Below are positions 1-64,000 of a stretch of DNA of 64,000 bases, piece by piece. The position numbers and the translations under genes are program-made. Every line of letters starts with the position of its first letter. The first letter of the stretch is position 1. The stretch spans positions 1,612,001 through 1,676,000 of the forward strand of contig NZ_JARRAH010000001.1 of assembly GCF_030553305.1 (NCBI RefSeq), in the 5' to 3' direction. Source of the DNA: Halomarina ordinaria. Lineage in GTDB: Archaea > Halobacteriota > Halobacteria > Halobacteriales > Haloarculaceae. The notes under the pieces were generated by a model. The model saw nothing but the letters and a program-made list of their open reading frames with translations, did not search any database and was not told where the DNA came from.

Positions 1-1
1 C

Positions 2-262
2 ATCGTCGGTGGGTTCGCCGCGGGCTACATCGCGCGCGGCGGCGTGGGCAACGGCGCCTGGCACGGCCTGCTCGCCGGCGCGTTCGGCGGGCTCGTCATC
101 GCCCTCGTGGTCGGCATCGGCGGCAGCGCGCTGCTCGCCGTCTTCGGCGGGCCGGGCGGCCTCCTCGGCGGCCTCGGCATCACCGCCGTCGCGGTCGTCC
201 TCTGGTTCGTGCTCTCGATTCCCTCCGCGGTCGGCGGCGCCCTCGGCGCGGCGCTCGCCTGA
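2..262 (+). CDS. DUF5518-like small membrane protein, 5' truncated
   Basis: The reading frame is open from the first bases of the window, so the true start lies upstream. The visible 86 residues are almost entirely Gly/Ala/Val/Leu and make two to three membrane segments separated by short glycine turns, with an RGG-type loop near the beginning. This looks like the haloarchaeal DUF5518 group of small multi-pass proteins, whose function is unknown. The family name is a recognition from composition and layout, not from a catalytic motif. The in-frame GTG at 44 is unlikely to be the start, because membrane-like sequence continues upstream of it. Confidence 0.6.
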   Translation: MVGGFAAGYIARGGVGNGAWHGLLAGAFGGLVIALVVGIGGSALLAVFGGPGGLLGGLGITAVAVVLWFVLSIPSAVGGALGAALA

Positions 263-305
263 ACCCTCCCACGGTTTTTACTCCCCGGCGCGCGTCCCGT
301 CAGTC

Positions 306-623
306 ATGACGGAGCGAGACGCGGCCGACTTGTTGCCGAACGACCGGGTGCGACAGCTGGCGCTGGACGGCGACGTGACCCAGATACACCGCGGCAACCA
401 GTACGCCGAGCCGGGCGACACCTTCGAGGTGGAGGGGACGACGTTCGAGGTGACGGCGGTCGACCACCGCACCCTCGGCGACCTCACCGACGAGGACGCG
501 CGAGCGGAGGGGTCGGCGGACCTCGCGGCCTACCGAGAGCGCATGGAGCGCGTCCACCACGGCGGCTTCGAGTGGGACGACGAGGCGGCGGTCGTCCGCC
601 ACCGCTTCCAGGCGCAGTCCTGA
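306..623 (+). CDS. ASCH domain protein
   Basis: This 105-residue soluble protein has a compact beta-rich ASCH/PUA-like fold pattern. A GDxFxVxGxxFxV strand pair (about residues 36-50) is followed by RTLGDLTDEDARAEG (about 54-68) and a C-terminal GFEWDDEAAVVRHRF strand. ASCH domains are thought to bind RNA or modified nucleotides; some bacterial members hydrolyse N4-acetylcytidine, but nothing here proves an enzyme. I start at the ATG at 306 because residues upstream in the same frame are Ala/Ser/Arg-rich and lie over the preceding gene. It converges with hisE, with 3 nt between the two stops. Confidence 0.8.
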   Translation: MTERDAADLLPNDRVRQLALDGDVTQIHRGNQYAEPGDTFEVEGTTFEVTAVDHRTLGDLTDEDARAEGSADLAAYRERMERVHHGGFEWDDEAAVVRHRFQAQS

Positions 624-626
624 CGC

Positions 627-914
627 TCAGCGCCGCGAGCGCAGTTCCGCGAGGAGGTCGTCGACGTCCATCCCCTTCATCGAGAGCAGGACGAGCAGGT
701 GGTAGACGAGGTCGGCGCTCTCGTGGGCGAGTTCCTCGCGGTCGTCGTCCTTCGCGGCGAGGAGTAGTTCGGTCGTCTCCTCCCCCAGCTTCTCGAGGAC
801 GGCGTTCTCGCCCTTCTCGTGGGTGAACAGTGAGGTCGTGTAGGAGTCCTCGGGGAGCGTCGCCTTGCGGTCCTCGATGACGTCGAACAGCTCGCGGAGG
901 ACATCGTCGCTCAC
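627..914 (-). CDS. hisE: phosphoribosyl-ATP pyrophosphatase HisE
   Basis: This is the second enzyme of histidine biosynthesis. It hydrolyses phosphoribosyl-ATP to phosphoribosyl-AMP and pyrophosphate. The 95-residue protein is the usual size for stand-alone HisE and has the all-alpha MazG-type metal site: EExxE at residues 45-49 and ExxD at 65-68, with the N-terminal LFDVIEDRKA helix. The start is the GTG at 914, which overlaps the stop of the upstream bifunctional-nuclease gene by 4 nt (GTGA), so the two are probably translationally coupled. No other his gene is in the window. Confidence 0.93.
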   Translation of the reverse strand: MSDDVLRELFDVIEDRKATLPEDSYTTSLFTHEKGENAVLEKLGEETTELLLAAKDDDREELAHESADLVYHLLVLLSMKGMDVDDLLAELRSRR

Positions 915-1354
915 TGAGCCACCTCGCGGATGTCGTCGAGTTCGGCGAACCGCTCCTCGGGTTCGCGCCCAGCCTCGAACACCCCTTCGTCGATACTGAT
1001 GGGGCAGTTCGTCCGCGCGGCGAGCGACAGCGCGTCGCTCGGCCGGGCGTCGACGACGACGTCCTCGCGCGGGGTGTTCAGGTGGAGGTCCGCGACGTAC
1101 GTCTCGTCGCTGACCGACGAGACGGCGACGCGGTCCACGCGGCCGCCGAGTTCCTCGACCACGTCGAGCAGCAGGTCGTGGGTGAGCGGGCGGCCGATGT
1201 CGACGGCGTCCTGCCCGCGGGCGATGCTCGCGGCCTCCTCGAACCCGATGACGATGGGGAGGACGTCGGTGGTACCCTCCACCCCGAGCAGGACCATCGG
1301 CGCGGGACCATCGGTCGTGCCGGCGACGCGGACCGCTTCGATAGACGCGTTCAT
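911..1354 (-). CDS. bifunctional nuclease (BFN/DUF151) domain protein
   Basis: This 147-residue protein matches the BFN (DUF151) family throughout. It has VLLGVEGTTDVLPIVIGFEEAASIA (about residues 22-46), RPLTHDLLLDVVEELG (about 55-70) and the DARPSDALSLAARTNCPI block (about 102-119), which is the most conserved part. The fold was described in a Thermotoga structure, and plant members have nuclease activity; the archaeal role is unproven. It is the first gene of an overlapping pair with hisE. The ATG at 1354 is the obvious start, because residues upstream in frame lack the family pattern. Confidence 0.9.
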   Translation of the reverse strand: MNASIEAVRVAGTTDGPAPMVLLGVEGTTDVLPIVIGFEEAASIARGQDAVDIGRPLTHDLLLDVVEELGGRVDRVAVSSVSDETYVADLHLNTPREDVVVDARPSDALSLAARTNCPISIDEGVFEAGREPEERFAELDDIREVAQ

Positions 1355-1416
1355 ACACCGCGAGACGGGGGGGCTCGCAAAAAGGGACGCGTTCTGCTCG
1401 CTCTCGCGTCGGCGCG

Positions 1417-2013
1417 CTAGCGCGCCGGGAGCGCGTCGAAGAAGGCCAGTCGGTGGAGCCGCGAGTCGGGCGTCAGTTCGGGGTGGAAGGAGGTGGCGAC
1501 GACCGGGCCCTCGCGCACCGCGACAGGGCGGCCCTCCCACTCGGCGAGCACCTCCACGCCCTCGCCGACGGCGTCGATGAGCGGCGCGCGGATGAACACG
1601 GCCGGGAAGGGGTCGTCGAGGCCGGTCACGTCGAGGGGGGCCTCGAAGCTGTCGACCTGGCGGCCGAAGGCGTTGCGGTCGACGGTGACGTCGAGCAGGT
1701 CGAGCGGGTGCACCCGGTCGTCCTTCGCGTCGGTGCTGGCGACGATGAGGCCCGCACAGGTCGCGAGCAGGGGTTTGCCGGCCGCGACGTGGTCGCGTAT
1801 CTCCTCGTCGATGCCCGCCGAGGCGAGGAGCCGCGAGATGGTCGTCGACTCCCCGCCCGGCATGAGCAGGACGTCGCACTCGGGGACCACTCCGGCGGTT
1901 CGTACCTCGCGCACCTCGGCCGTCTCGTCGTGGGCGGCGGCCGCCCGGCGGATGGCCTCGGCGTGCTCCGAGACGTCGCCCTGGACGGCGACGACGCCGG
2001 CGATGAGTGTCAT
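1417..2013 (-). CDS. pdxT: pyridoxal 5'-phosphate synthase glutaminase subunit PdxT
   Basis: This class I glutamine amidotransferase subunit supplies ammonia to PdxS in the ribose-5-phosphate-dependent (DXP-independent) vitamin B6 pathway. The 198 residues carry the PGGEST motif (52-57), the nucleophile Cys86 in ATCAGLI, and the His177/Glu179 dyad in SFHPELT, which together complete the catalytic triad. The length is normal for the family. The synthase partner pdxS is not in the window, so the two must be encoded separately. The ATG at 2013 gives the conserved N-terminus (GVVAVQGDVSEH). Confidence 0.95.
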   Translation of the reverse strand: MTLIAGVVAVQGDVSEHAEAIRRAAAAHDETAEVREVRTAGVVPECDVLLMPGGESTTISRLLASAGIDEEIRDHVAAGKPLLATCAGLIVASTDAKDDRVHPLDLLDVTVDRNAFGRQVDSFEAPLDVTGLDDPFPAVFIRAPLIDAVGEGVEVLAEWEGRPVAVREGPVVATSFHPELTPDSRLHRLAFFDALPAR

Positions 2014-2201
2014 TGGAACCGGTAGGCCCGTCGGAGGCAAAAGGCGTGCGTTCCGCGGGGAGGGCAGACGGCCGTCGTTCGGGCGTTCGGCCGGTCGACA
2101 GGCCGGCAGTCGGTACCGAGTCGGTCGAGAGCGGGAGCTACGGAACGTTGCGAACGTCGTGGACGGGTGGTGCGTCGTGGACCGGGGTGTCGTGGTGCCG
2201 G

Positions 2202-2360
2202 TCAGACGACGCCGAGGACCATGACGAGCAACCCGAAGAGGGCGCCGAAGGCGATGACGGTCTTGGGGTCTATCTGTGGTGCGTTGCGGTCCTCGGAGTC
2301 GAAGTAGCGGACGAGACCCGCACTCGACATCAACCCGCCGGAGTTCTGGCCGCGACTCAT
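2202..2360 (-). CDS. preprotein translocase subunit Sec61-beta
   Basis: I translated this 52-residue gene directly from the minus strand. It has the N-terminal [18 protein letters not shown] segment, then a short polar stretch with DPKTV, then one C-terminal membrane helix ([18 protein letters not shown]) ending at the stop. This is the canonical layout of the archaeal Sec61-beta/SecG subunit of the SecYE translocon. It is shorter than 60 codons and easily missed by gene callers. It is divergent from trxA, and the roughly 100-nt gap must hold both promoters. Confidence 0.93.
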
Positions 2361-2427
2361 GCTCGCCACTCACAGGTGAGAGGGGGTAACTTTTTCGCCT
2401 GTACGGGGCCCGCGAAAGCAGTGGAAA

Positions 2428-2437
2428 CCCTTATTTC
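2428..2437 (+). promoter_or_regulatory. TATA-like box for trxA
   Basis: CCCTTATTTC lies centred about 32 nt before the trxA ATG. The surrounding DNA is the AT-richest part of the gap between the divergent Sec61-beta and thioredoxin genes. The spacing predicts transcription starting within a few bases of the start codon. Confidence 0.5.
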
Positions 2438-2464
2438 CGAGAGCAGGTTAGCCGTAGTGGACCG

Positions 2465-2734
2465 ATGACTGTCACGCTCAAGGATTTCTACGCTGACTGG
2501 TGTGGCCCGTGTAAGACCCAGGACCCCATCCTCGAGGACATCGAGGACGACTGGGGCGACCGCTTCGCGGTCGAGAAGGTGAACGTCGACGAGGAGCAGG
2601 ACGTCGCCAACGAGTACCAGGTACGCTCGCTCCCGACGCTCATCATCGAGAACGACGACGGCGTCGTCGAGCGGTTCGTCGGTGTCACCCAGCGAGAGGA
2701 CATCGAGGACGCCCTCGAACAGGCCGGCGCATAG
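2465..2734 (+). CDS. trxA: thioredoxin
   Basis: This 89-residue compact thioredoxin carries the classic WCGPC active site at residues 12-16, FYADWCGPC in context, and the cis-proline loop in VRSLPTLII. It would act as a cytosolic disulfide reductase. It is shorter than bacterial Trx (about 105 residues) because the N-terminal strand and helix are reduced, which is common in haloarchaea. A TATA-like element at 2428-2437 lies about 30 nt upstream, so the mRNA has almost no leader. Confidence 0.93.
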   Translation: MTVTLKDFYADWCGPCKTQDPILEDIEDDWGDRFAVEKVNVDEEQDVANEYQVRSLPTLIIENDDGVVERFVGVTQREDIEDALEQAGA

Positions 2735-3113
2735 CCACCTTCTATCCACGAGTGGGGTGGCGAAGCCGCCCCACAGGGTAAAAACTGAGCCAAAAGGATT
2801 CCTTCTTCACGTCGCTCCGCTGGACTCGCTACGCTCGTCCAGCGTGCTCTCGCTCACCTCCGGCTCGCGAGAACTCCGCTTCGTTCAGTCGTCACCCCAC
2901 TCGTTCGCTGGCGCTCACTCGCGGTACGACAGAACTAGCGACTACGTGGGCACTATCGACCCTGTTTCTGGTCCCCTAAATGAATACGGGGGCGTCCGCG
3001 CCGCTTCGCGGCGCGGTTCACCGCGAGACGGGCCGTGCCCGACTCGCGGCCCTTTTTAGCGTAGCTTTTTGCAAGTGGGGGTCGCGTAGCGACCCCCCGC
3101 AGTAAAAAAGGTA
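2735..3113. other. 379-nt gene-free spacer with many short palindromes
   Basis: No credible gene is visible on either strand between the convergent trxA and npdG. The stretch is made of short imperfect palindromes built on TCGCT/AGCGA-type words (for example around 2812-2850 and 2995-3015), plus two runs of T or A near 3051-3069 and 3104-3109. Reading frames here lack GC-rich third positions. The likely content is the 3' untranslated and termination regions of the two convergent genes. Confidence 0.6.
3077..3110 (-). terminator. T-run and GC hairpin downstream of npdG
   Basis: Directly after the npdG stop, the minus strand reads a run of six T (plus-strand A run at 3104-3109). It is then followed by a perfect 9-bp stem, GGGGGTCGC / GCGACCCCC (3077-3085 with 3089-3097), with a GTA loop. 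Archaeal termination uses T-runs, so the T-run is the likely signal and the hairpin may define or protect the 3' end. Confidence 0.5.
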
Positions 3114-3782
3114 CTATTGGAACCGAACGCCCAGGTCGTGCAGTCCGTCGTTGTTCGCGGCGACGTTGATGAGCAGCGCCGTCACCGACTCCACCTCGCT
3201 CGCGTTGGCGAGGCCGCCGGCGTCGAGCGCGCGCAGGCCCGCTATCTCCTCGGCGAGCAGCGAGACGATGTCCTTCGCGTCGGGGTCGTCGCCGAAGACG
3301 AGGGTATCCCACTCGACGTCTGCGTCGAGGTCGGCCAGGCGGCCGGCCGCGAGGTTGTGGAACGCCCCGACCAGCGGGACGCCCTCGGGGACGGCGTCGG
3401 CACAGAGGGCGGCGACGCTCCCCGCACCCGGGGGGTTGTAGTGGAGCCCGGCGTCGTCGCGCTTCATCCCGACGGCGGGCGTGACGACGACGGTGTCCTC
3501 GTCGAGGCGGTCGGCGATGGCCTCGACGGTGTCGACGAGGTGGTACGCCGGGACGGCGAGGACGACCACGTCGGCGCGGTCGGCGGCCATCTCGTTGGCG
3601 AAGCCCTTCACCTCGGCGTCGACGCCGCGGCTGTCGAGTTCCGTCTCGTACTCCTCGGCCTTCCCGCGGGCGCGTTCGGGGTCGCGCGAGCCGACCAGTA
3701 TCTCGTGGGAGGTGTGGTACGCCCAGCGCAGCGCCAGCGCCTCGCCGATGTCGCCGGTGCCGCCACAGAGTGCGATTCGCAT
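3114..3782 (-). CDS. npdG: F420-dependent NADP(H) oxidoreductase
   Basis: This 222-residue enzyme would move hydride between reduced coenzyme F420 and NADP+. The N-terminal Rossmann motif GGTGDIG (residues 7-13) and the LVGSRDPERA segment that reads the NADP 2'-phosphate are clear. So are the ADVVVLAVPAYH strand and the TPAVGMKRDDAGLHYNPPGAGS loop, which are typical of the F420:NADP oxidoreductase family. Length agrees with the family. It is transcribed alone, converging on the trxA spacer. In haloarchaea F420 serves redox and photolyase functions, not methanogenesis. Confidence 0.9.
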   Translation of the reverse strand: MRIALCGGTGDIGEALALRWAYHTSHEILVGSRDPERARGKAEEYETELDSRGVDAEVKGFANEMAADRADVVVLAVPAYHLVDTVEAIADRLDEDTVVVTPAVGMKRDDAGLHYNPPGAGSVAALCADAVPEGVPLVGAFHNLAAGRLADLDADVEWDTLVFGDDPDAKDIVSLLAEEIAGLRALDAGGLANASEVESVTALLINVAANNDGLHDLGVRFQ

Positions 3783-3826
3783 ACCCGAGACTCGGCCGAC
3801 TGGCGATTAAGCGTTGTGCGACGCGG

Positions 3827-4048
3827 TCACTCGCCCCGGAAGAGCACCCCGACGCGTCTCCACCCGCCGTAGTAGGCGACGCCGAGGCCGGGGAGGAGCG
3901 TGACGGAGAGGACGAGGAGTTGCGCGAGCGGGTCGGGCGGCGTCAGCGTCGACGCGAGGACCATCGCGAGCGTGGCCGCGCCGAGGGCGGTCCGGCCGAG
4001 CGACCCCGTCCGCCGCCGGCGGACGGCGGAGAGGAGCGGGAAGGGCAT
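3827..4048 (-). CDS. small two-helix membrane protein, unknown
   Basis: This 73-residue protein has a basic N-terminus (RRRRTGS), a hydrophobic helix around residues 20-34, a second one (LLVLSVTLLPGLGVAYYG) around 44-61, and a short C-terminal tail. I do not recognise a family. Codon third positions are GC-rich as in real genes here, and it fits the gap between npdG and the HAD gene on the same strand. Positive-inside bias would place both termini in the cytoplasm. It could be a spurious reading frame, hence the moderate score. Confidence 0.55.
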   Translation of the reverse strand: MPFPLLSAVRRRRTGSLGRTALGAATLAMVLASTLTPPDPLAQLLVLSVTLLPGLGVAYYGGWRRVGVLFRGE

Positions 4049-4121
4049 CGTCTTCGAGACGGTGTCGTCGAGGAGAGAGAATAAGCCTTGCCGGAGGGAG
4101 GCGAGCGGAGGGGTGCCCCGC

Positions 4122-5000
4122 TCAGCGCGGTTCGAGTTCCGCGGGGAGGTCGTTGACGCTCTCGCAGACCGCGTGGGCGCCGGCCTCCTCGAACTTCCGT
4201 CGGCCCGTTTCGCCTTCGAGGCCGCCGGTGAGGATGCCGACGCCGTGGTAGTCGCGGTCGGGGTCGGCGGCCTCGGCGTTGACGGCCGTCTTCACGTCGT
4301 CGAGGGTGTCGCCGGCGAAGGCGAGGGCCTCGCTCCCGAAACGCTCTGCGAGCGTCACGAGCGCGTCCGGGGCGGGCTTGCCCGGGGCGTCGGAGTCCAT
4401 CGTGAACAGGTACTCCTCGGGGACGTCGAGGCCGACGCGGTCGAGGGCGATGGCCGCCTCCGCCGCGGGGCGTCCGGTCACGACGCCCACGTCGTAGCGC
4501 TCGACGAGCGTCCCGAGCGTGCCGTCTTCGACGAGGACCGTCTCGTCGTGGATGAACCCCCGCGTCTCCAGCGAGGGTTCGCCGCCCTCGAGTTCGCGGT
4601 AGCGCTCGGCCCCGAGGTAGAGCTGCTGGAAGGTGTCGGTGAGCGCCTCGCGGTCCCACGCGGCGAGCACGCGCTCGCGCTCGTCCGGGTCGAGCACGTC
4701 CGCGACGACCGCCTCCGCGCCCGCGACGCCGCCGCCGCTGGCCGCGATGGCCTCGGTGAACGTCACCGTCGAGTACTCGTAGCCGTGGCGTCGGGCGAGC
4801 ACCAGCAGGGCGGCGGCGTGGGTGAGTTCCCAGTCGTCGTTGAACCCGCCGGCGTCCTTGAACAGCTGGATGGTGTCGTGGTCGATGGTGTCGCCGTAGA
4901 CGCGGTCGATGGACTCGACGATGGCGCGGCGATACGACTTCGAGACGTCGATGAGCACGCCGTCGATGTCGAGGACGACGGTGTCGACGGCGAGGGTCAC
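4122..5000 (-). CDS. HAD-superfamily hydrolase (TIGR01548-like)
   Basis: This 292-residue HAD phosphatase-like enzyme has motif I DIDGV (nucleophile Asp11, acid/base Asp13), motif III in PGKPAPDAL, and motif [16 protein letters not shown] long all-alpha cap lies between residues 20 and 150. It resembles the TIGR01548 subgroup found in halophilic archaea and some bacteria, whose substrate is unknown. The start is the GTG at 5000, overlapping the stop of the UPF0146 gene by 4 nt (GTGA), so the two are translationally coupled. Confidence 0.82.
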
Positions 5001-5410
5001 GCCACCACCCCGCGCTCGCGGGCGGTGAACAGCGTCGTCCCGGGCAGCGTCTCGCGGCCGACCGGCACCTCGGGCGGGTCGGCACCGAGGGTGGTGAAGT
5101 GGAACGTCGCCCCCACCTCGCGGGCGACGTCCCACGTCGGGCGGTGGAGTTCCGGCGGGAGGCGGAGCGCGTAGAGCGCGTCGGCCCCCTCGTACACCGA
5201 CCGCGTCGGGCGGGTGATGTCGTCGCGGACGAACTCGACGCCGGGGGGCGTCGGTCGGTCGTGAACGTCGGTGGCGAGAACGGTGGTCGGGGGTGAAGCG
5301 GCGGCGGCCAGGGCGCGCGCGACGTCGTCGTGGACGCCGATACCGACCTCGACGACGCGGTCGTACCGCGAGAGGCGCGCCAGGAGCGCGTTGCGTGTTG
5401 CCGATTTCAC
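4997..5410 (-). CDS. UPF0146 family protein (Rossmann/methyltransferase-like)
   Basis: This 137-residue protein has the UPF0146 pattern. It starts with [13 protein letters not shown] (about residues 19-31), which resembles a reduced SAM-binding loop, followed by TDVHDRP and [29 protein letters not shown]. The function of the archaeal family is unknown; SAM binding is an inference from the glycine loop. The start is a GTG at 5410, directly behind a divergent promoter shared with amzA. It overlaps and probably couples with the downstream HAD gene. Confidence 0.82.
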
Positions 5411-5416
5411 GTCGGG

Positions 5417-5426
5417 ATATTTATAG
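5417..5426 (+). promoter_or_regulatory. TATA-like box for amzA
   Basis: ATATTTATAG lies 28 nt before the amzA ATG, the usual haloarchaeal distance for a leaderless transcript. It is only about 10 nt from the start of the divergent UPF0146 gene, so that gene's own promoter must overlap the amzA 5' region. Confidence 0.6.
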
Positions 5427-5449
5427 CCGGGCCTGCCTAATGTCTTGTC

Positions 5450-5971
5450 ATGCACGTTGACATCGTGCCGGTCGGCGACGTCGCCCCCGTCGTCAAGCGC
5501 GAGGCTTCCTCGGGCGTCCGTTCGGTCTACGACTGCGACGTCACGGTCCACAGCACGCAGTCGATTCCCGACGGCTCGTACGACCCCAGCCGAGGCCAGC
5601 ACCGCGCCGAGGAGTTCATCGAACTCGCGAGTCGCATCGGCGACGGCGACAAGAACATCGCCATCACGCCGAAGGACCTCTTCTACCGCCGGCGCAACTA
5701 CGTCTTCGGCCTCGCCTACCTCGACGGCAACGGCAGCGTCATCTCGACGTACCGCCTCCAGACCTCCTCGGACGGCGGCATCGCCTCGAAACCCGCGAGC
5801 GAGGTCTTCGCCGACCGCGTCCGCAAGGAGGTCGTCCACGAGATCGGCCACACGCTCGGCCTCGAACACTGCGACAACAACCGCTGCGTGATGAACTTCT
5901 CGCCGACCGTCCGCGAGGTCGACATGAAAGAGCAGAACCTCTGTGGGACCTGCTCGCGACTCGTCCACTGA
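5450..5971 (+). CDS. amzA: archaemetzincin family metalloprotease
   Basis: This 173-residue zinc protease carries the full archaemetzincin signature: HEIGHTLGLEHC (residues 130-141), CVM ending at Met148 (the Met-turn), and the extra CGTC pair (165-168). The four cysteines bind a second structural zinc. Family members are conserved in archaea, but their natural substrates are unknown. The protein has no signal peptide, so it should be cytosolic. It is divergent from the UPF0146-HAD pair. Confidence 0.95.
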   Translation: MHVDIVPVGDVAPVVKREASSGVRSVYDCDVTVHSTQSIPDGSYDPSRGQHRAEEFIELASRIGDGDKNIAITPKDLFYRRRNYVFGLAYLDGNGSVISTYRLQTSSDGGIASKPASEVFADRVRKEVVHEIGHTLGLEHCDNNRCVMNFSPTVREVDMKEQNLCGTCSRLVH

Positions 5972-6062
5972 CCCCGACCCCGACGACGGCGTCCGGCCAC
6001 GATGTCTCTCCCGGTTTCGACGCGATACCAGAGAGCACCCGCTCCGCACCCGGCGGCACCGT

Positions 6063-6836
6063 TCACACGTCCAGTTCGTAGAGGTCGAGGCCCGCCTCCG
6101 CGCGGTACTCGCGGATACGTTCGTGGCGTGCGGGGAGTTCGTCGGGGCGGTGGGCGTCGGACCCGAGGGTGATGGGCACGTCGAACTCCCGGAGGACCGA
6201 GAGGAAGGGCGGCGCGGGGTGGAACTCGCCGTAGTCACGGAGGACGCGCCCGGCGTTGAGTTCGGGGACGGTCCGGGAGCGAGTGAACGCCTCGGCCGCC
6301 CGGCGGTAGTGGGCGTCGGTGGCGTACCCCTGGAGTTCGGGGTTGCGCTCGACGAGGTCCGGGTGGGCGGCCACCTCGAAGAGTTCGGAGTCGACGAGCG
6401 AGACGAGCGAGTCGAAGTAGTCGTCGACGAACTCCTGGCGACGTTCGTCGGGCATATCGGCGAACACCGACGGCACCTGCACGTTCACGTCGTCGACGGT
6501 GTGGACGCTCCCGATGGTGTAGTCGAACGCCGCCGCCTCGGTGAACGCGCGGATGGCGGCCTCGTCGCGGGGGTCGTAGTCGAGTTCGACCGCGTCGAAC
6601 ACGCGCAGGTCGGTGTCCTCGCGCACCCCCTCGATGGCCTCGCGGCGGCGCTCGTAGGTGAGGTCGAGGTTGAACCCGTGGTCGCGCCTGGCCCGTCGCA
6701 TCGACTCCCGGTCGGAGACGGTACAGTGGTCGGCCACGCCGACGCCGTCGAGGCCCGCACGCTCCGCGCCGCGGACCATCCAGCGGAGAAAACTCCCGTC
6801 CGAGTACGTGGAGTGGACGTGGTAGTCGTAGTCCAT
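6063..6836 (-). CDS. PHP-domain phosphoesterase
   Basis: This 257-residue protein has every PHP metal motif in order: HVHSTYSDGS near the N-terminus, GVADHC, the carboxylate in ELDYDP, SVHTVDD, AHPDL and GSDAHRPDEL near the C-terminus. The family includes histidinol-phosphate phosphatase (HisK/HisJ type) and DNA polymerase-associated phosphoesterases. Histidinol-phosphatase is the closest guess from the domain's length and layout, but no his gene is adjacent, so substrate is open. The gene is transcribed alone. Confidence 0.85.
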   Translation of the reverse strand: MDYDYHVHSTYSDGSFLRWMVRGAERAGLDGVGVADHCTVSDRESMRRARRDHGFNLDLTYERRREAIEGVREDTDLRVFDAVELDYDPRDEAAIRAFTEAAAFDYTIGSVHTVDDVNVQVPSVFADMPDERRQEFVDDYFDSLVSLVDSELFEVAAHPDLVERNPELQGYATDAHYRRAAEAFTRSRTVPELNAGRVLRDYGEFHPAPPFLSVLREFDVPITLGSDAHRPDELPARHERIREYRAEAGLDLYELDV

Positions 6837-6963
6837 GTGAAGGCGTGTCCACCGCCGGGGTTAAGCGTACCCCTGCCGGGACCGTCCGGTCGCCCGACCG
6901 ACCGCTCGGAACTCGCCGTCGGCGCCGCGGTGAGCGTCGCGGGCGACCCCGACGGGAGAGACC

Positions 6964-8805
6964 CTACTCGTCGTCGCGCTGGGGGGCGTAGTAGTACTCG
7001 CCGGCGTTCTTCTGCTCGCGGTCGAGTTGCGACCCGGGCTTGTTGATGCGCGGTCGGCTGGTGCGCTGGTCGCGCCGGAAGGTGACGTCGAGGTTGCCGA
7101 GGAAGCGGTTCATCCCCTCGCGCATCCCCACCGGGGGGCTGGTCTCGCCCCGGACGGCGGGTTCGCCGTCGAAGACCATCAGGCGGTCGGCGAGCAGGTC
7201 GATCATGTAGATGTCGTGGTCGATGACCATCGCCGTCGCGTCGTGGTTCTCCGTGTAGCGGCGGATGGCGCGCGTGGCGAGCACGCGCTGTTCGACGTCG
7301 AGATGCGCCGAGGGTTCGTCGAGGAGGTAGAGGTCGGCGTCCTTCGAGAGGCAGGCCGCGATGGCGACGCGCTGGCGCTCCCCGCCCGAGAGGTCGGTGA
7401 GGTTCTGCTCCATGATGCGTTCCAGCTGGAGCGGTCCGGCGATTTCGGTCTCCCAGTAGGACGAGCCGAAGTCGTTCGTGATGGAGGCGAGGAAGGCGTC
7501 GACGCGCATCGGCTGGTCGATGTCGACGTACTGCGGTTTGTAGGAGATATCGAGGCGGGCGTCGAGGTCGCCGGCCGTCGGTTCGAGGCGGCCCGCGAGC
7601 AGTTTCGCGAACGTCGACTTCCCGATGCCGTTGGGGCCGACCACGCCGAGCACCTCGTTCTCGTGGATGGCGCCGGCCTCCACGTCGAGGGTGAACTCGC
7701 TCTCCCCGTAGCTCATCTCGAGGTCCGGGTACTCGACGAGGACGTCGCCGGCGCGGGCGCTTCGGGGCGCGTGGCGCTCGAACTCGATGGCCTCGGGGCG
7801 GATGCGCATGTTCTGGGCCTCGAGGTAACCCGAGAGGTACTCGTTGATGCCCTGTCGGGTGGACTTCGGGGGCGTGATGACGCCGAACGCCCCGGGTTCA
7901 CCGTAGGCGACGTGCAGCGAGTCCGCGAGCAGGTCGAGCACCGCGAGGTCGTGTTCGACGACGAGCATCGAGCGGTCGCCCTCCTCGGCGAGTTCGCGGA
8001 TGAGTCGCGCCGCCGTCACCCGCTGGCCGATGTCGAGGTAGGGCGTTATCTCGTCGAGGAAGTAGAAGTCGGCGTCGCGTGCGAGCGTCGCGGCGAGCGC
8101 GACGCGCTGGAGTTCGCCGCCCGAGAGGGTGTCGATGGACTGGTCGATGACCGGTCGGATACCGAGGCGCGAGACCAGGTCGTCGACGACGCCGCGCTCG
8201 TCGGTCCCCGCCAGCAACTGGCGGGTGTTGCCGTCGAAGCGGTCGGGTATCTTATCGACGTACTGGGGCTTTCGCGCGACCGTCACGCTCCCCTCGCGGG
8301 TCGCCTCCAGGTAGTTCTGGAGTTCGGTGCCGCGAAAGCGGTCGATGGCGGCCTCCCAGGACGGGTCGGTGTCGTAGTCGCCGAGGTTCGGCGTTATCTC
8401 CTCGGCGAGGATGCGGACGGCCGTCGTCTTCCCGATGCCGTTCGGGCCGAGGATGCCCGTCACCTGCCCCTCCTGTGGGGCGGGCAGGCCGTACAGCGAG
8501 AAGGCGTTCTCGCCGTAGCGGTGGACCGGGTCCTCCTCCAGTTCCTGCGGGAGGTTGATTATCTCGATGGCGTCGAACGGGCACTTCACGACGCAGATGC
8601 CGCAGGACTCGCCGAGGCAGATGTCCTCGGAGATGCGCACCTGGTCGGGGTCGCCGGCTATCTCGCCGGCCTTGGCGGCATCGCCGCGCTGCGTGATGCA
8701 CTCCTTGCCCGTCCGGTTGGGCGGGCAGTAGTTCGCACACTCGTAGTTGCAGCGGTCGGGCGAACAGCGGTCGAGGTCGACGACGGCGATGCTGTCCTCG
8801 GCCAT
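6964..8805 (-). CDS. abce1: ribosome recycling ATPase ABCE1 (RLI)
   Basis: ABCE1 splits ribosomes after termination and is essential in archaea and eukaryotes. The 613 residues begin with two 4Fe-4S clusters (CSPDRCNYECANYC region, then CLGESCGICVVKCP). They are followed by NBD1 (Walker A GPNGIGKTT, signature LSGGELQRVAL, Walker B FYFLDEI) and NBD2 (GPNGIGKST, LSGGERQRVAI, LYLLDEPSAHLD), with a C-terminal hinge. All motifs are intact and the length is typical. Its ATG overlaps the stop of the EMC6-like membrane gene by one base (TAATG), so the two are co-translated. Confidence 0.97.
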   Translation of the reverse strand: MAEDSIAVVDLDRCSPDRCNYECANYCPPNRTGKECITQRGDAAKAGEIAGDPDQVRISEDICLGESCGICVVKCPFDAIEIINLPQELEEDPVHRYGENAFSLYGLPAPQEGQVTGILGPNGIGKTTAVRILAEEITPNLGDYDTDPSWEAAIDRFRGTELQNYLEATREGSVTVARKPQYVDKIPDRFDGNTRQLLAGTDERGVVDDLVSRLGIRPVIDQSIDTLSGGELQRVALAATLARDADFYFLDEITPYLDIGQRVTAARLIRELAEEGDRSMLVVEHDLAVLDLLADSLHVAYGEPGAFGVITPPKSTRQGINEYLSGYLEAQNMRIRPEAIEFERHAPRSARAGDVLVEYPDLEMSYGESEFTLDVEAGAIHENEVLGVVGPNGIGKSTFAKLLAGRLEPTAGDLDARLDISYKPQYVDIDQPMRVDAFLASITNDFGSSYWETEIAGPLQLERIMEQNLTDLSGGERQRVAIAACLSKDADLYLLDEPSAHLDVEQRVLATRAIRRYTENHDATAMVIDHDIYMIDLLADRLMVFDGEPAVRGETSPPVGMREGMNRFLGNLDVTFRRDQRTSRPRINKPGSQLDREQKNAGEYYYAPQRDDE

Positions 8806-9104
8806 TACAGCGAGACCCCGGCGGTGTAGACGACGGTCAGGCAGACGAACCAGAACGAGAACGTCATGAAGGCGACGTAGAGGTAGTCCTTCGCCGAGAA
8901 CTCGTCGACGACGCCGGTCGCGCGCAAGAGGGGAATCTGCACCGCGATGGCGACGAGAAGGACCGACGCCGACAGGACGTCCTGCGGACCGGAGGCGACG
9001 ACGCTCCCTCCGAGGCCGGCGGCCAGGCCCGCGATGGCGGTCAGCGCGGTGACCGTGAGCCCCCGGAGGTGGGCGCGTCGTCGCTCGACGGTGTCGGTAG
9101 CCAT
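8805..9104 (-). CDS. EMC6-like small membrane protein
   Basis: This 99-residue protein has a short basic cytosolic N-terminus and three predicted helices (about residues 15-35, 43-60 and 75-96). The third starts after FSAKDYLYVAFMTFSFWFV. This arrangement resembles archaeal proteins related to EMC6, a subunit of the eukaryotic ER membrane protein complex that inserts membrane proteins. The family call rests on topology and the FMTF/WF region and needs a profile search. It lies immediately upstream of ABCE1 and shares a base with its start codon. Confidence 0.7.
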   Translation of the reverse strand: MATDTVERRRAHLRGLTVTALTAIAGLAAGLGGSVVASGPQDVLSASVLLVAIAVQIPLLRATGVVDEFSAKDYLYVAFMTFSFWFVCLTVVYTAGVSL

Positions 9105-9304
9105 GTCCGTGGGTCGGCCGTCCGGCCGCAAAAGCCGTTCGGTTGGGCCGGACGCGGTGCGTCGCCGGGCAGGCGGCCGCACCCGACGCGTCGCGGGAGA
9201 TGCGGGCGAGAGCACCGCCGCACGCCGCGGGTCGGGTGGGCCGCGGGGGCCGTCGGGCCGTCGAGGTAGCGGCGGATATATCCGGAATCGGACGGGCGTA
9301 TCAA

Positions 9305-9313
9305 CCTTTATAC
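9305..9313 (+). promoter_or_regulatory. TATA-like box for the MarR-like regulator
   Basis: CCTTTATAC is centred about 32 nt before the ATG at 9341. The sequence just upstream (GGATATATCC at 9272-9281) is a perfect 10-bp palindrome, a possible autoregulatory operator. Confidence 0.5.
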
Positions 9314-9340
9314 AGCGTGGACGTGTCTTTCAGCCCACTG

Positions 9341-9631
9341 ATGAGCGACACTACTGTCGAGGGGATAGCGGACCTGCCGCCGAGCGCGAAGTTGGTGTAC
9401 AAGGTGCTCGAGTACAACGGCCCGCTGACGCAGAAGGGCATCGTCGAGGAGTCGATGCTGTCGGCGCGGACCGTCCGCTACGCACTCGAGCGCCTCGAGA
9501 CCATCAGCGTCGTCGACGAGGACGTCTACTTCGCCGACGCCCGCCAGAACCTCTACGAGATAACGGCCGCCCCGGCCGACGCCGAGGGCGCAGACGAGAA
9601 AGAGACCACCCGCGCCGTCAGCGACGACTGA
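9341..9631 (+). CDS. winged-helix (MarR-like) transcriptional regulator
   Basis: This 96-residue protein is a single winged helix. LVYKVLEYNGPLTQKGIVEES is followed by the recognition region MLSARTVRYALERLETISVV and a YFADARQNLYEIT wing. The C-terminal tail is acidic. The sequence is typical of a very conserved haloarchaeal MarR-type regulator with an unknown regulon. I start at the ATG at 9341, because residues further upstream are Ala/Arg-rich and a TATA-like box sits 32 nt before this codon. Confidence 0.82.
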   Translation: MSDTTVEGIADLPPSAKLVYKVLEYNGPLTQKGIVEESMLSARTVRYALERLETISVVDEDVYFADARQNLYEITAAPADAEGADEKETTRAVSDD

Positions 9632-9686
9632 GCCCCCCTCCTCCCCCCTCGACGCCCGCCCCGGCGGGCCGTCACGCCTTCTCGAC

Positions 9687-10022
9687 TCACTCCACGCGAA
9701 CCCGGTCGCCCACCTCGACTCCCGTGAGCGTCCCGGCCGGGAACTCAACGACCGTGTCCGCGACGGCCGCCCCGTACCCGCGCCAGGCGGGGAGCGTCGC
9801 CGTCTCGCGGACCCGTCCCTCGGCCAGCCAGCAGACGTCGATGGGGAAGGGGACACAGACCATGTGGATGCTCCGGCGGGCCGTCCGCGAGAAGGGGAAG
9901 ACGAGGCCGTAGTCCGGCGGTATCGACCGGCGGAACATGAGGCCGCGACCCTTGGCGAGGACCCCCTCCGCACGGTCGACGTTCGAGGCGAGGACCCGAC
10001 CGGAGTCGTGGACGACGCGCAT
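9687..10022 (-). CDS. DUF192 family protein
   Basis: This 111-residue protein matches DUF192. It has the AKGRGLMFRRSIPPDYGLVFPF segment at about residues 23-44, RRSIHMVCVPFPIDVCWLAEG at about 49-69, and a C-terminal PAGTLTGVEVGDRVRVE beta-barrel edge. The family is small, beta-rich, widespread in bacteria and archaea, and without a known function. There is no signal peptide here, although many bacterial members are exported. The start is the ATG at 10022, and a short AT-rich region (10048-10080) immediately upstream probably holds the promoter. Confidence 0.88.
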   Translation of the reverse strand: MRVVHDSGRVLASNVDRAEGVLAKGRGLMFRRSIPPDYGLVFPFSRTARRSIHMVCVPFPIDVCWLAEGRVRETATLPAWRGYGAAVADTVVEFPAGTLTGVEVGDRVRVE

Positions 10023-10133
10023 GGTCGAGCGGGAGGGACGGATGGATAAAAACATTGTTCGGAATATGAAATTCGTTGTAGGGTGAAGGGCATCCCGGGA
10101 CAGGGTTGAAACCCTCCGGCGTGAACGGGGGGT

Positions 10134-10643
10134 ATGGAGAAGACGCCCACCGGCACGTCGGTCGGTGTGGACGACCCGTACGACCACGTCGAGCGCTGCG
10201 ACCACCTGACCGACGACGGCCGATGTCGGTTCGCGTTCGAGCGTCCGGAGGCCGACCCCGCGTTCGCCGAGGCGCGGCAACGCGACGACTACGCCTGCCC
10301 CGTCGTCGAGGGGTCGTGGGAGTGGCGCGACTGTCCCCACATGCGCTGCCGGAAGCGGGGCCACGAGTGCGCGCGCTGTGGGCTGGCGGAGGTGCGGATG
10401 GCCCACGACGACGACCGGCCGCTCCTCGAGGAACACCACCTGTCGTACCGCGACGAGACGCGCCTCACCCACGAGATAACCGTCGCGCTCTGTCGGTGGT
10501 GTCACGCGAAGGTCCACGGGTCGTGGGCGCGCGTCGACGACGACGCGACCCCGGACGCGGAGGCCGTCGCCGTCCGGGAGGAGCGACGGAGCCGCGAACT
10601 CGCGGAACTCTCCTTCTCGACGGCGAACGAACGCGAGGAGTAG
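10134..10643 (+). CDS. HNH-like zinc-binding protein (DUF7097-like)
   Basis: This 169-residue protein is rich in Cys and His. After an N-terminal Cys pair (ERCDHL..GRC) comes CPHMRCRKRGHECARCG, then EEHHLSYRD and LTHEITVALCRWCHAKVHGSW. The last part has the treble-clef HNH pattern: a CxxC, a central HH, a second CxxCH and a following His. It may be an endonuclease or a structural zinc protein. A haloarchaeal DUF7097 assignment is my best recollection. The C-terminal 35 residues are a charged tail. Confidence 0.65.
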   Translation: MEKTPTGTSVGVDDPYDHVERCDHLTDDGRCRFAFERPEADPAFAEARQRDDYACPVVEGSWEWRDCPHMRCRKRGHECARCGLAEVRMAHDDDRPLLEEHHLSYRDETRLTHEITVALCRWCHAKVHGSWARVDDDATPDAEAVAVREERRSRELAELSFSTANEREE

Positions 10644-10647
10644 TCGG

Positions 10648-11481
10648 TCAGTCGTTGGCGTCGAACTCGACGACGTCGGGGAACGCGGCCGTCCCCGGGG
10701 TGGCGACGTGTCGGCGCGACTGGGAGACCTCCTGGAGCATGGAGACGAGTCGCGAACCGACGCCGCCGGTGCCCATCACCGCCGTCTCGCTGGAGACCGT
10801 CGGCGACTCCCGTTCGATGCTGCTCAACAGGACCGACTCGCCGTCGACCAGCAGCGTTCGCCCCGGCGGTTCCCCGTCGGGGTCGTCGGCGTCGCTCCGG
10901 TCGGTGACGAACACTTGCGCGCCGGGGACGAGCCGTTCGACGTGGGTGCGAATCGCCTCCGAGGGCACGTCGACGAGCGTCGTGAGTCCCCGGTCGAGCG
11001 CGGTCTGAATCCAGTCCGCGGAGCGCTCGACGACTCGCTCGTCGTCGTCGAGCGTCACGAACACCTCGCGGTTCGCCCTGTCGATGAGGCCGGCCCCGCG
11101 TTCGGTGACGTTCTCCTCGCCCGTCACCGTCCAGAACTCGTCGTCGTCGCGGTGGGGGGTCACCTGCAGTTCGGCGAGGTTGTCGCTCACGGTGTCGAGG
11201 TGGCTCTGGAACTCGTTCTCCAGAGTCTGGACGGCGGTGTCGACGGAGACGCCCCGGTAGACACGTGGGTTCGACTCGCGGATGTCGACGAGGCCGCGGT
11301 CCTGTAACCGGTCGAGGGAGTCGTACACCCGCGAGCGCGGGACGCTCGCCGTCTTGCTGATCTCCTTCGCCGTTCCCTCCGAGAGCTGAACGAGGCCGAC
11401 GAAGCACTTCGCTTCGTACTCGCGCAGACCCAGTTCCTCGAGGGACGCTATCGCACGTGTTCGGTGTTCCGTGTTACCCAT
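10648..11481 (-). CDS. TrmB family transcriptional regulator
   Basis: This 277-residue regulator has an N-terminal winged helix: LEELGLREYEAKCFVGLVQLSEGTAKEISKTASVPRSRVYDSLDRLQDRGLV, about residues 14-66. A coiled linker and a C-terminal effector domain with FVTLDDDERVVERSADWI and a TLLVDGESVLLSS strand pair follow. Members often sense sugars, but TrmB-type proteins in haloarchaea regulate many metabolic genes. It is divergent from guaAa, with a 184-nt gap that contains a palindrome at 11549-11561. Confidence 0.88.
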   Translation of the reverse strand: MGNTEHRTRAIASLEELGLREYEAKCFVGLVQLSEGTAKEISKTASVPRSRVYDSLDRLQDRGLVDIRESNPRVYRGVSVDTAVQTLENEFQSHLDTVSDNLAELQVTPHRDDDEFWTVTGEENVTERGAGLIDRANREVFVTLDDDERVVERSADWIQTALDRGLTTLVDVPSEAIRTHVERLVPGAQVFVTDRSDADDPDGEPPGRTLLVDGESVLLSSIERESPTVSSETAVMGTGGVGSRLVSMLQEVSQSRRHVATPGTAAFPDVVEFDAND

Positions 11482-11548
11482 GGTGAATATGTGCCCCAGG
11501 AGTCTCGGAGTCCGCCAGTCCTCCGAACGAATCGCTCGGACGACCGTG

Positions 11549-11561
11549 CTAGATTATCTAG
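11549..11561. promoter_or_regulatory. 13-bp palindrome, possible TrmB operator
   Basis: CTAGA-TTA-TCTAG is a perfect 5-bp inverted repeat with a 3-nt centre, set in an AT-rich pocket of the gap between the TrmB regulator and guaAa. It is too short to be conclusive. It does not match the TACT-N7-8-GAGTA motif known for Halobacterium TrmB, so its link to this regulator is a guess. Confidence 0.35.
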
Positions 11562-11633
11562 ACGCATAAGTCTGTAACCTGACTGTGCAGGCTGCGACCG
11601 GGGAGCAGTCCCGTGCGCCCGTCGCTTCCGGAG

Positions 11634-11642
11634 GTTTTTATC
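11634..11642 (+). promoter_or_regulatory. TATA-like box for guaAa
   Basis: GTTTTTATC is centred about 28 nt before the ATG at 11666, consistent with a leaderless transcript for the GMP synthase glutaminase gene. Confidence 0.55.
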
Positions 11643-11665
11643 GGGGGCGAACCGTAGGACCGCCA

Positions 11666-12217
11666 ATGACTCGTATCGTCGTGGTTGACAACCACGGCCA
11701 GTTCACCCACCTCGAGCAGCGCGCGCTCCGGGACATGGGGGTCGACGTCTCGCTCGTCGACAACTCGACACCCCCCGCCGCGGTCGACGCCGACGGCGTC
11801 GTCCTCTCGGGCGGCCCGAGCATGGACGACGCCGGCCGGAGCGCCGACTACCTCGACCTGGACGTCCCCGTCCTCGGCATCTGTCTGGGGATGCAGGTCA
11901 TCGCCGACGCGCTCGGCGGCCGCGTCGGGAGCGGCGACTACGGCGGCTACGCCGACGTGACCGTCGACATCGTCGACGAGGACGACCCCCTGCTCGGGTC
12001 GCTCGCCCCCGAGACGCGGGTGTGGGCGAGTCACGCCGACGAGGTGAAGGAACTCCCCGAGGGGTTCGCGCTGACCGCCCGCAGCGACGTCTGCGACATC
12101 GAGGCGATGAGCGACGCCGAGCGCGAGCGCTACGGCGTCCAGTGGCACCCCGAGGTCGCCCACACCGAGGAGGGCGAGGCCGTCTTCGAGAACTTCCTCG
12201 CGCGCTGCGAGGACTGA
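11666..12217 (+). CDS. guaAa: GMP synthase glutaminase subunit (GuaA, subunit A)
   Basis: This class I amidotransferase feeds ammonia to the separate PP-loop subunit that converts XMP to GMP. The two-gene arrangement is archaeal. The 183 residues carry the nucleophile Cys73 in GICLGMQ, the His161/Glu163 pair in WHPEVAH, and LSGGPS (48-53). The synthetase subunit is not in the window. The ATG at 11666 is supported by an upstream TATA-like box. It is followed after 12 nt by the DUF2070 gene, probably in the same transcript. Confidence 0.94.
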   Translation: MTRIVVVDNHGQFTHLEQRALRDMGVDVSLVDNSTPPAAVDADGVVLSGGPSMDDAGRSADYLDLDVPVLGICLGMQVIADALGGRVGSGDYGGYADVTVDIVDEDDPLLGSLAPETRVWASHADEVKELPEGFALTARSDVCDIEAMSDAERERYGVQWHPEVAHTEEGEAVFENFLARCED

Positions 12218-12229
12218 CCGACCCGTCGC

Positions 12230-14092
12230 ATGACGGCGACACAGGGCGACCTCGCGGGCCTCTCGCGGTTCATCTTCCGCGCACCGAACTGGTACGCGAG
12301 CGTCGGGTTCTCGCTGGTCATCGCCGCGCTGGCCGGCGTCGCCGCCTTCGACTCCCGGTTCGTCCTCGAGGACGCCTGGCAGGGACTGTTCTACATCGGC
12401 GTCCCGACGGTGGTGGCGAGCGTGCTCACCCCGTCGGTCGACAGCCGTCTCGGCGGGCAGTTGACGCCGAACCGGGCCTCGCTGCTCGCGCTGTTCTGCG
12501 AACTCGTCACCGTCGCCGTCATGACCGTCGCGGGCGTCGTGGCCGTCCTCACGTCGTTCGGCCAGGGGTTCGTCTTCGACGCGCTGCTCGCCGCGCTGGC
12601 GAGCGTCTTCGCCATCCGCCTGCTGGTGGTGATGGCCGTCTCGCGGAAGTCGCTGCTCGTCGCCGCCGTCCCCGCGAGCATCCAGACCGTCGCCGGAGCG
12701 CTCCTCCTGTTCGTCTACAGCGGGACGATGACCTACCTCGAGATCGGCGGGCCCGTCCTGCGGTCGTACCTCTCGCGGCCCGAACACGCCCCCGACGTGT
12801 TCACCGCCATCGCCCCGCAGGACTTCCTGTTGCTGGCGGCGATGTGCGTCCTCTACGGCGGGGCGACGTGGCTGTTCGTCGTCACCATCGACACGCCGTG
12901 GCGCCGGAGCCTCGGCGTGAGCGTCCTCGACTTCCTCCGGGGGTTCGTCGGCCACATCGCGGAGGGGTCCCGCGAACTGGAGGACTTCTTCGAACAACTG
13001 GGCGAGGAGGCCGTCGTCCCGGTGACGGTCCTGTCGTTTCGTACCGCGAACGGGGAGAAGGCGCGGTTCGTCCTCCCGATGATCCACCCGGGACCGATGG
13101 GCGAGATCGGCGGCGGGAACCTCCCGGCGCGCGTCGCCGCCAGTTCGGAGGGGATGGCCTTCCCGCCGCACGCGACCGCCGGCCACGACTTCAACCTCGT
13201 CACCGAACGCGAGGTCGACACCATCATCGAGGCGGCCGACCGCGCCCACCGGCGCATCGAGTACGGGGGGGAGGGGACCGGGAGCGTCCGCACGCGCGAC
13301 GGCGAGGCGTCCATCCTCGGGCAGGCGTTCGGCGACGCCGCCCTGCTCGTGGCGACGTACGCCCCGTCGTTCGCCGACGACGTGGAGTACGCGGTCGGCC
13401 TCTCGGCGGCGGCGGAGGCACGCACGAGCGGGCTGGACGCGGTGATGCTCGTCGACGCCCACAACAGCAACGACGGTCTCGACGGCGACGACCTCGGGCA
13501 CGTCACGCCCGGGAGCAGGCGCTCGTTCTCGATGATACAGGCCGCGGGGGAGGCCGGCCGCCGACTGGCGGCCGCCGAGCGAGTGCCCCTCCGCCTCGGC
13601 GTCGCGTGGGACCGGACGCCCTGGACGCCGGCGGAGGGCATCGGTCCGCTCGGCGTGCGCGTCGCGTGCGTCGAGGCGGGCGACCAGCGCACGGCGTACG
13701 TCCTGGTCGACGGCAACAACATGGAACCGGGCGTCCGCGACCGGCTCGTCGACGCCGTCACGGCCGAGACGGGCGTCGAGATGGTCGAGGTGATGACGAC
13801 CGACACGCACATCGTCAACACCGTCGAGGCGGACAACCAGGTCGGCGCGGCCGTCCCCCTCGCGGACCTGGAGGCGCTCGTCGTCGACCTCGTCGCCGAG
13901 TCGGTGGCCGACCTCGAACCCGTCGAGGCCGGGATGGCCGTCGAGCGCTGTGAGGTGACCGTCTTCGGCAACGACCGCACCGAGACGCTCGCCAGCCACG
14001 CGAACGCGATGGTCGCCATGGGTGGGGTGCTCGCCGCCGCCCTCATCCTCGTCGTGAGCGCCGTGAGCGTCCTCATCTTCTTCGCCACCTGA
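12230..14092 (+). CDS. DUF2070 family membrane protein
   Basis: This 620-residue protein has about six to seven hydrophobic segments in its first 220 residues, then a large hydrophilic domain (about 240-585), and a final helix at about 598-618. The soluble domain has a striking string of polar motifs: MIHPGP, NLPARV, PHATAGHDFN, VDAHNSNDG, VDGNNMEPG and TTDTHIVN. This looks like a metal-dependent hydrolase site, although DUF2070 has no assigned function. The topology would place the whole domain on one side of the membrane. It follows guaAa at 12 nt. Confidence 0.85.
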   Translation: MTATQGDLAGLSRFIFRAPNWYASVGFSLVIAALAGVAAFDSRFVLEDAWQGLFYIGVPTVVASVLTPSVDSRLGGQLTPNRASLLALFCELVTVAVMTVAGVVAVLTSFGQGFVFDALLAALASVFAIRLLVVMAVSRKSLLVAAVPASIQTVAGALLLFVYSGTMTYLEIGGPVLRSYLSRPEHAPDVFTAIAPQDFLLLAAMCVLYGGATWLFVVTIDTPWRRSLGVSVLDFLRGFVGHIAEGSRELEDFFEQLGEEAVVPVTVLSFRTANGEKARFVLPMIHPGPMGEIGGGNLPARVAASSEGMAFPPHATAGHDFNLVTEREVDTIIEAADRAHRRIEYGGEGTGSVRTRDGEASILGQAFGDAALLVATYAPSFADDVEYAVGLSAAAEARTSGLDAVMLVDAHNSNDGLDGDDLGHVTPGSRRSFSMIQAAGEAGRRLAAAERVPLRLGVAWDRTPWTPAEGIGPLGVRVACVEAGDQRTAYVLVDGNNMEPGVRDRLVDAVTAETGVEMVEVMTTDTHIVNTVEADNQVGAAVPLADLEALVVDLVAESVADLEPVEAGMAVERCEVTVFGNDRTETLASHANAMVAMGGVLAAALILVVSAVSVLIFFAT

Positions 14093-14215
14093 GTCCGGAC
14101 GGGCGACAGTCGCCGACGCACGATTGTTCGACGGACAGCAATGCTCGCGCTTCCGAACTCGACGCTCGTCGAATTACTCGGCCGAAACTGGTACTCACGG
14201 CGATACGTGGCACCA

Positions 14216-14224
14216 GCTTTATGA
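14216..14224 (+). promoter_or_regulatory. TATA-like box for the HVO_0416-type zinc finger gene
   Basis: GCTTTATGA is centred 30 nt before the ATG at 14250, again implying a leaderless mRNA. Confidence 0.5.
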
Positions 14225-14249
14225 TGTGTAGTCGCATACCACGACGTGT

Positions 14250-14417
14250 ATGGCAACCGCAGACACCGACCTGTTCGACGAGTTCCTGTCACAGCGTGGG
14301 CACGAGACCGAGCGGCCGAGTTGGGAGCGGGACTATAACAAGAAGCGCTGTCCCGAGTGCGGGGGCCTCCACGACCTCGACGCCGCGACGTGTACCGTCT
14401 GCGGGTGGATGCCGTAG
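14250..14417 (+). CDS. HVO_0416-family small zinc finger protein
   Basis: This 55-residue protein is below the usual gene-calling limit. It has an acidic N-terminus (DTDLFDEFLSQRGHE), a RDYNKKRCPECG motif and a closing CTVCGWMP, giving a CxxC...CxxC zinc ribbon. This matches small haloarchaeal zinc-finger proteins named after HVO_0416. The function is unknown, but such one-domain proteins are often regulatory or act in protein-protein contacts. It precedes the SF1 helicase by 94 nt. Confidence 0.85.
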   Translation: MATADTDLFDEFLSQRGHETERPSWERDYNKKRCPECGGLHDLDAATCTVCGWMP

Positions 14418-14480
14418 CGCCGCGGCGCGTCCAAGAGTACCGTCCGGCTTTTCTGTCGTCACGCGTGGATAGATGACGTG

Positions 14481-14489
14481 ACTTATACA
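14481..14489 (+). promoter_or_regulatory. TATA-like box for the UvrD-like helicase
   Basis: ACTTATACA is centred 27 nt before the ATG at 14512, so the helicase has its own leaderless promoter, separate from the preceding zinc-finger gene. Confidence 0.55.
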
Positions 14490-14511
14490 GCAGGGAACCG
14501 TTCAACCCGCA

Positions 14512-16341
14512 ATGACTGACACGCAGGTCACCCGACTGTTCGGTGGCCCGGGCTGTGGGAAGACGACAGCCCTGCTGGACCGCGTCGACACGCTGCTCGA
14601 CGAGGAGGCGACGGACATCGACGACGTGCTCGTCGTCTCCTACACCAGAGCGGCCGCCGCGGAGATACGCGAGCGACTGGCCGAGCGACTCGACCGCGAC
14701 CCCCGCTCGCTGCGGGGGAACGTCTGTACGATGCACGCGAAGGCCTACGAACTGTTGAACCTCTCACGCGGCGACGTCGTCGGCGAGAAACACAAGAAGG
14801 AGTTCTGTGAGGACTACGGGCTGGAGTACGAAGACGAGTACGAGGCCTCACGGCGGCGTTCCTCGCGGGCGACGACGATGGGCAACAAGATCATCGCGAC
14901 GAGCCAGTGGCTCCAGCGGACCGACCGGGAGGTGGCCGACTGGTACGACGTCCCCTTCCAGTGGGACGTCGAGACGGTCCGCCTGCCCCCGGACGTCGAC
15001 CCCAACGCACAGGTGGGCAACAAGTACACTCCGACGTGGTCGAGCGACGACGACCGACTTGACGTGCCGGAGGCCATCCGTGCGTGGCGCGCCTACAAGG
15101 GCGACGAGGGCGTCATCGGCTTCGCCGACATGCTCGAACGCGTCAAGCAGCGCTCGCTGCTGCCGACCGTCGACTACCTCGTCATCGACGAATTCCAGGA
15201 CATCACCACCCTCCAGTACGCGGTGTACGACGAGTGGAAACCCCACATGAAGCGCGTGCTCATCGCCGGCGACGACGACCAGGTCGTCTACGCCTGGCAG
15301 GGCGCCGACCCTCAGCTCCTGCTGAACGAGACCGGCGACGACGTCATCCTCGACACCTCCTATCGACTCCCCTCGCGCATCCTCAACGTCGTCAACCGCG
15401 AGATCGCGCACGTCACCGAGCGCCAGGAGAAGGACTTCCTCCCCCGGACCGAGGGCGGCACCGTCGAGGCCGTCGCCAGCCCCTCGATGCTCGACCTCGT
15501 GCGCAACATCCGCCACACCGTCGAGACCGACGACGGGAGCATCATGGTGCTGTTCCGCGCGCGCTACCAGATGTACCAGTTCGTCGATGAGTTCATCGAC
15601 GAGGGCATCCCCTTCCAGGCGCTCACCGACCAGCGGATGTGGACCGACCGGCTGACGGACTACATCGAGGCGGTCGAGGCCATCGAGGACGGCGAGCCCA
15701 TCACCGGGATGCAGGTCCGCCGACTGGCGGAGATGCTCGACAGCGCCGCCTTCGGCACCGGCGAGCGCGACGACCTCTACGACGCGCTCGACGACCGACA
15801 GGAGCGCGAGGGAGTCGACGACCTCGCCGACCTCGAGTTCGACGCCGACTTCGTGAAGGAGTACGCCCCGTTCACGCCCGACCGGGCGAGCGCGGCCGAC
15901 ATGGTCCGGAAGATAACGGGCTACCAGAAGCGCTCGGTCAAGGCGTACTTCGGCGGGGACTACCGGGACGTCGACCGCTCGCGCGTCCGCGTCGGGACCA
16001 TCCACTCCGCGAAGGGCCGCGAGGCCGACCACGTGTTCGTCGCCACCGACCTCACCGAGAAGGTAGTCGAACAGATGGCCGCCACCGTCGAGGACCAGGA
16101 CGCCGAGGTCCCCGGCGGCGAGTTCGAGAAGACGACCGACCCCGTCCCGATGCTGACGGACAACGAACGGCGGGTCTTCTACGTCGGCATGTCCCGCGCA
16201 CGCGAGCGCCTCGTGCTCATGGAGAACCTCGTCGACGGCGCGCCGACGCTGCCCATCGACGTCCTGCTCCACAACGAGCCGACGGGCACCTCGCTCGACC
16301 AGCTCATCGCCGAGGCCCAGGAACCGCTGGCGACCGTCTAG
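14512..16341 (+). CDS. UvrD/Rep-type superfamily 1 DNA helicase
   Basis: This 609-residue SF1A helicase has all motifs: Walker A GGPGCGKTTAL (about 11-21), motif Ia SYTRAAAAEIRERL, motif II VIDEFQDI, motif III IAGDDDQVVYAWQGAD, motif IV TSYRLPSRI, motif V GTIHSAKGREADHVFVAT and motif VI FYVGMSRARERLVLM. It should translocate 3'-5' on single-stranded DNA in repair or replication restart. The accessory 1B/2B domains are short relative to E. coli UvrD (720 residues). Its stop overlaps the convergent membrane gene by 3-4 nt. Confidence 0.92.
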   Translation: MTDTQVTRLFGGPGCGKTTALLDRVDTLLDEEATDIDDVLVVSYTRAAAAEIRERLAERLDRDPRSLRGNVCTMHAKAYELLNLSRGDVVGEKHKKEFCEDYGLEYEDEYEASRRRSSRATTMGNKIIATSQWLQRTDREVADWYDVPFQWDVETVRLPPDVDPNAQVGNKYTPTWSSDDDRLDVPEAIRAWRAYKGDEGVIGFADMLERVKQRSLLPTVDYLVIDEFQDITTLQYAVYDEWKPHMKRVLIAGDDDQVVYAWQGADPQLLLNETGDDVILDTSYRLPSRILNVVNREIAHVTERQEKDFLPRTEGGTVEAVASPSMLDLVRNIRHTVETDDGSIMVLFRARYQMYQFVDEFIDEGIPFQALTDQRMWTDRLTDYIEAVEAIEDGEPITGMQVRRLAEMLDSAAFGTGERDDLYDALDDRQEREGVDDLADLEFDADFVKEYAPFTPDRASAADMVRKITGYQKRSVKAYFGGDYRDVDRSRVRVGTIHSAKGREADHVFVATDLTEKVVEQMAATVEDQDAEVPGGEFEKTTDPVPMLTDNERRVFYVGMSRARERLVLMENLVDGAPTLPIDVLLHNEPTGTSLDQLIAEAQEPLATV

Positions 16342-16580
16342 TCGCGCTCCTCGTCCTCGGGCAGCGCCGTCCCGACCGCCTTCTCCGCGACCTTCCCCGG
16401 CACGTCCTGTGGGGTCGTGAGGTACTCCTCGACGAGAATCATCAGCACCGCGAACGCGAGAAACCCGGCACCCAGGAGGGTGTCGCCCCCACGGAGGAAC
16501 GAGAGCCCCAGGAGCGCCACCGGGGCGGCGAACGCCACCGCGACGGCCAACTGGAGCGTTCCGATGATGCCGCGTGCCAT
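16338..16580 (-). CDS. small two-helix membrane protein (DUF7533-like)
   Basis: This 80-residue protein has two hydrophobic helices (about residues 5-27 and 33-50), separated by a tight RGGDTLLG turn. A charged C-terminal tail follows that contains YLTTPQDVPGKVAEK. A haloarchaeal DUF7533 assignment is likely but from memory. The start is the ATG at 16580, because residues upstream in frame are non-membrane-like. Its stop codon overlaps the helicase stop on the opposite strand (CTAG at 16338-16341). Confidence 0.75.
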   Translation of the reverse strand: MARGIIGTLQLAVAVAFAAPVALLGLSFLRGGDTLLGAGFLAFAVLMILVEEYLTTPQDVPGKVAEKAVGTALPEDEERD

Positions 16581-16690
16581 ACCCGGTGGTACACAGCCGA
16601 GGGGTAAAGCCCGCCGATGTCGTCCCGACTGGGGCAGCGACCCGCACGGACGATAGGAACGTTTTGGGCCGCGGGGTTCCAAGCGGGGGT

Positions 16691-17311
16691 ATGTTCACGG
16701 GAATCGTCGAGGAGACCGGCGCGGTCGTCGACGTGCGGACCGACACGGAGGGCAAGCGCATCCGCGTGGCGAGTTCCTTCGCGGACGCCCTCGACCACGG
16801 CGAGAGCATCAGCGTCAGCGGCGCCTGCCTCACCGTCGAGGACGTCGACGGCGACGGCTTCGAACTGTTCCTCTCGCGGGAGACGCTCGACCGGACGTAC
16901 CTCGACGACCTCGAACCGGGCGACGAGGTGAACCTCGAACGCGCCATGCCCGCCGACGGACGCTTCGACGGGCACCTCGTCCAGGGACACGTCGACGGCA
17001 CCGCGACGGTGACGCGCGTCGAACGCGTCGGCGACGACTGGACCTTCGGCTTCTCGCTCCCCCCGTCGCTCGCGCGCTACGTCGTCGAGAAGGGGTCCAT
17101 CACCGTCGACGGCATCTCGCTCACCGTCGCCGACCTCACGCCGGAGGAGTTCACGGTGGCTATCATCCCGGCGACCTACGACCTGACGAACCTCTCGGGG
17201 AAGGAACCCGGCGACCCGGTCCACGTCGAAGTGGACGTCCTCGCGAAGTACGTCGAGCGGATGGTCCGGGAGGGGGCCGTCGAGACGCCGCTGCTCGACG
17301 GCTCGCAGTAA
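16691..17311 (+). CDS. ribE: riboflavin synthase (alpha-chain type)
   Basis: This enzyme makes riboflavin by dismutating two 6,7-dimethyl-8-ribityllumazine molecules. The 206 residues form two tandem lumazine-binding barrels. The first begins MFTGIVEETG and contains SGACLTVED. The second contains GHLVQGHVDG and DGISLTV. Archaea often have a different riboflavin synthase (RibC of methanogens), but haloarchaea carry this bacterial-type protein. The start is the ATG at 16691; the frame extends further upstream without similarity. No other rib gene is close. Confidence 0.94.
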   Translation: MFTGIVEETGAVVDVRTDTEGKRIRVASSFADALDHGESISVSGACLTVEDVDGDGFELFLSRETLDRTYLDDLEPGDEVNLERAMPADGRFDGHLVQGHVDGTATVTRVERVGDDWTFGFSLPPSLARYVVEKGSITVDGISLTVADLTPEEFTVAIIPATYDLTNLSGKEPGDPVHVEVDVLAKYVERMVREGAVETPLLDGSQ

Positions 17312-17752
17312 CCGGCGCGTCCCGACGACGGGCGTGTGCACTGCGCGAGGAGTCACGAAGTCACGAGTTCAGGTGCGACGGCGGAGTTGCGCGCTGGCGA
17401 CGAGGCGGGCACACTCGCGCGCCGAGAGCGACCCCACGCACGGAAGAGATGTGGCGAACAGGCGACGCCGCGGACGGGTTCACGGGGCGTGGCGTCGCAC
17501 ACCCGCGAACACCCCGCGACGGGAGTCAGCGCACGGAGGGTCTGGCCGCACTCTCGTATATGAACGTACGGAGCGGACGGGCGACCCGTACCCAGTGCTT
17601 TCTTGCGAGCGCGGCACCCGCGAGCGACTGGAAGGAGCGAGCGGACCGACGAACTCCCGACGGAGCGCAGCGACTGAGGGGGCGAGGAGGGTAGTAGGTC
17701 AGGGCTTGTCGGGGAGCGGCCGGAGGCCGCTCCCACAGCAAACCGTGGATGG
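17312..17752. other. 441-nt gene-free spacer
   Basis: I see no convincing gene on either strand between ribE and the convergent PrsW gene. Possible short frames here (for example 17334-17756) have unusual composition with many Arg and Ser and no domain pattern. The DNA has direct and inverted GCG/CGC words, a GAGCGAGCGGACC-type purine-rich tract near 17637-17690, and one clear hairpin at 17712-17734. Confidence 0.55.
17712..17734. terminator. GC-rich hairpin between convergent genes
   Basis: GGGAGCGGCC-GGA-GGCCGCTCCC is a perfect 10-bp stem with a 3-nt loop, lying just past the stop of the minus-strand PrsW gene. It has no T-run next to it, so it is more likely to be a 3'-end stabiliser or processing site than an intrinsic terminator. 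Confidence 0.4.
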
Positions 17753-18760
17753 TTAGCTATCGAACTCAGTCGTCTCGACGCCGATGTCGCCGTCCTTTCG
17801 CTCGGCCTCCGTTCGGACCTCGCGGTAGGCGTTGCGGTAGCGGGCGATCTTCCGGTAGAGGAGGTAACCGAAGAACCCCTGGTAGATGAGGACGAACACG
17901 AAGAAGACGACGAACTGCGGGACGGCGTCGAAGGCCGCGACGGCGACGCTCGGGACGACGCTGACGAGCGTGTTGTACGTCGCGTGGATGAACGCGGCGA
18001 TGAGCAGGCCCTTCGCGACGATGGGGCCCGCGTTCTCGGGGTTGAACTTCGCCAGACCGAGGTAGTAGCCGGCGAACGCGGAGTAGACGACGTGGCCCGG
18101 TCCCGCGAGCGCGCGGAGCGCGGCGGTGCCGCCGGCCGTCGCGAGTTGCGTCTCCGGGCCGCCGCCGGGGCTCATCTCCAGGCCGCGGTTGATGTAGATG
18201 GCGTTCTCGACGAACGCGAAGCCGAGGCCGGCGACGGCGCCGTACACCGCCCCGTCGATGACGGCGTCGAAGCGGTCGTCCCGGTAGGCGTAGAGGCGCA
18301 CCGCGAGGAGCTTCACGGACTCCTCGACGGGGCCGACGACGAGGTAGAAGAAGAGGACGAAGCCGACGGGGCCGAGCAGCTGGAGGCCGCCGAACACCGA
18401 GTTGATGATGGCGGCGAAGCTGGCGAAGAAGATGCTCAGGACGAACGTGGCGGTGAGCAACCAGAGCGGTTCGCCGCTGGTGATGTCGGCGTAGTAGACG
18501 TAGCCGGCGAGCGCGAGCGCCGGAATCACCGAGAGGACCGTGAACGCCCCGATGATGGGGTCGGTGAGGGCACCGAACACGCCGATGAGGGCGGTGAAGA
18601 CCAGCGCGAGGAGGACGACGAACCACTTCCCGACCGCGAGGGCGGCGCCGTACACCTTGAGCGCGAGACGGTCGAGCGCGCTACGGGGCTCCCAGGTCGC
18701 GACGTCGTAGAGGTCCCGCCCCCCCTGTGAACGGGCCTCGACCGGATCACGTTCTCCCAT
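17753..18760 (-). CDS. PrsW-type intramembrane metalloprotease
   Basis: This 335-residue protein has about eight membrane segments and the PrsW/Abi-like active-site motifs. They are EExxK (Glu146, Glu147, Lys150), FVENAIY (183-189), a His in GPGHVVYSAFAGYYLG, and FIHATYN near the C-terminal third. Glutamate and histidine residues are expected to bind zinc inside the membrane. Bacterial PrsW cleaves anti-sigma factors; archaea lack these, so the target is unknown. The N-terminal 30 residues are hydrophilic. The ATG at 18760 is the only sensible start. Confidence 0.85.
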   Translation of the reverse strand: MGERDPVEARSQGGRDLYDVATWEPRSALDRLALKVYGAALAVGKWFVVLLALVFTALIGVFGALTDPIIGAFTVLSVIPALALAGYVYYADITSGEPLWLLTATFVLSIFFASFAAIINSVFGGLQLLGPVGFVLFFYLVVGPVEESVKLLAVRLYAYRDDRFDAVIDGAVYGAVAGLGFAFVENAIYINRGLEMSPGGGPETQLATAGGTAALRALAGPGHVVYSAFAGYYLGLAKFNPENAGPIVAKGLLIAAFIHATYNTLVSVVPSVAVAAFDAVPQFVVFFVFVLIYQGFFGYLLYRKIARYRNAYREVRTEAERKDGDIGVETTEFDS

Positions 18761-18847
18761 GTGCCGTCCTACTCGGCCCTCCTCCCTAACTCTAGGCCCC
18801 GAGGCGCGTTCCGCGGGGTTTTCTACGCCCCCACGCCAAGCGCGCCC

Positions 18848-19222
18848 ATGCACTTCGACCAGCGGACGCAGGCCGCCCTCCGCGAGGTCGGCCTCTCGAC
18901 GGACGACCTCCGCCGGGCGAGCGACCTCGTGAAGGCGGCGACCGAGGAGGAGGCCGACGCCCTGACGGCGTTCTTCGAGGACCGCGACACCGTCCACTCG
19001 GACATGGACCGCGCGCACTCGGCGAGCGACGTCCAGGAACACGCCGTCTCGTATCTCGACCTCTACACCCACGCCGCCGACATCCGGGGGTACCTCCGCT
19101 TCGACTCGTGGGGCGTCCCGGTCGAGGGCGGCCGCACCCTCCCCGACGGCACCGTCGAACTCCGCCTCGGCCCGACGGTGAACGCACGCGTCCGGTTCGC
19201 CGACGACCCCGACGTGCTATGA
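18848..19222 (+). CDS. conserved haloarchaeal protein (DUF7532-like)
   Basis: This 124-residue soluble protein has an alpha-helical N-terminal half (REVGLSTDDLRRASDLVKAATEEEADAL) and a C-terminal half ending in a beta-rich GTVELRLGPTVNARVRFADD segment. I do not recognise a functional domain; DUF7532 is a tentative label. It overlaps the next gene (FAU-1-type) by 4 nt (ATGA), and the two are probably translated together. The shared operon suggests a link to RNA metabolism. Confidence 0.65.
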   Translation: MHFDQRTQAALREVGLSTDDLRRASDLVKAATEEEADALTAFFEDRDTVHSDMDRAHSASDVQEHAVSYLDLYTHAADIRGYLRFDSWGVPVEGGRTLPDGTVELRLGPTVNARVRFADDPDVL

Positions 19223-20643
19223 GCGAGGAGGCCGGAGAGGGCGACGAGTACGGGGGAGACCCCGTCGACCCGCCCCGCGTCCGCGTCCGGGGCATCTACG
19301 CGACGGCACTGACGCACCTGCTGTCGGGCGACCACGCCGTCGTCCAGGCCTCCGAACCGATACGCGAGCGTTTCGACGCGACGTTCCCGGTCGAGCCGGC
19401 GACCGTCACCGTGGAGACGACGCACGACCGGCAGGGCGTCGGTCTCTCCGGCCCGGTCGAGCGCGTCGCGTCGCTCGCGGCCGAGTTCGTCGCGGTCGGC
19501 GTCGACGCCTTCGTCTGGGACGACCCCACGCCGGAGGGGGCCGTCTTCGACGCCGAGGTGGTCGACACCCGCGGCGGTGGCGCCGTCCTCGACCTCGGGG
19601 GGAACGAGGGGAGGGGCTACCTCCCGTTCGACGAGGCCGACGGTTACGTCGAGACGGGCGACGCGCTCCGCGTGCAAGTAGCGCAGGGCGAACCCCCGTG
19701 GAGCGACCGCGACCCCCGGTGTACGGGTCGACTCTCGGTCGGGAACGGTCTCGCGCGTCTCGTCCGGGGGGCGAGCGGCGGCGGGACGAGCGTCGACCTC
19801 GCCTCGTTGCTCCCGACGGACTCCCGCGAGGGGTGGGGCGTCCGGTGGGACGCGCGCGCCGACGACGCGGACCTCGACGCCCTCGCGGGGACGCTCGACC
19901 ACCTCAACGCCCGCGCCGAGCGGGTGGACGCGTCGCTCCCCGAGGAGGTGGGTGAACCGGGACGGCTCACCGACGGGCGCGCGACGGCGTGGGTCTGGTT
20001 CGGGCGTGAGTGCCGCGACGCCCTCGACGACCACCGCCGCGCCGTGACGACGACCATGCCGGGGCACCACCGGACGAAGGCCCACACGGGCGAGGCGAGC
20101 GCCGCCGTCGACTTCGCCGAGGCGGTCTGTGACCCCACGGGACCGTTCCCGTTCGCCGCCGTCACCCGACAGTTCGGCCCGCGCGAGGGCGACACCGTCG
20201 CGCTCGGTCACGGCAAACCCGACGGACGGCTCATCGTCCTCGGCCGGGGGACGGTGACGGACTACGACCCGGAGGGCGGCGTCACCGTCGAGCGGGAGAT
20301 GACCCCCGGCGGGCGCTACGACGCCCTGGAGGTCGAACGGCGCGCGGGCGACGTGGCGGTGACGAAACTGAAGGAGGGTCGCTGGTGGTACGCGACGGTC
20401 TATCGGGGGGCCGACGGCGAGCGCCGGGGCACCTACGTCAACGTCTGCACGCCCGTCGAACTGTTCCCGGACGTGGCGCGCTACGTCGACCTCCACGTCG
20501 ACGTGGTGAAACACGCCGACGGGACGGTCGAACGCGTCGACGACGACGAACTCGACGCGGCCGTCGAGGCGGGCGAGGTGACCGAACCGCTCGCGGAGAA
20601 GGCCCGGCAGGTGGCGACGGCCATCGAGCGCGCGCTGGAGTAG
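19219..20643 (+). CDS. FAU-1/AU-1-type RNA-binding protein with DUF402 domain
   Basis: This 474-residue protein matches the archaeal FAU-1 family. The N-terminus has GIYATALTHLLSGDHAVVQASEPIRERF, and an S1-like barrel with AEVVDTRGGGAVLDLGG follows. The middle carries a MPGHHRTKAH segment, and the C-terminus is a DUF402 domain with PGGRYDALEVERRAGD, a WWYATVYR strand and NVCTPVELFPDVARYVDLHVDVV. Pyrococcus FAU-1 binds AU-rich RNA and has ribonuclease activity. Its start overlaps the stop of the 124-residue gene before it. Confidence 0.85.
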   Translation: MSEEAGEGDEYGGDPVDPPRVRVRGIYATALTHLLSGDHAVVQASEPIRERFDATFPVEPATVTVETTHDRQGVGLSGPVERVASLAAEFVAVGVDAFVWDDPTPEGAVFDAEVVDTRGGGAVLDLGGNEGRGYLPFDEADGYVETGDALRVQVAQGEPPWSDRDPRCTGRLSVGNGLARLVRGASGGGTSVDLASLLPTDSREGWGVRWDARADDADLDALAGTLDHLNARAERVDASLPEEVGEPGRLTDGRATAWVWFGRECRDALDDHRRAVTTTMPGHHRTKAHTGEASAAVDFAEAVCDPTGPFPFAAVTRQFGPREGDTVALGHGKPDGRLIVLGRGTVTDYDPEGGVTVEREMTPGGRYDALEVERRAGDVAVTKLKEGRWWYATVYRGADGERRGTYVNVCTPVELFPDVARYVDLHVDVVKHADGTVERVDDDELDAAVEAGEVTEPLAEKARQVATAIERALE

Positions 20644-20662
20644 TACGGTACGGTGAAGCGCG

Positions 20663-22171
20663 TCACTCCTCGCGCGTCCGCGTCGCGAGTCGCCACGCGC
20701 CGAGGCCGAACGCCGCCGCACCGCCGAGGACGCCGACCCCGGGACCGGTCGCGCCCGACCCGGCACTCCCGTTCGTCTCGTTCGTTCCCGAGCCGTTCGC
20801 TGCCGAGCCGTTCGTCCCGTTCGCCGTCGAACCGTTCGCCGTCGGACCGTCCGTCCCGTTCGAGGCGTTCCCCCCGGGCGTCGGCGTCGTGGTGTTGGGG
20901 ACGGACTCCTCGAGGTCGGGGTCGGGGAACGTGTAGAGCGCCTCCGTGACGTCCCACTCGAGGAAGTTCGCGCTGGAGGCGACGAAGAACTCGCCCGGGC
21001 GCGCCGCCCGCGCGGTCCAGAAACTCGTCTCGACCTCGTCGCGCCACTCGGCGAGGGGCGTCGGGTCCGACGGGTCGCGCACGTCGTGGACGCTCACGCC
21101 GCCCTGGTACCAGGAGGCGTAGAGGCGGCCGCCGGTGAGTTCGAAGTTGTGCGAGGTGGTCCACGTCCCCGAGTAGGAGGGGTCGTCGGTCGGCGGCGCG
21201 GCGAAGGAGTGGACGAGTTCGGGGGCCGCGAGCGTCGAGACGTCGTAGAGGTCGATGCCGCCGGGGCTCCCCTCGCCGTCGTCTGGCGTCTGGTCCCACG
21301 CCTCCATCCCGAGGCCGAGCAGCGACATGTCGTCGTCGAAGGCGACGAAGTGGTCGTTGCCGGGGAGCTGGAACTGCCGGGAGGCCACCGCCTGGTCCGA
21401 GAGGCCGGCGAGGTCCTCCGGGTCGTACCCCCGAACCTTCACGATGGGGTCGGGGGCGGCGGGGTCGCTCACGTCGACCAGCCAGGTGCCGGCGTCCCAG
21501 TAGGCGAGGGCGGCGACGCCCTCCTGTACCCAGATGTCGTGGAGGTTGAACACGCCGAAGGGGACGTCCAGCCAGCGGTCGTCCTCGGCCGCCGGCGACC
21601 AGCGCCCGAGTTCGGGGTTCGGGTCGTCCGCGGCGAGGGCGTCGGCGTCGACCATCACCAGCGGGTTGCCGGGGAGGCCGTTCGCGCCGAAGTAGAGCAC
21701 GCCGTCGTCGAAGTAGACGTTGTGGTGGAAGAAGTCCGTCTCGTAGACGGCGAGGCGTTCGGGTGCGGCGGGGTCGGCCACGTCGTAGAGCGCCGCCCCC
21801 TGCAGGGCGCCCTGGCTCGCGTTCGCGGGGCCGGGGACGACGAGGCGGTCGCCGTCGACCTTCACGTCGAATATCTCCTCGAGCGGGCCGCCCTCGCGGT
21901 CCGCCAGGAGGTCGCGGCGCTCGGCGAGGAGGGCCGGGGACTCGGGGTCGCTCACGTCGACGGTGGCGAAGCCGTCGGTCGTCGCGAGGTAGGCGACGTC
22001 GCCGTCGACGACGGCCTCTTTCGTCCCCTCGACCTCGACGCGGCCGAGCGGCGCGAAGCCGTCCTGTCCGGCGGCGCGGCCCGTGAGGGGGAGCGCGGGG
22101 AGGGTCGGGAGGGCGAGCGCGCCGCCGAGCGCCCGGAGGGCGGTGCGCCGCGAGAGCCCGTCGTTCACCAT
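20663..22171 (-). CDS. Tat-exported LVIVD-repeat surface protein, archaeosortase-type tail
   Basis: This 502-residue protein starts with a twin-arginine signal (SRRTALRALGGALALP). It is followed by repeated beta-propeller-like units of the LVIVD type (for example VDVSDPESPALL, YDVADPAAPERLA, VDVSDPAAPDPIV, YDVSTLAAPELV). The region around residues 430-475 is low complexity with eight N-x-S/T sequons. The C-terminus has GPGVGVLGGAAAFGLGAW and then RLATRTREE, like a PGF-CTERM sorting signal. It is probably a glycosylated, lipid-anchored surface protein. Function of the propeller is unknown. Confidence 0.82.
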   Translation of the reverse strand: MVNDGLSRRTALRALGGALALPTLPALPLTGRAAGQDGFAPLGRVEVEGTKEAVVDGDVAYLATTDGFATVDVSDPESPALLAERRDLLADREGGPLEEIFDVKVDGDRLVVPGPANASQGALQGAALYDVADPAAPERLAVYETDFFHHNVYFDDGVLYFGANGLPGNPLVMVDADALAADDPNPELGRWSPAAEDDRWLDVPFGVFNLHDIWVQEGVAALAYWDAGTWLVDVSDPAAPDPIVKVRGYDPEDLAGLSDQAVASRQFQLPGNDHFVAFDDDMSLLGLGMEAWDQTPDDGEGSPGGIDLYDVSTLAAPELVHSFAAPPTDDPSYSGTWTTSHNFELTGGRLYASWYQGGVSVHDVRDPSDPTPLAEWRDEVETSFWTARAARPGEFFVASSANFLEWDVTEALYTFPDPDLEESVPNTTTPTPGGNASNGTDGPTANGSTANGTNGSAANGSGTNETNGSAGSGATGPGVGVLGGAAAFGLGAWRLATRTREE

Positions 22172-22252
22172 ACACCCCCCTGTCGACGGGTGGTCGTATG
22201 GGTTACGATGGCGACGGGGTGGGCGAGCCGTGCGAGGGGGTGGCGACCGGCC

Positions 22253-23224
22253 TCACTCCAGGGCGCGCCGGTCGCCCGTCCCGCCGGTGAGGGCGCTCGC
22301 GAGCGCCCCGAGGACGACGACGTCGTCGCCGAGCGTCGTCAGTTCGACCTCGGGAACGTTCACCATCACCTCGTCGGCGAGGTGTTCGCGGATGGGGTCG
22401 AGGACGAGGTCGGGGTTGTTGAGCGCGACGGCGCCGCCGACGTAGACGACCAGCGGCGCGAAGGCGTGACAGACGTTCGCCACGCCGAGGGTGTTCCACC
22501 GGCCGACGCGCTCGACCACCTCGGCCGCGAGGGGGTCCGACTCGACCGCCTCGAAGACGGTCGGCGCGTCGAACTCGGGAGAGGAGAGCGGGAGGTCGGT
22601 CGGCACGTCGTCGGCCTCGTGGACGTACCGGGCGTAGCGGGGGATGTTGTTGCCCGAGCAGTACGCCTCCCAGTGGCCGTCGTGACCGCAACCGCAGGTC
22701 ATCCGCCCGTCGGGGTCGATGGTGAGGTGGCCGACCTCGCCGGCGTTGCCGTCCCACCCCCGCAGGACGTGGCCGTCGACGCTGACGCCCGCGCCGACGC
22801 CCGACGACATCGTGAGGTAGACCATGTCGTCGGGGTTCCGGTCGCTGAAGAAGCGCTGTCCGATGACGCCCGCGTTCGTGTCGTTGTGGAGGTAGACCCG
22901 GTCGGTGTCGACGAGGTTCGAGAGCGGTCCCGTCAGCGGGATACGGTCGATGGACTCGGGGAGGTTCGCCGGGTCGACGACGGCGCCCTCCGTCAGGTCG
23001 AGGGGACCGAACGACGCGACGGCCGCCGCCGACACCGACGCCGGTGCGAGGCCGGCGTCGTCGCACGCCGCCCGGACGACCGAGAGCACCGCCTCCGTCA
23101 CCGCGATGCCCGTCGGACCGTCGGGCGTCACCTCGCGGCCCCGCCCCAGTACCGTCGCCTCGCCGTCGGCGACGACCGCCCGGACGTTCGTCGCCCCGAG
23201 GTCGACGCCCACGTAGTAGGCCAT
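22253..23224 (-). CDS. ROK family sugar kinase (glucokinase-like)
   Basis: This 323-residue enzyme would phosphorylate a hexose, probably glucose. The N-terminal phosphate loop is VGVDLGATNVRAVVADG. The catalytic Asp lies in LHNDTNAG, GVGAGVSVDG follows, and the zinc site is CGCGHDGHWEAYCSG (about residues 180-194). The third cysteine of bacterial ROK zinc sites (CxCGxxGCxE) is replaced by His, as in archaeal ROK kinases. It starts at the ATG at 23224, ten bases after an alternative in-frame ATG region that adds five residues. Specificity cannot be read from sequence. Confidence 0.85.
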   Translation of the reverse strand: MAYYVGVDLGATNVRAVVADGEATVLGRGREVTPDGPTGIAVTEAVLSVVRAACDDAGLAPASVSAAAVASFGPLDLTEGAVVDPANLPESIDRIPLTGPLSNLVDTDRVYLHNDTNAGVIGQRFFSDRNPDDMVYLTMSSGVGAGVSVDGHVLRGWDGNAGEVGHLTIDPDGRMTCGCGHDGHWEAYCSGNNIPRYARYVHEADDVPTDLPLSSPEFDAPTVFEAVESDPLAAEVVERVGRWNTLGVANVCHAFAPLVVYVGGAVALNNPDLVLDPIREHLADEVMVNVPEVELTTLGDDVVVLGALASALTGGTGDRRALE

Positions 23225-23297
23225 TGTGCGGATAGGCACGCTCGCCGCACTTAAAAGTCAAGACATTATTTCGACTCCGGGTAAACGCTTCACCCGG

Positions 23298-23969
23298 CTA
23301 CTCGTTCGAGGGGAGTTTCGGGACGAGCCAGGAGAGCAGGGCGTCCTCGCTCCGCGTCTGGAGCCAGATTCGGCCGGGGCCGGTGAACGTACAGACGAGG
23401 CCCTCGCCCGAGAAGAGCGTGGACTTCAGCCCGCCGACGCGCTCCACCTCGAAGCCGGTCGACCCCTCGAAGGCGACGATGTGGCCCGTGTCGACGGTGT
23501 ACTCCTCGCCGGCGGCGAGGTCGCGTTCGTGGATGGCGCCGTAACTGGAGAGGTAGGCCTGGCCGTGCCCCTCCAGCCGCAGGAGGAACAGCCCCTCCCC
23601 GCCGAAGAAGGTCCGGCCGCCGCCGAACTCGGTGTCCATCTCGATGTCCTCGTCGCCGGCGAGGTACGACCCGGACTGGACGAACAGCGGTTCGCCCGCG
23701 AGTTCGTGGGCGACGACGTCGCCGGGGAGCGGCGGTGCGAGCGTCAACTCGGTCGACTCCTGCGCCGAGAACGTGTTGAGGAAGAAGCTCTCGCCGCCGA
23801 GGACGCTGCGCTTGAGCGACCCGAGCAGGCCGCCGCGCGCCTGCGTCTCGATGTCGACGCCGGGACCGTAGCTGACCATCGCGCCGGCCTCCGCACGGAC
23901 CGCCTCGCCCCGGTCGAGGTGGAGCGTGAGGAGGCTGTAGGAGGGGCTGTAGTCGATGTCGTGACGCAT
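23298..23969 (-). CDS. AIM24 / TIGR00266 family protein
   Basis: This 223-residue all-beta protein has the family's ordered blocks: EAGAMVSYGPGVDIETQARGGLLGSLKRSVLGGESFFLNTFSA, FVQSGSYLAGDEDIEMDTEFGG, and GGEGLFLLRLEGHGQAYLSSYGAI. A C-terminal FSGEGLVCTFTGPGRIWLQTRS follows. In yeast AIM24 supports mitochondrial inner-membrane organisation; archaeal and bacterial members have no defined role. The Gly-rich jelly-roll fold is beta-helical. The gene is in a run of minus-strand genes, 28 nt from a short promoter-like gap. Confidence 0.85.
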   Translation of the reverse strand: MRHDIDYSPSYSLLTLHLDRGEAVRAEAGAMVSYGPGVDIETQARGGLLGSLKRSVLGGESFFLNTFSAQESTELTLAPPLPGDVVAHELAGEPLFVQSGSYLAGDEDIEMDTEFGGGRTFFGGEGLFLLRLEGHGQAYLSSYGAIHERDLAAGEEYTVDTGHIVAFEGSTGFEVERVGGLKSTLFSGEGLVCTFTGPGRIWLQTRSEDALLSWLVPKLPSNE

Positions 23970-24009
23970 ACGCCGACTCTCTCGTCACGGAGCATAAATC
24001 TCCCCCCGG

Positions 24010-24900
24010 TCAGTCGAGTCGGTCGTCGCTCGGTAACGTAAACGGCGGCACCCGACGGCCGTCGACGTCCACGAAGTCGTACTCCCCGGCGAGCGCTCCC
24101 GTCTGGAGCACCTCGCCGCTCTTCTCGGCGACGTCCGGGTCGGTCGCCAGCGCGACCACCGCCCGGCCGACGTAGCGCGTCGACTCGGTGCGCGCCAGGT
24201 CGGGGTGCTCGTGGGCCGTCGCGTCGTCGACGCCGTACTGCTCGCGGAGGTACTCGGTGCGCATCCACCCCGGCGCGAGCGCCAGCACCGTCACGCCGCG
24301 CTCGCGGAGGTCGAGCGCCATCCCGTAGACCATCCGGGTGACCGCGTGCTTGGCGACGTCGTAGGGGACCGCCCCGAGGTAGCGGTCGCGGTCCCACGCC
24401 GTCGTGTTGACCACCAGCGCGCCCGCACCCAGGAGGGGTGCGGCGTGCGCGCTCGCCGTGAAGTGCGCCCGGACCCCGGCGTCGAACATCCGGTCGTACC
24501 GGTCCATCGGTTGCTCCCAGAACGGCGCGTCGAACGGCTCCTCGTCGTAGCCCTCGTAGCCGCCCCAGACGTTGTTCACCAGCAGGTCGAGGCCGCCGCG
24601 CTCGGCGGCGACCCGTTCGAACAGCGCCGCCACCTGTCCGTCGTCCGTGTGGTCACAGCGGACGGCGACACCCTCGCCGCCGGCTTCGTCCACGAGTCGC
24701 GCCGTCTCGTCGACGGTCCCCGTCCCGAGGTCGGTGGCGACGTGGTCGCCGGCGCTCCGGCCCGTCACGTAGACGGTCGCACCCGCCGCGCCGAGTTCGA
24801 CGGCGATACCCCGCCCCGCGTTACGACTCGCGCCCGTGACGACGGCGACGCGCCCGGCCAGCGGTCGCTCGTCGCCTCCCTCGCGCGTGTGGTCACTCAT
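24010..24900 (-). CDS. short-chain dehydrogenase/reductase
   Basis: This 296-residue SDR has the cofactor loop VTGASRNAGRGIAVELG near the N-terminus, NNVWGG, and the catalytic YDVAK (Tyr and Lys). The usual catalytic serine, 13 residues before the tyrosine, is a Thr (NTTAWDRD). That may slow or change the reaction, or mark a non-enzymatic subgroup. A 20-residue C-terminal tail (FTLPSDDRLD) is longer than in classical SDRs. The substrate is unknown. The gene is divergent from a second SDR at 24978. Confidence 0.82.
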   Translation of the reverse strand: MSDHTREGGDERPLAGRVAVVTGASRNAGRGIAVELGAAGATVYVTGRSAGDHVATDLGTGTVDETARLVDEAGGEGVAVRCDHTDDGQVAALFERVAAERGGLDLLVNNVWGGYEGYDEEPFDAPFWEQPMDRYDRMFDAGVRAHFTASAHAAPLLGAGALVVNTTAWDRDRYLGAVPYDVAKHAVTRMVYGMALDLRERGVTVLALAPGWMRTEYLREQYGVDDATAHEHPDLARTESTRYVGRAVVALATDPDVAEKSGEVLQTGALAGEYDFVDVDGRRVPPFTLPSDDRLD

Positions 24901-24977
24901 GGCACGCCGGAGGCGACGGCGGGGGAAGACGGTCGCGCCTGCGGGGGAGCTATCACCCGACCGCCCGAACGAGACGT

Positions 24978-25715
24978 ATGATTCAGCCGGACCTCTCGGG
25001 TCGCACCGCGCTCGTCACCGGCAGCGCGTCGGGTATCGGTCGGTCGTTCCTGCTCGCGCTCGCGGAGCGCGGCGCGGACGTGGCCGTCCACTACAACACG
25101 AGCGACGAGGCGGCCCGCGAGGTGGCCGCGACGGCGCGGGAGTCGGGCGTCGCGGCGACGGCCGTCGGGGGCGACGTCACCGACCCCGACGCGGTCGACG
25201 AGGTGTTCTCGGCGGTCGAGGCCGACCTCGGGTCGGTCGACGTCCTCGTGAACAACGTCGGCCGGTTCGCGCCGAGTCACTGGGCGGACATCGACTGGGA
25301 GGCGTGGAACGGGGTGCTGGAGACGAACTTCAACGGGACCGTCCTCTGCTCGAAGCGCGCGCTCGGCCCGATGCGCGAGGCGGGGTGGGGGCGCATCGTC
25401 AACGTCGGCTACGCCTCGGCGGAGAAGGGGCTGGTCAGCCCGAAGAACTTCCCGTACTTCGTGGCGAAGGCGGGCGTCCTGATGTTCACACGGATGCTCG
25501 CGGCCGACACGCAGGACGACGGTGTCACCGTCAACGCCCTCTCGCCGTACGTCGTCGAGAACTCCGACGAGTTCCCCGAGGACGCCCCCCGGGGTCGGTG
25601 GGCGACCTACGCCGACCTGCACCAGGCGCTCCTGTTCTTCTGCGACGAGGGGAGCGAGTACGTCAGCGGCGAGAACGTCGAGGTCGACGGCGGGTGGCTC
25701 CCGGAGTCGGTCTGA
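24978..25715 (+). CDS. short-chain dehydrogenase/reductase (glucose-dehydrogenase-like)
   Basis: This 245-residue classical SDR has all motifs: TGSASGIGRSFLLALA, NNVGRF, catalytic Ser in GYASAEKG, and YFVAK, then a typical GGWLP C-terminus. The serine is exactly 13 residues before the tyrosine, as in active enzymes. The family reads like 3-oxoacyl-ACP reductase or glucose 1-dehydrogenase, and the substrate cannot be fixed from sequence. It shares a 77-nt divergent promoter region with the SDR at 24010-24900. Confidence 0.85.
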   Translation: MIQPDLSGRTALVTGSASGIGRSFLLALAERGADVAVHYNTSDEAAREVAATARESGVAATAVGGDVTDPDAVDEVFSAVEADLGSVDVLVNNVGRFAPSHWADIDWEAWNGVLETNFNGTVLCSKRALGPMREAGWGRIVNVGYASAEKGLVSPKNFPYFVAKAGVLMFTRMLAADTQDDGVTVNALSPYVVENSDEFPEDAPRGRWATYADLHQALLFFCDEGSEYVSGENVEVDGGWLPESV

Positions 25716-25809
25716 CCGGTCGGCACCGGGGATAGGTTGAGGGTCCCCGCGCCCGTAGTGTGACACCTGTACCTGCTCGCGTCCGACCACCACGCCGCAC
25801 TCGTACTCA

Positions 25810-26634
25810 ATGGCAACCCTCGACGACATGGACTCCGACGCACCGACACACCGTACACACGGCGCTCCGGGCGGCGCGCGGCGACCGGCCGACCGCCTCC
25901 GGCGTCGCTGGACGCTCGCGGTGGGGGCGGGCGTCGCCGTCATCGTCTGCGGCGCGCTGGCGCTCGCGGCGGTTCGGACCCCCGTGACCGGCCTCTGGTG
26001 GATACTCGGCGCCGGGGCGGTCCTCGTCGTCGAGGCCTCCCTGCTGTGGCGCGGCCTCGACGCGAACCGGACGACCCGCGAGGCCCCCCTGCTGCCGACG
26101 CTCGGCCTCGCGAACGGCCTGACGCTGGTTCGGGGACTGGCGCTCGCGGCCGTCGCCGGCTTCCTGCTCCTCCCGCGACCGGTCGGGGCGCTCGCGTGGG
26201 CGCCCGGCGCGCTGTACGGGGCGGCCGCCCTGCTCGACCAGGTCGACGGCCGCGTCGCGCGGGGCTACGGACGGACGACGCTCCTCGGCGAACGCCTCGA
26301 CATGGCCTTCGACACCGTCGGCCTGCTCGTCGCGCCCGTCCTCGCCGTCCGCTACGGCCAGCTCCCGGTGTGGTACCTCGCCGTGAGCGCCGCGCGCTAC
26401 GTCTTCCTCGCGGCCCTGTTCGTCCGGCGCCGTCGGGGGCTCCCGATACACGACCTGCCCGAGAGTCCCGTCCGGCGGCCGCTGGCGGGCGTCCAGATGG
26501 CGGTGGTGGCGCTCGCGCTCTCGCCCGTCCTGGGCCCACCGACGACCACCCTGCTCGCCACCGTCGCGATGGTCCCGTTCCTCGCGGGGTTCGCCCGCGA
26601 CTGGCTGGCCGTCAGCGGACGGTCCCCTCGATGA
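25810..26634 (+). CDS. CDP-alcohol phosphatidyltransferase family protein
   Basis: This 274-residue membrane enzyme belongs to the family that joins a CDP-activated lipid and an alcohol. The motif DxxDGxxAR...GxxxDxxxD is complete, with Asp143, Asp146, Arg151, Gly160, Asp164 and Asp168. About six helices surround it. The first 30 residues are hydrophilic, with alternative start codons at 25810 and 25828. Haloarchaeal relatives act in phosphatidylserine or inositol lipid synthesis, but the alcohol cannot be deduced. Its 3' end overlaps the convergent gene by 23 nt. Confidence 0.86.
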   Translation: MATLDDMDSDAPTHRTHGAPGGARRPADRLRRRWTLAVGAGVAVIVCGALALAAVRTPVTGLWWILGAGAVLVVEASLLWRGLDANRTTREAPLLPTLGLANGLTLVRGLALAAVAGFLLLPRPVGALAWAPGALYGAAALLDQVDGRVARGYGRTTLLGERLDMAFDTVGLLVAPVLAVRYGQLPVWYLAVSAARYVFLAALFVRRRRGLPIHDLPESPVRRPLAGVQMAVVALALSPVLGPPTTTLLATVAMVPFLAGFARDWLAVSGRSPR

Positions 26635-27169
26635 GGTCCGGGACGCGCTTTCGGAACAGGGCGTAGACGGCGGCGAGCGCCACACCGGCGAGACAGAGGT
26701 AGCGAACCGCCCCGTCGAACAGGACGATGCCGGGGAGCGCGAAGCCGACGGTGAGCGCGAGGTCCTCGGGCGCGCCGTCGTAGCGCACCCAGCGCCGGGC
26801 GCGCAGCCACCGGCCGGCGGGGTGGAGGTACACCGCCCGGTCGGTCGTCCGCTCCCACGGCCTGAGTTCCTCGCCCGCGCCGACGGCGTCGGAGAGGGAG
26901 TGGACGGCGGCCGCGAGGAGGAAGCAGGCGGCCGCGACGCTCGCCGTCGACGGGGCGAGCGCGGCCCACGCCAGCGCGGGGAGCGCGCCGACCCAGTAGA
27001 GCGCGGGGAAGTGGAGCGTCCGGCGGTGCGTGCCGACGAGGAGGTCGAGGTCGGGGAGGACGCCGCCGGCGAGGCCGGCGAGCGCGCCGACGACGGCGAA
27101 CTCGGGTGCGAGGACGACCAGCGACGAGGCCAGCGTCACGCCGACGGCGGCGTGCGTGGTCACCATCAT
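26612..27169 (-). CDS. membrane-bound metal-dependent hydrolase (YdjM-like)
   Basis: This 185-residue protein has the YdjM/DUF457-type metal motifs. They are THAAVG near the start, GGVLPDLDLLVGTHRRTLHFP (about residues 35-55) and HSLSDAVGAG (about 89-98), spread over four to five membrane segments. Family members are thought to be membrane hydrolases, and one E. coli relative is under LexA control. The substrate is unknown. It overlaps the convergent CDP-alcohol transferase gene by 23 nt. Confidence 0.85.
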   Translation of the reverse strand: MMVTTHAAVGVTLASSLVVLAPEFAVVGALAGLAGGVLPDLDLLVGTHRRTLHFPALYWVGALPALAWAALAPSTASVAAACFLLAAAVHSLSDAVGAGEELRPWERTTDRAVYLHPAGRWLRARRWVRYDGAPEDLALTVGFALPGIVLFDGAVRYLCLAGVALAAVYALFRKRVPDLIEGTVR

Positions 27170-27268
27170 CGGGCGGACCTACGGAGGGTGCGGGTAAGTA
27201 GCCGCCGCCGCGGCGAGACACCGCCGCGAGGGATACCCTCATGAACGTGTGCGCCGTACTGTCACGGT

Positions 27269-27658
27269 ATGGCCACGACCACCGCAAACCGGTTCGCGCT
27301 CGACACCGCGACCCTCTCGGGAGTGCACTGGCTCGCCATGGCGCTGGCGGCCATCACCGGCGTCATCCACCTCGTCCTCGGCGTCAGTTTCGCGCCCGAA
27401 CCGCTCGGCATCTCGTTCCTCCTCGCTGGAATCGGCTTCTTCGCGGGCATCGCGCTCGTGCTCGTCGACTACCGCCGGATGCTGGTGTACGTCGCCGGCG
27501 TCGCGTTCACCGCGGTCCAGGTGCCGCTCTGGTACTGGCTGAACTACGTCGGGACGGGCCAGACCCTCGCCGAGGTGGGGACCATCGAGGTCGTCGACAA
27601 GGTCGCACAGCTCGTGCTCATCGTCCTGCTGTTCGTGCTCATCAGCCGGGAGGAGTAG
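27269..27658 (+). CDS. four-helix membrane protein (DUF7475-like)
   Basis: This 129-residue protein has four predicted helices (about residues 17-38, 46-66, 72-90 and 110-128), short loops and a final cytosolic REE. The haloarchaeal DUF7475 label is tentative. I see no charged residues inside helices that would suggest a transporter. It is separated by 3 nt from a convergent gene at 27662. Confidence 0.7.
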   Translation: MATTTANRFALDTATLSGVHWLAMALAAITGVIHLVLGVSFAPEPLGISFLLAGIGFFAGIALVLVDYRRMLVYVAGVAFTAVQVPLWYWLNYVGTGQTLAEVGTIEVVDKVAQLVLIVLLFVLISREE

Positions 27659-27661
27659 GGA

Positions 27662-27898
27662 CTAGTCCGACGCGCCGAACGCACCACCGAACGCCACGCC
27701 GAGCGCCACGCCGAACGACAGCCCGACGGGGAGCCAGAGACCGATGTCCCCCGTCGCCGCCCCGACGGAGGCGCCGATAGCCACCCCCACCGCGATGCCG
27801 AGGCCCATCCCGGTCGCGAGGGCCGACTCCTCGTCGGCGTCGCCCGTGTCGTCCGGGTCGCTCGCATTGTTCGCGTCGCGGGAGCCGTCGGTACGCAC
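27662..27898 (-). CDS. small glycine-zipper membrane protein, unknown
   Basis: This 78-residue protein has an acidic Asp/Glu-rich N-terminal third (SDPDDTGDADEES) and then two helices built from GxxxG steps (GMGLGIAVGVAIGASVG and GLSFGVALGVAFGGAFG). Such glycine zippers pack tightly in membranes. No family is recognised. Codon use is native. It lies in a compact run between two genes, with 33 nt to the LURP-one gene. Confidence 0.55.
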   Translation of the reverse strand: MRTDGSRDANNASDPDDTGDADEESALATGMGLGIAVGVAIGASVGAATGDIGLWLPVGLSFGVALGVAFGGAFGASD

Positions 27899-27931
27899 GC
27901 CGTCACCCCCGCGGGTAGCGACGGCATCCCG

Positions 27932-28513
27932 TCAGTTCTCCTCCAGCGCGTCGATGGCGACGGCGGCGGCGACGATGGCCTCCCGGGGGACGTCGCCCGT
28001 CTCCCCGATAGTCACGTCGTAGACGTCACGCAACGAGAAGCGTTCCTCGATGGTCCCGACGACCTCGCCGTCCGCCCCGGTGACGGTGTAGGTGTGTGGC
28101 AGGAGGCCGAAGATACCGGAGAGGCTCTTCAGCGCCATCACGACGGCGCTCTCGCTCTCGATGCGCGCCCAGCGTTCGCCCTCGGGGCTCCGGAGGGTGT
28201 AGGCGTGTTTGAACAGCGTGAACTCCTTCTCGATGACGCCGAAGGTGTCGCCGCTGCGCTCGTCGACCAGCGCGTACTCGCCGGCCACGTCGAGGAGGTT
28301 CCGCGCCTTGATGCGGAAGACGACGTCGCCGTCCGGGTCGGTGAACGGGAAGTCCTCCTTCACCTTGAACAGCTTCTGTTTGCCCCGCAGGACGGTCCGT
28401 CCCGACGAGTCCTCGACCGCGTACTTGTTCCGGACGAGGCTCTGTCTGACGACGTAGTTGTCGTCCGAGAGGTCGACACCGCCGACGACGTCGCGCGCGC
28501 TCGGTTCGCTCAT
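27932..28513 (-). CDS. LURP-one-related (scramblase-like) protein
   Basis: This 193-residue protein has the LOR fold pattern. YVVRQSLVRNKYAVEDSSGRTVLRGKQK is followed by LFKVKEDFPFTDPDGDVVFRIKARNLL, VIEKEFTLFKHAYTLRSPEGE and a C-terminal VGTIEERFSLRDVYDVTIGE. The fold is shared with Tubby and phospholipid scramblases. Archaeal members have no known activity. It is not predicted to be secreted. The ATG at 28513 is the sensible start because the upstream residues are Arg-rich. Confidence 0.82.
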   Translation of the reverse strand: MSEPSARDVVGGVDLSDDNYVVRQSLVRNKYAVEDSSGRTVLRGKQKLFKVKEDFPFTDPDGDVVFRIKARNLLDVAGEYALVDERSGDTFGVIEKEFTLFKHAYTLRSPEGERWARIESESAVVMALKSLSGIFGLLPHTYTVTGADGEVVGTIEERFSLRDVYDVTIGETGDVPREAIVAAAVAIDALEEN

Positions 28514-28592
28514 GGGCGGTGATAGTCCCCGATATCGTAATAAATCAGAGGGGTGCCGAAGGTCACTTCGTCCCGCTCGTCGTCGCGTGCGT

Positions 28593-29633
28593 ATGAGCAC
28601 AGGAGCGACCAGCCCGCTTCGCATCGGCCTGCTCGGCACCGGCTTCATCGGGACGCGCGTCGGCGACCAGCTCCACGGTCACCCCGGCGCGACCGTGACG
28701 GCCGTCACCGACGTCGACGGGGCGGCGCTGTCGAGTGCCGGCGACACCTTCGGCGTCCCCGGGGAGCGACGGTACACCGACTACCGGACGATGTTCGCGG
28801 AGGCGCCGCTCGACGCCGTCGTCGTCGGGACGCCACACACCCTCCACTACGAGCAGATAGTCGACGCGCTGGACGCCGACCTCCACGTCCTCTGTGACAA
28901 ACCGCTGACGACCGACCTCGGCGACGCCCTCGACGTGCGCGACCGGGTCGAGGCGAGCGACCGGACGCTCATGGTCGGCTACCAGCGCCACCTCAACCCG
29001 GCGTTCGTCGCGGCGCGCGAACGCTGGGCCGAGCGCGACCCGCGGTGGCTGACCGCCGAGGTCACGCAGGACTGGGTCGACCGCTTCGAGGGTACCTGGC
29101 GCCTCGACCCCGACCTGAGCGGCGGGGGGTACCTCTACGACACGGGCAGTCACCTGCTCGACGCGCTGCTCTGGACGACGGGGCTGACGCCGACGGCCGT
29201 CTCCGCGCGGATGTCGTTCGTCGACGACGAGCGCCGGGTCGACGAGCGCGCCGACCTGACGATACGGTTCGCCGAGGGGGCGACGGCCTCCGTCTCGACG
29301 TTCGGGGCGGCCCCCTGCACCCGCGAGCACATCCACGGCTGGGACGACGACGGCGCGCTCTACCTCTCGGGCCGGGAGTGGGAGCCGCGCGACCTGCTCG
29401 AGATAGACGCCGAGAGCGGCGAACACCGCCCGTTCGTCGACCACAGCGCCGTCCGGGACAAGGGCGAGGCGTTCGTCGCGGCCGTCCGCGGGGAGCGCCC
29501 GCCGCCCGCGACGGTTCAGGACGGGGTGCGCGTCACCGCCGTCACCGAGGCGGCCTACGAGTCCGCCCGCGAGGACGGGGCGTGGGTGGACGTCGACGCC
29601 GACCTCGCGGTGGGGACGCGAACGGGGCGCTGA
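28593..29633 (+). CDS. Gfo/Idh/MocA family oxidoreductase
   Basis: This 346-residue enzyme has the N-terminal NAD(P) site [13 protein letters not shown] (about residues 10-22), [18 protein letters not shown], and CDKPLTTD, which replaces the family's EKP Lys loop with DKP. The C-terminal alpha/beta domain carries [18 protein letters not shown] with the catalytic Asp/His. Members oxidise or reduce sugars, inositols or dihydrodiols. A Gfo/Idh, ROK kinase, SDR pair and polyol dehydrogenase in the same 10 kb suggest carbohydrate metabolism. Confidence 0.86.
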
Positions 29634-29781
29634 ACCCCTCCGCGAGGGGTTCCGGGTCGGTGCTGTTTCCCGCCGAGTGAGTCGTGTAAACAGGCGTCTC
29701 CGGGGCGTTGGCGGGCCGCAGCCGCACCCGCGGCACGTGCAGACCGACAGGGTTTCACCCCTCGCCCTCTTGGCCCACACG

Positions 29782-32724
<2,943 letters not shown>

Positions 32725-32807
32725 CCGGCGACGCCGCGACCGACCGCGCGTGACGGTCACGTCGCGGCGGCACAACGACCTTTGCCGACGGCGACGACGA
32801 CCGAGCC

Positions 32808-33839
32808 ATGCAGGTCGCCGTCCTCACCGAACCGGGCGAGTTCGAGTACCGCGAGCGCGACCGACCCGTCCCCGACGCCGACGAGGTGCTGGTCCGCGTC
32901 GGCGAGGTGGGTATCTGCGGGTCCGACGTCCACTACTACGAACACGGCCGCATCGGCGACTACGTCGTCGAGTCGCCGCTCGTCCTCGGCCACGAGGCGG
33001 CGGGCGAGGTGGTCGAGACGGGGCGCGGGGTCACCGGCCTCGCGTCCGGCGACCGCGTGGCGATGGAACCGGGCGTCCCCTGCCGGCGCTGCGCGTACTG
33101 TTCGCGCGGCGAGTACAACCTCTGTCCGGACGTGACGTTCATGGCGACGCCGCCGGACGACGGCGCGTTCGCGGAGTACGTCGCGTGGCCCGCCGACTAC
33201 TGTTACCGCCTCCCCGAGAGCGTGAGCACCCGCGAGGGGTCGCTCTGCGAACCGCTCTCGGTTGGCATCCACGTCTGTCGGCGCGGCGCGGTCGGACTGG
33301 GCGACAGCGTCCTCGTCACGGGGGCGGGGCCCATCGGCCTGCTCGTCGCCGACGTGGCCCGGGCGGCGGGCGCGACGGACGTGCTGGTCGCCGACCCCGT
33401 CGACCGGAAGCGCGACCTGGCGAGCGCCCGCGGTGCGGACGTGACCGTCGACCCGGCTGACCTGACCGAGGCCGTCGCGGCGCACACCGACGGTCTCGGC
33501 GTCGACGTCGTCGTGGAGGCGTCGGGCGCGCCCTCGGCAATCGAGGGGACGCTCGACTGCGTCCGTCGCGGGGGGCGGGTGGTGCTGGTCGGCCTCGCCA
33601 GCGAGTCGACGGCGTCGCTCGACACGCTCGCGCTGGTCGACGACGAGATAGACGTCCGGGGGTCGTTCAGGTACCGCGACACCTACCCGGCGGCCGTCTC
33701 GCTGCTGGCCGACGGGAGCGTCGACGTGGCGGGGCTCGTGGACTTCGAGGCGTCCCTCGCCGACCTCGGGTCGGCGTTCGAGCGGGCGCGCGACCCCGAG
33801 ACGGTGAAGGGGCTGGTCGAGGTTACAACTCGACGGTGA
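32808..33839 (+). CDS. zinc-dependent sorbitol/xylitol-type dehydrogenase
   Basis: This 343-residue medium-chain dehydrogenase has the catalytic zinc Cys in GICGSDVHYYEHG, GHEAAGEV, and the structural zinc loop CRRCAYCSRGEYNLC. The nucleotide loop is VTGAGPIGLLVADVA. The SDVHYYEHGRIGDY and ATPPDDGAFAEY strings are typical of polyol (sorbitol or xylitol) dehydrogenases rather than of threonine dehydrogenases. It has 83 nt of upstream DNA with its own promoter. A possible gene relic on the other strand overlaps its 3' end. Confidence 0.9.
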   Translation: MQVAVLTEPGEFEYRERDRPVPDADEVLVRVGEVGICGSDVHYYEHGRIGDYVVESPLVLGHEAAGEVVETGRGVTGLASGDRVAMEPGVPCRRCAYCSRGEYNLCPDVTFMATPPDDGAFAEYVAWPADYCYRLPESVSTREGSLCEPLSVGIHVCRRGAVGLGDSVLVTGAGPIGLLVADVARAAGATDVLVADPVDRKRDLASARGADVTVDPADLTEAVAAHTDGLGVDVVVEASGAPSAIEGTLDCVRRGGRVVLVGLASESTASLDTLALVDDEIDVRGSFRYRDTYPAAVSLLADGSVDVAGLVDFEASLADLGSAFERARDPETVKGLVEVTTRR

Positions 33840-33960
33840 GTAGCGAGCGGTACTGGCCGTCGACGAACTCGACGCGCGTCGCGCCGTCGAGCGACGCCGT
33901 CTCGCCCTCGGGTCGCTCGCGTCGACAGGGGTTTCCGGCCCGCGTGCGACTGACTAGCGA
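33823..33960 (-). pseudogene. C-terminal relic of an unidentified protein
   Basis: The minus strand reads an open frame ending with TAA at 33825-33823. Its last residues are EGETASLDGATRVEFVDGQ followed by YRSLLTVEL, with GC-rich third positions throughout, as expected for real haloarchaeal coding DNA. The frame has no start and is cut by the BNR gene on the other strand. It also overlaps the dehydrogenase 3' end. It looks like the tail of a deleted gene; a chance frame cannot be excluded. Confidence 0.35.
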
Positions 33961-34946
33961 TGAGTCGTATCTACGCCGCGCTGGGGTCGACCGTGCTCGT
34001 GGCCGACGGCGACCCGGGCGAGTGGCACGTCACCGACCGGACGCCAGACCCGAGCGTCCGGTGTCTCGCGGCCGCCCCGGAGCGTCCCGAGCGCGTCCTC
34101 TGCGGGACGGGCGAGGCGGGGCTCCACCGCTCGACGACCGCCGGCGAGACCTGGACGCGCGTCGGCGAGGACGCCCTCCCCGACCGGGTGACCGCCCTCG
34201 CCGTCTCGCCGGTCGACCCCGACGAGGTGTGGGCGGGGACGGAACCGAGTCGCGTGTTCCGGTCGACCGACGGCGGCGAGACGTGGACCGAGCGCGAGGG
34301 GCTGACCGACCTCCCCTCCGCCTCCGAGTGGTCGTTCCCGCCGCGCCCGCACACCCACCACGTCCGCTGGCTGGAGGTCGACCCGACCGACGCTCGACTG
34401 TACGTCGCCGTCGAGGCCGGCGCGCTGGTCCGGTCGACCGACGGCGGCGAGACGTGGCTCGACCGCGTCCCCTCCGGTCGGCGCGACACCCACTCGATGG
34501 CGACGCACCCCGACGCACCGGGACGGGCGTGGGTGGCCGCCGGGGACGGGTACGCCGAGACGGCCGACGGGGGCGACACCTGGACCCACCCGCAGGAGGG
34601 TCTGGAACACCGCTACTGCTGGAGCGTCGCCGTCGACCCCGACGCCGAGACCGTCCTCCTCTCGTCGGCCCGGAGCGCCCGGACGGCACACACGCCCGGC
34701 CGCGCGGAGACGTACGTCTACCGGCGGGTCGGTGAGGGGAGGTGGGAGCGCTCGATGGACGGCCTGCCCGAGGCGTCGGGGCTCCTCAGACCGGTGCTCG
34801 CCGCCGGCGCGCCCGGGGAGTTCTACGCGCTCACGAACCGTGGGCTGTTCCGCTCGGTCGACGGAGGCGAGACGTGGATGGGACAGGTGTGGCCCTGGAA
34901 ACCGGGCTACGAGCGCCAGGCGCCGCGCGCCCTGCGACTCGTCTGA
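33960..34946 (+). CDS. BNR-repeat / WD40-YVTN-like beta-propeller protein
   Basis: This 328-residue protein has at least four Asp-box repeats of the S/A-x-DGGxTW type (RSTTAGETW, RSTDGGETWTE, RSTDGGETWLD, ETADGGDTW, RSVDGGETWMG). It also has VxRVLCGT/EVWAGT strands that give a six-bladed propeller. BNR proteins include sialidases and photosynthesis-stability factors; the sialidase catalytic residues are not visible here. There is no signal peptide, so it should be cytosolic. Confidence 0.85.
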   Translation: MSRIYAALGSTVLVADGDPGEWHVTDRTPDPSVRCLAAAPERPERVLCGTGEAGLHRSTTAGETWTRVGEDALPDRVTALAVSPVDPDEVWAGTEPSRVFRSTDGGETWTEREGLTDLPSASEWSFPPRPHTHHVRWLEVDPTDARLYVAVEAGALVRSTDGGETWLDRVPSGRRDTHSMATHPDAPGRAWVAAGDGYAETADGGDTWTHPQEGLEHRYCWSVAVDPDAETVLLSSARSARTAHTPGRAETYVYRRVGEGRWERSMDGLPEASGLLRPVLAAGAPGEFYALTNRGLFRSVDGGETWMGQVWPWKPGYERQAPRALRLV

Positions 34947-34990
34947 GCCGAACCGAGAAGTATTCACTCCGTCGTGAGGAAACGGGAGTA

Positions 34991-36073
34991 ATGCACGACT
35001 TCATCGTCGTCGGTGCCGGCCCGGCAGGGTCGCGCTTCGCGCGACGGGCGGCCGAGGCGGGCCGTGACGTGCTCGTCTTCGAGCAGGGCGAAATCGGGAA
35101 GCCCCTCGCCTGTTCCGGCCACGTCAGCCTCGACCTCTGGGAGTACGTCCCCGAGGGCGCGCGCGCGGACCTCTTCCAGAACGACATCTACGGCGCGCGC
35201 TTCCACCTCGGGGGACCGGAGACGCCCGGCGAGGCGTTCTACAAGCGCGAGGTCATCTCGAACGCCGTCGACCGCGTCGGTCTCGACAGGACGCTCGCGC
35301 GGGCGGCGAGCGACGCGGGCGCGGACGTCCGGGACGGCCACACCGTCACGAACGTCTCCGAGGAGCGTGACCGCGTCGTGGTGACCGTCTCCGGGCCGGA
35401 CGGCGTCGAGACCCACGAGGCGCGCGTGGTGGTCGGCTGCGACGGGCCGCGCTCGCGGGTCCGCCGCGACTGCGGCCTCCCCGAACCGGGGGAGTTCCTC
35501 CACGGCGTCCTCGGGTTCGACCCCGACCCCGATAGCGAGGACTTCGTGGACGTCCACCTGACGGTCCCGCGGTTCTTCGCCTGGCGCATCCCGCGCGGCG
35601 ACGGCGGCGTCGAGTACGGCCTCGCGTGCGCGCCCGGCGACGACGTCTCCGGCCGGTTCGACGCGCTGTGCGACGCCTACGGCGCCGACCTGGACCGTCG
35701 CTGTTCGGGGCTCATCCCCATCGGCCCGCCGAAACGGGTGACGGGCCGGCGGAGCCTCCTCGTCGGGGACGCGGCGGCCCAGACCAAACCGTTCACCGGC
35801 GGCGGCATCCTCTACGGGATGCGCGCGGCCGACCACGCGGCCCGGACCGTCGACCCCGAGCGCCCGGAGACGCTCGGCGACTACGAGCGGGCGTGGCGCG
35901 ACGACCTCAGGAACGAGATACGCCTCGGTCACCTCGTTCGGCTGGGCTACTCCGTCCCGAAGGCGGTCCAGAAACTCGGGCTTCGGACGCTCTCGGGGGA
36001 GATAGCGGTCCACATGGACGAGCCCTCGACGCTGTTCTCGCGCGAGCAGTTACGCGCGTTCGTCGGTCGGTAG
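34991..36073 (+). CDS. geranylgeranyl reductase family flavoprotein
   Basis: This 360-residue FAD enzyme belongs to the family that saturates the isoprenoid chains of archaeal lipids, chlorophyll or quinones. The N-terminus has VVGAGPAGSRFARRAAEAG and ACSGHVS. The family hallmark LVGDAAAQTKPFTGGGILYGM lies at about residue 260. The C-terminal part has helix-rich segments ending FSREQLRAFVGR. The target (archaeal lipid or menaquinone chain) cannot be told. It lies 107 nt upstream of sepF on the same strand. Confidence 0.88.
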   Translation: MHDFIVVGAGPAGSRFARRAAEAGRDVLVFEQGEIGKPLACSGHVSLDLWEYVPEGARADLFQNDIYGARFHLGGPETPGEAFYKREVISNAVDRVGLDRTLARAASDAGADVRDGHTVTNVSEERDRVVVTVSGPDGVETHEARVVVGCDGPRSRVRRDCGLPEPGEFLHGVLGFDPDPDSEDFVDVHLTVPRFFAWRIPRGDGGVEYGLACAPGDDVSGRFDALCDAYGADLDRRCSGLIPIGPPKRVTGRRSLLVGDAAAQTKPFTGGGILYGMRAADHAARTVDPERPETLGDYERAWRDDLRNEIRLGHLVRLGYSVPKAVQKLGLRTLSGEIAVHMDEPSTLFSREQLRAFVGR

Positions 36074-36146
36074 CGAGCGGGCGAGAGCGGTCGAACGGCC
36101 GCGACGACGCCTCGTCGCCCCGTTTCGCGGCGAAATCGTCTGACGC

Positions 36147-36157
36147 AAGAATTATTG
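36147..36157 (+). promoter_or_regulatory. TATA-like box for sepF
   Basis: AAGAATTATTG is centred about 29 nt before the ATG at 36181, in the AT-richest part of the spacer after geranylgeranyl reductase. This implies an independent leaderless sepF transcript. Confidence 0.55.
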
Positions 36158-36180
36158 TCGCCCCGACCCCCTCCCGTGCT

Positions 36181-36537
36181 ATGGGTCTGATGGACAAGTT
36201 GATGGGGGGAACAGGGACGCGAAGCACCGACGAGTACGTCGAACTCGACCTGGACGACTTCGAGACGGAGGTCGAGTCGGACGCCTCGGGGATGCAGGTG
36301 CGTATCGCCAGCATCGGCGGGCAACAGGACGTCATCGCCATCAAGGACGCCATCTACGACGGCGACCTCGTCATCGCGGACATCACCCGTCACACGACCT
36401 CCGACCGCACGATGGAACACATCACGGACGAACTGAAGCAGGTCGCCCGCGAGGTGGGCGGCGACATCGTCCAGAAGGACGACGACCAGCTCATCATCAC
36501 CCCCACGGACGTCACCATCAGCCGGACGAAACTCTGA
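36181..36537 (+). CDS. sepF: cell division protein SepF
   Basis: This 118-residue protein anchors FtsZ to the membrane in archaea. It has the N-terminal amphipathic helix MGLMDKLMGG as membrane anchor. A short acidic linker and the DUF552 core follow, with MQVRIASIGGQQDVIAIKDAIYDGDLVIADITRH and the C-terminal GGDIVQKDDDQLIITP. In Haloferax SepF is essential for division and binds FtsZ2. It is well separated from other cell-division genes here. Confidence 0.93.
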   Translation: MGLMDKLMGGTGTRSTDEYVELDLDDFETEVESDASGMQVRIASIGGQQDVIAIKDAIYDGDLVIADITRHTTSDRTMEHITDELKQVAREVGGDIVQKDDDQLIITPTDVTISRTKL

Positions 36538-36666
36538 GGCGCGGCCCGCGCGACTGCCCCGTCTCTCACTCTGCTCCCGCGCATCGGCCGCTCCCGACGG
36601 ACGACGAGACAGCGAGTACCCCCGCCTTCAGCAGCCTTATCCGCCGCCCTCGTCTCGTTTCGGACG

Positions 36667-37647
36667 ATGACACAGGCCATCCGTGTCCGTGACCTCCGCA
36701 AGGAGTACGGCGACGTCCGGGCGCTCGATGGGCTCTCGCTCGACGTCGAGGAAGGGGAGTTCTTCGGGCTGCTCGGACCGAACGGCGCCGGCAAGACGAC
36801 GTTCATCAACGTCCTCGTCGGCCTCGCCCGCGCGTCCGGCGGCACCGCCGAGGTGTTCGGCCACGACGTGGAAGCCGACTACCGCGAGGCGCGCGACGCC
36901 ATCGGCCTCGCCCCCCAGGAGTTCAACGTCGACCGCTTCTTCCCCATCGTCGAGGTGCTCGAACACAAGGCGGGCTACCACGGCGTCCCGCCCGCGGAGG
37001 CGCGCGAGCGCGCCGAGGACGCCCTCCGAACGGTCGGCATCTACGACAAGCGCGACACCCGCTTCGACTGGCTCTCCGGCGGCATGAAGCGCCGGTTCGT
37101 CATCGCGCGGGCGCTCGTCTCCGACCCGGACCTCCTCATCCTCGACGAACCGACCGCCGGCGTGGACGTGGAACTCCGGCGCGACCTCTGGGACCTCGTC
37201 CAGCGGCTGAACGACGAGGGGACCACCGTCCTGCTCACTACCCACTACATCGAGGAGGCCGAACGCCTCTGTGACCGCGTCGCCATCGTCGACAGCGGAC
37301 GGCGCGTCGAGGTGGCGAGCCCCGACGACCTCCGGGCACGCGGCACCGACGAGTTGACCGTCACGCTCGCGGGGCCGCCGGCGACCCGCCCGACGCTCGA
37401 CCACGAGCGTATCTCCGGCGTCGAGTGGGACGGGGACGTCCTGCGCGTTCAGGCCGCCGGCGCGGGGCGGGTCGCCCCGGACGTGCTCCGGGCGCTCGAC
37501 CGCGCGGGCGAGCGCGTCGTCGACGTGTCCATCCGCCGGGCCTCCCTCGAGGAGGTGTTCGTCGAGTTGACCCGACGCGACGAGGAGGGCGGCGACGGCG
37601 AGGGGGAGGGGGAGGGCGAACCCGAGCGCGCGGAGGTGACGGCGTGA
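36667..37647 (+). CDS. ABC transporter ATP-binding protein (DrrA/YadG-like)
   Basis: This 326-residue ATPase has Walker A GPNGAGKTTFINVL, signature LSGGMKRRFVIARAL and Walker B LLILDEPTAGVD. A C-terminal DUF4162-type domain follows (about 210-310). The last 20 residues are Gly/Glu-rich (GEGEGEGEPE). It forms an exporter with the permease at 37644; the two overlap by 4 nt (GTGA). Such two-gene exporters often confer drug or lipid export, but substrate is unknown. Confidence 0.9.
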   Translation: MTQAIRVRDLRKEYGDVRALDGLSLDVEEGEFFGLLGPNGAGKTTFINVLVGLARASGGTAEVFGHDVEADYREARDAIGLAPQEFNVDRFFPIVEVLEHKAGYHGVPPAEARERAEDALRTVGIYDKRDTRFDWLSGGMKRRFVIARALVSDPDLLILDEPTAGVDVELRRDLWDLVQRLNDEGTTVLLTTHYIEEAERLCDRVAIVDSGRRVEVASPDDLRARGTDELTVTLAGPPATRPTLDHERISGVEWDGDVLRVQAAGAGRVAPDVLRALDRAGERVVDVSIRRASLEEVFVELTRRDEEGGDGEGEGEGEPERAEVTA

Positions 37648-38417
37648 GTCCGTCCGGCCTCACCGGCTTTCGCTCCCTGTTGCGCCGGGAGATACTGCGG
37701 TTCGTCCGCCGGCCGCGGAACACGTTCCTCCCGCCGGCCATCACGAACGTCCTCTACTTCGCCGTCTTCGGCGTCATCCTCGGCTCGCGCCTCTCGGGGG
37801 TGAGCGGCGACTTCGGCTACATCGAGTTCGTCCTCCCCGGGCTCGTGGTACTCGGCGTGGTGTCGAACGCCTTCGAGAACGCCTCGTTCTCCATCTTCCA
37901 CGGCCGCTGGAACGAGTACATCAACGAGACGCTCACCTCGCCGCTGTCGTACACCGCGATGGTGTTCGCGTACGTCCTCTCGAGTTCCCTGCGCGGCCTG
38001 CTGGTCGGCGCGCTCGTCTACGCCATCGGCTACCTGTTCGCGCCGGTCGTGCCCGCCAGACCGCTCTACCTCCTCGGGTTCGCCGTCGTCATCCCCGTGC
38101 TGTTCTCGGGGCTGGGCGTCATCGGCGGCCTCTGGGCGCGGGACTTCGACTACCTCACCGTCCTCACGCAGTTCATCCTCCGACCGCTGGTGTTCTTCGG
38201 TGGCGTGTTCTACTCGCTGTCCGTGTTGCCGGAACCGTACTTCACGCTCTCGTTGCTCGACCCGCTCGTCTACATGGTCGACGGGATGCGCTACGGCGTC
38301 CTCGGCTACTCCGAACTCGACCCGAACCTGTCGCTCGCCGTCCTGACGGCGCTGGCGCTCGCCGTGCTGGCGGTCGACGTGGCGCTGTTCAAGCGAGGAT
38401 ACGGACTCGTCGATTAG
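37644..38417 (+). CDS. ABC transporter permease (ABC-2 type)
   Basis: This 257-residue permease has six predicted membrane segments and the ABC-2 type arrangement. It begins with a cytosolic LRREILRFVRRPRNTFLPPAITNVLYF, has the ENASFSIFHGRWNEYINETLTSPLS loop, and ends in LFKRGYGLVD. It starts with GTG at 37644, within the ATPase stop. It ends 4 nt inside the convergent DUF5611 gene. Confidence 0.9.
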   Translation: MSPSGLTGFRSLLRREILRFVRRPRNTFLPPAITNVLYFAVFGVILGSRLSGVSGDFGYIEFVLPGLVVLGVVSNAFENASFSIFHGRWNEYINETLTSPLSYTAMVFAYVLSSSLRGLLVGALVYAIGYLFAPVVPARPLYLLGFAVVIPVLFSGLGVIGGLWARDFDYLTVLTQFILRPLVFFGGVFYSLSVLPEPYFTLSLLDPLVYMVDGMRYGVLGYSELDPNLSLAVLTALALAVLAVDVALFKRGYGLVD

Positions 38418-38794
38418 ACGTCGGGGGCGTCGTCCTGCACCGCGTTCTTCATCGACTCGCGGCGGCTCTTGGCGTCGCGGCCGGTGCAGTCGAGCAGGAA
38501 GGTGTTCTTCATCGAGACGGCCTCGCCGGCGGCCTCCAGGTCGTCTGGCGAGAGGTCGGCCGGGTCGGCCTCCTCGAACTCGACGGCGAGGGTGTCCTTC
38601 TTGCCGCTGTACTCGACGGCGCCGGCGACGATGCGGGTGAAGACGGGGTTGTCCGGTTTCTCGACCACGTGGAGGTCGCTGCCCTTGTACTCCTCGGTGG
38701 TCGTGATGGGGCCGAACGTCTCCGCTATCTTCGCCTCGAGGTCCGGGACGCGCTCCTCGAGGTGTTCGCCGCGTCGCATCTTGTACTCGCGCAT
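38414..38794 (-). CDS. DUF5611 family protein
   Basis: This 126-residue protein matches DUF5611. It has a highly basic N-terminus MREYKMRRGEHLEERVPDLEAKIAETFG, GSDLHVVEKPDNPVFTRIVAGAVEYSGKKDTLAVEFEEADP in the centre, and an LDCTGRDAKSRRESMK near the C-terminus. The alternation of strands suggests a small alpha/beta fold. The function is unknown. The TAA stop overlaps the convergent ABC permease stop (TTAG at 38414-38417). Confidence 0.82.
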   Translation of the reverse strand: MREYKMRRGEHLEERVPDLEAKIAETFGPITTTEEYKGSDLHVVEKPDNPVFTRIVAGAVEYSGKKDTLAVEFEEADPADLSPDDLEAAGEAVSMKNTFLLDCTGRDAKSRRESMKNAVQDDAPDV

Positions 38795-38818
38795 GGCAGT
38801 CAGTAGGTGAGGGGAGGT

Positions 38819-39709
38819 TTAGGGATTCCGTTCAGCAGTGCCGAGGTAGCCCACCCGGCACTCGGGGCAGGCGTCGCCCGCCCGGAGCGAGGTGGCGAAC
38901 GCCTCGACGGCGTAGCCACAGGACCCGCAGACGTACGTCACGTCCGGGTCGGAGGCGGGGCCGGCGGCGGGTTCGACGCCGGGGGCGAGGTCGGCGTCGA
39001 CGTCCGGGTCGGACCCCGGGTCGTCGGCCTCGTCCGGACCGCCCGTCAGCACCTCGACGCCCGTGTCCCCGGTCGGCGACGCCGCCCCGGTGTCCTCGAC
39101 CGTCCCGGCGTTCGCGTCGGTCGTACCGTCGGGGTCGTCCGCGTCGTCCGCGAGCGCGTCGGAGGCGGCGTCGGCACCGGCGTCGGCGTCCACCGCCTCC
39201 GGGTCGAGCCCGGCCGCCTCCGCGACCGTCGGGCCGTCGTCGTCCCGCCGGGCCTCCGAGAGCAGTTCGTCGGGGTTCCACGGGCGGTAGCCGTGGCCCT
39301 CCTCGGCGGGCCACTCGCCGTACTCGCGCTCCTCGGGCGCGTCGGTGAGGATGACGGCGTCCTCCTCGGCGGGGTCCGGCGGGTCCTCGCTCCCGTCGTC
39401 GGGGCCGTCTGGACCGTCGGCCTCGTCGGGGGCCTCGGGGTCGCTCGGGGCGTCCGTCCCCGTGTCAATGTCCGTGTCAGTGTCCGTGTCCGTTTCCCCC
39501 TCACCGGGTTCGTCACCGGCGTCGAGGACGTCCTCGTCCACGACGGCGGTGACCTCGGTGTTCTCCGAGATGACCCGCTCTGCGCCGCAGTGCTCGCAGA
39601 CGACGACTTCGCGGACCGAGGTGACCACTTCGCTCCCGCGTTCTTCGCGCTCACGGTCGAGTTCGGCGTCGCCGAACTCGTGCCCGAGCAACGAGCATTT
39701 GAGAGCCAT
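38819..39709 (-). CDS. zinc-ribbon protein with acidic linker (DUF7093-like)
   Basis: This 296-residue protein has an N-terminal module with MALKCSLLGHEFG and CEHCGAERV. A roughly 190-residue linker, almost all Asp, Glu, Ala, Gly and Thr, follows. The C-terminal zinc ribbon has CGSCGYAVEAFATSL and CPECRVGYLG. The linker contains a DT dipeptide run (TDTDTDTDIDTGTD) encoded by a near-perfect 6-nt repeat. The N-terminal module recurs in haloarchaeal DUF7093 proteins. The role is unknown, but it is not membrane-bound. Confidence 0.78.
   Translation of the reverse strand: MALKCSLLGHEFGDAELDREREERGSEVVTSVREVVVCEHCGAERVISENTEVTAVVDEDVLDAGDEPGEGETDTDTDTDIDTGTDAPSDPEAPDEADGPDGPDDGSEDPPDPAEEDAVILTDAPEEREYGEWPAEEGHGYRPWNPDELLSEARRDDDGPTVAEAAGLDPEAVDADAGADAASDALADDADDPDGTTDANAGTVEDTGAASPTGDTGVEVLTGGPDEADDPGSDPDVDADLAPGVEPAAGPASDPDVTYVCGSCGYAVEAFATSLRAGDACPECRVGYLGTAERNP
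39460..39503. repeat. six-nucleotide microsatellite in the linker of the DUF7093-like gene
   Basis: The plus strand has about six copies of a GTGTCC/GTGTCA-type unit, which on the minus strand encodes alternating Asp-Thr. Copy changes in units of 6 nt would leave the frame intact and alter only linker length. It lies inside the minus-strand gene at 38819-39709. Confidence 0.6.
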
Positions 39710-39791
39710 TGTCGGGAACTACACCCCGTCGGACGTATAAGCGTACCTCTCCGGGGGACAGGTTAAGAGCCGTCGCGTGTTATCGGGGCCT

Positions 39792-40088
39792 ATGCGTGCA
39801 AAGCGTGAGTTCCGGAACCGTGACGCGACCCAGGTCGCGGTGCTCGACGCCCTCGTCGAGCGCGGGAGCGAGGGCATGACCGTCCTCGAACTCCGCACCC
39901 GCGTCGACGCGGAGATAGACGCCCTCGACGACGCGCTCACGACGCTGAAGACCGACGGCCTCATCGAGGCCGACACCCGCTCGAACGACCGCGTGGTCCT
40001 CGTACCGGCCGCGCACGTCGTCCCCGAGGGCGACGAGGAGGCGGAACCGTCGCTGGTCGAGCGCCTGCGCGACCGCCTCCCGTTCTGA
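39792..40088 (+). CDS. DUF6432 family winged-helix-like protein
   Basis: This 98-residue protein opens with MRAKREFRNRDATQVAVLDALVERGSEGMTVLELRTRVDAEIDALDDALTTLKTDGLI. That has the pattern of a winged helix: an ATQVAVLDALV helix, TVLELR turn and the TLKTDGLIE recognition helix with a following wing. The C-terminal tail is acidic and ends RDRLPF. It is probably DUF6432, perhaps a DNA-binding regulator. The start at 39792 is the first Met after the promoter-like gap at 39710-39791. Confidence 0.72.
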   Translation: MRAKREFRNRDATQVAVLDALVERGSEGMTVLELRTRVDAEIDALDDALTTLKTDGLIEADTRSNDRVVLVPAAHVVPEGDEEAEPSLVERLRDRLPF

Positions 40089-40171
40089 CCGCCCCGGAGG
40101 GAGCCGTCCGACCGCACCCGCCGGTCCCGGGAACCGCAGGCGTCATCAGGCGGCGCGGCCAAGACCGAACG

Positions 40172-41257
40172 ATGACCGTCATCGAGGACGTCCACGCCGA
40201 CCACGGTGCGACGTTCACGGACCACGGCGGCCGCCGCGTCGTCGCCACCTACGGCCGCACCGACCGGACCCACCGCGCCGTGCGCAACGGCGTCGGCGTC
40301 ATCGAACTCGGCTACGGTATCCTCGAGGTCACCGGCGAGGACCGCGTCGAGTTCGTCGACAACGCCGTCTCGAACCGCGTCCCCGACGACGACGGCCGCG
40401 GGGTCTACTGCCTGCTCTGTGACCCCCAGGGCGGCATCGAGGCCGACCTCTACGTCTACAACGCCGGCGAGCGCCTGCTGGTGTTCTGTCCGCCCGACCG
40501 CGCGAGCGAGGTGCGCGAGGACTGGGCGGGCAAGACGTTCATCCAGGACGTCTCGGTTCGCGTCGCCACCGACGACCTCGCCGTCTTCGGCGTCCACGGG
40601 CCGATGGCGACCGAGAAGGTGGCGAGCGTCCTCAACCACGCGGGCGCGCCGGAACCCGAACTCGCCTTCGTCCGCGGGTCGATGGCCGACGTGGGCGTCA
40701 CCGTCGTCGCGAGCGACGCCTCGACCGGCGAGGAGGGGTACGAGGTGGTCTGTGCCGCCGACGCCGCCCCCGAGGTGTTCGACACGCTCCTCACCCGCGG
40801 GATGAACGCCGTCCCCTTCGGTTACGAGACGTGGAACGCGCTCACGCTCGAGGCCGGGACGCCGCTCTACCACACCGAACTGCGCGGGCGCATCCCGAAC
40901 GTGGCGGGGATTCGAAACGCCCTCGACTTCGAGAAGGGCTGTTACGTCGGTCAGGAGGTCGTCTCGCGCGTCGAGAACGTCGGCCGCCCCTCGAAGCGCC
41001 TCGTCGGCCTCGCGTGCGACGCCGTCCCGGAGGCGGGTGCGGCCGTCTTCGACGGTGACGCGGCGGTCGGCGAGGTAACGCGGGGCGCGGACGCCGAGAG
41101 CTACGGCGGCCCCGCCGCACTCGCCTACGTCCCCTTCGAGTTCGACGGCGACCCGACGGTCCGCGTCGGGGGCGAAGAGCGCACCGCACGGGTCGTCTCG
41201 CTGCCGTTCGTCGAGGGGAGCGCTCGCTCGGCGCGCCTCCCGACGTACCCCGAGTGA
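40172..41257 (+). CDS. GcvT/YgfZ-type folate-binding protein
   Basis: This 361-residue protein belongs to the aminomethyltransferase superfamily. It has the YgfZ signature KGCYVGQE (about residues 251-258), with the invariant Cys and the RxPNVAGIRNALDFEKGCYVGQEVVSR context. The N-terminal part contains VIELGYGILEVTGEDRVEFVDNAVSNRVP. Members with this Cys are folate-dependent helpers of iron-sulfur proteins rather than glycine-cleavage enzymes. The rest of the glycine-cleavage genes are not in the window, which supports the YgfZ reading. Confidence 0.82.
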   Translation: MTVIEDVHADHGATFTDHGGRRVVATYGRTDRTHRAVRNGVGVIELGYGILEVTGEDRVEFVDNAVSNRVPDDDGRGVYCLLCDPQGGIEADLYVYNAGERLLVFCPPDRASEVREDWAGKTFIQDVSVRVATDDLAVFGVHGPMATEKVASVLNHAGAPEPELAFVRGSMADVGVTVVASDASTGEEGYEVVCAADAAPEVFDTLLTRGMNAVPFGYETWNALTLEAGTPLYHTELRGRIPNVAGIRNALDFEKGCYVGQEVVSRVENVGRPSKRLVGLACDAVPEAGAAVFDGDAAVGEVTRGADAESYGGPAALAYVPFEFDGDPTVRVGGEERTARVVSLPFVEGSARSARLPTYPE

Positions 41258-41278
41258 ACCGTCGGAACGGCCATCAAG

Positions 41279-41288
41279 ACTTATATTG
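41279..41288 (+). promoter_or_regulatory. TATA-like box for the lipoprotein gene
   Basis: ACTTATATTG is centred 28 nt before the ATG at 41311, giving a leaderless transcript of the lipoprotein. Confidence 0.55.
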
Positions 41289-41310
41289 ATACGAGAGACA
41301 GTACGAGCGA

Positions 41311-41934
41311 ATGCGACGCCGTGCGCTGTCCGCCTGCGCGCTCGCCGCCCTCGTCCTCCTGGCCGGTTGTAGCGTCGTCACCGACGGCGGGAGAGAGGAC
41401 TCGGCCGAGAACACGACGCCGGCAGACGTGCCGACCGACAACGCGACGTCGAACGGGACCGACGGAGAGACCCCCGGGACGAACGACAGTGACGACGGTG
41501 ACGGCGATAGCGACGCCGTGGGTGCCGTCTCGCTCGTGAACCGCGACAACGCGAGCTACGAGGTGGAGGTGTACGCGGCGACGCCGGCCGTCGAGACGGT
41601 CAACGTCACCTACCGCAACGGGACCGTCGTCTCGCGGTCGCTCCCGGCCGACGCGAACGCGAGCGTCCGGGGGAACGTCTCGCTGGTGACGCCGGCGTCC
41701 TCGCTGGAGTGGAAGGCCTACAGCCTCGACCCGGAACAGTCGCTGAACGCGACGCTCCGGCCGCCGGTCGAGGAGTACAGCGTCGTCTACGTCGTCTACG
41801 GCGAACGGTACTACGAGGGGGCGACACCGGTTCGCTTCGGTCGCGTCGGCTGTGCGTCGAACGAGACGGTCCGGAACGCCACCGTCGCCGTCGGCGGCGA
41901 GAACGTCACCGCGAACGCGACCTGCGCGGCGTAG
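41311..41934 (+). CDS. predicted lipoprotein, unknown
   Basis: This 207-residue protein has a lipobox signal (LAALVLLAGC, Cys about residue 20) directly behind a short basic n-region. An Asp/Thr/Asn-rich acidic linker follows, then an all-beta domain (residues 75-200) with VSLVNRDNASYEVEVYAA and VRNATVAVGGENVTANATC. The many N-x-S/T sequons point to surface glycosylation. I do not recognise the beta domain. It would be anchored on the outer cell face. Confidence 0.75.
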   Translation: MRRRALSACALAALVLLAGCSVVTDGGREDSAENTTPADVPTDNATSNGTDGETPGTNDSDDGDGDSDAVGAVSLVNRDNASYEVEVYAATPAVETVNVTYRNGTVVSRSLPADANASVRGNVSLVTPASSLEWKAYSLDPEQSLNATLRPPVEEYSVVYVVYGERYYEGATPVRFGRVGCASNETVRNATVAVGGENVTANATCAA

Positions 41935-41973
41935 CGCGAGACGGCCCTCGGGTGCGACCGGTCCTCGACTCTT

Positions 41974-42453
41974 CTAGAACGTGGTGTTGTAGAGTTCGTC
42001 GCCGACGTGGTGGAGCGACTCGATGACCTTCCCGGAGTCGCCGGTGAGGTCGGCGCCGTCCTCGGTCGCGCGACCGACCGCGAGGACCTTCCCGTGGGTC
42101 TCCTCGGCGATGGCGACGAGGTCGCCGGCCGCGATGGAGTCGTCGGCCTCGGTGATGCCGGGGCGCATCACGTCCGCGCCGTCGCTGACGAACGAGACGG
42201 CCCCCGAGTCGACCGTGACGAGGTTACGCTCGGGCGGGTAGGCGTTCGCGCCGCGGACGGTCAGGAACGGGTCGTCGTCGAAGTAGACCACGACGGGGTC
42301 GCCGTCGACGAGGACGAGGTCGGTGTCGTCGTCGACGAACTCCACGCGTTCGAAGGCCTCACCGTCGAGCGAGACGCCGAGTTGCTCCTCGAGCGTCTCC
42401 GTGATGCGCGCGATCTCGTCGCTCCGGAGGTGGTGTCGGGACTTGACCTGCAT
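41974..42453 (-). CDS. PUA-domain RNA-binding protein
   Basis: This 159-residue protein has an alpha-beta N-terminal module (MQVKSRHHLRSDEIARITETLEEQLG) and a C-terminal PUA domain (about 80-150). The PUA domain includes PPERNLVTVDSGAVSFVSDGADVMRPGI and AGDLVAIAEETHGKVLAVGRA. This arrangement is like the archaeal MCT-1/TIGR00451 group, which binds RNA or the ribosome during initiation. I start at the ATG at 42453, because upstream in-frame residues are not conserved-looking. It is divergent from the zinc-finger gene at 42567. Confidence 0.82.
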   Translation of the reverse strand: MQVKSRHHLRSDEIARITETLEEQLGVSLDGEAFERVEFVDDDTDLVLVDGDPVVVYFDDDPFLTVRGANAYPPERNLVTVDSGAVSFVSDGADVMRPGITEADDSIAAGDLVAIAEETHGKVLAVGRATEDGADLTGDSGKVIESLHHVGDELYNTTF

Positions 42454-42566
42454 ACCGTCGTGTGTGCTCGCCGGTACGATAAAGCGCCCGCCTCGTCTGT
42501 CCGACGATCGAATCGTCTCACCCGACTGCGAAAAGGGATAAGTGTCGGGGAGCGTAGGTGGTGGTA

Positions 42567-42866
42567 ATGTGGGGCACGCGGAACGGCGGAGACGGCGTCG
42601 ACTGTCTGGCGTGCGGACGCACCGTCGAGCGTTCGGCGGCGCGGGAGTACGACAAGGAGGGCGACCGATGGTCGCGCCGCGGCAAGGACTTCGAGTACCT
42701 CTGTAAGACCTGCCACCGCGAGCTATGCCACCAGCCGCGGGACGAACTCGAAGGGCTGTTGCTGGACATCGAGCGCGACCGGCCGCGGGGCCAGCGCGAG
42801 TTCCTCCGGCGGTACAACGAACTGGTCGAGGACCGCTACGGCTCGCTCGAGGAGCGCGGGCGATAG
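42567..42866 (+). CDS. small zinc-binding protein (DUF7562-like)
   Basis: This 99-residue protein has a four-cysteine ribbon: VDCLACGRTVERSAAREYDKEGDRWSRRGKDFEYLCKTCHRELCHQPR. A charged helical C-terminus (LLLDIERDRPRGQREFLRRYNELVEDR) follows. DUF7562 is a tentative label. The start at 42567 (MWGTRNGGD) is preferred because the three codons before it are GTG, GTG, GTA and no earlier start is backed by sequence. It is 46 nt upstream of the RNase R gene and on the same strand. Confidence 0.72.
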   Translation: MWGTRNGGDGVDCLACGRTVERSAAREYDKEGDRWSRRGKDFEYLCKTCHRELCHQPRDELEGLLLDIERDRPRGQREFLRRYNELVEDRYGSLEERGR

Positions 42867-42912
42867 CCACCGCCCCCGATACGACTAACTGGCCCCTTCT
42901 CTTAGCGCGCCT

Positions 42913-44256
42913 ATGAGCGACCAGGCGGACCAGGCCGCGGCCGGCACGGCCGAGGGCCAGGGTCCAGTCGAAATCGACGAGGAACTCGCCCGTCACCTCC
43001 AGAACAAGCGCGAGGAACTCTTCGAGAAGTTCGAGATACGCGACGCGTTCCCGCAGGCCGTCATGGAGGAGGCCGAGCGCCGCACCGAGGGCGTCGTCGA
43101 GGAGATACAGGACGAGGTCGAGGAGCGGCGCGACCTGCGCGACCTGACGGCGTGGACGACCGACCCCATCGACGCCCAGGACTTCGACGACGCGCTCTCC
43201 ATCGAGCGCGAGGACGACGTCTATCGCCTCTGGGTCCACATCGCCGACGTCACCCACTACGTCCACCCCGGCAGCGAGATGTGGGCGGAGGCCGTCGAGC
43301 GTGGCAACACCGTCTACCTCCCCGCCTACACCGTCCACATGCTCCCGCCGGCGCTCTCGGAGACGGTGTGCTCGCTCGTCCCCGAGGAGGACCGCCTCGC
43401 GCACACCGTCGAGATGGTCCTCGACGCCGAGACGCTCTCCTACGAGACCATCGACATCTACAAGTCCGTCATCCGGAGCGACGAGCGCCTCACCTACACG
43501 CAGGCGGAGAACCGCCTCGACGACCCCGACGCCCCGCTCCACGAGGAGTGTTCGCTCGTCTTCGAACTCGCCGACCGGATGCACGAACAGCGCAAGGAGG
43601 ACGGCTCGCTCGTCCTCAACCCCTCGCGGGACCGCGCACACACCATCATCGAGGAGTGCATGCTGAAGGCGAACAAGGCGGTCACGCACGTCCTGATGTT
43701 CCAGCGCGGCGTCGAGGCGATGTACCGCGTCCACCCCCAGCCGACCCCCCAGGAGTGGGACCGCGCGCTGAAGGAGATACAGGAACTCGACGGCGTCTCC
43801 ATCCCGAGCGACTCGTGGGACGACCCCCGGAAGGCGGTCAACGCCACGCTGGAACAGGCGCCCGGCCGCCAACTGCGCAAGATACAGCGCGCCGTGATGC
43901 GCGTCATGCCGCGGGCGAAGTACATGAACGACCCCTTCGGCGGCCACCACGCGCTCAACTTCGAGATATACGGCCACTTCACCAGCCCAATCCGGCGGCT
44001 CTCGGACCTCATCAACCACTGGATCGTCCACGAGGAGGACGTCCCCGAGGACCTCGTCGCGCTCTGTGACCGCGCCAGCGACAAGCAGAAAGACGCCGAG
44101 CGCTGCGAACGCGAGTACAAGCAGTTCCTCTCGGAGGTGGGCCTCGACGCCTACGCGGTGAACAACCGCGGGCTTCGCGTCGTCGAGGACGAGGAGGAGG
44201 AAGGGGACGGAACCGACGACGCTGACGTGGAGTCGGCCGCCGGCGAGGTGGAGTGA
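42913..44256 (+). CDS. rnr: RNase R-type exoribonuclease (RNB domain only)
   Basis: This 447-residue protein is essentially one RNB catalytic domain. The active site DPIDAQDFDDAL gives the metal ligands Asp84, Asp90, Asp92 and Asp93. HIADVTHYVHPGSEMWAEAVERGNTVYLP and HFTSPIRRLSDLINHW follow. It lacks the cold-shock and S1 domains of bacterial RNase R (800 residues). Haloarchaea have this compact form, degrading RNA 3'-5'. The acidic tail (DDADVESAAGEVE) is disordered. The upstream zinc protein may be co-transcribed. Confidence 0.92.
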   Translation: MSDQADQAAAGTAEGQGPVEIDEELARHLQNKREELFEKFEIRDAFPQAVMEEAERRTEGVVEEIQDEVEERRDLRDLTAWTTDPIDAQDFDDALSIEREDDVYRLWVHIADVTHYVHPGSEMWAEAVERGNTVYLPAYTVHMLPPALSETVCSLVPEEDRLAHTVEMVLDAETLSYETIDIYKSVIRSDERLTYTQAENRLDDPDAPLHEECSLVFELADRMHEQRKEDGSLVLNPSRDRAHTIIEECMLKANKAVTHVLMFQRGVEAMYRVHPQPTPQEWDRALKEIQELDGVSIPSDSWDDPRKAVNATLEQAPGRQLRKIQRAVMRVMPRAKYMNDPFGGHHALNFEIYGHFTSPIRRLSDLINHWIVHEEDVPEDLVALCDRASDKQKDAERCEREYKQFLSEVGLDAYAVNNRGLRVVEDEEEEGDGTDDADVESAAGEVE

Positions 44257-44313
44257 GCCGAAGACGGGACGACCCGCGCCCGTCTCGCGTCCGGAACGTC
44301 GACGAGCGACGGC

Positions 44314-44757
44314 TCACTCGCCGGTCGATGGACCCGCGCCGAGTTGCCGGAACAGGCCGAGCGAGTCGTACTCGACCCACGTCTCCGCCACCCTCCCGTC
44401 CTCGACGCGGTGGACGGCGATGGCCGTCAGCTCGACGGGTCGACCGGTCGGTTCGAGGCCGGCGAACTCGCCGGTGTGCGTCGCGCGCGCCGTGTAGCGG
44501 AGACAGACCCGGTCACCGCGGCCGAACAGGTCGTCGATGACTATCGTCTCGTCGGGAAAGCCCCTGTGGAAGGTCCGGAGTGCCTCCTCGAACCGCTCGG
44601 GGCCGCGCGCCTCGCCGGGGACCTGCGGGTCGTGTCTGACGTAGTCGTCCGCGAAGAACTCGGGGATGCGGTCGTAGTGCTGTTCGGTGACGATTTCCTC
44701 GACGAACCGGCGGACGAGGACCTCGTTGCGTCGCTCTCGCGATTGTCGTGTCGCCAT
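44314..44757 (-). CDS. SnoaL-like ester cyclase family protein
   Basis: This 147-residue protein has the NTF2-like cone of the SnoaL family. NEVLVRRFVEEIVTEQHYDRIPEFFADDYVRHDP is followed by GPERFEEALRTFHRGFPDETIVIDDLFGRGDRVCLRYTARATHTGEFAGLEPTGRPVELTAIAVHRVEDGRVAETW, a continuous match. Members hydrolyse or cyclise esters or act as small binding proteins. The substrate is unknown. It starts at the ATG at 44757; residues further upstream add only three amino acids. Confidence 0.82.
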   Translation of the reverse strand: MATRQSRERRNEVLVRRFVEEIVTEQHYDRIPEFFADDYVRHDPQVPGEARGPERFEEALRTFHRGFPDETIVIDDLFGRGDRVCLRYTARATHTGEFAGLEPTGRPVELTAIAVHRVEDGRVAETWVEYDSLGLFRQLGAGPSTGE

Positions 44758-44847
44758 GTCACCCACCGAAGCGACGGTAGGCGATGTGTGAGAATACCAG
44801 TTGCGTCGCCCCGTAACCGGACCAGTCGCCGTCGTCGTCAGTCGTCG

Positions 44848-45843
44848 TCAGTCGTCGCGGTAGCGGTGCGAGAGGAGACTCATCACGTCGGTGCCCTTCG
44901 AGAGGACGTGCTGTCCGGCGCGCATCGAGAACGCGACCGGGTCGCTCGCGAACCGCGAGAGGTACTCGTTGCCCTTGGTCTGGACCCGTGCGACCGTCCC
45001 CGGCGAGACCAGCTGGTTCGCCTCGTAACAGAACACCGGTTTGCCGGTCCGCTCGGCGATCTCGGTCGCCTGCCCGGGCGAACTCTCGACGAAGAGGGTG
45101 GCGCCCGTTCGCTCGTACACCTCCGCTTTGAACGCCGCGTGGTCCTCGCGCTCCTCGCGGGCCGCCTTGCTCGGCAGGTCCATCATGACGAGTTCGTCGT
45201 ACTCGACGCCGTGTTCGTCCAGCCAGCGCTCGGTGTCCTCGCGGTAGCGTTCGAGGCGACAGGTGACGAGCCACCCGACCCGTTCGGTCGGGACGATTTC
45301 GGGGTCGACGGTGCGGATGAATTCGCGGTAGTTCTTCCCGTCGTCGTTCTCCTCGGGTGTCGGGTCCCGGCAGAGCACGCCGTCGATGTCGACACAGGAG
45401 TTCTTCAGCATCGGGTGGTGGAGCAGGTTCCACTCGAAGAAGCGGGGCTTGCTCACGACCTCCGACCAGTAGTCGACGTGGCGGTGGCCGTGCGTCGAGA
45501 CGTAGAGCGCGGCGTAGCTGACCTCGAAGGGGAAATCGTGTTCGTCGAGACGGGATTTCGTCTCCTGCATCTGGCGACCCGTATCGACGGAGTCGTCGAC
45601 GACGAGGACGTGGTCGACGTGCTCGAACTCGCGATGACCGTCGTAGCGATAACCGGAGCGCATGATGCGACCGTCGCAGAGGCCGTCGACGTCCGTCATC
45701 GGCTGGTTGCGGTAGAGACAGAGGAGGTTCGCCGCGAGCAGACCGCTCCGCGGAATCCCCACGATGAGGTCGATACTGTCCGGGAGCTCCGTCGCCAGCT
45801 CGCGGGCAGCGGCGTTCAGATCAGAGAGACTTCGGTAATTCAT
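44848..45843 (-). CDS. phosphoribosyltransferase-HAD fusion protein
   Basis: This 331-residue protein joins two enzymes. Residues 1-140 form a type I phosphoribosyltransferase with IPRSG (30-34) and the PRPP loop VLVVDDSVDTGRQ (79-91). Residues 145-325 form a HAD-like domain starting VDIDGVLCRDPT (Asp152, Asp154) with LVTCRLERYREDTERWL and LFVESSPGQA downstream. The first may make or use a base-PRPP product that the second dephosphorylates. Neither substrate is known. The gene is bordered by an AT-rich promoter region and a SnoaL-like gene. Confidence 0.82.
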   Translation of the reverse strand: MNYRSLSDLNAAARELATELPDSIDLIVGIPRSGLLAANLLCLYRNQPMTDVDGLCDGRIMRSGYRYDGHREFEHVDHVLVVDDSVDTGRQMQETKSRLDEHDFPFEVSYAALYVSTHGHRHVDYWSEVVSKPRFFEWNLLHHPMLKNSCVDIDGVLCRDPTPEENDDGKNYREFIRTVDPEIVPTERVGWLVTCRLERYREDTERWLDEHGVEYDELVMMDLPSKAAREEREDHAAFKAEVYERTGATLFVESSPGQATEIAERTGKPVFCYEANQLVSPGTVARVQTKGNEYLSRFASDPVAFSMRAGQHVLSKGTDVMSLLSHRYRDD

Positions 45844-46194
45844 TATCGCATCAGTGTCATGATAACGGGAACGGCGTGAGTGTATAGGACTACTCTGATG
45901 CGAGTATTAATTCTTTTCCAATTTCCCCAACCCACAGTATGAACCTACCGACAACATATCCGACGGTCGTACGTTTTTTACAACTATTATCACCTAATTT
46001 CCAGACTCGGCGTGTAATCGAGGCGTTCTCGACGGACTCTCGGGTGGGTGTGCGAATCGTCGACGAGCGTCGATAGTGTCGGAATACCGCCAATTCAGTC
46101 GGTGTGCGGACCGTGAATCCAGCCGGGGAGTGCGTGCTCCGACGCGGTCGTACGTTCCAATCGCACATCTCGGGGCGACACGAGGGGGGACATC
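45844..46194. other. 351-nt AT-rich divergent spacer
   Basis: No convincing gene is visible between the PRTase-HAD fusion and the HTH regulator. The middle (45895-46020) is far more AT-rich than the rest of the window, with T/A runs at 45969-45976 and 45900-45925. A possible minus-strand TATA element (GTCCTATACAC) lies at 45877-45888, about 39 nt upstream of the fusion gene. The longest reading frames here lack a GC-rich third position and a recognisable domain. Confidence 0.55.
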
Positions 46195-46863
46195 ATGAGA
46201 ATAATCGTCACGTCGTCCATACAGCAGCCGACACTGCTCTCGGCCCTTCGAGAAGTGCCGTCGGCGCGCATCATCTTCGAACAGCTGGACACGGTGGATT
46301 ACGGGAATCGGGTGGGGACCTTCTGGGTCGAAGCGGACGACTACGACGTCTTCGAGGCCGCGATGGCCGACGACCCGACAGTGACGGCCGTCGAGTGCCT
46401 CGCGACGTTCAACGACCGGCGTCTCTACCGGGCAGAGCAGATGGGCGACGGACGGGAGCGAAGCGTCTACCCGACCATCGTCGAGGTGGGTGGCGTCATC
46501 CAGCGGATGGTCGGAACCAGCGAGGGGTGGGAGTTCCAGGTGGCGTTCCCGAGTCAGGAGGCCGCGTCGCGCTTCCACGAGGTGTGTGCCGACTACGACC
46601 TCGGGTTCACGCTCCTGCAGAAGTACGAACAGACCGAACTCGACGAGCCGTCGACCGACTTCGGCCTCACCGAGAAGCAGCGCCGAACGCTCGTTCGAGC
46701 CGTCGCAGAGGGGTACTACAAGGTGCCGCGGGACGTCGACCTCGACGCGCTCGCCGACGAGTTGGAGATATCACATCAGGCGGCGTCCGAACGCCTCCGA
46801 CGCGCCATCGACATCCTCGTCCACAACACCATCTACACCCCGGACGACGAGGGAGCCGAGTGA
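46195..46863 (+). CDS. Bat-type HTH transcriptional regulator
   Basis: This 222-residue protein ends with a Bat-type (HTH_10) helix-turn-helix: FGLTEKQRRTLVRAVAEGYYKVPRDVDLDALADELEISHQAASERLRRAIDILVHN, about residues 158-213. The N-terminal 150 residues form an alpha/beta domain with RIIFEQLDTVDYGNRVGTFWVEADDY that is common in haloarchaeal bacterio-opsin-activator relatives. Ligand and regulon are unknown. It lies on the opposite strand from the PRTase-HAD fusion, with an AT-rich spacer between them. Confidence 0.88.
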   Translation: MRIIVTSSIQQPTLLSALREVPSARIIFEQLDTVDYGNRVGTFWVEADDYDVFEAAMADDPTVTAVECLATFNDRRLYRAEQMGDGRERSVYPTIVEVGGVIQRMVGTSEGWEFQVAFPSQEAASRFHEVCADYDLGFTLLQKYEQTELDEPSTDFGLTEKQRRTLVRAVAEGYYKVPRDVDLDALADELEISHQAASERLRRAIDILVHNTIYTPDDEGAE

Positions 46864-46877
46864 GGCGTGCCGCGAGT

Positions 46878-47174
46878 CTACCGCGTATCGCGGTTTCCGA
46901 GTCGAAACCCGATTTCCGACTGCCGGACGCTCAGCCCTCCAGCGACGAGTGCGACACCGAGACAGACGACGACGGGGACGTGAAACAGCGTGGGTTCGGG
47001 CACATACCCGCTGGCCATCCCGAGTTCGACGACACCTGCGGCCCACACGGCCGCGAAGGCGACTGCGAAGTAGTCCGGTTCGTGCGTCCACACGTAGTGG
47101 AAGATAAACGCGCCTACAGAGACGACGCTGAGCGCGGCATTCGCGCCAATCCAGAGGAGGGCGGCGTCGACCAT
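46878..47174 (-). CDS. three-helix membrane protein, unknown
   Basis: This 98-residue protein has three predicted helices (about residues 5-28, 35-52 and 60-82) with TFHYVWTHEPDYF-type short loops and a charged C-terminus. I do not recognise a family. The start is set at the ATG at 47174 because upstream in-frame codons are of mixed composition. It converges with the Bat-type regulator and lies between it and a gene of atypical composition. Confidence 0.6.
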   Translation of the reverse strand: MVDAALLWIGANAALSVVSVGAFIFHYVWTHEPDYFAVAFAAVWAAGVVELGMASGYVPEPTLFHVPVVVCLGVALVAGGLSVRQSEIGFRLGNRDTR

Positions 47175-47303
47175 CGTGGTGGCCGTCCTACACGTCGTGC
47201 GAATATAGCTGTTCAGAGGAAACGCGGGCCCCACGTTCTGCGTTTACTTCACGAGCAAGATGGACCGTACGACAGCCGCGACTGAACGAACCTGTACCGT
47301 CAC

Positions 47304-47312
47304 AGTATTTAC
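47304..47312 (+). promoter_or_regulatory. TATA-like box for the atypical gene at 47337
   Basis: AGTATTTAC is centred about 29 nt before the ATG at 47337, so the gene should be transcribed without a leader. Confidence 0.5.
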
Positions 47313-47336
47313 CTTCAACCAGTCGAGACGTGAGGT

Positions 47337-47804
47337 ATGTCGATAGAGGCGTCGGTCTTCGGGGCGCTGACAGGGGCTGTCGCCGGCGGACTTATTTCGT
47401 ATTTCGTTTCATCGAAGGTGGCGAAGAAGCAGGCGAAGACGCAGTACAATTATCAAATACAACGAACGCGCCACGACTGGTATACACAGGCGAATACGCT
47501 CGCGGAGTTAACGGAGCATGACTGGTACGATGTCATGAATCAGAGCGAGGTCGACCAAGAAACTCAGCCTGCAGACCGATTCATACCCCGAATAGAAGAA
47601 CTCCGAAACCACGCCGCCCGCGGGAAATCGCTTGACGTCAATGGGGACGTCGTGGACGGATTGGAGCAGTTAGCCGCTGACCTGAGTGCGGCACTTACCG
47701 TCATGGGTTCTGGGGATGACCTATGGATGATAGAACACGAGATGCATCCAGTTATCGACCAAGTGAGGGAGAAAGCGACACAGCGAGCTACTGAACTGGA
47801 GTAG
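47337..47804 (+). CDS. single-helix membrane protein with soluble tail, unknown; atypical codon use
   Basis: This 155-residue protein has one N-terminal helix (FGALTGAVAGGLISYFVSSKVAKKQAK, about 8-34). A long soluble domain follows, rich in Trp, Tyr, Gln and His (QIQRTRHDWYTQANTLAELTEHDWYDVMNQS). Its codon use includes many T- and A-ending codons (TAT, AAT, GGA, TTA), in contrast with neighbours. That suggests recent acquisition. I do not recognise a family. Confidence 0.6.
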   Translation: MSIEASVFGALTGAVAGGLISYFVSSKVAKKQAKTQYNYQIQRTRHDWYTQANTLAELTEHDWYDVMNQSEVDQETQPADRFIPRIEELRNHAARGKSLDVNGDVVDGLEQLAADLSAALTVMGSGDDLWMIEHEMHPVIDQVREKATQRATELE

Positions 47805-48112
47805 CGAGCCGCCACCTGATGTGTCGAGATAGTGTTAAATTTGATATATTACGGTCAGAGGACCCGCAGCGTATTTTTCTATAGTAGCCGCGCCAATCGA
47901 TTACCGAACGCAAACACTCCGAGTGGACTCGCCGGGAGAAGCGATCTGCCACTGATCTACGAGCCCGTACACACGAATTGCCACCGATTCGTACTTGTAG
48001 CTTCTGTTTTGGCGAGCCGAGTGCGAGGAGCTGTCATCCCGTCCGCGTTCGCCGTCGAAGGAGCGACGGACACCGTCGCTCGCCGACGCGAGAGAAACGG
48101 GAAGAGTCGGCG
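47805..48112. other. 308-nt gene-free spacer before rps10
   Basis: I see no gene or tRNA here. The first 90 bases are AT-rich (for example TTGATATATTA near 47840-47850) and the remainder is of normal composition. A tRNA-Ser gene is a common neighbour of rps10 in haloarchaea, but I could not find one on either strand. Short reading frames on the plus strand have no family pattern. Confidence 0.5.
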
Positions 48113-48421
48113 TCAGTCCTCGAGGACGATCTCGATGCTGACGTCGTTCGGCACCTGAATGCGCATCAGCTGGCGCAGCGCCCGTTCATCGGCGTCGATG
48201 TCGATGAGACGCTTGTGGACGCGCATCTCCCAGTGCTCCCACGTCGCGGTACCCTCACCGTCGGGCGACTTGCGCGTGGGCACCTCGAGCGTCTTCGTGG
48301 GCAGCGGGACTGGCCCCGACAGGTTGACGCCGGTCTTGTTCGCGATCTCGCGGACGTCGCCACAGATGTTGTCGAGGTCCGACGGGCTGGTTCCCGCGAG
48401 CCGGACGCGTGCCTGCTGCAT
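48113..48421 (-). CDS. rps10: 30S ribosomal protein uS10
   Basis: This 102-residue protein is archaeal uS10. It has [76 protein letters not shown], the conserved ribosomal loop and the expected length. It follows the EF-1alpha gene on the same strand, with the ATG at 48421 exactly abutting the tuf stop. Coupled expression of the two is likely, as in other archaea. Confidence 0.97.
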
Positions 48422-49687
48422 TTATCGCTCGTTGACGCTGAGGACCTTGCCGGCCGCGATGGTCTGGCCCATGTCGCGCACGGCGAAGCTCCCGAGCTCG
48501 GGGATCTCCGAGGACGGCTCGATGCTGAGGGGCTTCTGCGGACGGACCGTGACGACCGCGGCGTCGCCGGCCTGGATGAAGTCCGGGTTCTCCTCGGCGA
48601 CCTCGCCGCTGGCCGGGTCGAGTTTCTTGTCGATGGACTCGATGGTACACGCGACCTGCGCCGTGTGGGCGTGGAAGACCGGCGTGTAGCCCGCGGTGAT
48701 GACCGACGGGTGCTGCATCACGACGACCTGGGCCTGGAACGTCTCGGCGACGCTCGGCGGGTCCTCGGCGGGACCACAGACGTCACCGCGGCGGATGTCG
48801 TCCTTGCCGATACCGCGGACGTTGAACCCGACGTTGTCGCCGGGGCCGGCCTGCGGGACCTCCTCGTGGTGCATCTCGACGGTCTTGACCTCGCCGCTCA
48901 CGTCCGAGGGCTGGAACGAGACGTTCATGCCCGTCTCGAGGATGCCCGTCTCGACGCGGCCGACGGGGACGGTACCGATGCCCGAGATGGTGTAGACGTC
49001 CTGGATGGGCAGGCGCAGCGGCGCGTCCGTGGGTTCCTGGGGCTCCGGGAGGTTGTTGAGGGCCTCGAGGAGCGTCGGGCCGTCGTACCACGGCGTGTTG
49101 TCGCTGGCTTCGGAGACGTTGTCGCCCTCGAAGGCGGACGTCGGGACGAAGCTCGCGTTGTCCGTGTCGAAGCGGACCTGCTTGAGCAGTTGCTTCACGT
49201 CGTCGACGACGGAGCGGTACTCGTCCTCGCTGTAGTCGACGAGGTCCATCTTGTTGACGGCGACGATGAGTTCGCCGATGCCGAGCGTCCGCGCCAGGAA
49301 GACGTGCTCCTGGGTCTGGGGCGCGACACCGTCGTCGGCGGCGACGACGAGGACGGCGTTGTCGGCCTGGCTCGCCCCCGTGATCATGTTCTTCACGAAG
49401 TCACGGTGGCCCGGACAGTCGACGATGGTGAAGTAGTACTCGTCGGTGTCGAACTCCTGGTGGGCGATGTCGATGGTGACCCCGCGCTCGCGCTCCTCGG
49501 CGAGGTTGTCCATCACGTAGGCGAACTCGAAGCCGCCCTTGCCCTTCTCTTCTGCTTCCTCTCGGTACTGCTCGATGACGTGCTCGGGGACGCTCCCGGT
49601 CTCGAAGAGGAGGCGCCCGACCATCGTACTCTTCCCGTGGTCGACGTGGCCGATTACGGCCAAATTCTGGTGCGGTTTGTCGCTCAT
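48422..49687 (-). CDS. tuf: translation elongation factor EF-1alpha
   Basis: This 421-residue GTPase delivers aminoacyl-tRNA to the ribosome. The G1 loop is [11 protein letters not shown]3 is DCPGHRDF and G4 is NKMD. The domain [11 protein letters not shown] and domain III regions match aEF-1alpha. The start codon is at 49687, and an upstream TATA element is visible. The length is normal. It is the promoter-proximal gene of the tuf-rps10 pair. Confidence 0.97.
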
Positions 49688-49735
49688 TGATAGCTCACGC
49701 GCAAAGGCGCTGTGGGGAAAGCTTTCGACTGAATC

Positions 49736-49744
49736 GGATAAAAC
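49736..49744 (-). promoter_or_regulatory. TATA-like box for tuf
   Basis: The minus strand reads GTTTTATCC, about 50 nt upstream of the tuf start, so the transcript should carry a short leader of around 25 nt. A second AT-rich element (TATAGC near 49757-49763, minus strand) lies further upstream. Confidence 0.5.
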
Positions 49745-49883
49745 GATTTCGAAAAGCTATACCGACCACCCCGCCGCCGTATAGCGGTTTGGCACGCGCT
49801 ACCACGATTCGTCGTCTGGCGGGCGACTCGCCGGGCGCGCGAGGGTAGCGTAGGACACGCCTGGCGGGCGACCCCGCCAGGAC

Positions 49884-50831
49884 TCACTCCAGCGGCGGGA
49901 GTCGCCCCACGTCCGAGAACACGGCCGTCGCCGTCTCGGGGCCGCCCGCGCCGCGCCCGCTGACGTTCAGTCGGCCGGCGTGGTTCGTCTCCAGCTGGAC
50001 GATGTTGCGCGTCCCGGAGACGGCGAGCGTCCCGTGTTCGGGGATGAGGCGCGGGCCGACGCGCACCCTGTCGCCGACGACCTCGCCGATGAGGCGGATG
50101 GTGCGGCCGTCCTCGGCGGCGAGTTCGAGCGCTTCACCCGGGACGTCGGTGATGCCCGTCACGTCCGCGTCGTCGAGGGTGTACCCGCCGTCGCCGAGGA
50201 CGTTCGCGAGGATGACGCACTTCAGCGCGGCGTCGGTCCCCTCCACGTCGAAGGAGGGGTCGGCCTCCGCGACGCCGAGGTCCTGTGCCTCCGCGAGGAC
50301 GTGTTCGTAGTCCAGGCCTTCGGCGGCCATCCTGGTGAGTATGAAGTTCGCCGTCCCGTTGAGCACGCCCCGTGCCGCCGTCACCTGGCCGGGACCGGCG
50401 TCGGCGATGGTCGACAGCACCGGGATGGCCCCGCCGACCGTCGCCTCGAAGCGCACGCTCCCCGCGCTCTCGCGTTCGGCGGCGCGCACGTCGTCGTAGC
50501 GCTCGGCCACCGGTCCCTTGTTGGCGAGGACGACGTGACGGTCGCGTTCCAGCGCGCTCACGACGTGTCCGAAGCCCGGTTCCGCCGACCCGAGCGTCGT
50601 CGGCGTCGCCTCCACGAGCACGTCGTAGTCGGCCTCCAGGGCCGCCTCGGGGTCGTGTTCGCCGACGCGACCGGTGTCGTCCTTCGTCGCCAGCGCCGCC
50701 TCGACGTCGACGCCCTCCCCCACCGCCGCCGAGGAGGAGTCCGCGAGCGCGACGACGTCGTGGCCGTACTCGCCGGCCAGGTCGGCGACGGCGCGGCCGA
50801 CCGCGCCCGCACCGACGACGGCGAGCCTCAT
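49884..50831 (-). CDS. hom: homoserine dehydrogenase
   Basis: This 315-residue enzyme reduces aspartate semialdehyde to homoserine for Met/Thr synthesis. The N-terminal Rossmann loop is VVGAGAVGRAVADLA. NKGPVAERYDDVRAAER contains the catalytic Lys region, and EATVGGAIPVLSTI and RGVLNGTANFILTRM follow. There is no C-terminal ACT domain; a separate ACT protein is encoded upstream, overlapping it by 4 nt (ATGA). That arrangement is typical of haloarchaea. Confidence 0.94.
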   Translation of the reverse strand: MRLAVVGAGAVGRAVADLAGEYGHDVVALADSSSAAVGEGVDVEAALATKDDTGRVGEHDPEAALEADYDVLVEATPTTLGSAEPGFGHVVSALERDRHVVLANKGPVAERYDDVRAAERESAGSVRFEATVGGAIPVLSTIADAGPGQVTAARGVLNGTANFILTRMAAEGLDYEHVLAEAQDLGVAEADPSFDVEGTDAALKCVILANVLGDGGYTLDDADVTGITDVPGEALELAAEDGRTIRLIGEVVGDRVRVGPRLIPEHGTLAVSGTRNIVQLETNHAGRLNVSGRGAGGPETATAVFSDVGRLPPLE

Positions 50832-51355
50832 TGCGCACCTCCGGGGGTGAGCGGCTCGATGACCGTCAACCCCTTCTCCGCGGCCAACTCGCGCACCGTC
50901 AGGAGGACGCTGTCGGCCTCGCCGGTCTCGGTCGCCAGCCTGAGGCGGGCGCTCGACCGGTCACCGGTCCCGTTGGCCGCCGTGAGGGTGACGTCGGCGA
51001 CGGAGGCGTTCGTACACTTCTCCATCCGCGAGAGGGTGTCCGAGAGGTCCGTCTCGACGAGGTCGCCGACGAGCAGGACCGTGAGTTCCTCGCCGTAGCG
51101 TTCCGCGCCCGCCTGGATGACGTTCACGCCGGCGTCGCGGAGCGACGCTACTATCCGCTCGAAGCGCTCGGGGGTCGCCTCCAGGTCGACCTCGACCGGG
51201 ATGTGCCCCCGGGGGGTGAGGTTGCCGCGCTCGTGGAATATCGAGAGCAGGTTGCCGCCGCCGTCCGCTATCGGAGCCAGGGCGTTCAGCAGTTCGCCCG
51301 GCTCGTCGACGAGTTCGAGGCGCACCGTGTACGACCGAACCACGTCGTCGCTCAT
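50828..51355 (-). CDS. ACT-domain amino-acid-binding protein
   Basis: This 175-residue protein has an ACT domain at residues 9-80 (VRLELVDEPGELLNALAPIADGGGNLLSIFHERG). A second, weaker ACT-like half (about 95-165) ends in AAEKGLTVIEPL. Coupled with homoserine dehydrogenase, it probably gives amino-acid feedback control to the enzyme, which lacks a regulatory domain. The start is the ATG at 51355; the in-frame residues upstream are not conserved. It overlaps the hom start by 4 nt. Confidence 0.88.
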   Translation of the reverse strand: MSDDVVRSYTVRLELVDEPGELLNALAPIADGGGNLLSIFHERGNLTPRGHIPVEVDLEATPERFERIVASLRDAGVNVIQAGAERYGEELTVLLVGDLVETDLSDTLSRMEKCTNASVADVTLTAANGTGDRSSARLRLATETGEADSVLLTVRELAAEKGLTVIEPLTPGGAQ

Positions 51356-51454
51356 CGCTTCCACCGCCGCAGGGGGTCCGCGCGGCTCATTGGCGTCTGC
51401 AAGCGACGGAAGGTTAAGAAGCCTCACGCTTCCGCGAAGCGTTGCCGGTGTCCG

Positions 51455-51850
51455 TCAGTGGAGGTCGATGTCGGCGGAGGAGTCGGCGCGCTCGAAGGCG
51501 ACTTCGAGGATGCCGTTCTTGAACGTGGCCGTCGCGGAGTGCTCGTCGACGCGCACCGGGAGCCGGAGGCGCTCCTCGTACTCGCGGTAGTCGGTGGCCG
51601 CGGCGACGGTGAGCGTCCGCCCGTCGCACTTGATGTCGATGGCGTCCTTCTCGACGCCCGGGAGGTCGGCGATCACGTAGACGTGCTCGTCGTCCTGCTG
51701 GGTGGTGATGTGGACGTCGTCGCCGAAGCCGGAGTCGTTGCCCTGGACGCGCATGCCCACGTCGTCGCCCATCACGTCGTTCATCATCCGACTGAGTTCA
51801 CGAAAGATGTCGTCGAAGGGGTCCCTGTCGTCCCTGTCACGAGGTCCCAT
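51455..51850 (-). CDS. Hsp20/alpha-crystallin small heat-shock protein
   Basis: This 131-residue chaperone has an acidic N-terminal arm (GPRDRDDRDPFDDIFRELSRMMND). The alpha-crystallin domain follows (about residues 47-125), with VYVIADLPGVEKDAIDIKCDGRTLTV and ATFKNGILEVAF. The C-terminal I-x-I tail motif is reduced (ADIDLH). It would bind unfolded proteins under heat or salt stress. The start is the ATG at 51850; residues upstream are not conserved. It lies on the minus strand between gap and the ACT gene. Confidence 0.92.
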   Translation of the reverse strand: MGPRDRDDRDPFDDIFRELSRMMNDVMGDDVGMRVQGNDSGFGDDVHITTQQDDEHVYVIADLPGVEKDAIDIKCDGRTLTVAAATDYREYEERLRLPVRVDEHSATATFKNGILEVAFERADSSADIDLH

Positions 51851-51940
51851 GTTGGTACCCACGGCCCCTCGTCGCAAAAGCCTTCTGTCCACCGGGGTCG
51901 CGCGCCGTCGGTCGGACCCGGACGGGACGTCTCCGTCCGC

Positions 51941-52954
51941 TCAGAGGCCGACGCCGAGGGCGTCGTTCGTGCGCTCGATGCTCTCGTCGGCGTCGGCCGC
52001 GCCGAGGACGGCCCGGACCGCGTCGACGTTCTCGGGGACGACGTCGGACTCCTGGTGGATGGCCTGGAAGAGGTAGAGGTCGTCGTCCTCCACCGAGACG
52101 GACTCCTCCCAGACGCAGTTCTCCCAGATGTCGCCGCGCGGACGCCCACGGTCCATCGCGTACTCCTTCAGTTTGCCCGCCCCGTCGATGTCGAAGCGTT
52201 CGGGGACGAGGAACAGCCGCGACTCCCCGGCGAGCAGGTCGCGGACCGCCTCGGCGGTTGGCACCTCCTCCAGCTGGACGTTGACGCTGTGAGTGTGCAT
52301 GAGCGTCGCGGGCACCTTCATCCCGAGCGTGTCGATGTTGAGGTCCGGGAAGATGGTGTTGACGTCGGGGCCGTGGTGGGAGGGGAGCGTGACCGGGTTC
52401 GGGAGGATGTCGTTTATCGGGCCGCGACCGGTCTGGCCGGGGTCGCCGCCGCGGCGGACGAGCGTCACGCGCGCCTTCTTCACGCCGTAGGTCTCCTGGA
52501 GGGGCGCGAGCAGGCGCGAGAGCCCGGTCGTGTTACAGGAGACGACGCGGACGTGGTCGGCGTCCGCCGCCTCGCTGTAGTTGGCGCGGGCGTTGAAGCT
52601 CACGTCCACCAGGTCCGCGCTCTCGCCGCCCTGGTAGAGCGCGGGGGTGTCGTACGCCTCGTACATCGCCTTGTTCTCCGCGCCGATACCCGAGGGGCAG
52701 GCGTCGACGACCACGTCGGCCGCCTCGACGAGTTCCTCGACCCCGCCGGCGACCTCGATGCCGGCCTCCTCGAACCGCGGCAGGCGCTCCTCGATGGCGG
52801 CGTACAGCGGATAGCCCTTCTCGACGGCCGTCTCCGCCTCGAAGTTCGGCCGCGTCTTCGCCACGCCGACGACCTCCATGTCGGGCTGGAGGGCGACCGC
52901 GTCCGCGACGCGCTTCCCGATGGTGCCGTAGCCGTTGATGCCGACTTTGATCAT
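51941..52954 (-). CDS. gap: type II glyceraldehyde-3-phosphate dehydrogenase (archaeal)
   Basis: This 337-residue enzyme is the archaeal GAPDH. It has the NAD(P) site [17 protein letters not shown] (4-20), [12 protein letters not shown], the catalytic Cys140 in [13 protein letters not shown], and the C-terminal [17 protein letters not shown]. Type II enzymes work in gluconeogenesis and glycolysis in haloarchaea. The upstream CAATAATTAT (minus strand, 52984-52993) is a plausible TATA box about 34 nt from the ATG at 52954. It is divergent from the aminopeptidase gene. Confidence 0.95.
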
Positions 52955-53098
52955 TCCTACTCGCCCGTCCCGCATCGACGGGGATAATTATTGCGTGAGT
53001 ACCGCCGCGCTGGCCGAGTTATTCACTCGTCTTCGAGTCCTATTTTTTCTGACACCGGGACGGCAAGGACTAACGACCCCACCCTCGAAGCCCACGAC

Positions 53099-54052
53099 AT
53101 GGACGACGACGACGCCCTCGCCGCGGCCGCACGGACGGCCATCGCGCAGTGCATGAACCTCGGGTCGGACGACACGTTCCTCGTCGTCACCGACGACGAG
53201 CGCGAACGCATCGGGGAGGCGCTGCTCGACGCCGCCCGCGGCGTGACGGAGGACCTCGCCATCGTCCGCTACCCGCCGGGCGACCAGCACGGTGAGGAGC
53301 CACCGCGGTCGGTGGCGGCGGCGATGCGCAACGCCGATGTCGTGCTCGCGCCGACGACCAAGAGCCTGAGCCACACGCGCGCTCGCAGTCAGGCGACGGC
53401 CTCCGGCGCGCGCGCCGCGACCCTCCCCGGCATCACCGAGGAGGTGTTCACGACGGGCCTCGACGCCGACTACGAGGCCATCGCCGACAACTGCCGCGAG
53501 ATATACGAGCAGGTCGCGGGCGCGGAAGAGATTCGCGTCACCGCCCCCGCCGGCACGGACATCACGTTCGCCCCCGGCGAGCGGGCCTGGCTCCAGGACA
53601 CGGGCATCGTCCACGGGCCGAGCGAGTTCTCGAACCTGCCGGCCGGCGAGACGTTCGTCAGCCCCGAGGACGCGAACGGGACGTACGTCGTCGACGGGAC
53701 GATGATGCCCTACGGCCTGCTGGACGGTCGGACGCTGACGTTCGAGGTGGCGGACGGCCGGGTCACGCACATCGACGACGACGAGGTGCGCGCGCAGGTC
53801 GAGACGGCCGCCGAGGACGTCGGCGACGACGCCTACAACCTCGCGGAACTCGGCATCGGCGCGAACGTCGCCGTCACCGACCTGATGGGGAGCGTCCTGC
53901 TCGACGAGAAGGCCGCGGGGACGGTCCACGTCGCCCTCGGCGACGACGCGGGCATCGGGGGAGCCATCGAGGTGCCCATCCACCTCGACGGTATCATCAC
54001 CGAGCCGACGGTGTACGCCGACGGCGAGGAGATAGACCTCCCGGGTCCGTAG
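53099..54052 (+). CDS. aminopeptidase (M29/thermophilic metalloprotease-like)
   Basis: This 317-residue protein has the M29-like C-terminus: YNLAELGIGANVAVTDLMGSVLLDEKAAGTVHVALGDDAGIGG and VPIHLDGIITEPTVYADGEEIDLPG. The family has conserved Glu, His and Asp that bind two metals. Members cleave amino-terminal residues. The N-terminal half is an alpha/beta module with ADVVLAPTTKSLSHTRARSQAT. I set the start at the ATG at 53099. The AT-rich divergent spacer with gap has a TATA-like CCTATTTTTTC at 53038-53048. Confidence 0.88.
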   Translation: MDDDDALAAAARTAIAQCMNLGSDDTFLVVTDDERERIGEALLDAARGVTEDLAIVRYPPGDQHGEEPPRSVAAAMRNADVVLAPTTKSLSHTRARSQATASGARAATLPGITEEVFTTGLDADYEAIADNCREIYEQVAGAEEIRVTAPAGTDITFAPGERAWLQDTGIVHGPSEFSNLPAGETFVSPEDANGTYVVDGTMMPYGLLDGRTLTFEVADGRVTHIDDDEVRAQVETAAEDVGDDAYNLAELGIGANVAVTDLMGSVLLDEKAAGTVHVALGDDAGIGGAIEVPIHLDGIITEPTVYADGEEIDLPGP

Positions 54053-54135
54053 CGAGTCGGGAGGCGGGTGCGCGTCGCCCTCGCACGCCGAACGCGGAGG
54101 AACGGGCCTTTAACGACCGACCGAGTAGGGCGGGT

Positions 54136-54786
54136 ATGAGTCAACCAGGCCAGCAGGTCGCCGTCGCGTGTCCGGCGTGTTCGCCGGACGTCGAGACGGT
54201 CCACGAGGTGCTCTCGCCGGGCGGGACGCCGACCGTCCGCTGCACCGAGTGTGGTCACACGCACAAGACCGAACTCGAGGAGGAACGCACCGTCGAGCGC
54301 GACGTCATCGTCTCCCAGGACGGGGAGTCGTTCAAGACGCGCGTCGAGGCGCCCGCCGAGGAGACGGTCGCCGCCGGCGAGGAGTTCATCGTCGACACCG
54401 ACGAGGCGCTCATGACCGTCCGCATCACCAGCCTCGAAGTCGGCGAGGAGCGCCGCTCGAAACTCGCCCGCGTCGAGGAGGTGGAGACGTTCTGGACACG
54501 CGCGGTCGACAACGTCCACGTCCCCGTCACGCTCAACCCGAAGGAGGGGGGTCGCGACGACACCCGGAGTCTCAAACTGCTGCTCCCCGGCGACCAGGAG
54601 TTCGTCGTGGGGCAGCGCGAGACCTTCGGCGACGAGGAGTTCACCGTGAAGTCCATCCGTATCCGCGACGACGCCCGCGGCTACGACTTCTGGCAACTCG
54701 ACCACGACGGCGACAGCGCCGTCGCCAAGGACGTGAAGCGCGTCTACGGCGACGACGAGACGAGCGACGCCTGGTCCGCCTGGTAA
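54136..54786 (+). CDS. HVO_0476-family zinc finger protein
   Basis: This 216-residue protein has an N-terminal ribbon with CPACSPDVETVHE and CTECGHTHKTEL. A beta-rich region follows with two or more DTDEALMTVRITSLE and KLLLPGDQEFVVGQRETFGDEEFTVKSIRIR-type strands that look like an OB or SH3 fold. The HVO_0476 name comes from the conserved Haloferax neighbour. Its role is unknown, but the zinc ribbon and beta fold suggest nucleic-acid binding. Confidence 0.82.
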   Translation: MSQPGQQVAVACPACSPDVETVHEVLSPGGTPTVRCTECGHTHKTELEEERTVERDVIVSQDGESFKTRVEAPAEETVAAGEEFIVDTDEALMTVRITSLEVGEERRSKLARVEEVETFWTRAVDNVHVPVTLNPKEGGRDDTRSLKLLLPGDQEFVVGQRETFGDEEFTVKSIRIRDDARGYDFWQLDHDGDSAVAKDVKRVYGDDETSDAWSAW

Positions 54787-54832
54787 ACCCGCGAACTGAG
54801 CGCCTTTTACCCGTCGCCGCCGAACGCGAGCC

Positions 54833-55762
54833 ATGCCGACACAGGACCGGCGCGAGGGGACCGACCGCGAACTGCTCTTGCTCCTGACCGCGCGCCGGAC
54901 GGGCGTCCTCGACGCGCTGACGACGTCGACCGGCACTGCCGGGGGCGTCGCGCGCGAGACCGGCGTCGAGGAGCGCGCCGCTCGCCTCGTCTGCGAGGCG
55001 CTCGACGAACGGGGCTTCCTGCGACGGGTCGGCGGCGAGTACCAGCCGACGAATCGCCTGCTCGGCTTCCTCGCGAAGACCGACATTCGCTCCATCGGAC
55101 GGCGCCCGCACGAACTCGACGCGCTGGAGGCGTGGCTCGCGCTCCCGGACACGATGCGGACGGGTGAGGCTCCCGCGCGCCCGCCGGACTGGACGGCCAA
55201 CGCGCTGGGTTCGCGGGCCGCCCGCGACGAGGCCGCCGTCCGCGCGGCCGTGACCGCCGCGGTCCACCGCGCCCCGCGTGCGGAGCGAGTCCTCGCGCTC
55301 GCGGACGGCCCCGGGCGCCACGCCGTCGAGTTCGCTCGACGAGGGTACGACGTGACGCTCCTCGACGCACCCGACGTCGTCGACGCGGTGGCACCCGCAC
55401 TGGAACACGAGGCCGTCACCCTCGTCGCGGGCGACCCCCTCGCGGGCGACTACCCCGACGCGGGCCTCGTGTTCGCCGAGGGGCTGCTCACGCGGTACGA
55501 CGGGGAACACCTCGAACGGGTGTTCGCCGCGACGCGGGCGGCGCTCCCGGTGGGCGGTGCGGCCGTCTTCGTCGGCGCGGTGCGCGGCGAGACGCCGGGC
55601 GCGACCCTCCGGGCGCTCGACGCGTACGCCACCCGCGCCGAGGGCCGTGCGCACGCGGCGGGGGACCTGACCGACCGGCTGGCGGACGCGGGGTTCGACG
55701 CCGAGGTCGGCGAGGTCCCCGGCCTCGCCGAGCGCGCCGTCGCCGGCCGGGCAGTTGATTAA
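54833..55762 (+). CDS. winged-helix plus SAM-methyltransferase-like protein
   Basis: This 309-residue protein has an N-terminal winged helix (DRELLLLLTARRTGVLDALTTSTGTAGGVARETGVEERAARLVCEALDERGFLRR, about 12-66), as in O-methyltransferases that dimerise via such a domain. The C-terminal Rossmann-like part has VLALADGPGRHAVEFARRGYDVTLLDAP. The SAM loop is weaker than in active enzymes (GPGRHAVEF). It may be an O-methyltransferase or a regulator. It precedes the pcm-type gene by 21 nt. Confidence 0.75.
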   Translation: MPTQDRREGTDRELLLLLTARRTGVLDALTTSTGTAGGVARETGVEERAARLVCEALDERGFLRRVGGEYQPTNRLLGFLAKTDIRSIGRRPHELDALEAWLALPDTMRTGEAPARPPDWTANALGSRAARDEAAVRAAVTAAVHRAPRAERVLALADGPGRHAVEFARRGYDVTLLDAPDVVDAVAPALEHEAVTLVAGDPLAGDYPDAGLVFAEGLLTRYDGEHLERVFAATRAALPVGGAAVFVGAVRGETPGATLRALDAYATRAEGRAHAAGDLTDRLADAGFDAEVGEVPGLAERAVAGRAVD

Positions 55763-55783
55763 CCTCCGTCTCGGAGGGCGGAT

Positions 55784-56527
55784 ATGGACCGGACGGTGCT
55801 GCGTGAGGACATGGTCGACAGCCTCCAGTACGAGGCCAAGGGGTTCGTCAGGAGCGACGCCGTCGGCCTCGCCATGCGCACCGTCCCCCGCCACGAGTTC
55901 GTCGCCGAGACGGAGGACGCCGCGTACGCCGACCGGACGCTCGAACGCCTCGGGACGCGCGTCCTCTCGCCCAGCACGGCCGCCCGCCTGCTGGAGGCAC
56001 TCGCGCCCGAGCCGGGCGACTCGACGCTGGTCGTCGGCGTCGGCGTCGGCTACACGGCGGCCGTCGTCGCCGAGATCGCCGGGCAGGACGTGGTGCAGGG
56101 CGTCGACATCTCGCGACGCCTCGTCTACGAGGCGCGCGACAACCTCGACCGCGCCGGCTACGGCGGCGTCCTCGTCGACCGCCGCGACGGCATCCACGGT
56201 CTGGCCGAGTACGCCCCCTACGACCGCGTCCTGGTGGAGGCGGCGGCCGTCGAACCGCCGCGCGCGCTCGTCGACCAGCTGGCCGACGACGGCCGCCTCG
56301 TCATGCCGCTGGGCGCGAGCGAGCAGTCGCTGGTCGCCGTCGACGCCGACGGCGAGGTGACCGACCGCTTCGGTCCCGTCGCGTTCGCGCCGATGCTCGT
56401 CGAGGGCGAGCAGGCCGACACCGTCGAGCGCAACCGCACCGTCCGCGAGGACCGCGAGTTCGCCCAGCGCAACACGCACGGCCGACGCGGCTGGGAGCAG
56501 GACTGGATCGACTGGGACAGCTACTGA
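55784..56527 (+). CDS. pcm: protein-L-isoaspartate O-methyltransferase (Pcm)
   Basis: This 247-residue enzyme repairs isoaspartyl residues in proteins. It has the Pcm pattern: ETEDAAYADRTLERLGTRVLSPSTAARLLEALAPEPGDSTLVVGVGVGYTAAVVAEIAGQDVVQGVDISRRL. RNLDRAGYGGVLVDRRDGIHGLAEYAPYDRVLVEAAAVEPPRALVDQLADDGRLVMPLG follows. The C-terminal RGWEQDWIDWDSY is shared by haloarchaeal relatives. The glycine-rich VGVGVGYT is the SAM loop. It lies 21 nt after the winged-helix methyltransferase-like gene. Confidence 0.88.
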   Translation: MDRTVLREDMVDSLQYEAKGFVRSDAVGLAMRTVPRHEFVAETEDAAYADRTLERLGTRVLSPSTAARLLEALAPEPGDSTLVVGVGVGYTAAVVAEIAGQDVVQGVDISRRLVYEARDNLDRAGYGGVLVDRRDGIHGLAEYAPYDRVLVEAAAVEPPRALVDQLADDGRLVMPLGASEQSLVAVDADGEVTDRFGPVAFAPMLVEGEQADTVERNRTVREDREFAQRNTHGRRGWEQDWIDWDSY

Positions 56528-56578
56528 CACCTGCCGAAGTCGCCGGGGCTATGTACCCCAGTCCCCCATCCTCCGACC

Positions 56579-57766
56579 GTGACCGACGCACCAGACATCG
56601 GCGAACTGAACCCGGCGGACCGCACGCTCATGGGCCCGGGACCGAGCGACGTCCACCCGCGCGTCCTGCGCTCGATGGCGACGCCGCTGGTCGGCTACCT
56701 CGACCCCTCCTTCGTCGAGGTGATGAACGACGTCCAGGAGGGTCTCCGGTACGTCTTCCGGACGGACAACGAGTACACCCTCGCCGTCTCCGGGACGGGG
56801 TCGGCCGCGATGGAGGCCGCCTTCGTCAACCTCGTCGAACCGGGCGAGACGGTGCTCGTCCCCTCGAACGGCTACTTCGGCGGCCGGATGGGCGAGATGG
56901 CCGAGCGCGCCGGCGGCGACGTCGTCACCGTCGACGCGCCGTGGGGCGAACCGCTCGACCCCGCGGACGTCGAGGCGGCGTTCGACGAACACCAGCCGAC
57001 GGTCCTCGGCTTCGTCCACGGCGAGACCAGCACCGGCGTCCGACAGGGTGACATCGACGAGTTGACCGACATCGCCCACGCGCACGACGCCTACGTCGTC
57101 GCCGACACCGTCGCCTCCCTCGGCGGCGTCGAGTTCCGCACCGACGAGTGGGACCTCGACCTCGTCTACTCGGGGTCCCAAAAGTGCCTCTCGGCGCCGC
57201 CGGGCGCGAGCCCGCTGACCCTCTCCGACCGGGCGATGGAGAAGGTCCGGAACCGCGAGACGCGGCCGAACTCCTGGTACCTCGACCTCGAGGGGCTGTG
57301 GAGCTACTGGGGCGACGACCCGCAGTACCACCACACGGGCATGACCTCGACGCTCTACGCGCTGCGCGAGTCGCTCCGCATGGTCGCGGAGGAGGGCGTC
57401 GAGGCGGGGTGGGCGCGTCACCGCCGGATGGCCGGCGCGCTGAAGGCGGGCGTCGAGGCGATGGGCCTCGAACTGCTCCCCGCCGACGAGCACTGGCTCC
57501 CGAGCCTGAACGCCGTGCGCATCCCCGGCGCGGCCGACGGCGACGCGCTCACCACACACCTCCTCGAGGAGGAGGGTATCGAGATAGCCGGCGGCCTCGG
57601 CGACCTGGCCGGCGAGGTGGTCCGCGTCGGCTGCATGGGCCACTCCGCGCGCCCCTCGAACGTCCTCCGGACGGTCGGGGCACTCGGCCGCGCGCTGGAG
57701 GTCCAGGGCGTCGACGTCGACACCGACGCGGGCGTCGCGGCGACGAACCGCGAACTCGGCGAGTGA
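56579..57766 (+). CDS. PLP-dependent serine/alanine-glyoxylate aminotransferase family protein
   Basis: This 395-residue enzyme has the fold-type I PLP pattern of alanine-glyoxylate aminotransferase. It has SGTGSAAMEAAFVNLVEPGETVL, the PLP aspartate in VVADTVASLGG (Asp176) and the Schiff-base Lys202 in YSGSQKCLSAPPG. A C-terminal CMGHSARPSNVLRTVGALGRALE follows. It is probably a serine- or alanine-glyoxylate transaminase, or a phosphoserine aminotransferase relative. The start is a GTG at 56579. The gene ends 1 nt before the convergent DUF7382-like gene. Confidence 0.88.
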   Translation: MTDAPDIGELNPADRTLMGPGPSDVHPRVLRSMATPLVGYLDPSFVEVMNDVQEGLRYVFRTDNEYTLAVSGTGSAAMEAAFVNLVEPGETVLVPSNGYFGGRMGEMAERAGGDVVTVDAPWGEPLDPADVEAAFDEHQPTVLGFVHGETSTGVRQGDIDELTDIAHAHDAYVVADTVASLGGVEFRTDEWDLDLVYSGSQKCLSAPPGASPLTLSDRAMEKVRNRETRPNSWYLDLEGLWSYWGDDPQYHHTGMTSTLYALRESLRMVAEEGVEAGWARHRRMAGALKAGVEAMGLELLPADEHWLPSLNAVRIPGAADGDALTTHLLEEEGIEIAGGLGDLAGEVVRVGCMGHSARPSNVLRTVGALGRALEVQGVDVDTDAGVAATNRELGE

Positions 57767-57767
57767 G

Positions 57768-58232
57768 TCACTCGCGTATCACCAGCACCGCGGTGTTCTC
57801 CCGGCGGTCGACGTACTCGCTTCCCGCCGGCGGTTTCACGTCGAAGGTGACCGTCCCGTCGGCCTGATTCGGTCCCAGTTCGGGCGCGAGCGAGAGCGTC
57901 GCGATACCGTCCGTACCCGTCCGCGCCGTCTCCACGCCGTCGAGGCTGGCACTCCCGGCGCGCGCGACGACGGTCGCGTCGGCCACCGGTTCGCCGTCGG
58001 CGGTGACGACGCGCACGTCCACGTCGCTCGGCCCCGGCGAGACGACCTCCGGTCGCGGCTCCGTGTCGAGTTCCGTGACGGCCAGCCCGTTCACCCCCGA
58101 CAGCATGTTCATCATGATGCTCAGCGTGGCGACGCCGACGACCAGCGCGACGACGAGGCGGATGGGGAGGCCCTCGATGGCGCGGTCGTCGTCGCGGAAC
58201 CGGTCGAACTGGTCGGGGAGTTCGAAACGCAT
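57768..58232 (-). CDS. membrane protein with carboxypeptidase-like (Ig-type) domain, DUF7382-like
   Basis: This 154-residue protein has a 25-residue cytosolic N-terminus (RFELPDQFDRFRDDDRAIEG), one helix (IRLVVALVVGVATLSIMMNML) and an extracytoplasmic beta domain. The beta domain has VRVVTADGEPVADATVVARAG, the CarboxypepD-regulatory pattern. It resembles type-IV-pilin-like or surface proteins in layout but lacks a prepilin cleavage site (G-[D/E] motif). The ATG at 58232 is inside a perfect inverted repeat that also covers the start of the divergent gene. Confidence 0.72.
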   Translation of the reverse strand: MRFELPDQFDRFRDDDRAIEGLPIRLVVALVVGVATLSIMMNMLSGVNGLAVTELDTEPRPEVVSPGPSDVDVRVVTADGEPVADATVVARAGSASLDGVETARTGTDGIATLSLAPELGPNQADGTVTFDVKPPAGSEYVDRRENTAVLVIRE

Positions 58233-58309
58233 GGGGGCGCTGGTCCCGCCATCGCACTTGAACGCTCGGCCGAAGGTTCATATTCGAACCCGGGACCAGC
58301 GCCCCCATG
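58230..58309. repeat. perfect 19-bp inverted repeat covering both divergent start codons
   Basis: CATGGGGGCGCTGGTCCCG at 58230-58248 is repeated exactly in reverse complement at 58291-58309. A 42-nt spacer separates the arms. The two ATGs are the first and last triplets of the arms, so both genes have the same 16 bases before their start codons. Mismatches begin immediately on both sides, so the boundary is sharp. The spacer contains a TATA-like TTCATATTC (58277-58285) facing the plus-strand gene. Confidence 0.9.
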
Positions 58310-59317
58310 ACGGTCCTCGGACGGGAGTACGACGGCGGGCCCACCGGCCACCTCGGGGCGTACCGGGCGCGCGACGGGAGCGACGGGAGCCGCGTACTGC
58401 TGGACCTTGACGGCCCGCACGCCGCGCTCGTCGTCGGCAAGCGGGGGTCGGGGAAGTCCTACACGCTCGGCGTCCTCGTCGAGGAGGCGGCGCGGGTCGA
58501 CGGCCTCGCGCCGGTCGTGCTCGACCCGATGGGGGCGTTCACCACCCTCGACGCGGACCCGGTCGGCGCACGGGTCGTCCGACCGCGGGTCCGGGCCGAC
58601 GCGCTCGCGCCGCGAGCGTGGTGCGACCTGCTCGGCCTCGACCCGACCACGGCGACGGGAGCGCTCGTCTGGCGGGCGGCCGCACGCGCCGACACGCTGG
58701 CGGGGATGTGCGCGTTCGTCGAGGGCGCCGACGCGGCGGGGGCGACGCGGCGCGCCGCGGCGAACCACCTCGCGCTCGCCGACTCGTGGGACGTCTTCGG
58801 CGACGCGCCGACGCCGTTCGACGGACGAGCGACCGTCCTCGACTGCTCGGGATACGACCGCGCGGCGACGAACGCCGTCTGCCGCGCGGTAGCGAGTCGG
58901 TGTTACCGCGACCGGGTCGAGGGGACGACCGACCGCCACCCGTGGCTGTTCGTCGACGAGGCGCACGTCCCCTTCGCGGGCGTGGCGGCGCCGGCGCTCC
59001 GCCGGCTGCTCACCCGGGGACGACAGCCCGGCGTCAGCCTCGTCGTCGCCACCCAGCGCCCGAGCGCCCTCCCGCCCGTCGTCGCCTCGCAGTCCGACCT
59101 CGTCGTGATGCACCGGCTGTCGAGTCGTGCGGACCGCGAGGCGATGCGCGCCGTCCGCCCCGCGGCCGTGCGTGGGACGCTCGACGAGCGGATGCCGACG
59201 GCCCCCGGGGAGGCGCTGGTGGTCGACGACACGAGCGAGCGCCTCCACGCCGTCCGGGTGCGTGAGCGCGAGACGCCCCACGGCGGCGAGAGTCCGCGCC
59301 TCTCGTCACCTCGCTGA
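58307..59317 (+). CDS. HerA-like / DUF87-type ATPase
   Basis: This 336-residue P-loop ATPase has Walker A GKRGSGKS (44-51), Walker B LFVDEAH (about 212-218), and the RQPGVSLVVATQRPSALPPVVASQSDLVVMHRLSS region typical of HerA/FtsK-like motors. An arginine-finger Arg lies in RLSSRADREAM. It lacks the HAS-barrel of full HerA and has no nuclease partner gene nearby. It may pump DNA or protein. The ATG at 58307 is inside the inverted repeat shared with the divergent gene. Confidence 0.83.
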   Translation: MTVLGREYDGGPTGHLGAYRARDGSDGSRVLLDLDGPHAALVVGKRGSGKSYTLGVLVEEAARVDGLAPVVLDPMGAFTTLDADPVGARVVRPRVRADALAPRAWCDLLGLDPTTATGALVWRAAARADTLAGMCAFVEGADAAGATRRAAANHLALADSWDVFGDAPTPFDGRATVLDCSGYDRAATNAVCRAVASRCYRDRVEGTTDRHPWLFVDEAHVPFAGVAAPALRRLLTRGRQPGVSLVVATQRPSALPPVVASQSDLVVMHRLSSRADREAMRAVRPAAVRGTLDERMPTAPGEALVVDDTSERLHAVRVRERETPHGGESPRLSSPR

Positions 59318-59357
59318 GCCTCCAATCCCTATGGTGGTGGGGGGAGAGTGAGGGAGT

Positions 59358-59798
59358 ATGTACGACAGCATCCTCGTGCCGACCGACGGGAGCGACCACG
59401 CCGAGGCCGCCGTCGACGAGGCGCTCGACCTCGCCGCGGAGACGGGCGCGACGCTCCACGTGCTGTACGTCCTCGACGTCCGGGAGCTCAGCACGCTCCC
59501 CGAGGAACAGTGGCTGTCCGTCGAGGAGGCGCTCGACGACGTCGGCGACCGGGCCGTCGGTCGAGTGGAGGAACGCGCCGAGGAGGTGGGAGTGTCGGTC
59601 ACCACCGCCGTCGAACCCGGTATCCCGAGCGAGACCATCGTCGACTACGCCGGGGACAACGACGTCGACCTCGTCGTGATGAGCACCCACGGCCGGACCG
59701 GCCTGAGCCACCTCCTCCTCGGGAGCGTCGCGGAGAAGGTGGTCCGCCGGTCGCCCGTCCCGGTGCTCGTCGTCCGTCCGGAAGCGGAGGAGGAGTAG
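59358..59798 (+). CDS. universal stress protein (UspA family)
   Basis: This 146-residue protein has the UspA pattern. It starts MYDSILVPTDGSDHAEAAVDEALDLA and has the nucleotide site STHGRTGLSHLLLGSVAEKVVRRSPVPVLVVRP near the C-terminus. The GRTG...LLLGS string indicates an ATP-binding type. Several Usp paralogues are normal in haloarchaea. It is 7 nt upstream of the convergent fluoride-channel gene stop. Confidence 0.93.
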   Translation: MYDSILVPTDGSDHAEAAVDEALDLAAETGATLHVLYVLDVRELSTLPEEQWLSVEEALDDVGDRAVGRVEERAEEVGVSVTTAVEPGIPSETIVDYAGDNDVDLVVMSTHGRTGLSHLLLGSVAEKVVRRSPVPVLVVRPEAEEE

Positions 59799-59805
59799 TC
59801 GAGGC

Positions 59806-60159
59806 TCAGCCGAAGACGACCCACGCGAACCCCACCGCGCCCAGCGCGGCGAGGAGCGTACCGAACGCGTTGGCGAACGCCCGGAGGCGGTCACCGCCGG
59901 CCCACAGTTCGACCGTCTGGACGGAGAACGAGGAGAACGTCGTGAACGAACCGCAGGCGCCCGTCCCGAGCGCGAGCAGCAGGTCGTCGCCCGCGCCGGC
60001 GAACGTGAGCGCGCCGAGGACGAAGCTCCCGAGGACGTTCACGAGCACGGTCCCGAGCGGGAGCCCCTCGACGTCGACGGCCTCGGTGACGAGGTAGCGG
60101 GCGACGGCGCCGAGCACGCCACCCAGCCCGACGAGCTGGGCGGGGTCGAGCGCGACCAT
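59806..60159 (-). CDS. crcB: fluoride ion channel CrcB/Fluc, subunit 2
   Basis: This 117-residue channel protein exports fluoride. It has four predicted helices. GSFTTFSSFSVQT (about residues 70-82) is the phenylalanine/Ser/Thr ion path, and NVLGSFVLG is the conserved Asn motif. The gene at 60159-60569 is its partner; the two overlap by one base. The pair likely makes a heterodimer, unlike the homodimeric Bpe or Ec2 channels. Confidence 0.93.
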   Translation of the reverse strand: MVALDPAQLVGLGGVLGAVARYLVTEAVDVEGLPLGTVLVNVLGSFVLGALTFAGAGDDLLLALGTGACGSFTTFSSFSVQTVELWAGGDRLRAFANAFGTLLAALGAVGFAWVVFG

Positions 60160-60569
60160 CAGACGGACCTCCCGTGGTTCTCCCCTCGTCCCGCGTCGAG
60201 CGCCCGGGCGGCGTGCGCGCCGACGACGGCCCCGGCGAATCCCAGCGCGTAGGAGAGGGTGACGTTGGCGAGCATCCAGACGGGTGACCCGAGCAGCGCC
60301 GTCTCGACGGCGAACGTGCTGTAGGTGGTGAACGACGAGAGGAAGCCCGAGCCGAGGACGACGCGCGTCTCGGCCGCGAGGTACCCGCTGTGGGTCGCCT
60401 CGGTGAGGAGGAACCCGAGGGCGATACTCCCGAGGACGTTCACGACGAGCGTTCCGGGCGCGTCGGGGACGAACACGCCGACGAGGTAGCGGGCGTTCGC
60501 CCCGACGAACCCGCCGACGGCGACGAGCGCGAGCGATTCGAGTTTCGAGAGTGGGTGCGGTGCGGACAT
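60159..60569 (-). CDS. crcB: fluoride ion channel CrcB/Fluc, subunit 1
   Basis: This 136-residue protein is the longer Fluc subunit with an extra N-terminal cytosolic segment and four helices. FLSSFTTYSTFAVET is the ion-path motif and NVLGSIALG the Asn motif. Its stop and the start of the next crcB share one base (TGATG). I start at the ATG at 60569, because in-frame residues upstream are Arg/Ser-rich. I looked for a fluoride riboswitch upstream but saw none. Confidence 0.92.
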   Translation of the reverse strand: MSAPHPLSKLESLALVAVGGFVGANARYLVGVFVPDAPGTLVVNVLGSIALGFLLTEATHSGYLAAETRVVLGSGFLSSFTTYSTFAVETALLGSPVWMLANVTLSYALGFAGAVVGAHAARALDAGRGENHGRSV

Positions 60570-60633
60570 GGAAAGGGAGGAGGAGTCGTGAGCGAGGCGG
60601 ACTCCGTCGCCCGAACGCCGAGTGTGACACCGC

Positions 60634-60888
60634 GTGACGGTAAAGGCGTTCCGTGCGACAGCGCTGGGCCAGCGGCGTGGACTCGTTCGCGATCTCGCCC
60701 TCACAGTGACCGTCGCCACGAGCGCCGACTTCGTGACGCCCATCGGCTCCCAGACAGACCTCCTCGTCTACGGACCGGGCGGCTATCGCTTCACCGATTA
60801 CGTCCACGTCGGCGCACCTCCGCAGTTGCTGCTGTCGGTGACGTCGACCCTCGGTATCGCGCCGCTGTGGGGCTGTAGGGTCACGTGA
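60634..60888 (+). pseudogene. C-terminal relic of an SLC13-type anion permease
   Basis: About 65 residues match the end of SLC13/DASS transporters. TVTVATSADFVTPIGSQTD is followed by LLVYGPGGYRFTDYVHVG and APPQLLLSVTSTLGIAPLW, matching the conserved last two helices with GPGGYRFTDY. The roughly 350-550 upstream residues of a complete transporter are absent. Codon use is native and the frame has no internal stop. The recognisable segment starts near 60690. It lies between the fluoride channels and a small membrane protein. Confidence 0.75.
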
Positions 60889-60910
60889 ACGGGGGTGTGG
60901 GCAGCCGACA

Positions 60911-60920
60911 CGCTTTTTTA
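60911..60920 (+). promoter_or_regulatory. TATA-like box for the small membrane protein at 60943
   Basis: CGCTTTTTTA is centred about 27 nt before the ATG at 60943. It supports that ATG rather than the earlier in-frame ATG at 60895, and predicts a leaderless mRNA. Confidence 0.5.
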
Positions 60921-60942
60921 CTGTTCGTATGAGATAGGATAT

Positions 60943-61128
60943 ATGTCGACGACGGCGAAGCGCGCGCTGGGCGCAGCGGTGGTGACGCCGCTGGTGGGGG
61001 TCGCGGTGCTGGAGTGGTACGGATACGACTTCCCGTGGCTCTCGGAGGCGGCATCGGGCGTCGCGATGGTGAGCGCCGTCGTCGCGCTCGTGCTGGTGGG
61101 GTTCGGGTTGTATCGGGGGAGAGAGTAG
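60943..61128 (+). CDS. small two-helix membrane protein, unknown
   Basis: This 61-residue protein has a short basic start (MSTTAKRALG), one helix (AAVVTPLVGVAVLEWYG), a polar turn (YDFPWLSEAASG) and a second helix (VAMVSAVVALVLVGFGLY) with an RGRE tail. No family is recognised. A TATA-like CTTTTTTA at 60912-60920 supports the ATG at 60943 over the earlier in-frame ATG at 60895. It lies between the SLC13 relic and tRNA-Asp. Confidence 0.6.
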   Translation: MSTTAKRALGAAVVTPLVGVAVLEWYGYDFPWLSEAASGVAMVSAVVALVLVGFGLYRGRE

Positions 61129-61321
61129 CCGTATCCGCGCTAGTTATCGTCACGCAGACTCCGTAACCGCACCCAGACGCGTTGGTACGTCTCCCTGTGC
61201 CTCGGGAACGACGTCGCTCACCGTGTCCAGTCTGGTCAGGCCATCTAGTCCTCGCTGTCGGCGAAGCTCACGAATCGCTCGACGACGGGACGCCTCGCTC
61301 GGAACGTGAGTTCGACAGAAG

Positions 61322-61394
61322 CGCCCGAGGCGGGATTTGAACCCGCGTCACGACCGTGACAGGGTCGTATGATGGGCCACTACACCACCCGGGC
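61322..61394 (-). tRNA. tRNA-Asp (GTC)
   Basis: The 73-nt minus-strand transcript folds into a standard cloverleaf. The acceptor stem is GCCCGGG / CTCGGGC (one G-T pair). The D-arm contains GTGTAGTGGCCCATCATAC. The anticodon loop is CTGTCAC with anticodon GTC, and the T-arm is GCGGGTTCAAATCCCGC. There is no intron, and CCA is not encoded. It is transcribed away from rpoH, whose upstream region it borders. Confidence 0.97.
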
Positions 61395-61651
61395 AGAGTG
61401 CGCAATACCTGCTTCCCGCCGGGTTCATTTAACCCTTTCCAAACGACCCGCCGCAAAGCGTATGATACCGCGGAACGCACCGATGGGTACATCAGTGGCC
61501 CCGACCAACCGGCGGCGTGAAGCGGCCCGTCGGACCGCTCTTCCGGCGTAGCGAGAGCGCTGCGACTCGGACTTAGTAAGCGTTATGTGGACAGGCCGAA
61601 TAACGCGCTGTAGTATCTCGTGATAGCCTTCTCGACCGTCAGGAGCCACCC

Positions 61652-61882
61652 ATGGTAGATGCAAGCCAACACAACCTCGTGCCGGAGCACACCATCGTCG
61701 ACGACGAGGAAGTCGACGAAGTGCTCGCCGAGTACGACATCGACCGTACCGACTTACCGAAGATCAAGCGGCGGGACCCCGCGCTACGGGGGGAGGACGC
61801 CGACGTGGGGGACGTCGTCCGCATCGAACGCGACTCGCGAACCGCAGACGTGGCAATCGTATATCGACTCGTGATAGAATGA
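61652..61882 (+). CDS. rpoH: RNA polymerase subunit H (Rpo5/RpoH)
   Basis: This 76-residue subunit is archaeal Rpo-H. It has [56 protein letters not shown], matching the C-terminal half of eukaryotic Rpb5. It heads the RNA polymerase operon and overlaps rpoB'' by 4 nt (ATGA). The region 61395-61651 before it must hold the main promoter of the RNA polymerase genes; a TATA-like TTAGTAAG lies near 61573. Confidence 0.97.
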
Positions 61883-63444
61883 ACAGGCAAGACCGACGCG
61901 TCATCTCTCGGGAGTACTTCTCGCGCGACCGCCTCGCCGAACACCACTTTCGCTCGTTCAACGGCTTCCTCGAGCGGGGGATGCAGGAGGTCGTCGAGGA
62001 GAAGGGCACCATCGACACGGACATCGGCGACAAGGAGGGCCAGGAACCCGTCTACGTCGAACTGGGCGACGTCCGGGTGACGACGCCGCGCGTCCGGGAG
62101 GCCGACGGGAGCGAGGAGTTGCTCTACCCGCAGGAGGCCCGCCTCCGGAACATCACCTACTCCGCGCCGGTGTTCATGGAGATGAGCATCGTCCGCGGCG
62201 GGAAAGAGGAGGAGGAACACGTCGTCGACCAGGCCGAGACGAAGGTCGGGCGCATGCCCATCATGGTCGGCTCGAACAAGTGTAACATCGCCGGCTTCTC
62301 CGACGAGGAACTCGTCGAGATCGGCGAGGACCCCGCCGACCCCGGCGGCTACTTCATCGTCAACGGTTCCGAGCGCGTGCTGATGACGAGCGAGGACCTC
62401 GCGCCGAACAAGATCCTCGCCGAGTACGACACGCGCTACGGCGACGAGATTCAGGTGGCGAAGACGTTCAGCCAGCGCCGCGGCTACCGGGCGCTGGTGC
62501 TCTGTGAGCGCAACCGCAGCGGCATCCTCGAGGTGTCGTTCCCCTCGGTGTCGGGGAGCATCAACTTCGTCACGCTCGTCCGGGCGCTCGGCCTCGAATC
62601 CGACGAGGAGATCGTCCACCGCGTGAGCGACGACCCCGAGGTCGTGAAGTTCATGCTGGAGAACCTGGAGGCCGCGGAGGTCCAGTCGACCCCGGAGGCC
62701 ATCGAGGCGCTCGGCAAGCGCGTCGCCAGCGGCCAGGGGAAGAACTACCAGCTGAAGCGGGCGAACTACGTCGTCGACCGCTACCTCCTGCCGCACCTCC
62801 ACGAGGAGGGCATCGACGAGGAGAAGATTCGCATGAACAAGGCGTACTACCTCTGTCGGATGGCCGAGGCGTGCTTCGAACTCGCGCTCAAGCGCCGCGA
62901 CTCCGACGACAAGGACCACTACGCCAACAAGCGCCTGAAGGTCAGCGGCGACCTGATGCGCGACCTGTTCCGGACGGCGCTGAACAAACTGGCGCGCGAC
63001 GTGAAGTACCAGCTCGAGCGCGCGAACATGCGCAACCGGAACCTCACCGTGAGCACGGTCGTCCGCTCGGACGTGCTCACCGAGCGCCTCGAACACCCCA
63101 TCGCGACGGGCAACTGGGTGGGCGGTCGCTCGGGCGTCTCCCAGCTGGTCGACCGGACGGACTACATGGGCGTCCTGTCGCACCTGCGTCGGCTCCGCTC
63201 GCCGCTGTCGCGGAGCCAGCCGCACTTCGAGGCGCGTGACCTGCACGCCACGCAGTGGGGGCGCATCTGTCCCTCCGAGACCCCCGAGGGGCCGAACTGC
63301 GGCCTCGTGAAGAACTTCGCGCAGGCCATGGAGCTCTCCCAGAACGTCGAGGACGAGCGCGGGCTGAAGCGCGAACTCGCCACGATGGGCGTCGAGGGGA
63401 TGCCGGGTATCGAGACGTTCGAACAGCAGCCAGCGGACGACTAA
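61879..63444 (+). CDS. rpoB2: RNA polymerase subunit B'' (RpoB2)
   Basis: This 521-residue protein is the N-terminal half of the beta-subunit homologue, which haloarchaea split into B'' and B'. It has [60 protein letters not shown] and [36 protein letters not shown] near the C-terminus. Its start overlaps rpoH by 4 nt, and its stop is followed by rpoB' after 1 nt. Confidence 0.98.
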
Positions 63445-63445
63445 C

Positions 63446-64000
63446 ATGAGTCAGGCACGAGACGCGAAAGTCTACGTCAACGGCAGTCTGGTCGGTACCC
63501 ACCCCGACCCCGAGAAGCTCGCGAGCGACATCCGGCAGGCGCGCCGTCGCGGCGACGTCAGTTCGATGGTGAACGTCTCCGTCAAGGGGCGTACCGGCGA
63601 GGTCATCATCAACGCGGACGCGGGGCGAGCCCGTCGGCCGCTCATCGTCGTCGAGAACGGCGAGCCGCTCCTCACCGACGAGGACGTCGAGGCGCTCGAG
63701 GCGGGGCAGATCGAGTTCCACGACCTCGTGGAGACGGGCGCCATCGAGTTCATCGACGCCGAGGAGGAGGAGGACATCTACGTCGCGGTCGACGAGGACG
63801 ACCTCACGACCGACCACACCCACCTCGAGATCGACCCGCAGCTCATCTTCGGTATCGGCGCCGGGATGATTCCGTACCCGGAGCACAACGCCAGCCCGCG
63901 CATCACGATGGGGTCGGGGATGATCAAGCAGTCGCTCGGCCTGCCGAGCGCGAACTACCGCATCCGCCCCGACACCCGCCAGCACCTGCTGCACTACCCG
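63446..64000 (+). CDS. rpoB1: RNA polymerase subunit B' (RpoB1), 3' truncated by window end
   Basis: The first 185 residues of B' are visible. AKVYVNGSLVGTHPDPEKLASDIRQARRRGDV and RRPLIVVENGEPLLT are followed by the conserved HLEIDPQLIFGIGAGMIPYPEHNASPRITMGSGMIKQSLG and the start of the catalytic half. It continues beyond the window. The gene starts 1 nt after the rpoB'' stop, so the two halves are made in equal amounts. Confidence 0.97.
   Translation, partial: MSQARDAKVYVNGSLVGTHPDPEKLASDIRQARRRGDVSSMVNVSVKGRTGEVIINADAGRARRPLIVVENGEPLLTDEDVEALEAGQIEFHDLVETGAIEFIDAEEEEDIYVAVDEDDLTTDHTHLEIDPQLIFGIGAGMIPYPEHNASPRITMGSGMIKQSLGLPSANYRIRPDTRQHLLHYP

Follow-up and report, generated by a model that had tools for sequence, protein, structure and literature searches.

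A perfect inverted repeat in Halomarina ordinaria read as two back-to-back promoters of a candidate DNA-uptake or DNA-exchange regulon

Why should two divergent genes be separated by a perfect inverted repeat, each arm of which ends in a start codon? Such a repeat is found in the stretch of 64,000 nucleotides of the Halomarina ordinaria genome analysed here (hereafter, the window), between a gene of the DUF7382 family and a gene for a HerA-like ATPase (Table 1). A sequence-only reading had offered three roles for it: a bidirectional operator, a duplicated translation-control site, or a pair of arms for inversion of the 42-bp spacer. We propose instead that the repeat is part of a divergent promoter, that its octamer CGGGACCA marks a regulon, and that this regulon probably serves DNA uptake or exchange; to this explanation as a whole we assign a probability of about 0.8.

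The repeat itself is as first described. Its left arm (CATGGGGGCGCTGGTCCCG) is the exact reverse complement of the right arm over 19 bp, with no mismatch; each arm includes the start codon of the facing gene, and the identity of the arms confirms that the 16 nt upstream of both ATGs are the same. It was the only perfect inverted repeat in the 64-kb window with arms of at least 14 bp and a loop of at most 60 nt, and the longest one in eight dinucleotide shuffles measured 16, against the 19 bp of the real arms. The 80-nt palindrome spanning both arms is 80% complementary, and its DNA fold has a z-score of -6.5. A genome-wide repeat family was ruled out, as the 19-mer has no exact copies elsewhere in the genome and shows no excess at up to three mismatches (14 matches including the two arms; the reversed pattern gave 18).

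Table 1. Features of the divergent locus (positions in the window)
Feature	Position	Strand	Remarks
DUF7382 gene	57768..58232	-	154 aa; start codon ATG 58232-58230; Pfam PF24107, E=1.6e-25
Left arm of the 19-bp repeat	58230..58248	-	start-proximal part of the DUF7382 promoter
CGGGACCA element, DUF7382 promoter	58241..58248	-	about -16 to -9 if leaderless; same offset kept in relatives
TATA box TTCAAGT, DUF7382 promoter	58256..58262	-	overlooked in the sequence-only reading
Central segment CGCTCGGCCGAAGG	58263..58276	.	14 bp; abutting back-to-back BRE-like CGAGCG / CGAAGG
TATA box TTCATAT, HerA-like promoter	58277..58283	+	mirror position of TTCAAGT
CGGGACCA element, HerA-like promoter	58291..58298	+	in relatives CGGGACCA / CGCGACCA / CGGGGCCA, same offset
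Right arm of the 19-bp repeat	58291..58309	+	start-proximal part of the HerA-like promoter
HerA-like (FtsK-HerA superfamily) ATPase gene	58307..59317	+	336 aa; start codon ATG 58307-58309; PF01935

The DUF7382 protein has one predicted membrane segment and an Ig/CarboxypepD-like domain, and its profile matches comprised its own family and Ig-like domains, with nothing further. The AlphaFold2 model of its neighbour (pLDDT 89.6) found Sulfolobus HerA 4d2i as the top Foldseek match (E=1.8e-17), and the sequence carries the Walker motifs GKRGSGKS and LFVDEAH, in which GKRG-GK and DE-H are invariant. As modelled, this protein has a HerA translocase fold with Walker A and B, and as such is a member of the FtsK-HerA superfamily. 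It scores below the NCBIfam HerA equivalog cut-off (30.1 bits vs 970), and, with 22.7 bits against the CedD model (cut-off 600), it does not classify as a CedB/CedD-type ATPase.

Between the two genes, each half reads, from the centre outward, a BRE-like element, a TATA box, 7 nt, CGGGACCA, the 8 nt GCGCCCCC and ATG. The claim that a TATA-like element faces the ATPase only was wrong: the box TTCAAGT faces DUF7382 and mirrors TTCATAT, each lying 7 nt from its own CGGGACCA. The two boxes face outward, 14 bp apart, and the predicted starts are 75 bp apart, which is not the arrangement of a bidirectional promoter with a single shared TATA. Both 22-mers represent the exact module, and no third copy occurs in the window even at one mismatch (0.07 expected), while CGGGACCA alone is found there about as often as by chance (7 vs 4.8 expected). 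Thus, the signal lies in how CGGGACCA is coupled to TATA. Facing TTCAAG boxes in general showed no excess, their count being under that of the reversed control. Overall, we have very little doubt that the repeat is a compact divergent promoter composed of two back-to-back halves. The operator idea came close to right, in that both halves of this divergent promoter contain the same cis element. The BREs adjoin directly, which may impede assembly on one side while it takes place on the other.

Relative to ATG, the TATA boxes lie at -30 to -24 and the CGGGACCA elements at -16 to -9. Such a geometry fits leaderless transcription, and both transcripts are predicted to be leaderless. In Haloferax volcanii, 72% of protein-coding transcripts are leaderless, and the haloarchaeal BRE is given as CGAAA (PMC4983044). 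If the prediction is right, the arms would be promoter DNA rather than part of the mRNA, which makes the duplicated translation-control site unlikely.

The locus in relatives supports the promoter reading. The HerA-like gene is present in most of 60 related genomes, and DUF7382 lies divergently beside it in 22 of the 30 loci examined. Exactly 14 bp separate the two TATA boxes in 17 of the 22 genomes with the divergent pair, and also in two Haladaptatus species. In Haladaptatus, the left octamer is CGGAACCA and the right one either CGCAACCA or CGGAACCA; their likeness on both sides indicates that the element drifts together on the two sides. In relatives, a CGGGACCA-like octamer is kept at the same offset on the DUF7382 side, the HerA side being looser, and DUF7382 keeps the element also where HerA is not its neighbour. 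The sequence from octamer to ATG varies freely between most genomes, and the arms diverge outside CGGGACCA, so that they are not conserved in the way of recombination sites. A kept TATA spacing together with freely diverging arms is what would be expected of a conserved promoter pair, not of recombination arms.

The same module occurs far beyond this locus, as counted per genome in pattern searches with the reversed pattern as control. With a stricter TATA, TATA-N7-CGGGACCA was found 7 times in the own genome and 26 and 20 times in two sister genomes (reversed pattern, 0). A looser TATA raised these counts to 10, 41 and 39 and gave 1-10 in the other five Halomarina genomes, the reversed control remaining at 0 in all eight. 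When the gap was left free (0-30), 33 of the 37 TTCAAG...GGGACCA pairs in the genus had exactly 9 nt between them. A profile of 80 protein-type promoters comprised BRE, TATA and octamer at fixed spacing, with mostly 8-10 nt from the octamer to ATG or GTG; the full module reads TATA-N7-CGGGACCA-N8/10-start. The fixed phase between CGGGACCA and TATA, combined with the variable distance to the start codon, suggests that the reader contacts the TBP/TFB complex. This putative factor would read CGGGACCA at a fixed phase to TATA, and it may be a specialised TFB, or else a regulator that binds just downstream of TATA and contacts the initiation complex.

Sites collected by motif alone from about 20 genomes amounted to 128 distinct ones, and at 61 of them an ORF begins 8-10 nt downstream. 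Almost all of these protein sites (57 of 61) fall into ten sequence clusters, each represented in at least two genomes: DUF7382, HerA-like, pilus ATPase/DUF7310, DUF7283/pilin, Cas4-like, TctA-like, secreted PLD-domain nuclease, NucS-like (NucS_N + zinc ribbon), DUF3006 and a small coiled-coil protein. Domains assigned with Pfam and NCBIfam among the members include PF00437 (pilus ATPase), DUF7283, DUF7310, PLD, NucS_N, ParA/MinD, TctA and Pilin_N. In the opposite direction, from gene to motif, the element was found at 19 of 29 TctA-like orthologues and, by the strict rule, at 10 of 30 HerA-like ones (15 of 30 with the TATA relaxed to 4/5), while the promoters of a control aminotransferase from the window carried it in 0 of 24 cases. 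On this sequence evidence, a shared regulon under the CGGGACCA promoter, with co-regulation of its members, is very likely. The literature searched yielded nothing relevant on a CGGGACCA element or a haloarchaeal competence regulon; the element would expose a previously unreported shared control system in many salt-loving archaea.

Several members deserve a comment on their surroundings. A type IV pilus-like cluster of the own genome (C1:1525000-1532750; L173:1-7751) encodes DUF7310, DUF7311, a TadA-type ATPase, a TadC-type protein, DUF7283 and DUF7285. Its CGGGACCA promoters are strict or degenerate: the DUF7310 gene has the element itself, and the versions in front of the ATPase and DUF7283 genes are degenerate. 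Elsewhere in this genome (C1:396216-398490; L172:2217-4491), a lipoprotein with ComEC/Rec2-type metallo-beta-lactamase (E=1.3e-33) and lamin-tail domains is followed by two DUF3006 genes; a CGGGACCA promoter precedes the second of them. The own genome also has two TctA-family proteins (L302, C3:33185, and L303, C1:1066066): a canonical one (426 bits), on a small contig, and the divergent one of the regulon (205 bits), just past the ribosomal L10/L12 genes. A TctA-family protein is also encoded in Haloferax volcanii. A MinD-like gene carries the element in one Halomarina genome, and probably a second one does so with a variant octamer. At L178 (G003:C41:70-1392), the module variant GGGGACCA lies upstream of a frame starting MLAVT, a MinD-like start; this frame adjoins a RecA/KaiC-like gene and is divergent from an aspartate carbamoyltransferase-like gene. 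Finally, at L183 (G051:C7, about 59730-59759) and L191 (G019:C1, about 2722530-2722561), the module is followed by a second conserved sequence, AACTGAGTGACTCAA...CTCAGAAATCATGGGA, which, occurring in two families, is possibly another RNA or a leader.

Fifty of the 128 motif-sampled sites have no protein and begin a multicopy RNA (class b). Where protein genes have their start codon, class b copies start with [AG]T[GC]-NNN-TGA (ATC in some), continue with two interleaved helices forming an H-type pseudoknot, and mostly end with CTGTTCGCC or close variants. Over 23 aligned copies, 90% of cells pair and in 17 of 18 pairs both positions vary, a level of pairing and covariation reached by 0 of 500 shuffles; the rows were picked for a clear pseudoknot, which favours structure, so that a fairer yardstick is given by the slid controls, with 29-49% paired. 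Rfam, at the gathering threshold, gave no match in ten loci with class b copies. We rejected a coding explanation for these transcripts, as the paired arms covary and the frame stops after two codons. Copies in G000 lie at L070, L078, L083, L149, L152, L155-L158, L164, L166 and L168, with many more in L068-L117 and L182-L241. The family lies outside the window, yet it has the same promoter as the genes of the inverted repeat.

What the regulon might do is a matter of analogy. The mechanism of archaeal DNA uptake is largely obscure, and naturally competent archaea are not known to have a ComEC-type channel. Natural transformation of Methanococcus maripaludis depends on type IV-like pili, a lipoprotein thermonuclease, a MinD/ParA-like protein and a TctA-like protein, the last of which is the proposed DNA transporter, and a TctA homologue is also required in Methanoculleus (PMC10133366). 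Of this archaeal transformation set, the pilus ATPase, TctA-like and MinD-like genes are present here and linked by the shared promoter element, the MinD-like link being limited to two Halomarina genomes, one with a variant octamer. The TctA-like protein of the regulon appears related to MMJJ_13030 by family membership, not by tree. HerA-type ATPases, in turn, cooperate with pili when Sulfolobales and Thermus exchange DNA (PMC11868833). Since TctA-like, MinD-like and pilus proteins are needed for methanogen transformation, we lean, by a small measure, towards a set for DNA uptake or DNA exchange. The putative reader of CGGGACCA would then co-control the DUF7382, HerA-like ATPase, type IV pilus, TctA-like, nuclease and MinD-like genes, and the multicopy pseudoknot RNAs would fall under the same control. 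It is tempting to go further and suppose that CGGGACCA is the mark of a dedicated initiation factor and of a class-wide haloarchaeal competence regulon, including the pseudoknot RNA with its two-codon leaderless frame, but we would put this bolder version at somewhat less than even odds.

The main rival accepts the same anatomy and the same regulon and assigns them not to uptake but to DNA repair or recombination under stress. HerA-like, Cas4-like and NucS-like proteins are repair-type folds, the nuclease, HerA and MinD folds fit DNA repair as well, and the pili and Ced genes of Sulfolobus are themselves induced by DNA damage (PMC11868833). However, the pilus ATPase, the TadC-type protein, the pilins, the TctA-like transporter and the secreted PLD nuclease are surface-acting members, and the neighbouring ComEC-type lipoprotein also acts at the cell surface; for these reasons, we consider repair unlikely, if still the strongest competitor. 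The candidate haloarchaeal machinery for DNA uptake is scattered over the genome, and the element marks its parts in many genera. It would offer a list of parts to delete, a reporter for inducing conditions and a bait for the regulator.

A separate question is why the arms are identical to the last base. Both promoters carry CGGGACCA, the usual C-rich stretch and a start codon, and the 8 nt between CGGGACCA and ATG follow the own-genome consensus GCGNCSCC. When own-genome sites with the 8-nt spacing were compared in pairs, 5 of 120 were identical, the arms being one of these five; the match of the arms over these 8 nt is above typical (P about 0.016-0.04). Thus, the perfection of the repeat comes down to a mild coincidence in addition to a shared element. 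Alternatively, gene conversion or template switching, not function, could keep the arms identical between otherwise ordinary promoters. The mildly unusual 8/8 identity leaves some room for this, as does the sister genome G004, in which A replaces C at the same place in both arms (GCGACCCC). On the other hand, CGGGACCA stands at the same offset in dozens of unlinked promoters, GCGACCCC is likewise present at some of the unlinked members, the NucS-like and DUF7283 genes among them, and DUF7382 retains the element away from HerA. Gene conversion is therefore demoted from a main cause of arm identity to a minor and rather improbable rival that may have played a small role.

A still weaker alternative takes CGGGACCA for a general haloarchaeal core-promoter element without meaning for a regulon; core elements typically keep such a fixed phase to TATA, but the sites are few per genome and recur in the same gene families, and the control promoters lack it, which makes this highly improbable. 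The proposed inversion of the spacer by recombination between the arms, switching transcription between the genes, started from perfect arms around promoter elements, but it is rejected as extremely improbable, as a flip would merely swap two equivalent, outward-facing, mirror-placed TATA boxes, silencing and redirecting nothing, while the arms of relatives diverge outside CGGGACCA, their assemblies contain one spacer orientation only, and the genome-wide module accounts for the arms. The supposed two-state switch becomes a simple architectural fact on back-to-back archaeal promoters.

With known systems, the locus and its regulon share some features and differ in others. Bidirectional promoters of Pyrococcus furiosus (PMC6640164) likewise have symmetric core-promoter DNA and divergent transcription; they use one shared TATA in the order BRE-TATA-BRE, with starts about 50 bp apart and mostly antisense RNA products, whereas our locus has the order TATA-BRE-BRE-TATA, the wider predicted spacing of starts given above (75 bp) and two conserved genes as products. 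The HerA-like protein has the ATPase fold and Walker motifs in common with HerA translocases (Sulfolobus HerA 4d2i; Thermococcus HerA-NurA), from which it differs in its short length (336 aa), its sub-equivalog score and its conserved divergent neighbour DUF7382. If our reading is right, the regulon resembles the Ups/Ced system of Sulfolobales (PMC11868833) in combining co-regulated pili with a HerA/VirB4-type ATPase that moves DNA; unlike in that system, the HerA-like protein is far under the CedD cut-off, and DUF7382 matches only its own family and Ig-like domains. With the transformation set of M. maripaludis (PMC10133366), the common parts are a type IV pilus, a TctA-like protein, a MinD/ParA-like protein and a surface nuclease; the candidate haloarchaeal set has, in addition, HerA-like, DUF7382, Cas4-like, NucS-like and PLD proteins, and its members share a promoter element.
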